In this document: one piece after another, positions 1 through 45,819 of the stretch | Position numbering within the stretch: position 1 is the stretch's first letter | How the letters are laid out: every line of letters begins with the position of its first letter | NCBI GenBank assembly: GCA_013306675.1 | Contig: JABLUY010000268.1 | Coordinates: 1-45,819 of the forward strand | Direction of reading: 5' to 3' | Source: Thraustochytrium sp. TN22 | Taxonomy: Eukaryota > Sar > Bigyra > Thraustochytrida > Thraustochytriidae | Length of the DNA stretch: 45,819 nt | Notes under the pieces: generated by a model | What the model saw: the letters and a program-made list of their open reading frames with translations, nothing else | Databases searched by the model: none | Told to the model about the DNA's origin: nothing | Position numbers and translations under genes: made by a program

Positions 1-1
1 C

Positions 2-109
2 CTCTTTGAGCAGGCCGAGAGTATCCGGCTCGAGACATTGGGCCCTGGCCATCCCGATACACAAGATGTGCAGGTGTCGATCCGCATTTGTCACGAGAAC
101 CTGGCATAG
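2..109 (+). CDS. TPR protein, kinesin-light-chain-like, 3' end only
   Basis: The first frame is open from the window edge to a TAG at 107-109 and gives 35 residues beginning LFEQAESIRLETLGPGHPDT. This fits the kinesin-light-chain/NPHP3 type TPR, whose helix A and turn read roughly LYEEALxIRxxxLGPxHPDT and whose helix B contains xxLNNLA; here the end is ICHENLA. TPR repeats of this type act as protein-binding scaffolds. The gene runs in from the left, so its length and partner domains are unknown. The stop falls inside the second helix of the repeat, so this may be a truncated copy rather than a normal C-terminus. Family assignment is by motif only. Confidence 0.6.
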   Translation, partial: LFEQAESIRLETLGPGHPDTQDVQVSIRICHENLA

Positions 110-593
110 TATCCATGAAGCAAGTCCTTTTCAAGCACCGCTTGGCTACCAGGGAGCTTGGCGATTCGATGGTTCGATGGCGAGCCTGACCGTCGGGCCG
201 CTCTCGACTGCAACCGCCGGTCAGGTGTTCTCTCGGCTCTCCGAAAACTGAGACGGAGCGCCTGTCTCGCTGCAGCCCCAAGCCTTACTCCTGACGCGGT
301 TCCCGTTGGCGCAAGCATCCGGGGGGAGCAACGGTCACTTCACTGGCTACAGCCACATCGAGAACGGTGCGTCCGGCGTTGGCTCGCGTTTACCACGTCT
401 CTCACGCGCGGCCAGAATTCACGCAAGCAAGCGGGCAGCTCGCTTGGCTTCGGGCGGCGGCGCTCGCTTGCTTCCCAGTCCAAGCGCCGAGCTCTCAAGC
501 CCGCGACCTGCGCTTCCGCCGCGCCTTCGCTTTCGGTCCCTCCGCTCTCACCAGCACGCCTCAGCGGCTGGTCTGCCGGCCCATGAAGCCTGA

Positions 594-998
594 CATAGTA
601 GCTTCAGAAGTAGCAAGCAAGTAACAGCAAGAACCGGGCCGAGGGTCCTCAGCTCGTTCGATGACTTTGGTCAGCAACTCCTGTCGAGCACGGACGCATC
701 CTGGAAGCATGTCGAGCAAGTGACCCTATTTGTCGCGACGGTGCTCATGCTCCCCATGGCCTTTGTCCAGGACGAGGGCTCCGAGGACAAGGCGATTGTG
801 CGTGGCCTCGTAGAGATGGTGGCTTCCCACAACTTCGCGTTCATCCTGCTCATGTCATGTGCACCAGCTCTTTTCAATGCTTCTGTTTCAGTATGAGCGC
901 TGATCCGCTCTTGGGGGGAATGCGGCATTGCTGCAACTCTTTTCAACGCCGTTTCAGTGTTCAGCCCCTATGTTGGCAGGCTCTACGCAGCGGCGTGA
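594..998 (+). pseudogene. Broken membrane-protein fragment (or exon)
   Basis: This frame reads LSSFDDFGQQLLSSTDASWK, then a hydrophobic stretch (VTLFVATVLMLPMAFV), an acidic loop (QDEGSEDKA) and a second hydrophobic stretch (FAFILLMSCAPALF). A single TGA follows at 894-896. The same frame then continues ALIRSWGE... to LFNAVSVFSPYVGRLYAAA and a TGA at 996-998. Codons are G/C-ending, as in the real genes nearby. No ATG opens it. The TGA lies at TTTCA|GTATGA, which could be a splice donor, with TTTCAG further on as a possible acceptor, so an intron is an alternative to a disabling mutation. I cannot name the family. Confidence 0.3.
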
Positions 999-1409
999 GG
1001 CAAACAACCATAGTCCGGACAGAAAGGAGACACGAACGTTCATATCAAATGGCAACAGTTTGCGGAGCAGAGTCAGCTCCCGCACAGGCACTGCCCTGCT
1101 AACTGAGGCCTCATACTTGGGCATGAGCGGCCAAGGTTAATCATGCGAACCTGCCCAGTCAAACCGGTTCCAAGGCGATGTTGTGGAGAGAGACACCTCC
1201 GTGCGAGCAGAATCGCCGTGTCCTGCAGCGCGAATTCTAGCGACGAGGGCATCGAGAGGTCACGCAAGTCAGCTCTGGTGAAATCGTCGCTTCAGCTTGC
1301 GAGACGCGTTCTCGGAGTCGAGCTTGCGCGCCGTCCGTCGCATCTGCGCGCGCCACAGCCGCATCTGCGCGCGCCTCCGCCGCATCCGCACGGGGAGGTT
1401 TCTGTCTTA

Positions 1410-1718
1410 TCACGCACTAGAGATCGCCCCGTCCACCACATCGCTCAACTCTGCGTAGAGCGAGTTCTCCTCGCTTGCACGCCATAACTGCACGCACTCC
1501 TCCGTACTCTACAGCGAAGAAACATCAGCTGGAGTTGGCACGTCCTTTGGAGTGAAGTTCTTCTCGCTGCCGCCACCGCCATCGCCGCCGCCGCGAGGGA
1601 CCGATCCTGCTTCGATTTGACGTTCGGTGCAGGTCTGCGACGAGTCCTCGTCGGTGTTGCTGAGAAGCGCCAGCACAGCCACGCGAGCCGCCACATGAGT
1701 CCGTGTCAGGCGCGACAT
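1410..1718 (-). pseudogene. Small coding-like fragment with in-frame TAG
   Basis: An ATG at 1718 opens a frame with a weakly hydrophobic N-terminus (residues 8-20, VAARVAVLALLS), then NTDEDSSQTCTERQ and a Gly-rich stretch, and meets TAG at 1509-1511. The same frame continues STEECVQLWRASEENSLYAE and on to a TGA at 1410-1412. The second part looks like ordinary protein sequence. The TAG sits at the end of a pyrimidine-rich run (gatgtttcttcgctgtag), which resembles a 3' splice site, so a short intron ending there would remove the stop. No donor is convincing. It could be a small two-exon gene, a pseudogene or chance. Confidence 0.25.
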
Positions 1719-2212
1719 GCTGCCATAGGCGCCGTGAACGGCCAGCTGCAAGGTTCTGATTGGGTAAACGAGAAGCGCCTGCGCGCAGAGAAGGCGCAAT
1801 GTATGTGTCGAAGACGCCAGCTGATGCGTTCATGCTCTGGTGCAAGTCTCGCGGCGCAGGCGCTTCGAGCCGGGAGAGAAATGAATCAAGCGAAGAACAG
1901 AACTGCAAGGTCACTGCAAGGGGACGACAACTCAACGCGATACGACGGTACCAGTACCCCTTGGCTCGTGCTCATCGAGGCGCAAGCCACGCATGGCAGG
2001 ATCCAAGGCACGGTGACATCATGGCTTCTTGCCATGCGCGCTCATTCCTGCGTGTCGAGAGGAGTTCCGCAAAAAGAAGCAGGGGATCGCACGCAAGCGC
2101 AAGTGCAAGTGCGAGATCGCCATGCGGCCAAGATCAAAAGCACATCAGAGTCATGAACATGCTCTTTTATAAGGGAGGGCGGAGGCTCCTCCTGGCGTGC
2201 GCGGCACGAGAT

Positions 2213-2332
2213 TTACTTCGACCGCTTGCGCATCTTCCTCCGCTTACGCTGCAGGCGCCGCGTGCGCTTCTTGCGCCACTTCCAGCGCATCTTCGCCTTG
2301 GACTTCTTCCATGGGTTGTTCTTGTGCGCCAT
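2213..2332 (-). CDS. RPL41: 60S ribosomal protein eL41
   Basis: This 39-residue protein is too short for usual ORF cut-offs. It starts MAHKNNPWKKSKAK and continues with a 25-residue very basic helix that begins MRWKWRKKR and ends KRRKMRKRSK. Those last 25 residues align without gaps to the 25-residue eL41 of animals and fungi (MRAKWRKKR...KMRQRSK). eL41 sits in the large ribosomal subunit near the inter-subunit bridge. The outer ATG is chosen because longer forms starting MAH with a conserved linker are, as I recall, known from alveolates; the internal Met at residue 15 would give the short form. The gene is intronless, diverges from the IMPACT-domain gene and shares a GC-rich upstream region with it. 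Confidence 0.93.
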   Translation of the reverse strand: MAHKNNPWKKSKAKMRWKWRKKRTRRLQRKRRKMRKRSK

Positions 2333-2646
2333 CTGCGTCGCGTCCACCAGCCCGTCCGTCAGTCATCCTAATCCACCTTCTGCCTCGCCCACCCTCCGCC
2401 GCGCAGGCCTGGCCTGCGCGGGCGGCGGCTGTGCCGCCCGCTCTCCGTCCCAGCGCGCCGCCTCGCACGCCGCCTACGCCGCGGCCGCGCAGCAGGCGCG
2501 GCAGGCGCAGCGCCAGCCGGCAGCCCCTGGGGCTCATGGCCAGGCCATTTTAAATTTTCAAACGCGCCGCCGCGCCACTCCGAGCGCCGCGCCGCGCCGC
2601 GCCGCGCACCGCCGCGCCGCGCGCCGCAGCGCCGCGCACCGCTGCG

Positions 2647-2677
<31 letters not shown>

Positions 2678-3196
2678 GCCGCCACCGACCCGCACGTACC
2701 TTGGCCGCGCCTTGGATGTCTGCGGCGGCCTCTCCTTGGCGCCGCCGGCCGGGGGTGGCGCTGTGCGCACCGGACCCCGCGCGCACGTCGCCGCCACCGC
2801 CCGCGTGCGTCCCAGTCCCTTTTTTGTTCTGTGCGGCTGCACCGGACGCGGCCTTCTCCCTTGCATCCCGCGGGAAGTTGCGCCGGTTCCCCTGCTGGGA
2901 ACGGCGCCGCGACCCTAACCCTAGGAGAGGATAACCTAGGATATCTTCGCGGCGTTCGGGGACCGGAGTGCACACTTACGGCGCCGTTGCGCAGCGGCGG
3001 CGGGGAACAGGATGGGTGTGCGCTAATGGGGTGCGCGCAAGAGGGCACACCGGGTGCGCGGCCGCATTGCTGCATTTTCTCTCTCGCATCGTGGTGGCTT
3101 GGAGGAGGGGAAGAAGTTCGGGTTGTTGCAGCGCGAGGCGCTGCGCATGCTGCAGTGCAGGGCGGGCGGGAGGCGGAGGAGAGGGGCGGAAAAAGG
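2333..3196. promoter_or_regulatory. Divergent upstream region, eL41 / IMPACT-domain gene
   Basis: These 864 bp separate two divergent start codons and must hold both promoters. They contain a (GCCGC)n tract at about 2583-2645, a (GCC)n tract at about 2648-2680 and a polypurine-rich run before the right-hand ATG. Two CCCTAA units occur at about 2914-2925 (flagged under rejected items). Long overlapping frames here are compositional artefacts. Confidence 0.45.
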
Positions 3197-4435
3197 ATGG
3201 CGGCGGGGGAGGAGACGGTGACGACGACGTCGTGGATGGACGTGGAGGTGACGCACGGGCCGGTGCGGGCGCTGGCGGGCGGGCGACGCGTGCAGGCGCA
3301 CGTGGCACCAGTGACGAGGCCCGCGGACGTGCTGCACGTGCTGTCGTCGCTGCAGGAGGAGCGCAGGTGGACCGAGGTCTCGTGCTGGCCGTCAGCCTTT
3401 CGCGTGGCGGGACTGGCGTCCGTGGCGGCGGAGGGCAGCGCGAGCCTTATCGGCGGCGCGGGTCTGGTGGACGGGGGGCCGTCGGCCTCGCAGGAGTTGG
3501 CGGAGGAGACGCTCGAGGAGGACTGCAGCGATGGAAACTACGTGGGCGGCGGCGAGAAGCTACTGCACCTCCTGCAGCGCTGGGATGTGTACAATGTGCT
3601 GGTGGTCGTCTCGGTCTGGGAGGAGGGCTGCTCGCGCTTTCGCAAGGGCCCGGCAGGCGCGCGCTACAAGGTGCTGCTGGACAGCGTCAAGGAGGTGCTG
3701 GAGCTCTGCTATAAGGCTGCCACCGGGTCCTGTCTCGTAGCGGGCAGCTTCTTCACTTCGCTGCAGCCGTCCGCCACCGCAAGCCGGCTGGGCCGTCCTG
3801 AAAGCTGCGAGGACTTGGGCGGCGCCTCGGTGGCGCTCCTACAGGCCAGTGTGCGGGCGCCGCCGCGTACAGGCGCCTCGCACAAGCCCCGCAAGCCGCT
3901 CCCCATGCAAGCGTGCGAGGTGGCATGCGAGGTGGCTGCGCCGCCGGCCGGCACGCGTCGCGCGGGCCCTGGAGAGTTGGGCCCAGGCCACTTTTTGGCG
4001 GGTCGCGAGCCCGCCCGGGCGCGCGAAAAGCAGGGGCCGACGACCTCGGAGCGGCCAAGGCGCCGCCCACGCGTATTTCGGGTGCAGGCGCCTGCGCCAG
4101 AGCTGACGCCCGAGGACCTGCGGCAGATGCGCGTCATGACCAAGCCGCCGGCGCAGCTGGCGGCGCTCTGGGAGCAGGTAGGCCGCCTGCTGGGCCATCC
4201 AGAGGAGGACTGCCACTGGCTCGGCCTGCGCGCGCTGCTGTCGAGCCACGCCGACCTGATGGCCCGCACGCAGGACTTTCGCGTCTCGCAGCGCGAGCTC
4301 CAGCGACTCAAGGCGTGGGTGGCGGCCTTTTGCCCGAGTGCTGACGCTCGGAATCGCGTGCTCAAGGTCTCACCTATTGCCCGCAAGGTGCTCGATTGGC
4401 TCGAGACCATTGCGTCCGGCGCCGACGGACGATGA
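3197..4435 (+). CDS. IMPACT-domain protein with dynein-stalk-like C-terminus
   Basis: The protein has 412 residues, starting at ATG 3197 (aaaaggATGgcg). Residues about 30-172 fit the IMPACT/YigZ (UPF0029) fold: RVQAHVAPV at the first strand, CWPSAFRV where the family has HNCYAYRI, then DGNYVGGGEKLLHLL, VYNVLVVVSVW and GPAGARYKVL where the family has GPDRFRHI. In eukaryotes IMPACT-type proteins regulate GCN1/GCN2 signalling. Residues about 190-300 are Pro/Arg/Ala-rich linker. Residues about 303-405 resemble the stalk and microtubule-binding segment of dynein heavy chains: KPPAQL, GRLLG, a Trp before RALLSS, then LKAWVAAFCPS and KVSPIARKVLDWLE. The AAA ring is absent. The Gly-rich GGIKLG segment of bacterial YigZ is not kept (EEGCSRFRK). 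The frame is open upstream, but no upstream ATG looks better. Function is unknown. Confidence 0.75.
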   Translation: MAAGEETVTTTSWMDVEVTHGPVRALAGGRRVQAHVAPVTRPADVLHVLSSLQEERRWTEVSCWPSAFRVAGLASVAAEGSASLIGGAGLVDGGPSASQELAEETLEEDCSDGNYVGGGEKLLHLLQRWDVYNVLVVVSVWEEGCSRFRKGPAGARYKVLLDSVKEVLELCYKAATGSCLVAGSFFTSLQPSATASRLGRPESCEDLGGASVALLQASVRAPPRTGASHKPRKPLPMQACEVACEVAAPPAGTRRAGPGELGPGHFLAGREPARAREKQGPTTSERPRRRPRVFRVQAPAPELTPEDLRQMRVMTKPPAQLAALWEQVGRLLGHPEEDCHWLGLRALLSSHADLMARTQDFRVSQRELQRLKAWVAAFCPSADARNRVLKVSPIARKVLDWLETIASGADGR

Positions 4436-4543
4436 CGCTCGCGCGCGACACGCGTGAGACCGTAATACAAGCCAAGCCAAGCCAAGCCAAGCGAAGCTCT
4501 GTCTGATCACGGCTAATGAAATCTGTAATCGTCATGTGATAAG
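4436..4543. repeat. Convergent 3' spacer with (CCAAG)n
   Basis: The IMPACT-domain gene and UFM1 converge with only 108 bp between stop codons. The spacer contains about five units of the pentamer CCAAG at about 4470-4495. The two 3' UTRs probably overlap. Confidence 0.5.
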
Positions 4544-4950
4544 CTACACGCTTCTACAGGCGCTCGGGCCGTTGCCGCCCACGCGGTCGCGCGGGATGAG
4601 GCGCAGGTCCATTCCGTGCTTGAGGAAGACCTTGCTCGCGGTCTGCGCCGGGTTGATGCCCACACCATCCGCCGTGATGATGGCGCTCGTCGCGGCCGGC
4701 ACGCGGAACTCCTCGGCAGCGAACTGCAGCACCGCCGTGAACGGCGCCTCCTCCGGCACCTTGATGACGCGAAAGGGCAGCTTGCTGTCGGACGCCAGCG
4801 TGATCTTGAACTGCACCTTGTTGGCCCTGCAGGTCGCGCCGCCGTCAGCCCTCGCGTCCCCTTGCGCGGTCCTCGCGCAGCCAGCCTGCCGCCGCGCGCC
4901 GCGCCACCGCGCCGCGCCGCCGCGCCGCGCCGCGCCGCGCCAACCTACAT
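4544..4950 (-). CDS. UFM1: Ubiquitin-fold modifier 1
   Basis: Exon 2 (4544-4826) encodes [10 protein letters not shown] and the rest of UFM1, including [45 protein letters not shown] and [10 protein letters not shown], nearly identical to animal UFM1. Exon 2 starts right after a ctgcag acceptor with one base (G) before GCC. The only nearby sequence that supplies a Met is AT|GTAGGT at 4950-4943, so exon 1 would end in AT at 4949, intron 4827-4948 (122 bp) would be removed and the start codon joined across the junction. The precursor is 94 residues; mature UFM1 would end at V83-G84 after removal of a ten-residue tail (animals have two). UFM1 is conjugated to ribosomal protein uL24 and other targets by UBA5, UFC1 and UFL1. 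Identity is certain; the exon 1 model is inferred. Confidence 0.92.
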
Positions 4951-5230
4951 CTTGCCGCGCAGCCCAGCCGCCGCGCGCGCGCCCGCGCAGCCGAGTTCGC
5001 CGTCTGCGCCGCGCGCGCGCCGGTTGGAGCCTCTTCGTGCCTCCTCGTGCCCGCCATGCCGTGCCAGGCCAGGCCATGCCGGGCCTCGCCCGCCCTTGGC
5101 GCCGCCGCCGGGGAGCGCGCGGCGGCCGCTGCGCCGCGGGGCCCCGCCGGCGTCCGCCTCGCGAGCGAAGCACGCCCGTGAGCACGAGCAGGGCCGCCGA
5201 GGGGCGCGGCGGCGGCAGCATCCATCGTCC
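4951..5230. promoter_or_regulatory. Bidirectional promoter, UFM1 / TMEM14
   Basis: The start codons of UFM1 (minus) and the TMEM14 gene (plus) are about 280 bp apart, so both promoters lie here. The stretch is very GC-rich with CGCGC runs and no clear TATA box. The (CGCCG)n tract next to it, about 4898-4940, falls inside the proposed UFM1 intron. Confidence 0.5.
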
Positions 5231-5336
5231 ATGGCGCTGCAAAGCCGCAATCGCCTCCTCGGGCTCGACTCCTCCGACGCGGGCTCGGACGCGGCGGCGG
5301 GCGGCGGCGGCAGCAGCAGCGACCAAGGCGGGCGCC

Positions 5337-5369
<33 letters not shown>

Positions 5370-5734
5370 CGGCGGCCGGCGGCAGGAGCAGCGCGAGGTT
5401 CGCGGAAATGACGGGCGAGGCGCACCTCAGCTTCACCATGGGCGGCCTCCTGGCGGCAGGCGGCGTTATGGGGTACGTGCGCGGCAAGAGCGTGCCGTCG
5501 CTGGTGGCCGGGTGCTGCTTCGGCACGGGCTTCCTCATCAGCGGGTGGCTCATCCGCCAGGGCGACGCCAAGCAGGGCCACCTGCTGGGCCTTGGGCTGT
5601 CGTCGACGCTCGTGGCGGCCATGCTGCCGCGCGCCATCAAGACGCGGGCGCCCGTGCCGGTGGCGGTGAGCTCCATCGGTGCCCTCGGCGCCGTGTACAG
5701 CGGGACGCGCTCCGTGGAGTGGTGGGACAGCTAG
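5231..5734 (+). CDS. TMEM14 family membrane protein
   Basis: The protein has 167 residues starting at ATG 5231. Residues 1-60 are a Gly/Ser-rich tail with a run of ten serines written by an AGC repeat (about 5339-5368). Residues about 65-163 match the TMEM14/UPF0136 family: [19 protein letters not shown], then [38 protein letters not shown] and [15 protein letters not shown], giving four short membrane helices. Animal TMEM14 proteins sit in the inner mitochondrial membrane, and TMEM14C helps haem synthesis; plant FAX proteins of the same family export fatty acids from plastids. Which role applies cannot be read from sequence. A later start at MTGEAH (residue 60) would give a protein of family-typical size. 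Confidence 0.85.
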
Positions 5735-5817
5735 ATTTTGCCACGGGCGAAACGCATTCGTGCTGGCAGCTCAACAAGATCCACACACATCTCCTTTCAT
5801 GCATGATGCAATTACAT

Positions 5818-7551
5818 TCAGATGTTCTTTACAGCGCATGGCAGCCCCGACTCGGCGTCGGCTTTGGCGGCTTTGGCGTCGGCTTTAGCGGCTTTGGCTT
5901 TGGCTTTGGCGTTAGCTTTGGCTTTGGCGTTGGCTTTGGCGTCGGCTTTGGCGTCGGTGTAGGCGGCGTCGGCTTTGGCAGCGTCGATCTTGACCTGGTG
6001 CAGCGCGTGTGGATGGTGGCCGAAGCCGCGCAGCGCGATGACGGCCTCGTTGAGGGCGTCCGGCGTCCGCGCGGAGACGCCAGCTTGCCAGAGGTCGGGG
6101 AGGGCGTCCGGATCCAAGACGGGCTGATGCAGCAGCGAGGCGGCAGCGCGCGAGCCGCGGACCTTGGAGGCGGTCCTGGAGGCCATGTCCCGGTGGAAGC
6201 GCAGGGTGGCGGCCTCCAGGTCAAGCGGGGCTGGCGCATCGGCGAGAATCTGCGCGAGCGCTGCGGCATCCACGAGCGCCTGGTTGGCGCCCTGGCCCTT
6301 GAACGGGCTCATAGGGTGCGCAGCGTCGCCAAGGAGCGCGAGGTGGCCCGCCAGGCCTCGCGCGGCCAGGCGCGCCTGCAGTGCGTCCGCGTCGAGCTCG
6401 GCGCGGTCGTAGACCGGGTGGCCCGAGAGCAGGTCGAGATCCGTGGCGCGCAGCAGGTCGGGCAGCGGCGCGTGCCAGGCGCCGCAGCGCCGCAGCGCCT
6501 CGTCGCGCAGCGTGGCGCGGTCCTCGCAGAGGCGGCGCGCCTCGTCCTCGCTGGCCACGGGGAAGGAGAGCTGCCACATGATGGCGTCGCGGCCGCGCAG
6601 ACGCGCGTCAGTCTCGAAGGAGTCGTCCGCCGCGCTCGTGAACGGCATCGTGTACAGACGCGTCTCGCCGTCTACCGTCTCGCACACGCGCTCGTGTGTG
6701 AGCGGGTGGCGCACGGGCGCGATGCCGAGCACCACCACGCAGTCCAGGTAGCGCAGACGGTCATCGTCGCCGCAGACTGCGCGGCGCACGGCGCTAAAGA
6801 TGCCGTCCGCTGCCACGATCAGGTCGGCGTCCAAGTAGCGGCGCTCGCCGGCCTGCTCGAAGGCGACCTGCGCCGGCTCGCCGGCGGCCGGCGGCGCGCG
6901 CACCTCCTCGAAGCGCGCGCCCCACTCGAGCTGGACACCCGCCGGCGCCAGAGGCTGCAGCAGCATGTGGCGCAGGTGCTGGCGCGGCACGTGGCTGTTG
7001 AAGCGACCCTTGCCATTGAACTTGCCGTTGCGCTTCGCGCCCTGCGTCTCGGGCGCCGCGAGCCAGGCTGCAAAGGCCGAGCCAAAGTAGCCCAAGATAC
7101 GGCCGTCGCTCGCGAAGCAGAAATGTGAGTACGAGGGCGTCTCCTTTTTGGGCGGTTCGAGCCCGAGCCTGCGCAGGGCGCCCCACCCTTGCTGAATTGT
7201 CAGCCCGTACCCCTGCTTGCGCTCCTCGAAGCTCTCGTCGCGCTCCAGCACCGTCACGTGTATGCCTAGCTTTGCCAGCGCCAGCGCTGCCGCGCACCCG
7301 CCCACGCCGGCGCCCACCACTACAACGCGCAGGCCCTGCAGAGCTTGCTGCACCTGCTCGTCGCGGACGCGGCGACGGCCTCCCTCACCATCACCACCGC
7401 CACCGCCGCCTAGCCGCTTGGCCCCGCCCGCGCCAGTGCCATGGCCGCTGACGTTCGCGCCGCCGCTACAGACGCCGCAGGGCAGGAGCACGCCCTTTTT
7501 GCCCGCGCGCAGGCCCCGCCCGTCGCACCGCCAACACGAGCCGGCCGCCAT
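5818..7551 (-). CDS. FAD-dependent aromatic-ring-type monooxygenase
   Basis: The protein has 577 residues starting at ATG 7551. Residues 75-105 form the FAD-binding beta-alpha-beta unit (VVVVGAGVGG, GxGxxG at G80, G82, G85, ending VLERD). A DG motif (IVAADGIFSAVR) lies near residue 245 and the GD motif (LALLGDAAHPMSPFKGQGAN) near residue 405, typical of group A flavoprotein hydroxylases such as salicylate hydroxylase and zeaxanthin epoxidase. The substrate is unknown. Two unusual ends: C6-x2-C9-DGRG and C25-x2-C28-SGG look like a DnaJ-style zinc knuckle, and the last 45 residues are Lys/Ala repeats written by a 6-bp DNA repeat. No signal peptide is evident. A GTG-initiated extension to 7671 exists but has no ATG. 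It converges with the TMEM14 gene, 83 bp between stops. Confidence 0.85.
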   Translation of the reverse strand: MAAGSCWRCDGRGLRAGKKGVLLPCGVCSGGANVSGHGTGAGGAKRLGGGGGGDGEGGRRRVRDEQVQQALQGLRVVVVGAGVGGCAAALALAKLGIHVTVLERDESFEERKQGYGLTIQQGWGALRRLGLEPPKKETPSYSHFCFASDGRILGYFGSAFAAWLAAPETQGAKRNGKFNGKGRFNSHVPRQHLRHMLLQPLAPAGVQLEWGARFEEVRAPPAAGEPAQVAFEQAGERRYLDADLIVAADGIFSAVRRAVCGDDDRLRYLDCVVVLGIAPVRHPLTHERVCETVDGETRLYTMPFTSAADDSFETDARLRGRDAIMWQLSFPVASEDEARRLCEDRATLRDEALRRCGAWHAPLPDLLRATDLDLLSGHPVYDRAELDADALQARLAARGLAGHLALLGDAAHPMSPFKGQGANQALVDAAALAQILADAPAPLDLEAATLRFHRDMASRTASKVRGSRAAASLLHQPVLDPDALPDLWQAGVSARTPDALNEAVIALRGFGHHPHALHQVKIDAAKADAAYTDAKADAKANAKAKANAKAKAKAAKADAKAAKADAESGLPCAVKNI

Positions 7552-7971
7552 GGCACGCGCGCCATGGGTTTTGCTGGACGGCACGGCGACGACCGGCAGC
7601 AGGTCTGGGCCAGCTGGTCGAGTTACTGGTGGTGGCATGGTACCCGGTACCCTACTACCACCACGTGGCACCCGCTGGGCTTGGGCTCCCGGGACTCATG
7701 TCGCGCAAAACTTGAAGGCCGAGGTCTCTCTCATCCACGACTCTCGCTCTCTCTGCAGCCGTACGAAGCGCATGGAGAAGCAGGTCTTGGGGAAGACGAT
7801 TTTGCAGCTCAAGACAACTGACTTGACGCAGGAGCATCTGACGAGACGGTCAAAGGGCATCCATCCATCCTGCGCGGGAATTGCTACGGCAAGTTGCGCG
7901 CGTGAATCTATCAAAATCTGTCAATGATCCTGAGTCTGTCAAAAGGAAATGTGCAGTTCGTGTGAGCATGA
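7552..7971. other. Spacer between two minus-strand genes
   Basis: These 420 bp separate the start of the monooxygenase gene from the stop of the 1219-residue gene. I see no conserved frame. A GGTACC-containing palindromic run (catggtacccggtaccc) lies at about 7636-7652. Confidence 0.4.
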
Positions 7972-10900
7972 TCAGGTGCTGACGATGATGCGCGTCTGAG
8001 ACGGAGAGGCGTCGTCGTCGTGGTGGTCCGCCGCAGAAGCTGTTGGCAGGTCCTGCATCTCAATGGCCGGGTCTGGCCCATGCCCGTACGGGGGCGACTC
8101 CCGACGGTGGCGCGTTCGAAAGAATTGCACAAGCGCGCAGACGCCGGAGACGAAAAGGAGGGCGAGGAAGGAGCAAAAGGTGTTCCTAACCCTGTCCTTG
8201 CGCGCAAGGTCGCTGTTGCGCTGCTGCGTCGCCTGCTGGTACTCGCGAATCTGCTGAACACATTCTCCGATGCTGAGACGGAGCAAACGACGCGCCTTGC
8301 CAGCCCCGCCAGGCAATTCGAGGGAACGGGAAGACACTGCGTCACGGCGGTTCATGATGCGGTCGGCCAGCGGGCCGGACGCCATGCGATCGGCGATGCG
8401 ATCAGCGACAAAGCGAAGGCCGGCGCCGGGAGGAGCGGAGCGATCGCGCAGGAGAGGGCCGTCGGGTCCGGCCCGGGGCAGGAGCGGGCCGTCGAGCCCG
8501 GCATCGCGCAGGAGCGGGTCGTCGCCGCGCCCGGCCCCTGAGTCATCGCGCACGTCCATGCGCGCTGGAGCAATGGCGGGCAGCGCACGGTCAAAGTTGT
8601 CAACGACCGCGGCATACGGGTCGTCCCAGGACTCGGCGAGATTGCCCCGGCAGGCGGGTGGGAGAGCTTCTGGGGGCGGGCGCACCGGACTCGTGGCCCA
8701 GGCAATGCCGGAAGCGAGCACGCAGACCGCAAAGAAGATGCAGACGATAAAGCACGGGTTGACGGACCAGAGCCGGACCACGTGATTCTTGAGGTCCCGA
8801 CCGCAGTCCGGCTCGTCTTCATCCACAGGTATGACCTGGGCGTTGACGATTTCCACGCGGGCGTGCTCCGCGGGCTGCACGGCGGACGGGTTAGCGAGGT
8901 CCTCGGAGCGCGCGTGCGCCACAGCGCTCGTGTTCTCCGCCTCAGCATCCTCGACCGCGCCAGCGGAGCGGGGCTTGGGCGCCAAGGATCGGTCCAGGTC
9001 GGGATTGGGCTCGAGGCCGCCCGGGTCGCGTGCCGCAAATGGTGCCGAGGGTAGCGGAGCAGACTCGGCGCGCAGGTTCGCCTGCATGTGCTTGAACTCC
9101 AGGACGGTAGCAGACGAGGCCCCGGCGCTCGTGCCCCCGCCCTCGACATCGTCCTCTGCGTTGCTGGGCCGATGTTGTTGAACCTCGATGATCCCGGAAG
9201 AGGCCCAGGCGCCTTCGCTGTCTTCCTCGCTGTCGTCCTCGGAGTTACCGCCCAGGTCTTCGGCGAGGTCGCTGGCGCTCGTGGAGGAGTCGGACTCCTT
9301 CTCGGGCTCGTGGTCCTCCGACCCGGACGACCGGGAGCCGCGATGCGGTCTACTGGCGCCGCCGGCGTCGCCGCTTGAGCTTGCGCTTGGAGTCTCGGTG
9401 GTAGGGCCGGCCTCGGCCGTGGGATCCTTGACCTGAGCCGAGGTCTCAGGACTGCGCTCCGTGGGCTTTGACGGGGCCTTGGGTTTGTCCGCGGCCATGG
9501 TGAGTAGCTCGTTATGCACAGACACGGAGTGGTGGTTTCCTGCAAAATAGGTCTCGTCGACCTGGTCGTCATCGAACACGAACACCTGCTCAGCCGACAG
9601 GCCGGGCATGTTGAAGGGCGCCCCTGGAGGCACATCTTGTGCGGCAATATCACCTTGCGAGCTGCTGTACTTGCCGAGCGAACGGCGAGAGCCGCCCTCG
9701 ATGGAGGAGGACGAGGACGAGGGGAGGTCGATGAGCCCAAGGGAGCCGGCGGAGCTCGCTCTGTGCACCATGCGGGATCGGAACTTCGATGAGGAGGGGG
9801 CAGGCATGGCGTGCGGCTCGGCGGAAGCGCTGGGTAAGTTGCGCTTAAGCTGGCGCGACTCGGTGACAGCCTCCTGGTGCGGTATGAGAAAGTCAAGTTC
9901 CTGGAAAAAGTCGGCCTCGTCGCCCTGCGAGACGCCAGCGTCCTCAAACGGCGCAAACGTCGCACCGCCACCAGGGACGCTGACCCCGCCGGACTGGAAA
10001 AGCATACTGTCAGAGCCGGAGCCGGACGGGTGTGAGCGCACGATGCCGTCGCGCGCCGGAACGAGGGCGGATGAGGAAGAGGATGAGGATGAGGAAGCAC
10101 TTGCGTGTGCGCCTTCAAAGGAAAAGAAGTCCGTGGTGGGCGAGGTAATGTCGGCCGCCGCAAAGGCCGGTGGGCACGAGGGCGGTTCGTGCGGCTCGTG
10201 ATCTGACTCGGGCGAGTCAAGAGGCGAGGAGGACGAGTAGTCGACGGTGTGCTCGCGTGAGACGGTCGAAGGCACAGTGCTGTTGCCGACGGAACCGGTC
10301 TCGGTGGCCGTGTCGTGGGCATTTTCTGGGAAGCGCCTCCGCTTGTGGTGCGAGGAGCAGTCCTGGCAGCTTGCGTCGTGGTCAGGCACGTGGACCTCGT
10401 GACCGTGATGGCCGGTGTGCTGCTGGTGCGCGAAGCTGCCGTTGAGCCCGCTTATGAGAAAGAAGCGGTCATCATCATGATACGGCTGGGGCTGGGCCGG
10501 GTATTGCGCACCGTAGGACATGAGGGCGCCCCCGTCATGGTGCTGGTACTGTTGTTGGCGTTGGTGTTGGAGTTGGTGCTGGTGCTGGTGCAGGTCCTGG
10601 TCCTGATTCTGCTCATGCTGCTGCTGCTGCTGCTGCTGCTGGAGTTGCTGGTATTGCTGACCCGGATGGAGGGCCTGCATGGCCGGGCGGTGCATCAGGG
10701 GCGCGTGGCCGGAGGAGACGCGCGAGGGCTGCAATGCCATGGCCGCGGTCAGCATGTCCTGGTCGTGCGGCACGGGCGTCATGAGCGCGCTGCCGGAGAG
10801 CGCCGAGGCCTCCATACCCGAAAAGCCCGAGGGCTCACCCGAGGGCTGGCCGAGCGGGCCGCGGTGCATGGAGGGCGGTGCGGCGCCCGCGTTCGCGAAG

Positions 10901-11631
10901 CCCGGAATATCCGTGGCACTCGTAGCGTCGAGCGGCTGCTTGTGGGGCGACTCTTGGAGCGGCTGCTTGATGTTGGTGGGGCGCGACGGCGCGCTGCGGC
11001 TAGAGTACACGGTGAAGGGCGCCGAGGATAGCTTGGCGATGCAGCGCACCGTCTCGGCAGCAGTGACGTTGAGCTTGCCGTTCTTCACGAGCGAGAGCCC
11101 GCCCTCGAGCACGTAAACACGCAGCACGTGCTCCTTGTTCTGCTTGTAGCGGCCGCCCTTCCAGCCGTAGTGCCAAGCCTTTTCGCGAAACTCGAAGAGC
11201 ACCGCGCTGCGCATGAACTGCACGAGCTTGGCGCTGAAAAGCGGCTCAAACGGGGCGTCCTGCGTGCGCTCGAACTGCGCCAGCCGCTCCGTGCTGAGCA
11301 CGGCGCCCAGGTTGATGTCGCCCAGGCTGTCGGTGAGGTCTTCGTTGCAGACAGTCTTGCCGTCCTCGTTCAGTGGCAGGAAGCGCGCCACCGCAATGTA
11401 CATTTTCGACGCGTCCGGCGTGATGCTCGCATGGTGATACCTGGCGCGCAGCGGCACCTCGCACGCTCGCGAGGTCCTGTGGTCTGGCCCGCAGCACGGG
11501 AAGCACCTCAGGTGCTTCTTGCCTCCAGTCTTGTTATTCCTCTGGTACGACGCGTTGAACTGGCCGTCGAAGTCGAACTCCAGCGAGGCGTCCGCCGCCT
11601 CCAGCTCCACCACGCCGCGCGCCGGCGCCAT
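7972..11631 (-). CDS. Large disordered two-TM protein, unknown
   Basis: The protein has 1219 residues starting at ATG 11631 (ggcgccATGg on the other strand). Residues about 35-190 look folded: KHLRCFPCCGPDHRTSRACE, MYIAVARFLPLNEDGKTVC, FEPLFSAKLVQFMRSAVLFE, EHVLRVYVLEGGLSLV and SAPFTVYSSR. Residues about 190-950 are low complexity: a Gln/His-rich stretch with a pure CAG tract (10617-10642), then Ser-, Asp- and Glu-rich segments. Residues about 957-980 (NPCFIVCIFFAVCVLASGIAW) and 1147-1167 (FCSFLALLFVSGVCALVQFF) are membrane helices, with a loop of about 170 residues between them that repeats DGPLL units. I do not recognise the N-terminal domain. A membrane-tethered regulator is conceivable, but nothing here shows it. 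The frame stays open to 12180 without a better ATG. Confidence 0.75.
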   Translation of the reverse strand: MAPARGVVELEAADASLEFDFDGQFNASYQRNNKTGGKKHLRCFPCCGPDHRTSRACEVPLRARYHHASITPDASKMYIAVARFLPLNEDGKTVCNEDLTDSLGDINLGAVLSTERLAQFERTQDAPFEPLFSAKLVQFMRSAVLFEFREKAWHYGWKGGRYKQNKEHVLRVYVLEGGLSLVKNGKLNVTAAETVRCIAKLSSAPFTVYSSRSAPSRPTNIKQPLQESPHKQPLDATSATDIPGFANAGAAPPSMHRGPLGQPSGEPSGFSGMEASALSGSALMTPVPHDQDMLTAAMALQPSRVSSGHAPLMHRPAMQALHPGQQYQQLQQQQQQQQHEQNQDQDLHQHQHQLQHQRQQQYQHHDGGALMSYGAQYPAQPQPYHDDDRFFLISGLNGSFAHQQHTGHHGHEVHVPDHDASCQDCSSHHKRRRFPENAHDTATETGSVGNSTVPSTVSREHTVDYSSSSPLDSPESDHEPHEPPSCPPAFAAADITSPTTDFFSFEGAHASASSSSSSSSSALVPARDGIVRSHPSGSGSDSMLFQSGGVSVPGGGATFAPFEDAGVSQGDEADFFQELDFLIPHQEAVTESRQLKRNLPSASAEPHAMPAPSSSKFRSRMVHRASSAGSLGLIDLPSSSSSSIEGGSRRSLGKYSSSQGDIAAQDVPPGAPFNMPGLSAEQVFVFDDDQVDETYFAGNHHSVSVHNELLTMAADKPKAPSKPTERSPETSAQVKDPTAEAGPTTETPSASSSGDAGGASRPHRGSRSSGSEDHEPEKESDSSTSASDLAEDLGGNSEDDSEEDSEGAWASSGIIEVQQHRPSNAEDDVEGGGTSAGASSATVLEFKHMQANLRAESAPLPSAPFAARDPGGLEPNPDLDRSLAPKPRSAGAVEDAEAENTSAVAHARSEDLANPSAVQPAEHARVEIVNAQVIPVDEDEPDCGRDLKNHVVRLWSVNPCFIVCIFFAVCVLASGIAWATSPVRPPPEALPPACRGNLAESWDDPYAAVVDNFDRALPAIAPARMDVRDDSGAGRGDDPLLRDAGLDGPLLPRAGPDGPLLRDRSAPPGAGLRFVADRIADRMASGPLADRIMNRRDAVSSRSLELPGGAGKARRLLRLSIGECVQQIREYQQATQQRNSDLARKDRVRNTFCSFLALLFVSGVCALVQFFRTRHRRESPPYGHGPDPAIEMQDLPTASAADHHDDDASPSQTRIIVST

Positions 11632-13850
11632 GCTCTCGCTCCCGCTTCCGCCTCCGCTCGCGCCTTGGCGGCTGCACCCGAGGCCGCGGCCGTCGCCGCC
11701 GCCGCCCCCGCTGCCGCCCGCGCGCCCGCGCGCCGGCGCGCTTGCGCGCTTGCGCGCTTGCAAGCGCGAGCCCGCGACTCTCCCCCTGGACCCTCCCTCC
11801 TTTCGAATTTCAAAATGCCCCGCGCGCAGGCGGAGGTAGGCAGGCAGGCGCCTTGCGCGGCCGCCTCCGCCGGCGCGCCGAGCGCCGGGCCGCCGCCGCG
11901 CCCTGGGCAGCGCCGCCGGCCGCTCGCTCGCGGGCGCGCGGGCGCGCGGGCGCGCGGGCGGGCGAGCGGGCGAGCGGGCGCGGGCAGGCCGGCAGGCTGG
12001 TCTTTTGAACGTGCTCGAGTCCCCCGCCGCCGGCCCCGCGACTGCGCGGCGGCGGCCGCGGGCGCGCGTGGCGGCCCGCGCCGGGTCGATATTCGCGCGC
12101 CGCCCGCGCGCGCCTGCTCGCGCCGCGGCGGCCGGGCGCGCGGCACAGGACCTGGCGCTGGCACGCCGCCCGCCCTCCACGACTCCGACCCCCGGCGAAA
12201 TCGCGCGCCGAGAGCGCAGGTGGATTCCCCGAAGGCGGCGGAGGGCGGCGAGGAGGAGGAGGAGCAGGACGAGAAGTACGAGTCGGAGCGCTCAGCTGCG
12301 CGAGGCTGCGCTTGCAAGCAATCAGGCTGCCGGGCAGGCCCACCGCTGCGGTTTCGAGGGACCAGCGATGGTGAACTGCCAGTGCCACTGGCGCTGCTGG
12401 AGGGCGAGTTCGAGTCGGCGGCGGCGCCCACGCCCACGGCGCCTCGGTCCAGGCTGCTGCTCGAGGACAACTTGAACGTTCGTCGCGAGCTGTGAAGGAA
12501 AACATCTGCGGGAGGAACGCGATGGAGAGGGACGAGCAGGCGAGGGACCCGCGCCGGCACCGGCCGCGGCGGCGAACTTGCCAGGAGAGCGGCGGCTCGG
12601 AGGCGCTACGCTGGTAGCAGGCGAGAAGACGTTCACGACGAACGTTGTGCAGGCGGCGTCGGCCGGCTGGCTGACGCAGCTGAATGGGTAGGCTTGGTGG
12701 CGACACGCAGGCCAGCCAGCCACCACTGCAAGGCCTAGCTAGCTAGGACTCATCATGATCGCTCGCTTGGCTGTGCCACTGTCAGCGAGAGCGAGCGAGC
12801 GCGCGCGCGTCCGCCGCGCGCGCGAGCGGGACGACAGTTTGCGCGAGAGCGCGAGACACGGCGAGTCTCGGGCGAGAGCGTGCAGCCAGCTTGCAGTGGC
12901 AGTGGCTGGACCGCTCGCCGAGTGGGGGGTGGTCCGTGCGAGTCGGTGCCACGTCCGGAGCGACCTCTGGTTCCGGGCCCGGCCTCCGGCCGGCGGTGTT
13001 ACCACGCCGCCGGGCACGGGCAGTGCCAGTGGAAGGTTGACTCCTATCTCGGGCCACCCACACGCCTTGCTGGCCCGCCTGGGCGCCCCCGTTGCGCGAA
13101 GCTGTGCGAAGCTGCGAAGCTGCATAGCTGCGAGCTGCGAAGCTGCGAAGCTGCGAAGCTGCGAAGCTGCGAAGCTGCGAAGCTGCAAAGCTGGTCGTGC
13201 AGTGGTACAGTCACTGCAGTGCGGTCCCGCGCTCGCCGCCGGCGGCGCGGCTCTGTCACACGGCGATGCGAGCGATGAGATGTTTGCATCACACGGCATG
13301 ATGGCAGCCTGGCAGGTGCAGCCCAGCGGGCCCCGCTTTGTGTCCGGTACGGTCCGGACCGTGCCAGGCGAGCGCGCGGCGGGTTGGAGCTGCGTGCGTA
13401 CCACTGGCCGTGCTGGACTGCCCAACTGGCAGCCAGCTGGAGGTATGATGTGCACGCTCGAGAGCTGAGCTGGGATGCCACTGGCCGCAGGTCGGCCAGC
13501 CGGGCCAGCCTGGGTGTCCGCGAGGGCTATCCCCGACCTGGGCCGCCACGGCACTGGCAGGTACTGTTAGTAATGATAACTGCAACTCGGATCCCGCCGG
13601 CGCCGCAGCGCCTGGCATGTGATGGTACGCTGCGAGCTTACTTGCTGTGACGGACGTTACATTGTGGTTGGGGGTGAGCAGGTCGCGGGGCTACGCGGAG
13701 CTTGAACTCAGCTTGACATGAGTGCTGCAGAGGCTGGTCACGAACCAACGGTCTTTGGGAGAACCAAAACAAAGAGGCTCAACTTGACATTGAAGTGAAT
13801 TTTGAGATGACTTTGACTTTCGCGATGATGGAGGTGTCCTGCCACGTACA
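11632..13850. other. Intergenic region with weak plus-strand frame
   Basis: The part up to about 12150 is extremely GC-rich with conflicting long frames. One plus-strand frame (about 12220-12495) looks coding-like near its end and is described as a finding. A TAGCTAGCTAGG palindromic cluster lies at about 12734-12747. From 12750 to 13690 there are repeats of Arg/Ser-like frames and the 8-bp tandem array listed separately. No gene is supported. Confidence 0.4.
13095..13193. repeat. 8-bp tandem repeat (GCTGCGAA)n
   Basis: About a dozen units of GCTGCGAA occur, the central six perfect and the outer ones with single-base changes or a missing base. Because 8 is not a multiple of 3, all frames are mixed and it is not coding. 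Confidence 0.9.
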
Positions 13851-16778
13851 TCAGTACAGTGCAGCGAGGATGAGGACACCCACGAAGCTGCTGACGGTGA
13901 CGCCTCTCGTGGAGACGCTGGAGCCCGTCGGTTCGCTGGACGTGGGCGCGAGGGTGGTGGTGACTTCCCTCGTCGGGGACAAGGTTGGCGCCAGGGTGAA
14001 GACGGTGGACCAGTCCACGTCCGTAAATTCGAAGTCACTGTTGCTGAGGGGCTGTGCGCCCTCCAGCGGGTTGCCTTGCGCGAAGAACCAAGAGACGTCC
14101 AGATCTGCGATCTCGGCAGGGAAGGTAGAGATGAGGTTGTCACCGATGAAAATAGTGGAAAGGTCGTGCTGGTCGAGGAGTGCCTCCGGGAAGCTGGTGA
14201 GGAGGTTCCCCTCGAGGTTGATCAGCCCGAGGCCCGTCATGGCGGCAGCGTAAGGGAATGCGGTGAAGCGGTTGTCTTGGAGGTATAGAGAATGTAGGTT
14301 CGTCCAGAAGCCCTCCGGCAGGTTCGAAAGTCCTCCGTAGGCGAAGGCAAAGTCACGTACGTTAGGAAAGCTGGCGCCAAGACCTGCCGGGAGCGTGAGT
14401 GCCGGCTCGTGAAAGAAATGCCTGCGTTCAAGCGGCGTGTCAGCAAGCCAAACCTTTGAAAGCCGAGCGCTGCCTCCGCTGGCGGCAAACGTACAGAAGC
14501 GTGAGCCCCAACCGAACCTCATAGACCGTTGAGGGAATCTCATCCAGCCCATGACCGTAAATTGTGCTGCGGCCCGCCGGAGCGTCGCGTTAGTGTCTCC
14601 GAGGCCGACAAACCCGCGGCGGCCAGCGACACACACGTACAGTGCATTCAGTTGAGGGAGCGCGAGCAGCGACGGGATGTCCCCAGCGTGTCCTCCGATC
14701 GACAGCGATTGGAGCTGGGGAAAGGAGTCCAGGACTGAGCCAAGCGCGGGGAGTGGGTTGCCTTCCATGAAGAGGGCGTATAGATTGGACATGGTCGTCA
14801 GCCAGGAGGGCAGCGCGGTAAGGCCGTTTCTGCCCACGTCTCTACTCTCGTTGGCGCAGGTGCGTCAGTCACCAGGTCGCTCAGCGAGAGGCCACGCGCT
14901 CGAAACCTACAAAAAGTGGAGGGTGCTGCTCAACGCGGAAAGACTCGCGGGCAGCGAGGTGAGACGGTTGTTTGAGACGGAGCTGCGCGTGGGGGGCACA
15001 TGAGCGCTTCGAGTGCAACCGCGAATGCCAGTCGAGAGAAAGAAACTCACATGTGGTACAGCGCTGAAAGGTCGCCCAGTCTCGATGGGAGTTCCTCCAG
15101 ATTGTTATCAGACGCATACCTGCGCGAACAGAAAGCCATGCATGAGTGAGCCGCGCTTGTCGTAGAGCTGCGCTTTTCGAAGAGCCGCGCTTTTCGTGGA
15201 GCCGCGCTTGTCGTAGAGCCGCGCTTGTCGTAGAGCCGCGCTTGTCGTAGAGCCGCATACGGCTTTACAAAACAAAACTTACAAAGCGGAAAGCGTCGTG
15301 ATGGAGCAGAGCGAGGGCGGCAGCGAGGAAAGAGAATTACCGGCAACGATTCTGAGGACCGATCTCGAGCCATCGAGGTCAGTTGGCGGCGTCGCGATCG
15401 CGCGCAGGCATTCTGCGGCACGTACAAACTTCCCAGCTTGCTCAGAGAGCTAATGTCCTCAGGCAAGGCGGTGAGAAGGTTGTCGGGGAGGCTCCTGTGA
15501 TTTCAATATGTGAGTATGAGGTGCGTATTCCCGCATGAAGCAAGGCCGTCGTGAGGGCCGCCCAGGCTACCTACATGATATCGAGCATGCTCAAGCTGCC
15601 GATAGGCTCCGGGAGCGTGGTCAGTTGGTTCGCCGCGAGCTCTAGGAATTGGAGGCGAGTGAGCGTGGTGAAGGACGTGGGCAGAACCGTCAGCTGATTA
15701 GAGAGTGCCTCGCTGCCATCCCTCGCATGCGTGAGTGGGCGGACACTGAAAGTGTAAGGCGCTCGCTTCGACCACCTACAGGCTCTGGAGGTTGGAGTTA
15801 TCCCCGATATCCGCGTGGAGTTCAGTGAGCGCGTTGTTGTTGACGTAGCTGCGAGAAAGTTAGCGCTCTTGCTCCTGCGCGCAGCGCATGTGAACGAGCT
15901 TCTTACGTACAGTGAGGTCAGCTCGGAGAGAGCACCGAGCGCGGGCAGAGACCTTAGCTCGTTTCCGTTGAGGTTCCTGCGCGCACGCCAAGAAATGCCG
16001 TCAGCTGCCGCCGAGCATCGGAGGGTCATCTCATGCATCGACGACACGTACAGACGTTCCAGTTGCGTCAGGAGGACGAGGCTGCTCGGAATCGCTGTGA
16101 GGGCATTGTACTCAAGAACGCTGAGAAGTGGTGTCAGTCCGCTGTCCGACGTGCCACCTCGTGATCGAGGCACAACGCACAGCTCTTGGAGATCGGTCAG
16201 CTCGCCAATCTCCGTCGGGAGGTCGGTCAGGTAAGGCATCTGTGTCAGTGTGCTGCTCGTGGGCGTCGTCGTCAGCCAAAGGTCAGGTCAGAGTGTCTCC
16301 GGGCTGAAGCACGTACAGACGCGTGAGGTTGCCAAGCGCGCCGATGCTTGTCGGAATCGACGGCAGCTCCGCCTCGCTGATGTCTCTGTGTGCGCGCCAG
16401 GTCAGTCACTCGGGGGGACGGATGATGCGGCATGGGGGGGCAGCGCGCTGCGGTCACGGTGCAGTGAAGAGGGCGGTCAGGGTTGTCAGGGTTGCGAATG
16501 CGTCGACGCGCCTGTGCATCAAGCACAGGCGCCACGTCGCGTCCGTCGCCGCCGACTGCCACCCTCAGGCTGTCCTCGAAAATAACCTACAGAGTCTCGA
16601 GTGCCGTCATCGCAAGGACTTCGTCGGGAAAGGAGAAACAGCCTTCGCATGAGACCCACGAGGCATTCTCGGGCAGGTCCATCGGTGTGCAAGAGGTGCA
16701 TGAGTGCGCATTGGCGCCGGCCACGAGCCAAGTGAACGTCGTCAATGCCGCCGCCCAGGCCGCCCAGAGTATCGTCAT
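13851..16778 (-). CDS. Secreted leucine-rich-repeat protein, 11 exons, likely GPI-anchored
   Basis: Exons (minus order): 16778-16591, 16385-16317, 16252-16181, 16120-16052, 15976-15911, 15848-15780, 15712-15575, 15494-15426, 15119-15051, 14982-14911 and 14841-13851, giving 623 residues. ATG 16778 has a strong context (gccaccATGa). Residues 1-24 are a signal peptide ending AGANA|HS, followed by a short Cys-rich cap. Exons 2-10 each encode an LRR of the LxxLxLxxNxLTxLPxxIGxLxxL type (exon 7 encodes two), and all ten introns are phase 2. Nearly every donor is GTAGGT, GTACGT or a close variant and every acceptor ends in AG. The last exon has further irregular LRRs, then PTLSPTRE and Ser/Thr-rich stalk, ending VSSFVGVLILAALY, which fits a GPI-attachment signal. 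The donor of exon 2 and acceptor of exon 3 have alternatives. Ligand and role are unknown. Confidence 0.88.
15148..15257. repeat. 17-bp minisatellite inside an LRR intron
   Basis: About six units of GCCGCGCTTGTCGTAGA and variants lie in the 306-bp intron 15120-15425, the longest intron of the LRR gene. Confidence 0.85.
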
Positions 16779-18259
16779 GGTGGCGAACTTCCTCGCTTCC
16801 TTGCTTCCTTGCTTGCCTGTCTGCTGTCTTGCTTGCTCGCTCGCTTGCGCTGCCGCCGGTCGATCGCGGTCTGCCGCACGTTTGATTGCCGCAGAGGGCG
16901 CGCAAGCGGCCAGTGTTGGAAGGATAGCCTCAGCTGGCCTGGTTTCCAGCTGGGCTCGCCCGAAGGGTAGCTCAGCTCGCCGTCCGAGTCGGCTCCGGGT
17001 CGTGCACCGCACTGGCACCAACTAGTGACTCAGTCAGTGCACTCGCAGTTGGCTGCAGTGGGCGCGGATTGCGCCATAAAGTTATCTTCGCCGGCCACTC
17101 ACTCAGGCTGTCCGAGCCGTGAGATTTGTTTTGGCGGCGGTGTGTGAAGAGACTAAGAGTAGTGCTTCACCTCCGCCCTCACGGCGCCGGCGGTACTATC
17201 GCCTGCTATCGCGTACCTCCGTACCTTCACGCGCAAAGGAGGCGCAACTTGAAGTCCGAGCTGAGAACGCGCGGGACATCGTGACGTCGTGACGTCGGCC
17301 TGCCTGCCAGTGACTGCGGCCAGTGAGCTGGTCTCTCCGTCTCACCACTTCACGACAAAAAAAAAAGCTTGAAGCCCCCTCAGCAAAAGGTTGGCGCGCG
17401 CCTATGCCCTCTGACATTCACTGTCAGGCTGCACCGCCGCTCAGGCTGGCTGATGGCAGGTCATCGAGCTCGCGTTCGAGTCCGAGTCAAGAGTCCCACC
17501 GCCGCCGGTGGTGCGGCAGGCCGGTTCGCGCAGCACTGTAAAAAGGGCTTGGGCACAGCGCGGCCGCGCTCCCGAACCGCAACCGCGCAAGGCGCAGCCG
17601 CCGCAGGGTGCATGCTGGAGTCGCCTGCCATCGCGTACCTCCGTACCTTCACACGCAAAGGAGGCGCAAGTCCGAGAACGCGCAGGACATCGCGACGTCG
17701 CGTGACGTCGGACTCGGCCTGCGGCCAGTGAGCTGGTCTCTCCGTCTCACCCTCACCACTTCACGACAAACCCGTTCTCCAAAAGGCTTGAGCCCCCCTC
17801 AGGAAAAGGTTGGCGCGCGCCTATGCCCTCTGACATTCACTGTCACTGTCGCCGCTCAGGCTGGCTGATGGCAGGTCAACGAGCTCGCGTTCGAGTCCGA
17901 GTCAAGAGTCCCACCGCCGCCGGTGGTGCAGGCCGGCTCGCGCAGCACTGTAAAAGGCTTGGGCACAGCGCGGCCGCGCTTTTATACCGCGCAAGGCGCA
18001 GGGTGCTTGCTGCAGTCTGTCTCTCGTCGCGCGAGCGAGCGAGCAAGGTCGCGCAAGCTGCGGCTTTGGGGTGGCCCCGCCGCCTTGGTGCAGGAGCCTG
18101 GCCCGATCATCAAGCTTCAGGCCTCCAAGTTCCCGTGCTGGTACTGGTACCACCACCTCTCTCGGCACTTGGCGCAGAGATTGGGCATGTGTGCTGGCGG
18201 GCATGAGGCGCATGACAGCTATAATAAGATTTTTTTGGTGTTGTTCATCCGTGAACTTG
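16779..18259. other. Intergenic region between LRR and beta-oxidation genes
   Basis: Directly upstream of the LRR start codon lies an AGCAAG/GGCAAG-rich run (about 16794-16855) in the presumed 5' leader. The rest is dominated by the tandem duplication at 17199-18015. An AT-rich run (gctataataagattttttt, about 18219-18238) just beyond the stop of the beta-oxidation gene is probably its poly(A) region on the minus strand. No gene is supported. Confidence 0.45.
17199..18015. repeat. Tandem duplication, two units of about 400 bp
   Basis: Unit 1 (about 17199-17619) and unit 2 (about 17620-18015) are adjacent direct copies. Shared landmarks in order are gcgtacctccgtaccttcac, gtgacgtc motifs, tggtctctccgtctcacc, ggttggcgcgcgcctatgcc, gagctcgcgttcgagtccga and gggcttgggcacagcgcggc. 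They differ by small insertions and deletions that would shift any frame, so it is not coding. TGACGTC sites resemble CREB/bZIP sites. Confidence 0.85.
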
Positions 18260-20389
18260 TTAGAGCTTGGACTGCTGCTTGGCGGCCCAGTAGGCGACGA
18301 GAGTCTTGTTGGCCTTGACGCACTCGCGAAGCAGGGGCGAGGGCTTGAGGTATTCCTTGGAGGGAGCGGCCTTGTGGAACTTCTCGAGCGAAGCGAGGAT
18401 CTGGGGGAGGCCGTAGGCGTCGGCCCAGTGCATGGGGCCACCACGGTAGCGGGGCCAGTTGTAGCCATGGACGAGGGCGACGTCAATGTCCTGGGGGCGG
18501 ATGGCGAAGCCCTCCTCGAGGGTCTTGAAGCCCTCGTTCACGATGGGGAAGAAGAGGCGCTGGAGAATCTCCTCCTTGTCGAACTTGCGCGGGGTGATGC
18601 CACGGGCCTTGCGGACGGCGGCGATCTTGTCGAGCACCGACTGGTTGACCGTGCGCTTGCGGTTCTCGTCGTAGTCGTAATAGCCGCCGCCGGACTTCTG
18701 GCCGAGGCGGCCGGTGGTGGCGAGCCAGTCGTCGACGCTCTTCTCCGGGTCGACCTCACCGCGAGCCTTGCGGGCCTCGAAGCCGACGTCACCGGTGAGG
18801 TCGCGCAGCTGGAAGGGGCCGAGCGGCAAGCCATACTCGACGGCGACGGTGTCGATGTCGACGAGGTCGGCGCCCTCCATGAGCATGGCGCGCGCCTCAA
18901 CACTCTGGGGTGCCATGATGCGGTTGGCGATGAAGCCGTCGCAGTTGCCGGCCAGGACGCACCACTTGCCGATGCGGGAGCCGACGTCCATGGCGGTGGC
19001 GATGGCCTCGCCGCTGGACTTGGCACCGCGCACAACCTCGAGAAGCGGCATGACGTTGGCCGGGCTGAAAAAGTGCATGCCGACGACGTCCTCGGGGCGC
19101 TTGGTGGCGCTGGCGATCTCGTCCATGTTGAGGAAGGAGGTGTTGGAGGCCAGGATGGCGCCCTTCTTGCAGTACTGGTCGAGCTTGGCGAAGATCTCCT
19201 TCTTGATGGCCATGACCTCAAAGACGGCCTCGATGACCAGGTCAACATCCTTGATGTCCTCATACGAGACGGTGGTGCTGAAGCGCGCCAGGAAGCCGTC
19301 GACCTGGGCCTGAGTCTTGGAGCCGCGCTTGACGCTGCGCGCGTAGTTGGACTTGATGACCGACATGCCCTTGTCCAGGAACTTCTGCTCGCGGTCCAGC
19401 AGCGTGACCTCGATGCCGGCCTCGGCCAGCGCCATGGCGATACCGCCAGCCATGAGGCCGGAGCCAATGAGCGCCGCCGTGCGGATCTTGATCGGCTTGG
19501 CCGTGAGGCCCGGGATCTTGGCGGCGCCGCGCTCCGAGAAGAAGACGTGCTGCAGAGCGTTCGCCTCCGGGCTGCCGATGAGCGTCTTGAAGAGCTTCTG
19601 CTCCACCTTGCAGCCCTCGACAAAGGACGTCTTGCTGGCCGCCTCCACGCAGTCGATGATGCGCTGCGGGGCCGTCTGGCCGCGGCGCTTGGCCGCCTGC
19701 GCCTTGCGGGCCTTGGCAAAGAACGCGGCGTCCACCTTGCCGCCCGGCAGCTCCTTGATCAGGGAGATCTTGCGGCCCGCGTTGGTCGGGTTGAGCCGCG
19801 CCTGCTCCAGCGCAAAGGCCACCGAGTCCTCCACGAGCGACTTGGCGCTCACCACCTTGTCCGCCACGCCCCACTTGGCCGCCTGCGTCGCCGGCACGTG
19901 CGCGCCCGAGCACATAAAGTCCAGCGCCGCCTCGGCGCCGATCAGCCGCGGCAGGCGCTGCGTGCCCTGGCCGCCCGGCAGCAGCCCGATGTTCACCTCC
20001 GGCAGGCCGATCATGGCGTTGTCCGCCATCACGCGGTAGTGGCAGCCGAGCGCCAGCTCCAGCCCGCCGCCCAGGGTGAAGCCCTGGATGGCCGCCACCA
20101 CAGGCACGCTCAGGTCCTCAAAGTACTCCATGAAGGCCTTGCGCGGGTACTTGTCATGCTGCTTGTTCAGGTCCACGATGTCCGCGCCCGCGCACAGCGC
20201 GCGCGTGCCGGCGCCGCGCACCACCACGGCCTTGACGCTCTTGTCCGCCGCGATCTTGTCCGCCGCGGCCTCGATGCCCAGCTGCACCGCGTTGCTCAGC
20301 GTGTTGAGCGGGAAGTGGTCCAGCGTCACGATCGCGCACCCGTCCTGCCGCACCTCCAGGTCCACCTTGTTCGTGCCCGGCGCGCTCAT
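18260..20389 (-). CDS. Peroxisomal bifunctional enzyme (enoyl-CoA hydratase / 3-hydroxyacyl-CoA dehydrogenase)
   Basis: The protein has 709 residues starting at ATG 20389 (MSAPGTNKVDLEV), close to the roughly 720 of mammalian EHHADH. Residues about 10-200 are the hydratase: CAGADI, IQGFTLGGGLELALG and IGLPEVNIGLLPGGQGTQRL, including the two catalytic glutamates. Residues about 300-480 are the NAD-binding domain (ALIGSGLMAGGIAMALAEAG, then SNTSFLNMDEIA, the catalytic-His block GMHFFSPANVMPLLEVVRG). Residues about 485-700 are the two C-terminal helical domains. The protein ends in SKL, the canonical peroxisomal PTS1 signal, so it should act in peroxisomal fatty acid beta-oxidation, steps 2 and 3. 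The frame is open upstream to 20617 but starts there at TTG through repeat-derived sequence. It is intronless. CCAAT-like boxes occur at about 20590-20610. Confidence 0.96.
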   Translation of the reverse strand: MSAPGTNKVDLEVRQDGCAIVTLDHFPLNTLSNAVQLGIEAAADKIAADKSVKAVVVRGAGTRALCAGADIVDLNKQHDKYPRKAFMEYFEDLSVPVVAAIQGFTLGGGLELALGCHYRVMADNAMIGLPEVNIGLLPGGQGTQRLPRLIGAEAALDFMCSGAHVPATQAAKWGVADKVVSAKSLVEDSVAFALEQARLNPTNAGRKISLIKELPGGKVDAAFFAKARKAQAAKRRGQTAPQRIIDCVEAASKTSFVEGCKVEQKLFKTLIGSPEANALQHVFFSERGAAKIPGLTAKPIKIRTAALIGSGLMAGGIAMALAEAGIEVTLLDREQKFLDKGMSVIKSNYARSVKRGSKTQAQVDGFLARFSTTVSYEDIKDVDLVIEAVFEVMAIKKEIFAKLDQYCKKGAILASNTSFLNMDEIASATKRPEDVVGMHFFSPANVMPLLEVVRGAKSSGEAIATAMDVGSRIGKWCVLAGNCDGFIANRIMAPQSVEARAMLMEGADLVDIDTVAVEYGLPLGPFQLRDLTGDVGFEARKARGEVDPEKSVDDWLATTGRLGQKSGGGYYDYDENRKRTVNQSVLDKIAAVRKARGITPRKFDKEEILQRLFFPIVNEGFKTLEEGFAIRPQDIDVALVHGYNWPRYRGGPMHWADAYGLPQILASLEKFHKAAPSKEYLKPSPLLRECVKANKTLVAYWAAKQQSKL

Positions 20390-20432
20390 CTTGCCCGCGT
20401 CCGCGTCCGCGTCCGTCCCGTCCGCGCCTCGG

Positions 20433-20472
<40 letters not shown>

Positions 20473-21657
20473 CTGCCTGCGCGCCTGATCGGGTTTTGCC
20501 GCGCGCGCGCGCCGCCGCCGCCGCCCGCAAGTCCGGCGCCCGCTCGGCCACCTGGTCGGACACGATCTTCAGTCCGCTCGGCCGCAAATGGCGCCAATCA
20601 TCGGCCAATGGCGCCAAATGCCTCGTGTCGCTCCAGCTCCGCCACTAGGACTCGGACTCGGACTTGGTCTTGGCCGGCCAGGCTTGCCATCACCACTGCC
20701 AGTGGACGAACAAAGCACGCATGACCACTGGCGCTGTCCGGGCCTCGCTCTGGCTGATCGATCGTCTGATCGCTGCCTGCGGTGCCGGGCGAGTCCGAGG
20801 CCTTCTCGTCCACCATCGTCAGTCCTCCTCTTCGGCCTCTAGCTAGGCCTAGCTAGCCATGCCGCCACCGCGTAGCCGGGGCCGACCCGCCGCCGGTGCG
20901 GTGGCGGCGAGAGCGGAGCAAGCGCAGAGAGCGGCAAGAGAGCGACCAGCGCGCGGAAGAGGTGAAGAGGTGGAGCCATCCGAGACTCCGAGTCCGAGGC
21001 AGTCCGAGGCAGTCCGAGGCGGTCCGAGGCAGTCCGAGTCCGCGAGGAGGGTGCTCGGGGATGGGCGTGTGTTAGCGCACACCATGGACATGTTTAAAAA
21101 TAATAAAAAACATGGACGCTGGCGAATGGACCAGGCACTGCATACGCCGGCGGAAGGCCAGCTGCAGTAACGCCTAACTTAGTCCACCCGGCCGGACCCT
21201 ACCAGACCAAGTCGCAAGGCTCGCCGCCACGGGCGGTCGCTTAGTATCAGCTGTTAGTTTGCGCGACCAAAACAAGCGTCTCTTTTGTTCGTTTCTTTTT
21301 GCTGCTGCAGTCTGTGGCAGAAGGCTCGCTCGCACGCGCTGGACTGTGGCCCATGGCCCACAAGTTAGGCACGCGGACGCACGGAAGCGTGCGGAGACGT
21401 CCGGATGGCCCACAAGTTAGGCACGCGGACGCTCGGAAGGGTACGGAGACGTCCGGAGACACCTGGACTCCTGGAGCACGACTACACTCCGGGACAGCTA
21501 CGCGTGCCGCAAGAATCACTCGCTCGAGGCCGCTGCGGGTGCCGAGCAAGGCCAGAACAAGAATCACTCGCTCGAGGCAGAGCACCACGAGCTTCGACGG
21601 CAGGCCCAGGCTCGACGGCAGGGCCAGGCTCGACGGCAGGCACAGGGAGCCGGTGCC
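20390..21657. other. Divergent upstream region
   Basis: This region lies between the beta-oxidation enzyme and the first channel gene. It holds the GGCA tract, CCAAT-like boxes, a TAGCTAGGCCTAGCTAG cluster at about 20840-20856, a GTCCGAGGCA decamer array at about 20998-21046, an AT-rich island (about 21091-21113) and a 52-bp tandem repeat pair (caagttaggcacgcggacg at 21361 and 21413). Two overlapping opposite-strand frames of about 80-100 codons start with ATG (20859 plus, 21091 minus), but neither resembles a known protein. An 18-bp repeat (ggcaggcccaggctcgac) occurs three times right before the channel ATG. Confidence 0.45.
20429..20478. repeat. (GGCA)n tract in 5' leader
   Basis: About eleven units of TGCC (GGCA on the sense strand) begin about 40 bases before the start codon of the beta-oxidation enzyme. 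Confidence 0.9.
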
Positions 21658-24600
21658 ATGATGAGCATAACCTCGTGGCGAGCGTGGCTCGAGCGGCTGC
21701 GCGGCGTCGCAGACCCTGGCAACCCACAGGACGACAACGACGACGACGAGGAGGAGCGCCGGAGCTCCGACGACGACGCCGACACCGACGATGACTCTGC
21801 ACAGGCGCCGGCGTCGACGGTGGCGACGGCAGGCCCGCGGCAGGTGTCGGTGGAGTTCCTGGACGCGCCCGTGGGCGGCCTGGGTGAGCGCGTCGTGGAG
21901 AGGCCGCCCGGAGCGAAGCAGGTCACTCAGGAGCATGTGGACGCAGGCCTGCGGCGCCAGGGCGCTGGCGAGGTGGCGGACCTGGCGCGCAAGGACAACC
22001 GGCTCAACGTGGACCTGCGCGACGAGTACCGCAAACCGAACTTGGAGCAGGCGCTCAAGTTTCGGGCCCGACACCACCCACATGACCGCAACGGTGTACC
22101 ACTGGCCTTTACCGGGACGCGCACAGGGTTCTTCGACGTGCCTGGGTTCCGGCGGCGGCCGGGGCTCATCCACTTTGGCGCAGGCGTGGCCGCGTACTTC
22201 AAGTGGTTGAAATGGATGGCCGCCATGTATGCCGTCATGCTGGTGATGCAGCTGCCGGTGATCATCCTCAACGCCACAGCCGGCTCGCATTACGCGACGT
22301 CTACCATGCTACCCATCCGCACCACCCTCGGAAATCTCTACGTTGAGCCCTCGGGAAACCTGAGCGCGACGGAGATTACCTACGTGTACACGGTGGACAT
22401 GCCGCCACTCTGCACGGGCGACCAGTGCCAGATCGACCGTAATTCGCTGGTCGTTGCATACGGTGTCCTGGATGCACTCACGACGCTGGTCTTTCTCGCC
22501 TTTGTCAAGGCCGCCAAAAAGCTCGTGCAGCGCGAGCGCCAGCTTTTCCGGTCCGAGGTGCTCAAGATCGAGCACTACACAGTGCTGGTCGAGAAGATCC
22601 CGCCCACCTGCTCGCCGGACGAGATCCGCAGCCATTTTGAGCACCTGCTCGAGTCCAAGGTGGCCGACGTGCAGCTCGTGCAGGGTACGGGCAACGCCAT
22701 CGCGCTCTGCGTGCGACGTGGCCGCCTCATCACGCGCCTGGCGCGCGCCGACGCGCTTCGCAAGTACCTGGACCGCAAAAACGCGCCTCTTTCCAAGCGC
22801 GCTCGTGCAGAGCTGCGCTACGACGCGCTGTACAAACGCATCATGGAGCTCGACGAGCGCGCGGCGCTCACTGCCGAGATGGGCAGCGCGCTCTTCGCCT
22901 TTGTCACCTTTGACGACCTGCGCGCGCGCGCGCGTTGCCTCAAGCTCTACCGCCACTTCGCGTTCGCGCAGCAGCTGCCCAAGCTGCGCCTGCACGGCAA
23001 GCACGAGCTCCACGTCTCCGAAGCGCCGCCGCCGTCCACGCTGCTCTGGGAGAACGCCGACGTCACGTGGCGCGAGCGCACGCTGCGCTCGCTTGCCATG
23101 GCCCTCGTCGTCGGCCTGTTGCTCTGCGTCACTGTCTTCATCAACATCGCGCTCGAGCCCTACAAGGTCTCCGAGACCTTTGCCGAAGCCGCCTCTAGCC
23201 TCTCCACGTACGACTCCATCTGCAATGGCGCCTTCGCCTCGGTTGCGTCCTACGCCGAGGCGCAGGCCGTCGCGCAAGACCCGACCGCGCAGGCCGCTTA
23301 CGGTACGGCCGACCTTTCGTTGCCGGACTGCCTCTGCGCCGCCCTGCTCAATGTGGACGTTCAATTTCCGGATGGCTCCGCCCCTGCCGGCATCTTCTCC
23401 GGCGACGGCTACTGCGCCGATTACCTCAGGCGCCACACCGCCGAGCTGGAGGTCCAGGTCGCCGTCAGTCTGTGCACGCTCGTCATCAACACTTTGGTCT
23501 TCTTCGCGCTCACCGAGACCGCCTTTTTGCAAAAGAGCTCCAGCATTCTGCGCCGCGAGCTCGCCATCATGCGCCGCCTCTTCATCACCTCCTACATCAA
23601 CGTCGCCCTCGTCGTGCTCTTCGTTAACGCCGACATCGAGACGATCTTTGGTGTGCAGCTCGGCACCTTTGGCAACTGGATCTTCGAGGGTGGCTTCGCC
23701 GACTTCACGCAGGAGTGGTACCGCGTCGTCGGCGTCGAGGTCTTCATGAACGCCATCCTCTTTGTCTTCTCGCCACACGCCTACGTCCTCATGCTCGCAG
23801 CCATCAACGCCATCTACCGTCGCGTCAAGACACCCATCTCCCAGACCGAGCTCAACGAGATGCACCTTGGGCCCGACTTTGTCCTTTCGTATCGGTACGT
23901 GCATCGCAACAAACGCCGACCCATGTCGTGACGCGATGCGATGCGACGCGCCCAGAAGCACTCACGTTCATCGCAACCCGCCCTGCGCGCAGGTACAGCC
24001 AGGTCATCTCCATGTGCTACTTGGTCATGACCTACAGCACCGGCATGCCCCTGGTCCTCTTGTTTGGCCTGCTCTCCATCCCGATCTGCTACGTGTATGT
24101 TTGGCCTTGTCCTCCTCTCGCCTCGCTTCGCCGACGCCGGACACTAATTCGCTCGCTTTTTTTTTCTGCAGGGTTGACAAGTTCTTCTTCGTCAGGTTGT
24201 GCCGTCAACCGGCCGAGTTCGACGGTACGCTCGGCCTCTTCGCGAACGACATTCTCGAGTGGGCCGCCGTCGTGCACCTTGGCATGGGCATCTGGCAGCT
24301 CAGCAGCCCGTACATCTTTCCTGCGAGCCACATCGAGTTCGGCATGGGCGTGCTCGCCTCCATTACGGAGCATCTGCATATCAACAGCGACCATGGCCAC
24401 GTCGTGGACAGCACCTCGTCGCTCTTCGTGGCCAACGAGACCACGCTCGGTGAGGACGTGGTCACGCGCATGATCGAAGACCAGTCCATCCCGAATCTGA
24501 TTGTGCTGCTGTGCTTCCTCATCTGGAAGCTCGTCCGCAACTTCCGCTTTGGCATGGGCGCCATCGAGAGGCTCATTCACATCTACCGGCTCAGGCGTGG

Positions 24601-24979
24601 CCTCGTCCTGCCCACAGTCAACAGCCAGGCGCTTCTAACCGAATCATTTGAGGGCCAACGCAAGCTCTCGCTCGAGCAGGCGCTTGACACGAACTCGATC
24701 ACTGGCATCCGGTCCTACTTCATCCTGGCCAACCCCAAGTACGCGCGCGCCTTTCACCGCGAAGAGGCCATCGAGGACGCCAAGGAGGACCTCCTCCACG
24801 TGCTACGCCAGCGCGCCACGGACAGGGACGGCATCTCGGTCGCCTTCAACTTTGGCGGCTCTTCCTTCCCCTTGCCCAGCAGCCTGTCCTCCGGCGCCGG
24901 TCTCGCGAAGACTTCGCTCGTGTCAGCTTCGAAGCAGGCCAGCTCCAAGAGAGCCCGCGCCGATGCGGGGATTCAATAG
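21658..24979 (+). CDS. OSCA/CSC1/TMEM63-like channel, copy 1
   Basis: Exons 21658-23894, 23993-24094 and 24172-24979 (1048 residues); introns of 98 and 77 bp with GTACGT/GCGCAG and GTATGT/CTGCAG ends, both phase 2. An acidic Asp/Glu/Ser-rich N-terminus (residues 20-45) precedes the first membrane helix (MAAMYAVMLVMQLPVIIL). The cytosolic loop HYTVLVEKIPPTCSPDEIRS matches the RRM-like PHM7_cyt domain of OSCA/CSC1 proteins, and APPPSTLLWENADVTWRERT matches the AP.P.D..WENL block that precedes the channel core. About ten hydrophobic segments follow, with FLIWKLVRNFRFG near the end. Known relatives are mechanically or osmotically gated cation channels of plasma and organellar membranes. The tail ends ASSKRARADAGIQ. 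A second, nearly identical gene lies 4.1 kb downstream. Family call rests on motifs. Confidence 0.75.
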
Positions 24980-25792
24980 TCGCGGTAGAGAGCGAAAGCT
25001 GGTAGCGCGCGCGCCGCCGCCGTCATGCCACACAGTCTCAGGACGGTCCGGGTCATCATCCCTCGATCGATCACGTGTGCTGTGCCTGGGCCACGGACCC
25101 ACGTCTGCTCAGTCCTTCTGTTCCTGTTCCTGTTCCGGAGAAGAACTGTACCTGCTACTAAACTTATTTACAAAGAACATGCCTTCAAGTTGTGGACAGC
25201 CAGTTACTGTGGTTGCCAGTGGACAGTGCACGCAAAAGGCCAGCAGTAGTACGTCCTCTTCTACTTTACAGTTAGCCGCTGCCTACCCGGGCCACTGCCA
25301 GGCACGCTTGGGTAACGAGAAACCCTCCGCTTCCGTGCTGTGACATGGTTTGCGCGACCACCACAACCGTGTCATTTGTTTGGTGCTGCATGGCAGTCTG
25401 GCACTGTCTGGCAGTCACTGGCAGAAGATGATGGAAGAAGGCTCGCGCGCGCGCGCGAGCGAGCGTGCACCGCGTAAAAGGGCTGCCGCTGCGCCGCTGC
25501 GGCGCCTGCCGCTGCGCACGCCGCACTAGGCTACTAGCAGTAGTGGGCCGCGGCCCACAACTTTGAAGCGGGCGCGCGCCGCACGGAGACACCTGGACTC
25601 CGAGTCCGTGTCCTGCCAGTCGAGCACAGCACACTCCAAGACAGCAACGCGTGCAGAGCAAGCCCAGAGCAAGAATCACTCGCTCGAGGCGACTGACGGG
25701 GAGTGCGAGGCGAGCACCACGACCCTCCACGGCAGGCCCGGGGTCGACGGCAGGCCCGGGGTCGACGGCAGGCACAGACAGCAGACGGCGCC
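24980..25792. other. Spacer between the two channel copies
   Basis: This stretch is the 3' flank of copy 1 followed by the 5' flank of copy 2. It includes TCGATCGATCACGTG (about 25060), a poorly GC-rich stretch (about 25110-25200) likely to be 3' UTR, an alternating (GC)n run (about 25444-25460), and an 18-bp repeat (ggcaggcccggggtcgac) right before the second start codon. No separate gene is seen. Confidence 0.5.
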
Positions 25793-28700
25793 ATGAGCAT
25801 GCCTCCGTGGCGAGCGTGGCTCGAGCGGCTGCGCGGCGTCGCAGACCCACAGGACGACAACGACGACGACGACGAGGAGGAGCGCCGGAGCTCCGACGAC
25901 GACGCCGACACCGACGATGACTCTGCACAGACGCCGGCGTCGACGGTGGCGGCGGCAGGCCCGCGGCAGGTGTCGGTGGAGTTCCTGGACGCGCCCGTGG
26001 GCGGCCTGGGTGAGCGCGTCGTGGAGAGGCCGCCCGGAGCGAAGCAGGTGTCTCCGGAGCATGTGGACGCAGGCCTGCGCCGCCAGGGCGCTGGCGAGGT
26101 GGCGGACCTGGCGCGCAAGGACAACCGGCTCAACGTCGACCTGCGCGACGAGTACCGCAAACCGAACTTGGAGCAGGCGCTCAAGTTCCGGGACCGGCAC
26201 CACCCACACGACCGGAACGGTGTACCACTGTCCTTTACCGGGACGCGCACAGGGTCCTTTGACGTGCCTGGCTTCCGGCGGCGGCCGGGGCTCATCCACT
26301 TTGGCGCAGGCGTGGCCGCGTACTTCAAGTGGTTGAAATGGATGGCCGCCATGTATGCCGTCATGCTGGTGATGCAGCTACCGGTGGTCATCCTCAACGC
26401 CACAGCCGGCTCGCATTACGCGACGTCTGCCATGCCACTCCTCCGCACCACCCTCGGAAATCTCTACGTGGAGCCCTCGGGAAACCTGAGCGCGACGGAG
26501 ATTACCTACGTGTACACGGTGGACATGCCGCCACTCTGCACGGGCGACCAGTGCCAGATCGATCGCAATTCGCTGGTCGTCGGATACGGTGTGCTGGACG
26601 CACTCACGACGCTGGTCTTCCTCGCCTTTGTCCAGGTCGCCAAGAACCTCGTGCAGCGCGAGCGCCGGCTCTTCCGGTCCGAGGTGCTCAAGATCGAGCA
26701 CTACACCGTGCTGGTCGAGAAGATCCCGCCCACCTGCTCGCCGGACGAGATCCGCAGCCATTTTGAGCACCTGCTCGAGTCCAAGGTGGCCGACGTGCAG
26801 CTCGTGCAGGGTACGGGCAACGCCATCGCGCTCTGCGTGCGACGCGGCCGCCTCATCACGCGCCTGGCGCGCGCCGACGCGCTTCGCAAGTACTTGGACC
26901 GCAAAAACGCTCCTCTTTCCAAGCGCGATCGTGCCGAGCTGCGCTACGACGCGCTGTACAAGCGCATCATGGAGCTCGACGAGCGCGCCGCGCTCACTGC
27001 CGAGATGGGCAGCGCGCTCTTCGCCTTTGTCACCTTTGACGACCTGCGCGCACGCGCGCATTGCCTCAAGCTCTACCGCCACTTCGCCTTCGCGCAGCAG
27101 CTGCCCAAGCTGCGCCTGCACGGTAAGCATGAGCTCCGCGTCTCCGAAGCACCGCCGCCGTCCACGCTGCTCTGGGAGAACGCCGACGTCACGTGGCGCG
27201 AGCGCACGCTGCGCTCGCTTGCCATGGCCCTCGTTGTCGGCCTGCTGCTCTGCGTCACAGTCGTCATCAACATCGCGCTCGAGCCCTACAAGGTCTCCGA
27301 GACCTTTGCCGAAGCCGCCTCCAGCCTCTCCACGTACGACTCCATCTGCAACGGCGCCTTCGCCTCGGTCGCGTCCTACGCCGAGGCGCAGGCCGTCGCG
27401 CAAGACCCGACCGCGCAGGCCGCTTATGGTACGGTCGACCTTTCGTTGCCGGACTGCCTCTGCGCCGCCCTCCTTAATGTGGACGTTCAATTTCCGGATG
27501 GCTCCGCCCCTGCCGGCATCTTCTCCGGCGACGGCTACTGCGCCGATTACCTCAGGCGCCACACCGCCGAGCTGGCCGTTCAGGTCGCCGTCAGTCTGTG
27601 CACGCTCGTCATCAACACTTTGGTCTTCTTCGCGCTCACCGAGACCGCCTTTTTGCAAAAGAGCTCCAGCATTCTGCGCCGCGAGCTCGCCATCATGCGC
27701 CGCCTCTTCATCACCTCCTACATCAACGTCGCCCTCGTCGTGCTCTTCGTCAACGCCGATGTCGAGACGATCTTTGGTGTGCAGCTCGGCACCTTTGGCA
27801 ACTGGATCTTCGAGGGTGGCTTCGCCGACTTCACGCAGGAGTGGTACCGCGTCGTCGGCGTCGAGGTCTTCATGAACGCCATCCTCTTTGTCTTCTCGCC
27901 ACACGCCTACGTCCTCATGCTCGCAGCCATCAACGCCATCTACCGTCGCGTCAAGACACCCATCTCCCAGACCGAGCTCAACGAGATGTACCTTGGGCCC
28001 GACTTTGTCCTTTCGTATCGGTACGTGCATCGCAACAAACGCCGGCCCATGCCGTGACGCGATGCGATGCGACGCGCCCCGAAGCACTCACGTTCATCGC
28101 AACCCGCCCTGCGCGCAGGTACAGCCAGGTCATCTCCATGTGCTACTTGGTCATGACCTACAGCACCGGCATGCCCCTGGTCCTCTTGTTTGGCCTGCTC
28201 TCCATCCCGATCTGCTACGTGTATGTTTGGCCTTGTCATCCTCTCGCCTCGCTTCGCCGACGCCGGACACTAATTCGCTCGCTTTTTTTTCTGCAGGGTT
28301 GACAAGTTCTTCTTCGTCAGGTTGTGCCGTCAACCGGCCGAGTTCGACGGTACGCTCGGCCTCTTCGCGAACGACATTCTCGAGTGGGCCGCCGTCGTGC
28401 ACCTTGGCATGGGCATCTGGCAGCTCAGCAGCCCGTACATCTTTCCTGCGAGCCACATCGAGTTCGGCATGGGCGTGCTCGCCTCCATTACGGAGCATCT
28501 GCATATCAACAGCGACCATGGCCACGTCGTGGACAGCACCTCGTCGCTCTTCGTGGCCAACGAGACCACGCTCGGTGAGGACATGGTCACGCGCATGATC
28601 GAAGACCAGTCCATCCCGAATCTGATTGTGCTGCTGTGCTTCCTCATCTGGAAGCTCGTCCGCAACTTCCGCTTTGGCATGGGCGCCATCGAGAGGCTCA

Positions 28701-29089
28701 TTCACATCTACCGACTCAGGCGCGGCCTCGTCCTGCCCACAGACAACAGCCAGGCGCTACTGGACGAATCATTTGAGGACCATCGTCAGCTCTCGCTCGA
28801 GCAGGCGCTTGACACGAACTCGATCACCGGCATCCGGTCCTACTTCATCCTGGCCAACCCCAAGTACGCGCGCGCCTTTCACCGCGAAGAGGCCATCGAG
28901 GACGCCAAGGACGAGGACCTCCTCCATGTGCTGCGCCAGCGCGCCACGGACGGGGACGGCATCTCGGTCGCCTTCAACTTTGGCGGCTCTTCCTTCACCT
29001 CGCGCAGCAGCCGGTCCTCTGGCGCCGGTACCGCGCAGGCCTCGCTTGTGTCACTGGCAGCTTCGAAGCAGGCCAGCTCCAAGTCATAG
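25793..29089 (+). CDS. OSCA/CSC1/TMEM63-like channel, copy 2
   Basis: Exons 25793-28020, 28119-28220 and 28297-29089 (1040 residues), with the same splice sites and phases as copy 1 (introns 98 and 76 bp). Start MSMPPWRAWLERL. The protein follows copy 1 almost residue for residue; visible differences include SAMPLLRTTLGN versus STMLPIRTTLGN in the first extracellular loop, AVQVAVS versus EVQVAVS before a helix, and PTDNSQALLDESFEDHRQ versus PTVNSQALLTESFEGQRK in the C-terminal cytosolic part. The C-terminus is shorter, ending ASSKS, because the sequence after SSK is changed by an indel and meets a TAG early. Both frames are intact, so both copies are likely functional. Confidence 0.75.
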
Positions 29090-30117
29090 AGTCGGCGCCG
29101 ATCATGATGATGAGGGGATCAAATAGTTGCGGTAGGCCTAGAGAACGAAAGCTGGGTCAGCGCGTGTGCCGACCGAGGCCGCCATGCTACGCAATCTCAG
29201 AACGGTGCGGGTCATCATCTCTCGATCGATCGACCACGTGTGCCGTGCTGCGTGTGGCACGTCTACCATTCTATTCCTGAGAGGAAGTAAATGCAAATAT
29301 TTGAAAAGTCCACGTCATGCGTGCAACGCGAGACGAGCTGGACGCACTCTTCGGCCGTTTTCTCAGCCTGTGGCGAGGAGCAGCATGCAGTGAGCCACGC
29401 CGCAGCTGACTCAGGCGCGCAGTCCTACTACGGCGGCGTGCGGCTGCCTGCCGGACTTGCGTGGCCAGTCCGCTGCCTTCGAGCCCGCCAGAGACAACTT
29501 GTGCGCAACCAGCATGGCGGTCAGATACTTGATGCCCTTGGGACCACGCCGTGATCATAGAAGAACGACCACCGGCATGACAAGAGACGTTAGGAACGGA
29601 CAACAAGCGCAGCGCTTCCGCAGAATCAGTGCCCGTTTCGTCCAGGTCGCACGGAGTGCATCGTTGGCGCAAAGGTCATGAAGCAGGAGCTCGACAGTTC
29701 TCAGCCCTCACGGACACATCGTATCACGGCCGCGCGCACTGGTCTGATTGCAGCCGGCACGATGTCCCAGTCAGATGCGCCCAGTCCTGGGTGGCGGAGA
29801 CTATGCGTGAGTGGATCGGATCAGTCAGTACAGGCGCCCGCGCATCGTTGTCACTGCGAGGGGAGGCATTGCGGGACAGCTCACGACGTCGTACTCGACC
29901 TTCGGGTTTAGCTTTGCGCACTCGCAACGACAAGATGTCCACTGCGCGTGCTGAGCGCCTTCTCGATTCTGCTCTCGACAGTTCTGGGCTCGCCCGCACC
30001 TCCGAGTCAGTCATGGGGCCGTGGTCAGGTTTCCCATGTCAAATGAGATAGATCGCCAGCGCAAAAAGACCTCTACACACACATCGCCCTGGTTCTGCTT
30101 CAATAACAACTCATTCC
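29090..30117. other. Intergenic region with coding-like scraps
   Basis: After the duplicated 3' flank (to about 29260) the sequence turns less GC-rich. Three plus-strand scraps look coding-like but lie in different frames: MRATRDELDALFGRFLSLWR (about 29317-29375), FEPARDNLCATSMAVRYLMP (about 29475-29535) and a 140-codon frame ending at 30051. None matches a family I know. They may be exons of one unrecognised gene, relics of a transposon, or chance. Confidence 0.3.
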
Positions 30118-31371
30118 TCAAAGGCTCGGCATCTTCACTGGGTCTGGCATGCGGACAACAACCACCTCTTTGCTCCCGGCGCCGTCGCGGCTGGACGCCG
30201 GGGCACCATCGGACGGAGGCGCCGCGCGTGGACGCCCGCCCATGGTCTGGATGCTGTCGTGGATGTACTTTTCAACGGCCGCCACCATGGCCAGGCACGC
30301 GAGCGGGACCATCTCGATACAGAGCGAAACGGCGCAGAGCTTGCCTGGCTTGCAAAGACTGCGCCAGCCGTAGGCGGTCTGGAGGATGGCAAAGGCAAGC
30401 CCAAAGACCAGCAGCACAACGTCCGAGATCATCACCAGCGTCGCAGTGCGGCGGACCTGCTGCATGAGAGTCAGGTACTGCGAGCGTTTCTTCTTCTTTT
30501 CTGCCCCGGTCCCGTTCCTGCGCGAAAACCCCAAGGTTGACATGCCGCGGTAGAAGGAACCTCGTGAGCCTGAGCCGGAGTCCGTGCTGCGCGGCGATGC
30601 GGGCGCGGTGGTCGGGGGCTCCTCCACAGCGGCGGACAGAGAGTCGCTCGCATCTGTCGTCGCGCGGCCCATGAGCTGCAGCAGCGAGCTGATCTTGTGC
30701 TGGCCGTAGGCGTAAGCGACGAAGATGATGATCATAAAGGGCGTGGTGGCGAAGACTGCCACCTCCGTGCGGCCCGCGATGGACGAACCCACCAGCACAA
30801 GCATGAAGAGCAGCATGAGGATGCGGATGCGCCGCTTGGACCCTCCAAAGATGCCTGATGGCACGTTGAGCAGCTTGGCGCTCATGACGGCCACATCCAC
30901 CCACTTGATGACCACGCTCATGGCCGCCAGCAGCGTGAAGGCCGTGGTCAGCGCGATACCTACCTTCTCCGCCGGCAGCGCGCGGTGCAGCTTGTCGTCA
31001 CTTGTCGGTAGCTTCAGATCCTTGTACTGCGGCGTGAGTACAATGGCCAGCGTGGCTGCGCGCCACAGCATGATGCCAAACGTCGCGCAGCCCGCAAAGA
31101 AGAGCGTTGCGCACGTGGGCTCCCAACGAAGCTTGCCTTGCCTGTGCAGGTTCACCAGCGAGACGCCCACGTCCCAGGCCAGCAGGCTGCACATCGCCAG
31201 CGTCCCCACCTGCAGCGCGATCATCACGGACGTTTGCGCGCCCACGCCCGTGCAGTCGCTGCCCAGGTACCCATAGTACGTGCTGCACTCGCACGTCGCA
31301 GCCTCGCGCCCGTCCTCCTCCGTGTAGCACAGGTACACGCCGGGGCAGTCGAAGTCCGAGGCGCACGCCAT
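30118..31371 (-). CDS. EGF-like/7TM protein, member A
   Basis: The protein has 417 residues starting at ATG 31371 (MACASDFDCPG). Residues 3-40 hold six cysteines (C3, C9, C15, C27, C29, C40) ending CECSTYYGYLGSDC, an EGF-like pattern. Seven hydrophobic helices follow, at about 48-70, 82-110, 135-160, 178-198, 204-225, 310-335 and 350-375. Shared with member B (38800-40443): LWRAATLAIVLTP after helix 2, VAYAYG after helix 5, QQVRRTATL before helix 6 and CAVSLCIEM in helix 7. A Ser-rich loop of about 80 residues lies between helices 5 and 6. No signal peptide precedes the EGF-like part. It looks like a receptor-type membrane protein, but I recognise no GPCR family motif. The tail is Pro/Ser-rich. 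Confidence 0.8.
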   Translation of the reverse strand: MACASDFDCPGVYLCYTEEDGREAATCECSTYYGYLGSDCTGVGAQTSVMIALQVGTLAMCSLLAWDVGVSLVNLHRQGKLRWEPTCATLFFAGCATFGIMLWRAATLAIVLTPQYKDLKLPTSDDKLHRALPAEKVGIALTTAFTLLAAMSVVIKWVDVAVMSAKLLNVPSGIFGGSKRRIRILMLLFMLVLVGSSIAGRTEVAVFATTPFMIIIFVAYAYGQHKISSLLQLMGRATTDASDSLSAAVEEPPTTAPASPRSTDSGSGSRGSFYRGMSTLGFSRRNGTGAEKKKKRSQYLTLMQQVRRTATLVMISDVVLLVFGLAFAILQTAYGWRSLCKPGKLCAVSLCIEMVPLACLAMVAAVEKYIHDSIQTMGGRPRAAPPSDGAPASSRDGAGSKEVVVVRMPDPVKMPSL

Positions 31372-31400
31372 GGCGCCCTCGCCCTCGCCGAGGCAATACT

Positions 31401-31445
31401 GGCCTGCCTGCCTGCCTGCCTGCCTGCCGGCCTGCCGGCCTGCCC
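31401..31445. repeat. (GGCA)n tract in 5' leader
   Basis: About ten units of TGCC/CGCC type (GGCA or GGCC on the sense strand) begin about 30 bases before the start codon of EGF-7TM member A, mirroring the tract before the beta-oxidation enzyme. Confidence 0.85.
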
Positions 31446-32538
31446 GACTGCTGACTCGATTCGCGTCGCCTCGGCCAAGCCCACCTTGGCCTTGGGCGCC
31501 AGGCCGACCGGCCGACGATCCCGACGTTGAGGTGCAGTGACTGACAGCGACTCGGAAATCAGCCTGCCAGCGCGGGAAGCGCTCCAACCGGTGCCTGCCG
31601 GGCTGTGCCAGCGCCGCGCGTGGCGCCACGCGCGAGCTTATGGCCCACTGCGCTGCCATGCTCGTACTTCCCGGACAGGATCGCGACCGTCCCCACAGCT
31701 TCTCCTGTTGGGACCTTGCACAGGCGCGTGGAGCCGCAGCCGAGCTTAGCGGCGCTTGGCGGCGCCGGCGCCTGCGCGGCCACCGCGCGACGGCGCGCCG
31801 GGCCGGCGCCTGATCACTCGAGAGCAAGTGGCGTCACGGTGGCGGCACGCGCCGCCTGGCGCCAAGGCGGAGCGCTGGCCAGCAGGAGCGAGCACTGCAA
31901 GCTCTGAAGCAGGCGAGCAGGAACGTGCCTGGTGGCGGGCGAGCCAGCCTGAGAGCGCAGCTGGCAGCGGGTTGCGCGAGTTCACGGCTGCCCAGCTGGG
32001 GGGGAGGTCGTGCAGAGGACTGGCTGGCGGGCTGGCGAGCGCTGGCGAGGGCTGCTGCAAGTGCGAGGCCTGATGAGGCGTGCTACGGCTTTGGACCCAC
32101 CAAGTTTAGTAGCTTGCAGCAAGGCTCCGAGTCGTTGCGCCGGCCAACAGCGGCGGCAGAGCCAGAGCACGGCTCGGTCCTCCGTGCGCATGGAGCATGT
32201 GGAGCCACGCCTTTGTCAAGGAAGGCACGTGGCGGCGGCCGCGAGATCGGCCGACAACTTTGGAAAGTACCCTCGCCCGACGCCGCCTGACATCCATTTG
32301 CCGCAAAGCCCGCCCGTAGCTAGAGCTAGGCTAATTATCACTGCTAGGGCCCCTTCCAGGCCAGCCAGGGCCCAGCCAGCAGACCGGTTGTACCGTGTTG
32401 GTCGCGAATTCGCAGCAGCGAGTGACATCGGAACGATCCTTCATTTGCAATTTCTCATTCACAATCGAGCCTCGTCGGGCTCGCTCTAGTAGCTAGGGCC
32501 TAGCTCTAGGCCTAACTGTAAGTTGGCCGGTGGTGGCT
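31446..32538. other. Intergenic region
   Basis: I see no supported gene. The region is GC-rich up to about 32280, then more balanced, with two clusters of CTAG-containing words (about 32317-32335 and 32485-32515) close to the 3' end of the PAN-vWA gene. Confidence 0.4.
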
Positions 32539-35500
32539 CTAGTCGGCGGTGCAGAGCGCCTCGATGACCTGGAGCGTGGCAGTGGCGAGGTCGCCCCTTG
32601 CGGAGGCCACGTCCTCGTCCTCGTTGTCAGAGAAGACGTCGTCTTTGCCCTTGGGGTCCATATGGACGAGCACCGTCATGACATTGTCGGTGGCATCGTT
32701 GCTGTTGCCGCGCTGCAAATCGACAAAGGCCTTGGCGGCGCACTTCCTCGCGTCGTAGTTGGCGCCCGGGTACTCCTCCTCGCACCCAGCCGTGGACGTC
32801 GGCTTGGAGTCAGTCACCAGCACCATGGCGCGGCGCTTCTTGGCGGTCGCCTTGGTCGCCTCGAAGACAGCGCCGGCCTTGATGAGCGCGTCGCCGGTGG
32901 CAGCCTGCTTACCCAGCGTCGGGGACATGCTCTTGACGGCCGCGGCAAACTTGGTCACGCTGGACGCCTTGGCGTCCTTCAAGTCCCAAAGCAAGGTGCC
33001 CTCGTCGGAGAACTCGATCGCGCCGACTCGTGAGGCGTCGTTCCCGATCAGCGCGGCGGTGCCCACCGTCGAGACCATGTTCTGCACCTCGGTCCACCCG
33101 TTCTTCTTGAACGACTTGGTCCCGTCCAGCACAAACATGAGGTCCAGCGCCAGGTCGCACGAGATCTGTTCGCCCTGGCGCGATGAAGACCCTGACGGCG
33201 CCGGCATGCCAGCGCAGTCCTCGCGCAAGCCAGTCGTGAACTGGGCGTTGCGCTTCTTGAGCTTCTTGGCGGTCTTGCGCAGCATGCAGAGCGCGGCCGC
33301 CTCGTCGTACGTCCACGTCGCGCACTTGGACCCGGCCTCGTTGCACAGGTAGGCGCATTCCGCGGCCGAGTCCGCCACGCTCACATCCAGGGCAGCGCCC
33401 TTGTACTCCACGAATTGCGTCTCGCAACCCTCGATCTTGGGGCACCAGCGTGGTGCCGAGTAGAAGTTTGCCTTGTTGTCCGCCATCTTGTAGTCGCCCG
33501 ACAGCATCAGCCGGCACTTGTCGCCCGTCTTCCACGTCACGCCCTGGCAGGCCTCCTCCTCAAAGCACTTGTCCATACACGCCTCGGGGCTGCTCGCCTT
33601 GACATTGGCGAACTTTCCGCCGTTGTACTTGCGCCCCTCCGTGAAGCAGTAGAGCGGCGCCGTCGGCTGCGGCGTCGTCGTCTCTGTGGTTGGCGCCTCC
33701 GTGGCCGTCTTCAGCTCCGTCGGCATGACGGTTGGCGCGACGGTCGTCAGTACCTCCTCCTCATCATCATTATCATCAGTCGAGGAAGTCGGCGACTCCG
33801 TCGTGTTCTGCTCGTCATCCGAGGCGGTCGGCGACTCCGTCGCGTTCTGCTCATCGTCCGAGGTGGTCGGCGACTCCGTCGCGTTCTGCTCGTCGTCCGA
33901 GGCGGTCGGCGACTCCGTCGTGTTCTGCTCGTCGTCCGAGGTGGTCGGCGACTCCGTCGTGTTCTGCTCGTCGTCCGAGGCGGTCGGCGACTCCGTCGCG
34001 TTCTGCTCATCGTCCGATGTGGTCGGCGACCCCGTCGGGTTCTGCTCGTCGTCCGAGGTTGTCGGCGACTCTGTCAGGTTCTGCTCGTCGTCCGAGGTGG
34101 TCGGCGACTCCGTCGAGTTCTGCTCGTCGTCCGAGGTGGTCGGCGACTCCGTCGCGTTCTGCTCATCGTCCGAGATGGTCGGCGACTCCGTCGTGTTCTG
34201 CTCGTCGTCCGAGGTGGTCGGCGACTCCGTCGCGTTCTGCTCGTCGTCCGAGGTGGTCGGCGACTCCGTCGTGTTCTGCTCGTCATCCGAGGTGGTCGGC
34301 GACTCCGTCGCGTTCTGCTCGTCGTCCGAAGTGGTCGGCGACTCCGTCGTGTTCTGCTCGTCATCCGAGGCGGTCGGCGACTCCGTCGCGTTCTGCTCAT
34401 CGTCCGAGGTGGTCGGCGACTCCGTCGCGTTCTGCTCATCTTCCGAGGCGGTCGGCGACTCCGTCGCGTTCTGCTCGTCGTCCGAGGTGGTCGGCGACTC
34501 CGTCGTGTTCTGCTCGTCGTCCGAAGTGGTCGGCGACTCCGTCGTGTTCTGCTCGTCATCCGAGGTGGTCGGCGACTCCGTCGCGTTCTGCTCGTCGTCC
34601 GAAGTGGTCGGCGACTCCGTCGTGTTCTGCTCGTCATCCGAGGCGGTCGGCGACTCCGTCGCGTTCTGCTCGTCGTCCTCGTCACTCGAGGCGGTCGGCG
34701 ACTCTGTGTCGCTGGGCTCGTCCGTGCAGGCGCGCGGGCCCGACACGATTGCCTTGTTCGGATCGGCATCCGAGGCGCCGAGACTCATATCCTTGAGCAG
34801 GTAGCAGTACTGCGGCCTGCCTCCAGCGCCCTGATACCGCCAGAACTTGCAGTCTGCGTTCTCCTCGCAGAGATCCTGGCACTCTTCAGCGTCGGAGACA
34901 TTGTGCAGGACGGGCCCTGAGCGGACACCGCTGTACGCTACATTCGGCTCGAAGCACGACGGGAGAGGATCGATGTCACGGACCATCGTCGGTGAAGGGG
35001 TAGGCGAGAGCGTATCGACAGACCTAGGGTCATCGTCATTCACCAGCCCTGAGTCAAGCGTGGGATCCGCGGTCGGGCTGAGCGTGGGTTCACGCGTGGG
35101 CTCACGCGTGGGATCCATGGTCGGGCTCAGCGTAGGATCACGCGTGGGCTCACGCGTGGGATCCATGGTCGGGCTCAGCGTAGGCTCACGCGTCGGCTCA
35201 CGCGTGGGATCCATGGTCGGGCTCAGCGTAGGATCACGCGTGGGCTCACGCGTGGGATCCATGGTCGGGCTAAGCGTAGGCTCACGCGTCGGCTCACGCG
35301 TGGGATCCATGGTCGGGCTCAGCGTAGGCTCACGCGTCGGCTCACGCGTGGGATCCATGGTCGGGCTCAGCGTAGGATCACGCGTGGGCTCACGCGTGGG
35401 ATCCATGGTCGGGCTAAGCGTAGGCTCACGCGTCGGCTCACGCGTGGGATCCATGGTCGGGCTCAGCGTAGGCTCACGCGTCGGCTCACGCGTGGGATCC

Positions 35501-36261
35501 ATGGTCGGGCTCAGCGTAGGATCACGCGTGGGCTCACGCGTGGGATCCAAAGTCGGGCTCAGCGTAGGCTCACGCGTGGGCTCACGCGTGGGATCCATGG
35601 TTGGGCTGAGCGTAGGGTCGCGCGTGGGCTCACGCGTGGGGTCCATGGTCGGGCTGAGTGTCGGCTCACGCGTGGGATCCATGGTTGGGCTGAGGGTGGG
35701 CTCACGCGTGGGCTCACGCGTGGGCTCCGCGGTCGGGCTGAGCGTAGGCTCACGCGTAGGGTCAGCAGTAGGCGTCAGAGTGGGCGCAGCCGTGCAGATT
35801 TTGGGGCCGGAGATGATGAGCTTGTTGGGACTCTCGCCTTGTGTAACACCTTTGCTGGTGTCCATGAGGCGCCAGCAGCGCAGAGGGCTCTGGCCGGCGC
35901 CCTCGAAGGTCCAAAAGGCGCACTCATCAGTGGCCTGGCAGAGGGCGTGACAAGCAGACGCGCTCTCGACATTCATGATGGGCTGGCCCGCCATCTTGCC
36001 GTGGTACGAGACGTCGGACACGTAGCAATTGGGGAAAGTCGTGACAGGAGCCAGGGTCGGGGCCGGTGTAGGCTCGGTCTCCTCCTCGTCGCCATCGTCA
36101 TTCTCGTGCGGGTTCTTGAGGCCTCTTCTGTCGAGTCGGAGCCTGGTGTGCTGCTGCTGGCTCTCAAAGCCGGAGGTGAGGCAGCAGAGCTGCACGAGCA
36201 GAATGATGGCCATCATTACACGCATGGACCTGGTGGGGGCGACGACGGCCGCAGCCGCCAT
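32539..36261 (-). CDS. Secreted PAN/vWA protein with two long repeat regions
   Basis: The protein has 1240 residues from ATG 36261; residues about 13-33 (MRVMMAIILLVQLCCLTSG) are a signal peptide. Order: PAN/Apple domain 78-155 (CYVSDVSYHG, ACHALCQATDECAFWTFEG), TREPTLSPTMDP repeats about 165-402, PAN 434-512 (QDLCEENADCKFWRYQG), 13-residue TESPTTSDDEQNA repeats about 524-825, PAN 870-945 (CMDKCFEEEACQGVTW), PAN 944-1015 (CAYLCNEAGSKCATWTY), and a vWA domain about 1033-1235 with LDLMFVLDGTKS (DxTxS instead of DxSxS) and VLVTDSKP as metal-site elements. The linkers are rich in Thr/Ser/Pro and probably O-glycosylated. The architecture suggests an adhesive cell-wall or extracellular-matrix protein. 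An upstream in-frame ATG at 36384 would put 41 basic residues before the signal peptide, so 36261 is preferred. Confidence 0.87.
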   Translation of the reverse strand: MAAAAVVAPTRSMRVMMAIILLVQLCCLTSGFESQQQHTRLRLDRRGLKNPHENDDGDEEETEPTPAPTLAPVTTFPNCYVSDVSYHGKMAGQPIMNVESASACHALCQATDECAFWTFEGAGQSPLRCWRLMDTSKGVTQGESPNKLIISGPKICTAAPTLTPTADPTREPTLSPTAEPTREPTREPTLSPTMDPTREPTLSPTMDPTREPTRDPTLSPTMDPTREPTREPTLSPTLDPTREPTRDPTLSPTMDPTREPTREPTLSPTMDPTREPTREPTLSPTMDPTREPTRDPTLSPTMDPTREPTREPTLSPTMDPTREPTREPTLSPTMDPTREPTRDPTLSPTMDPTREPTREPTLSPTMDPTREPTRDPTLSPTMDPTREPTREPTLSPTADPTLDSGLVNDDDPRSVDTLSPTPSPTMVRDIDPLPSCFEPNVAYSGVRSGPVLHNVSDAEECQDLCEENADCKFWRYQGAGGRPQYCYLLKDMSLGASDADPNKAIVSGPRACTDEPSDTESPTASSDEDDEQNATESPTASDDEQNTTESPTTSDDEQNATESPTTSDDEQNTTESPTTSDDEQNTTESPTTSDDEQNATESPTASEDEQNATESPTTSDDEQNATESPTASDDEQNTTESPTTSDDEQNATESPTTSDDEQNTTESPTTSDDEQNATESPTTSDDEQNTTESPTISDDEQNATESPTTSDDEQNSTESPTTSDDEQNLTESPTTSDDEQNPTGSPTTSDDEQNATESPTASDDEQNTTESPTTSDDEQNTTESPTASDDEQNATESPTTSDDEQNATESPTASDDEQNTTESPTSSTDDNDDEEEVLTTVAPTVMPTELKTATEAPTTETTTPQPTAPLYCFTEGRKYNGGKFANVKASSPEACMDKCFEEEACQGVTWKTGDKCRLMLSGDYKMADNKANFYSAPRWCPKIEGCETQFVEYKGAALDVSVADSAAECAYLCNEAGSKCATWTYDEAAALCMLRKTAKKLKKRNAQFTTGLREDCAGMPAPSGSSSRQGEQISCDLALDLMFVLDGTKSFKKNGWTEVQNMVSTVGTAALIGNDASRVGAIEFSDEGTLLWDLKDAKASSVTKFAAAVKSMSPTLGKQAATGDALIKAGAVFEATKATAKKRRAMVLVTDSKPTSTAGCEEEYPGANYDARKCAAKAFVDLQRGNSNDATDNVMTVLVHMDPKGKDDVFSDNEDEDVASARGDLATATLQVIEALCTAD
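33785..34685 (-). repeat. Coding 39-bp tandem array (13-residue TESPT repeat)
   Basis: About 23 units of 39 bp encode TESPTxSDDEQNx, with x mostly T/A and A/T. The unit length is a multiple of three, so the frame is kept whatever the copy number. Because units lack stop codons in other frames, long antisense frames also appear here. Confidence 0.95.
35060..35770 (-). repeat. Coding array of TREPT/LSPT repeats
   Basis: About a dozen units, mostly 48 or 60 bp, built from TREPT, TRDPT, LSPT and MDP blocks. Near-identical units alternate (TREPTREPT versus TREPTRDPT), suggesting expansion as a two-unit block. Confidence 0.93.
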
Positions 36262-36588
36262 CTTCAGATTTCTGATACGCTTGGTCTTGCTTTTTAAAAT
36301 CCGCGCGAGCGGATATTTGGGTTTGCTGGGCTGCGAGCCCAGGCGGAGCGTGCGTGCTGTCGCGGTGGCAATGACTCCGTTCATGCCAGACGAATTCGTC
36401 GTGGCTCGGGGATGCTTTCAAAGGGTCCAAGGAATGGGAACCATCCCCTGTCCAGGTCCCAGTCGTTTCGCTCGGGGAGCCGGAGCCCGCGAGGCTCCGC
36501 GAGGCACCATCAGGCTGCCATGAAATTCACTAGTCCCGGTCAGGCTAATACGGCCTGGCTATAATTCCCTCCACCTATGTGCATCTGA

Positions 36589-36885
36589 GCCTCATTGTGC
36601 GCATCTGCGCCTGGTCTGGAGTCCCTGCCCTCATCGCCCTCGGCGCACCACGCGGACGCGAAATGCGAGCGCCACGTCTGGGAGCTCTCAGACGTGACCC
36701 TGCGCGTGACGCTAAATTGTGAGAACGTCGGGACCTGCCTCTGGAGTGCCGCACGCTCCCCATGAACGCGAAAGTCCAAGGTCCGCCTGCCGGAGCACGC
36801 CTGCCTCCGCTCCAAAGCCGTCTGCACCATTCCAGGGCCAGCTCCCGAAGCCGGCTGTCAGGCAGCTCGGGTGCTCTTGTTATAA
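36589..36885 (+). pseudogene. Coding-like frame with one in-frame TGA
   Basis: One frame reads ESLPSSPSAHHADAKCERHV, WELSDVTLRVTLNCENVGTC and LWSAARSP, then a TGA at 36763-36765. The same frame continues SKVRLPEHACLRSKAVCTIP and on to TAA at 36883-36885. Codon third positions are mostly G or C, regular Cys spacing suggests an extracellular beta-rich domain, and a beta-strand-like WxLSDVTLRVTLNC is visible. There is no ATG, and another TGA closes the frame at 36586. I read it as the remnant of a secreted Cys-rich protein; an exon of an unseen gene is the alternative. Confidence 0.3.
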
Positions 36886-38350
36886 TTAAAGACGGAGACT
36901 GCCACGGAGGCCCGCCGTAACGATCCTCTCCGGGCCTGACGTCTCCTCGGCTCCTTCTCCGGCACCTTCATCTCGACCTCGCAGCCTAGCCCTGGGCCGT
37001 CCGAATTGCCCCACCGCACCGATTCCGCCGCACCCGTGGCGAGCCCAAGCACTGCAACGAGCCGAGCCGCCCTGCGCCTGTACGCCGCCGCGCGGCCCGC
37101 ACTGCTTGCTCGATGCTCCGAGCTTCGTTTGCTCAAGCTCCATGGTCTCCAGCTGCAGCTCCAGCTAGCCCATCGTGACCTCCAAGTCGTCCCAGTCGGG
37201 ACGGTCGGTGCAGTGCCGCCGCTGCGCAGTGCCGTGCACAGGCAGGCTGCGGCCGCGCCGCCAATCGGAGAGCGCCGGCGGGCGAGGCGCCCCGCGAGAG
37301 CGCCGTCAAGTGGCCGCTGGGACTTGTGCAGCTCGCCGGGCGCCGAGGAGGCGCCCTCGATCGTGTTTGCGACGGAGGAATGGTACGCGGTGCGGGCGCG
37401 GCTGACCGAGGGCCGCGGTGCAATGCACCTGCGCCCGACAGCTCATTGCACATTGCACAACCACTCGTCACTCGTGGTCGGTCTCGCCCAGAGCCCGAGC
37501 TGTCGCCGAGAAATGTCGGTAAGCTAGTAGCTGGCCAAGGTACATCCAACTTTACGGAGAGTAACGTTGCTATCATCATCACCAACCACTGCACGGCACC
37601 ACTGCTCGTCGTTTATTACGCTCGGTGCGCGCCGCCACGAAGGGCCGGGCTCCTCCCGCAGGGCTCGCAGGCCTCACGGCCTCGCAGCGTCTCGGCTCGG
37701 ATCACCGTGCCTCGAGCGTGCGTTGCCGCCGTTGCGTGCAGAGCTTGCGTGCCGCGCTCCGCCTCGATGCTCGCGCCGCGAGACCCTCAGGCTCGACCGG
37801 CCGCGGCGGTACGGGATGGGATGGTACCTCTGGCGCAGGCAGCTTGAAGCAAGCAAGCAAGAGCTGGCAAGCTGCGGCGAGCTAGAGGTCCAGCCTCGCG
37901 GCCCAAGGTCGGCTTGGCCGCGCTCGGCCGGCCGGGAGGCTCGCCCGCTAGCTCTCTGGCGTGTGCGGCCACTGTGCCGTGACGCAGCGACGCAGCCTGC
38001 TGCCAGTGGGCGCCTGGGCGTGGCCGTGAACTCCTGCGAGCGCGGCGGCGCGCAGCGGACCGAAGCGCGGATAGATGGCGCGCGAGGTGAAGCAGCGCGG
38101 CGCGAGCGAGGCAACCAAAGGCGGCGCCCGTGCCTCGCCTCGCCTCGCCTCGCCGGGAGCGAACGCTGCGCCTGTCGTGGCGCGCGCCCAATTAGGGCAG
38201 CGCCGCGCTACCTGCCACCAAACTAGCCAGCTGCTGCCAGCTCGCGCCGCCGTGTGCGTGCGTGCGTGCCAGCACCAGCCGCCGCCAAAGCCACAGGCAG
38301 CCACAGCCGCTGGCTGGACTTCCTGCTGCACCTGCTCGGCGAGCGCCGTC

Positions 38351-38469
38351 GCGCATCGCATCGCATCGCATCGCATCGCATCGCATCGCATTGCATCGCA
38401 TCGCACCGCATCGCGTCTCGTCTCGTCTCGTCTCGTCTCGTCTCGTCTCGTCTCGTCTCGTCTCGTCTC
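38351..38469. repeat. Adjacent pentamer tracts (CGCAT)n and (TCTCG)n
   Basis: About 12 units of CGCAT (38351-38413, two imperfect) pass directly into about 11 units of TCTCG (38415-38468). Both have a 5-bp period. They lie about 330-450 bp upstream of EGF-7TM member B. Confidence 0.95.
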
Positions 38470-38707
38470 ATCGCGAATCTCACGTCCATCTCCTCCTCGC
38501 TCGTCCACCTCGCGCCGAGCTAGCCGAGGCTGCCGAGCTACCACCTGCGCGGCCTCCACCGCGGCCGCGCACACTCGCCACGCGCTCGACTTCCAGCGGG
38601 TCGGGCGCGGGAGCAGCCCGCTGCACGCGCCGCGATTCCGATTCGCGCCCGAGCGACGGCGACTCGGACGGCGGCAGCGCGGAGCCCACGCTGCGGCAAA
38701 GCAGTCT

Positions 38708-38762
38708 GCGGCGCGGCGCGGCGCGGCGCGGCGCGGCGCGGCGCGGGGCGGCGCGGGGCGGG
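38708..38762. repeat. (GGCGC)n tract
   Basis: About 11 units of GGCGC or GGGGC end about 38 bases before the start codon of EGF-7TM member B, so the tract is probably in its 5' leader. Confidence 0.9.
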
Positions 38763-38799
38763 GCGCTCGGCAGGGCGGAGCGCGCTCAGCGCGGCGAGG

Positions 38800-40443
38800 A
38801 TGGAGTGCTCGGCGGACGCAGACTGCGAGGGCTCGCGCGTGTGCTACAGCGCGGCGCTCTCGTGGGTCGGGCAGGACGAGGGCTCGTGCGAGTGCTCGGC
38901 GTACTATGGGTGGATCGGGGAGGACTGCGAGGCGTTCGGGACGGGCACGGCGGTGTACATGGGCATGGTGACGGCGACCATGGCGCTGGCGACGGTGGCG
39001 TTTGTGCACAACGCGGTGGCGCTCGGGAGGCTGCTGCAGATCCCGGCGCAACGCAAGTGGGACGTGTCCACGGCCACGCTCTCGTTCACCTTCGTGGCGC
39101 TGCTGAGCATCGTGCTGTGGCGGGCGTGCACCATGGCGGTGCTGCTGACGCCGGCGAGGCACGAGCACAACGCAGCGTTCACGGAGGACAAGCTGCACAC
39201 GGGCCACCTGGTGGAGGTGGTCTTTGTCTTCTTCGCGTGCGCCTTTGGCATGATGGCGGCGCTCAATGTGTCGCTCTTCTGGCTCGAGGTGGCGCGCAAG
39301 TCGGCGCGCCTCCTGGTCAACACGGACGACACGCTCTGGGGCGGCTTCGCCAAGCACGTCTACCTCCTGGAGGGGCTCTTCTTGCTCGTGACGATCATCG
39401 GCGCCACGCAGGCGTCCATGGCGCTGGCCGTCACGCTCAGCTTGCCCTTTATCGTCGTGGTGGGCGTCTCGTACGCGTACGGCATGCGCCGCATGAACGG
39501 CCTCATCACCAAGCTCGGGGACGCCATCGAGGAAGACCGCGCGCTGGCCGAGGCCATGCAGTCGCGCCGCCTGCGCATGCGCAAGGCGTCCTCGGCGCCG
39601 GCACGCAGCTACAGTTTCGCGGGCGATCCGCCCGACCTCGGGCCGGACGGCCAGCGCGTCTCGCTCGGGCCGGGCGCGGCCGCCCTGCTGATTCCGCCAC
39701 CGCCGGAGCCGGCCTCGGGGCCTAGCGCGCTGCGCGTCAGCGCCAACATCGCCAAGGAGGCGCTCGTCGCGGTCGGCGTGCAGGTCGGCTCCACGCTGCG
39801 CCAGGCGGGCCAGAAGATCCGCGAGCGCGTTCCCTCGCTCGACAAGCTCTCCCCAAACCAGCGCCAGGCGCGCCGCAACGAGTACTACGCGCTGCTGCGC
39901 AAGGTTCGCCGCACTGCCGGCCTCATGCTCGCCTTCGGCACCCTGCTGCTGATTAGCTCAGCCATCTACGGCTTCATTGGCGTCGCCGTGGGCGAGCGCG
40001 AAGTCTGCCGCCCGGGCACGCCCGTCTGTGTGCTCAGCGTCACCATCGAGCTCATCGCCTTCTTTCTGCTCGCCTGCGTCTCCGCCGTCGAGTTTGATGT
40101 GTACGAGAACACCACGCGCATTGTCCGGCGACACTATATCGAGAGCTCCGCGGCCTCTGAGATCAGCTCGCACTCGTCGCGCGTCGGCTTGGAGGAGAAC
40201 TTTCGCGACTCCAGGGCACTGGGCCTTCCATACACCGCCGGGCGGCCCGTGTCCGCCCGCATGTACGCCTCGCCGCGCCGCTCACGCGTTGACCCGCCCG
40301 TTGCGCCTCCGCGCGAGCCGCGGCCGGAGTCCTTGCACGCGGCGCCGCCCCCGCTGCCGTACAGGAACTCCATTCACAGCCCGGGCAGGGAGAACCGCGA
40401 TTCGGCCATTGAGAGGGGTTCCAACAAGCGGGTCAGCTTCTAG
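38800..40443 (+). CDS. EGF-like/7TM protein, member B
   Basis: The protein has 547 residues starting at ATG 38800 (MECSADADCEG). Six cysteines (C3, C9, C15, C30, C32, C43), ending CECSAYYGWIGEDC, repeat the EGF-like pattern of member A. Seven hydrophobic helices follow, at about 50-75, 88-113, 130-155, 183-205, 208-230, 370-393 and 408-432. Shared blocks with member A are LWRACTMAVLLTP, VSYAYG, RKVRRTAGL and CVLSVTIEL. The loop between helices 5 and 6 is longer (about 140 residues) and the C-terminal tail is about 110 residues, Pro/Ser/Arg-rich, ending ERGSNKRVSF. It has no signal peptide and no introns. The last codons and the 3' flank are part of a three-copy tandem repeat. Function unknown; a receptor or channel-like role is only a guess. 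Confidence 0.82.
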   Translation: MECSADADCEGSRVCYSAALSWVGQDEGSCECSAYYGWIGEDCEAFGTGTAVYMGMVTATMALATVAFVHNAVALGRLLQIPAQRKWDVSTATLSFTFVALLSIVLWRACTMAVLLTPARHEHNAAFTEDKLHTGHLVEVVFVFFACAFGMMAALNVSLFWLEVARKSARLLVNTDDTLWGGFAKHVYLLEGLFLLVTIIGATQASMALAVTLSLPFIVVVGVSYAYGMRRMNGLITKLGDAIEEDRALAEAMQSRRLRMRKASSAPARSYSFAGDPPDLGPDGQRVSLGPGAAALLIPPPPEPASGPSALRVSANIAKEALVAVGVQVGSTLRQAGQKIRERVPSLDKLSPNQRQARRNEYYALLRKVRRTAGLMLAFGTLLLISSAIYGFIGVAVGEREVCRPGTPVCVLSVTIELIAFFLLACVSAVEFDVYENTTRIVRRHYIESSAASEISSHSSRVGLEENFRDSRALGLPYTAGRPVSARMYASPRRSRVDPPVAPPREPRPESLHAAPPPLPYRNSIHSPGRENRDSAIERGSNKRVSF

Positions 40444-40920
40444 TTTATCGCGGACGTCGCTGGTCTCCAATTTCTTCAGGCCGAATCAGGCGACGTGTGT
40501 TGTGTTACCTAAAAACTACTTGAATACCATTGAACAGATGTTGACTCGTCACGTGCATTGGCCGTTTTGCTCGTCGCCTTCAATTCGGCCATCGAGAGGG
40601 GTTCCAACAAGCGGGTCAGCTTCTTAGGTTTATCGCGGGCGTCGCTGGTCTCTACTTTCTTCTGGGCGATGTGTGTTGTGTTACTTGAATACCATTGAAC
40701 AGATGTTGACGCATCACGTGGATTGGCCGTTTTGCTTGTCGCCTTCGATTCGGCCATCGAGAGAAATTCCAACAAGCGGGTCAGCTTCTAAGGTTTCTTG
40801 CGGACGTCGCTGGTCTCCACTTTCTTCAGGCGATGTGTGTTGTGTTACCTAAAAACTACTTGAATACCATTGAACAGATGCTGACTCATCACGTGCATTG
40901 GCCGTTTTGCTTGTCGCACT
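40401..40920 (+). repeat. Three tandem copies of the gene's 3' end
   Basis: Units begin at about 40401, 40584 and 40749 (183, 165 and about 171 bp). Unit 1 carries the real last codons (SAIERGSNKRVSF and TAG). Units 2 and 3 repeat these codons and the flank (cggacgtcgctggtctcc, gatgtgtgttgtgttac, ttgaataccattgaacagat, cattggccgttttgct). In unit 2 the stop is changed to TTA, in unit 3 it is TAA. Units 2 and 3 lie after the stop and are not expected to be translated. Confidence 0.93.
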
Positions 40921-40955
40921 ACTCCAGTGCTACCCTAAGAGGTATAACCACCACC

Positions 40956-40979
40956 CGGGCTCGCACCCATGCGAGCCCG
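40956..40979. other. Perfect 10-bp hairpin
   Basis: CGGGCTCGCA, loop CCCA, TGCGAGCCCG. It lies 13 bp beyond the stop codon of the coiled-coil gene and after the tandem 3' repeats of EGF-7TM member B, between two convergent genes. Role unknown; a 3' end or transcript-separating element is possible. Confidence 0.6.
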
Positions 40980-40991
40980 AAGGTACGTTAG

Positions 40992-41400
40992 TCAGCTTGT
41001 GTCCCGCGCGCTGCCACGTCTACGCAGGGCGGCCGTCAAGGTGTGCAGCCGCTCCAGCCGCTCCTCAATCGCACGAAACTTGTCCTTGTGGCCGGCCTCC
41101 TGCTCGAGCATCGTGCGCAGCTCGGCTTGCGTCTCGTTCGCCTCGCGGCTAAGCGCCACCAGACGCCCGCGCATCTCGTCCGTCTCCTGCACAGCGCCCT
41201 GCAGAGAAGCCAAGGAGCGCGCCTGCTCCGAGGCCTGGCTCGAAAGCTCGCGCACCTGCGCACGCATGCGCGTCTCCTCCGCTTGCAGGCCGGCGCCCTG
41301 CGCCTCGGCCTCGCGCACGTGCCGACGCAGCGCCGCGACCTTGGCAGCCAGGTCTTTATGCTCCTGTCGCAAGGCGTCGGGCGCGGGCTGGCCGGCATCG

Positions 41401-41441
<41 letters not shown>

Positions 41442-43373
41442 CACTTGGTCCGCGGCGAGGACGGCCAGGGCGCTCCGCAGGGCGTCTGCGTCAGCAGCCA
41501 GCGCGCGCACCTCATTCTCCAAGGCGTCGCGAGCCGCGCGGCGGCTTTCCAGTCGGCCCGAGTCCGCGGAAAGCGCGGTTCTGGCAGCGAGCGCGTCCTC
41601 TTGCGCAGCCGCCGCAGTCTGCTGGGCCTCGGCGACCTTGCGCTCGAGCGCCTGGAGCGCGCGGGTGGCGCCCTCGCTCGGACTCAGGTGCGCGGCCATG
41701 CGCTCCAACGAGGACGAGCGGAAGGCGTGCGCTTCGGTCCTCTCCTCCGCGGCACGCAAGTCCGCCTCAGTGTCCTCAATCGCTTTGCGGAGCGTGGCAA
41801 TCTGATCCTCGAGCTCCGGGATTCGCGCGATGCAACGCGCCGCGTCGGCGCGTTTGGCCGCGGCGGCCGACTTGGCCTTGTTGAGCGCCGCCGTGACCTC
41901 GCGCAGCTCGGTGGCGGCGCGCTGCTGTTCCTGTTCGCGCGCGGCGCGAGACGCCTCGAGGCGCGCCTGGAGGCCCTCGTTCATCGCCTGTGTCTCCTCG
42001 CAGGCTGCGCGCAGCTCCTGCACCTCAGCATCCGCAGCCCCGGTCTGCTCGCGCCTGGCCTCGAGCTGACGCACCTGGTCCGTGGCAGCGCGCAGAAGCT
42101 TGCCCTCGCGCAGGACAGCGTCCGCGGTGCGCACCAGGCTGCCGTGCGCGTTGCGCAGCTCCTTGCGGACCTGCTTGAGCCGCACGCTGGCCTCCAGTGC
42201 AGGCGCCAAGGCGCCGGCGGGCCCGGGCGGCGTGCCCGCGGCCACGTCCTGCATTTCGAGGTCGCGCAAGTCGCTTACGCGCTTGCGCAGGCGAGCCACC
42301 TCGGCGCGCCGCTTGCGCGCAAGCGCCTCCCGCTCGCGCACCGAGGCCTTGGCGTGCCGCAGGCGCTCCAAGATGGCGCGCAGGTCGCTCAGCGACTCCT
42401 CAGCAATCTGGCTGCCCTGACTCGCAGCCCTCGGACGCCGACGCGAGCGGCTCGTGGCGGGCGCCGGCAGGAGCCGCGCAATCTGCCCGCGCACGCTCCT
42501 GAGGGCGGCTTGCGCGCCGCGCTCCTCGGCCTCGCGCTCAGCGAGGCGCGACCGCGCAGCGGCCAGGTCGGCCTGCAAGCGCTCCAGGTCGGCCCGGCTC
42601 TGGTCGCGCGCGCCAGCCAGCTCCTGCCGCGCGGCGCGCAGTTCGCGTGCCAGGCCGGCATTCTCGGCCTCCAGACGCCGAAGGTTGGCGCGCGCCTCGC
42701 TTGCTTGCGCAGCAGACGCCTTTGCGGCACGCCGCGACGCCACTTCCTGCTCCTCGAGGACACGTAGCTTGCCCATCACCACCTCGTTGTCGGTTGCTGC
42801 CATCACCACCTCGTTGTCGGTTGCTGACGGGGAGGACGAGGACGAGGACGAGGACGAGCTTAAGGCTGCAGACTGCTGCTGCGCAGACTGCGGTTGTGAC
42901 ACGGGCAGCGGCATCAGCTGTTGTTCCGGCTGCAGCGCCGCGGGCAGCGGCGTTGCCTGCGCCTCTGGGGAGGCGACCGCGGCAGTGGCCGCGATGCGCT
43001 CCTCGATGAGGCGCAACTGGCGCTCGACGGCCTCATGGCTCTCGCTCGGAGCGCTGGGCCGCGCCAGGGCCTCCAGCTGCTCCCGAATGCGCACCAGCTC
43101 CCGCTGCACGGGCGCCGCGCCCGCGAGGGCGTCCACCGCGCACGCCTTGGCCGCCGCCTGCGCCTGGAGGCGTCCCACCGTGGCCCTGAGCTCCGCGAGC
43201 TCGCCCGCGAGCTTGTGGCCGAGCTTCTCGCCGCCCACGTCCTTTCCACCCGGCGGCGGAGCTGCTGCCGCCTGGCCTGCGCTCCTCGCCGCGCGCCGCA
43301 GCTCCTGGAACGCCGCGCGGCCCCTCCTGAGCTCCGCGAGCGCCGCCTCGTCGCCGCCCGCCGCCGCCGCCAT
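40992..43373 (-). CDS. Long coiled-coil protein
   Basis: The protein has 793 residues starting at ATG 43373 (MAAAAGGDEAALAELRRG). Nearly all of it has heptad-like spacing of Leu/Ala with dense Glu, Arg, Gln and Lys. Predicted coiled-coil stretches are about 8-130, 195-270, 285-600 and 615-785, separated by a Ser/Gln-rich segment (about residues 140-190) and a short Arg-rich break (SRSRRRPRAAS). A run of 12 glutamines written by a CAG repeat (about 41402-41440) follows LAADQVR. No enzyme or membrane motif is visible. Proteins of this build serve as golgin-, centrosome- or basal-body-type scaffolds; sequence composition alone cannot separate these. The frame is open upstream to 43598 without an ATG. 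It diverges from the Rho gene. Confidence 0.8.
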
Positions 43374-44058
43374 GCTCGCGTCGCCGCGCGCCGCAACCGC
43401 CGCCGCGCGCGGCCTCGCCTGGCCGCGCCTGGCCGCGCCTGGCCGCGCCGCGCCGCTCCTCCGCGGCCCGGCGCGCGAGCCGGCCAGCGCGCGCGGCGCG
43501 CCGCCCGCCGCCGCCGCCGCCGCCGCGCCGCCGCGCGCGCGCGCGGCGCAGGTCTGCTCCCGCGCGCGCCGCCCGCCGCGCGACGAGCCTTGCGGCACGA
43601 GCGCTCCGCGCGCATGCTCACGCCATGCCGCGCCGAGGCCACGCCGCGCCGCGCCGCGCCGCGCCGCGCCGCGCCGCGCCGCGCCGTGCCGGGCCCGCGT
43701 CCCTGCGCCGCGCGGCGGAGGTCTGCCTGGCCGCCTGGCCGCCGCGGCGGCGGCCGGGCGTGCTGGGCGGGCTGGGCGGGATGGTGAGCGCGCCTAATCA
43801 ATGGCGACATTGACGGGAGGGCGGCGCGTGCACAGCCCGCCGCGCGCGGCCGCGCGGCAGGCGGCAGAGCCCGTTCGCGCGCGCGCGGGGGGCGGCTGGC
43901 GGCGGCGGCGCGGCTGGCGGGAGGGCCCTCGCGCCTGGTGCTGCGCCTGCGGCTGCGCGCGCGCGGAGCCGCGTCCGCTGGGCCGCGGCGGCGCGAGGCG
44001 GGCGGCGGCACGCGCGCGCGGCGCGCGCGCCAGAGGCGCCCGCGCCGGCCGAGGCGCC
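43374..44058. promoter_or_regulatory. Divergent upstream region, coiled-coil / Rho GTPase
   Basis: These 685 bp lie between two divergent start codons. They are extremely GC-rich, with a (GCCGC)n tract at about 43640-43686. An in-frame ATG at 43801 would extend the Rho protein by 86 Arg/Ala/Gly-rich residues and is not favoured. Confidence 0.45.
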
Positions 44059-44905
44059 ATGGCGGGCGAGGAGGAGCTGACGAGCGTCAAGGTGGTCATC
44101 GTGGGCGACGGCGCCGTGGGCAAGACGAGCCTGCTGATCAGCTACTCCATGGGCCAGTTCCCGCAAGAGTATGTGCCGACGGTCTTTGACAATTTTGAAA
44201 AGGTCATTGAGGTGGACGGGGAGAGGTACCTGATGGCGCTCTGGGACACCGCCGGCCAGGAGGAGTACGACGTAAGTGCAGTGGTGGGCGGGCGGGCAGG
44301 CGTGTGCTGCGTCGAGGCGCGACGCGACGCAGAGCGGCACACGTTCAAGGAGGCGAGGGGCGGACTCGTTCGGCTGGCTGGCAAGACCAACAAGCAAACT
44401 GACCGGAACTTTTGGCCCCGTCGTCGTCGTGCCTGCGTGATGTGATGTGATGGATGTGATGTGATTGCTGCTCGCTTAGCATTTGCGGCCCATCTCGTAC
44501 CCGGAGACGGACATCTTCCTGCTGTGCTTCTCGCTGGCCGGAGACCGGTCGCTGACGAACCTGCAGAGGAAGTGGAAGCCGGAGATCGAGAAGCACTGCC
44601 CCGGCACGCCCTTCATCCTGGTGGGCACCAAGAACGACCTCAAGGACGAGGCTGCCCTGGGGCGGTCCACGGAGGAGCTCGAGGAGCTCGCGGAGGAGAT
44701 GGGCGCGGTTGGCTTCGTCGCCTGCTCATCCAAGGAGATGTACAATGTGGCCAAGGTCTTCGAGCTCGCGGCCGACACCTGCCTGCGCGACCCGCACAAG
44801 CTCGCCCAGCTGCGCGAGGGCAGCGCGCTCACCAAGAAGGCCTCCTCCCCGGAGATGCGCGTCAACGACGCGCAGGACGCCGGCGGCTGCTGCGTGCTTC
44901 AGTAA
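44059..44905 (+). CDS. Rho-family small GTPase (Rac/Cdc42-like)
   Basis: Exons 44059-44271 and 44480-44905 (intron 208 bp, GTAAGT donor, TTAG acceptor, phase 0) give 212 residues. P-loop [10 protein letters not shown], switch [10 protein letters not shown], switch [24 protein letters not shown] (G4) and CSSK (G5, usually CSAL) are present. [20 protein letters not shown] is typical of Rac/Cdc42/Rho and not of Ras or Rab. Between TKNDL and EEMGAV there are about ten fewer residues than in Rac1, which is where the Rho insert helix lies. The protein ends GGCCVLQ; CVLQ is a CaaX box expected to favour farnesyl, whereas most Rac proteins end in Leu and carry geranylgeranyl. Rho GTPases switch actin and membrane traffic at the plasma membrane. 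Confidence 0.94.
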
Positions 44906-45819
44906 GAGAGAAAACGGAGCCGCCCCGCGCCGCGCCCGAGCCACGCTTGCGACTGCTCGCACCCCTGCCACGTGGCCGTCCTCCACTTGACCACCACTCC
45001 CCCACTGGCAAACTAACTAAGCCCTACTCACCGACCGTACGCACTCATCTGGCTCCCGCTGTTCAACTTCTTGCCCGCCTGGCCGCTGAGCGGCGATAAG
45101 CGCACTTCATTCTTGCCTGCCTGCAGCCTGGCAGTGCCTGCCATACCTCCCCCGGCTGACAGTGAGTCGCCTCGACCTCCAACTTGCGCCTCCGCGCACA
45201 ATCCTTGTCTACAAACAGCAAGTTACACCTGCCAGGCCGACCGGGAGTGCAGTGCAGTGCAGCCAGCCAGCCAGCATCGAAGCACGACAACCTCTTGAAC
45301 AGTTGAACTTGAACCACCGCGCCACGCCCCGCACACCGCTGCGAGCGAGCGCAGCGACGCCGCGCTCGACTCGACTCGACTCGACTCGGACACGCCGCTC
45401 TGCCTGCCAGTAGTGCCAGACAGACAGCGACACTGCACTTGGCCGTAAGTTAAGGCCCGTAACTTTAGCCTTTACTGACTGACTAAGCAACCAACTAACT
45501 TATGTAAACCCGCGCGCAAGTGCCAGTGCACGCGCCGGCCTCGCGCCCTCGCTCGCGCAAGCTCTTGACGGCGGCGCGTCCAGCCCGCCCGCGGCGCGCG
45601 ACCCGCAAGCCGCCAACCGCGCCGGCGAGCGCGCAGCGCAGCGCGGCCGGCAGACCTCCCTCCCTCCCTCCGGCGGCGGGCGCGGCGGGCGCGGCGGGCG
45701 GCAGGCGCGCGGCGGGCGGGCGGGCGCCGGCGAGCGCGAGCGCGCCCGAGCCCGGCTGCGCCGGCGTGCACGTGCCGAGCGCGCTCGACCTCCGCGACCT
45801 CGACCTCGCCGCCGCCGCC
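44906..45819. other. Right flank
   Basis: This is the 3' flank of the Rho gene followed by the upstream region of whatever lies beyond the window. It contains (GACTC)n at about 45368-45390, a TAAGTTA/CTAACTTA-rich stretch at about 45445-45506 and an extremely GC-rich end. A plus-strand frame ending SALDLRDLDLAAAA at the very edge could be the start of another gene but has no ATG in view. Confidence 0.35.

Follow-up and report, generated by a model that had tools for sequence, protein, structure and literature searches.

The window, meaning the whole 45,819-nucleotide stretch of DNA analysed here, contains a forward-strand gene whose product combines an IMPACT-type N-terminal half with a C-terminal part resembling the microtubule-binding domain (MTBD) of dynein heavy chains. 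It is flanked by an eL41-like gene, encoded on the opposite strand, and by a convergent UFM1 gene (Table 1). Its limits were as originally predicted, with the ATG at 3197, the TGA at 4433-4435 and 412 amino acids between them.

Table 1. Features at the locus and elsewhere in the genome (G000); plain positions refer to the window.
Feature	Location	Strand	Basis or content
IMPACT-like and MTBD-like gene	3197..4435	+	single open frame, 412 aa; codon signal
Divergent UPF0029/IMPACT domain, residues 32-169	3290..3703	+	PF01205, BLASTP, hhalign, PDB
Linker, residues 170-301	3704..4099	+	composition; whole-protein Pfam scan without a match in this stretch
Dynein MTBD-like domain, tip without stalk, residues 302-406	4100..4414	+	profiles, hhalign, conserved columns
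eL41-like ribosomal protein	2213-2332	-	
UFM1	4595-4819	-	PF03671, 129.1 bits
FAD-dependent monooxygenase-like ORF	5818-7671	-	
ORF of 1,281 aa	32539-36384	-	PAN and VWA domains, PT repeat
MTBD protein C22 (L027/L058)	G000:C22	-	2,650 codons; IQ, SAM, ankyrin; abhydrolase sub-threshold
MTBD protein C353 (L028/L059)	G000:C353	+	2,396 codons; WW, TPR; p25-alpha sub-threshold
PfaA-like polyunsaturated fatty acid synthase frame	G000:C124:26703-41142		3,044 codons

Third-position G+C was 0.57, 0.70 and 0.55 in the three successive 120-base blocks 5' of the ATG and 0.93 in the next block on the 3' side. Inside the gene it ranged from 0.72 to 0.93 after the first block, with 0.78 in the linker and 0.72 in the last full coding block. 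The codon signal of the linker was weak at 3917-4036, where the third-position value of 0.78 compares with 0.85 at position one. The stop-to-stop frame around the gene spans 687 codons, of which the roughly 275 on the 5' side of the ATG likewise carry a weak codon signal. As a control for frame length, 300 windows were simulated; frames of at least 412 codons occurred in 123, of at least 533 codons in 15 and of at least 687 codons in none. Because there is little codon signal 5' of the ATG and frames of 412 codons are common in simulation, the case for the gene rests on codon periodicity and homology. The ORF appears to be a genuine gene. In a search of the 453-contig, 37.9-Mb assembly, in which the window is contig 186, the whole protein matched nothing but this locus at E ≤ 0.001.

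The upstream neighbour, which we take to belong to the eL41 family, has 14 extra residues upstream of the usual short start. Further along the window, the C-terminus of the FAD-dependent monooxygenase-like ORF enters an Ala/Lys/Asp-rich repeat.

The UPF0029/IMPACT-type N-terminal half

The original prediction of an IMPACT/YigZ-type N-terminal half was borne out by several comparisons. The Pfam model PF01205, proposed there as a check, matched residues 33-141 at E 1.5e-4, but the score of 22.2 bits falls under the Pfam gathering score of 27; with the whole protein as query, it was 19.7 bits. BLASTP aligned residues 109-168, the UPF0029 core, with the genome's own RWD-IMPACT gene on contig C46, with 24 of 60 residues identical (E 3e-8 as a single comparison). 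Against the genome's three other UPF0029 domains, hhalign gave a probability of 92.6. The only PDB match at E ≤ 10 among 177,635 sequences was an IMPACT homologue (E 0.0054).

This half is the weakest of the four UPF0029 places found in the genome. The signatures ATH, DDDGE and RWxGG, largely common to the other three domains, were not kept in it: where the C46 protein reads ATHN, DDDGE and RWYGG, the corresponding residues are VSCW, SDGNY and VWEEG. A scan of the whole 412-residue protein gave no RWD match (PF05773) at E ≤ 1, compared to 38.9 bits for the C46 protein. On its sequence, the N-terminal half is a decayed, divergent member of the UPF0029/IMPACT family. It shares an alignable UPF0029-type core with IMPACT/Yih1, which consists of an RWD and a UPF0029 (ancient) domain; in contrast to IMPACT/Yih1, no RWD domain was matched in it, so the known Gcn1-binding part is absent. 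The RWD-UPF0029 combination is encoded by the separate gene on C46.

The MTBD-like C-terminal part

The original prediction also described the C-terminal part as following the stalk and microtubule-binding part of dynein heavy chains. The Pfam model suggested for checking this, PF12777, covers the whole stalk and MTBD and reported nothing for residues 302-406. Since it was silent there, profiles were built from the genome's own dyneins. PF12777 marks 21 places in the genome: the 18 with a nearly full-length match, in open frames 1,696 to 5,290 codons long, were taken from this match as putative dynein heavy chains, and the other three lie on C22 (52.2 bits), C353 (23.2 bits) and C416 (20.4 bits), the last two under the cut-off of 24.

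Six MTBD profiles were compared on a set of 5,419 sequences, comprising 5,000 shuffles, 417 open frames of the window and two forms of the protein. Four of them placed the C-terminal part first. The highest score, 28.6 bits (E 4.5e-7; best shuffle 10.1 bits), came from profile A1, which we composed from nine of the 18 dyneins and the AAA-less C22 and C353 MTBDs, with P0001 omitted. The all-21 profile gave 21.9 bits (best shuffle 6.8), the nine-dynein profile 20.0 bits (best shuffle 6.5) and the 18-dynein profile 13.8 bits (E 0.014; best shuffle 7.1). As A1 yields 28.6 bits but the 18-dynein profile only 13.8, the true strength may fall between the two. The two profiles that contained AAA-less MTBDs alone, two or three of them, ranked the C-terminal part 306th and 47th. 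A full-stalk profile scored 10.9 bits for the C-terminal piece and 7.5 for the whole protein; none of 1,000 shuffles exceeded 2.8 bits.

Profile-profile comparison with hhalign gave a probability of 94.6 for the C-terminal part against the MTBDs (E 7.3e-8 as a single comparison) and 91.2 with the whole protein. In pairwise comparisons with 300 shuffles each, z was at least 5 with seven of the 21 single MTBDs (best L004, z 9.2) and below 2 with six, all three AAA-less MTBDs among these six. Single-sequence PDB matches to dynein were non-significant (E 0.64 and 1.1): at E ≤ 1 among 177,635 sequences, the full-length query matched two entries, a mouse dynein-1 MTBD construct at E 0.64 and, more strongly, an IMPACT homologue at E 0.017. 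Judged by four of the six own-genome profiles and by hhalign, residues ~302-406 are an MTBD homologue from end to end (H1-H6), in agreement with the predicted dynein MTBD-like character.

Among 61 columns conserved in the 18 dyneins, 35 keep the residue class and 16 carry the residue most common in dyneins; the class was not kept in 26, six of which are gaps. Retained residues include the PP pair, Trp70, Phe91, Lys127, Ser129 and Trp138 (alignment columns); in the helix naming of the MTBD, Lys127 would lie near the start of H6. PP, Trp, Phe, Lys127-x-Ser129-x-x-Ala132 and the closing Trp follow one another in the same order and at the same spacing as in the dynein MTBD, which forms part of PF12777. 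The six motifs listed in the original prediction (KPP, GRLLG, Trp, LLSS, LKxxV and one more) were all found, in the order given there. Columns of the stalk root were among those lost, as were the D-KDN loop and some of H1. In the loop after Phe91, the conserved D, K, D and N columns are gaps or changed, and Ala replaces the lysine that comes after PPxxV in some dyneins (the H1 lysine position). At the stalk root, Val and Gln stand in place of the Ala and Glu that dyneins invariably have ahead of the PP pair, and Gly in place of the Tyr after H6. The protein stops short of the last conserved Val and Pro columns of dyneins.

With 16 prolines in the roughly 100 residues upstream of the domain (residues 200-301) and only six residues downstream of it, a coiled-coil pair does not fit. 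We infer from proline content and length that the coiled coil is absent. The linker is Pro/Arg-rich over most of its length, with 19 K+R, 9 D+E and 15 P in residues 180-296. No AAA match was found by Pfam at E ≤ 1 across the 412 residues. Of the domain pair originally proposed, the profiles thus uphold the IMPACT-type half, the MTBD-like part and the lack of any AAA module; the stalk is not upheld, as only the globular tip aligns. The protein thereby differs from a dynein heavy chain, which has a stalk, an AAA ring and a motor. AlphaFold models made from single sequences were of too low quality to be of use; that of the C-terminal part has six helices with a poor pLDDT of 60.7, and VIA-align comparison on this model was uninformative and gives the fold no structural support.

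Across their whole open frames, neither the C22 nor the C353 protein gave an AAA match. Because both carry an MTBD without an AAA match, the MTBD tip recurs as a loose domain in this genome. The 18-dynein profile gave 69.4 bits for C22, 40.8 for C353, 8.9 for C416 and 14.2 for the domain described here (the 13.8 bits above refer to a slightly longer piece). The C22 and C353 proteins resemble the IMPACT-MTBD protein in bearing the tip without AAA matches. They differ from it in their partner domains, and their MTBDs show no special sequence likeness to its own (z 1.5 for C22 and 0.4 for C353). The C353 MTBD as query found three dyneins weakly and did not find the gene in the window. By sequence comparison, the tip studied here, which is not specially like those of C22 and C353, may represent a separate case.

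Predicted function and alternatives

Judging from its domains, the gene may encode a 412-residue non-motor microtubule adaptor, in which an MTBD tip is joined to a decayed IMPACT domain; we give this reading about an even chance of being right. The C-terminal domain would go back to the six helices that form the tip of a dynein heavy chain and would serve as a fixed, nucleotide-independent module predicted to bind microtubules or tubulin. The basic Pro/Arg-rich linker, probably flexible, would connect it with the decayed IMPACT (ancient) domain, taken here as a protein-binding platform, and the adaptor would hold a partner of that domain at microtubules or at the flagellar axoneme. For this protein we infer microtubule binding, the adaptor role and the partner alike. 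Since it has neither a coiled-coil stalk nor an AAA ring, the tip would not be switchable as in dynein, and binding, if any, would be constitutive. Since no RWD domain was found, direct competition for GCN1 is unlikely.

In dynein, the contact between MTBD and tubulin involves salt bridges of H1, H3 and H6, and the available part of that report describes no test of a stalkless MTBD (PMC7042235). When the MTBD is fused to SRS in chimeric constructs that include 12 heptads of stalk, it decorates microtubules; the parts that move most on microtubule binding are H1 and the first of the stalk helices, and a stalkless construct does not appear in the available part of this source either (PMC6629372).

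Ranked second is the reading that the MTBD fold was recruited while microtubule binding was lost, leaving a general protein-interaction domain, as maybe in the C22 and C353 proteins. The 26 dynein columns that lose their class, the D-KDN loop included, the Ala at the H1 lysine position and the near-neutral charge of the domain (15 K+R vs 13 D+E) are what such a loss would leave. However, Lys127 and the hydrophobic frame are retained, and the adjoining basic linker could aid binding of acidic tubulin tails; we consider the loss of binding a serious but somewhat unlikely explanation. It seems improbable that the C-terminal part is a helical domain of other descent whose likeness to the MTBD arose by chance. 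The silence of PF12777, the E-value of 0.014 for the weakest of the four supporting profiles, the failure of two further profiles and the poor single-sequence model would be expected of a chance likeness, whereas the match spans the whole domain of about 105 residues in order, the four profiles score it above all 5,000 shuffles, and the full-stalk score also exceeds that of its best shuffle.

Two readings of a different kind were also weighed against the microtubule adaptor. The Pro/Arg-rich linker with its weak codon signal could mark the point at which two genes, or the sides of an assembly joint, are read as one; this is very improbable in view of the single stop-free frame, in which third-position G+C is 0.90 in the N-terminal part, 0.79 in the middle and 0.84 in the C-terminal part. 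Hardly credible is a SANT/Myb domain at the start of the C-terminal part, which would make the protein nuclear. The DNAJC1 SANT domain was the top PDB match of the C-terminal part alone, ranked above dynein (E 0.35), but PF00249 was silent on this part at E ≤ 10 and likewise in a further scan at E ≤ 0.001, and a profile built from the genome's Myb/SANT repeats (146 found, 20 taken, one dropped because a contig end cuts it, 19 used) gave it -0.9 bits and rank 1,851.

Neither an IMPACT-MTBD pair nor a stand-alone dynein MTBD occurred among the matches listed in the open-access literature. On the evidence of this literature and of one eukaryote genome, the protein is a new domain combination made from known parts; the architecture may already be catalogued in public protein databases. 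If the microtubule-adaptor reading is true, the microtubule-binding tip of dynein can be detached from the motor and used as an ordinary domain, once even in fusion with a family that has ties to translation control. For Yih1/IMPACT, ties to G-actin and GCN2 are described in the available part of one report (PMC7140605); with a relative tethered to microtubules, a link between cytoskeleton and translation could therefore be tested in a culturable protist. The coupling of stress or translation control with the cytoskeleton that the original prediction offered as speculation stays conjectural for this protein, whose IMPACT half lacks an RWD domain and the signature residues. The more specific idea of a microtubule-state counterpart of the Yih1-actin switch, in which the tip tethers the protein and disassembly frees the IMPACT-type domain or carries it to translation or GCN2 control, is a long shot.

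Elsewhere in the genome, which this locus suggests is probably that of a thraustochytrid, the PfaA-like frame on C124 scored 2,539.7 bits to an omega-3 PfaA model, one stretch of which it matched repeatedly. It adjoins a divergent partner frame of 2,083 codons, an arrangement familiar from thraustochytrid PUFA synthases.
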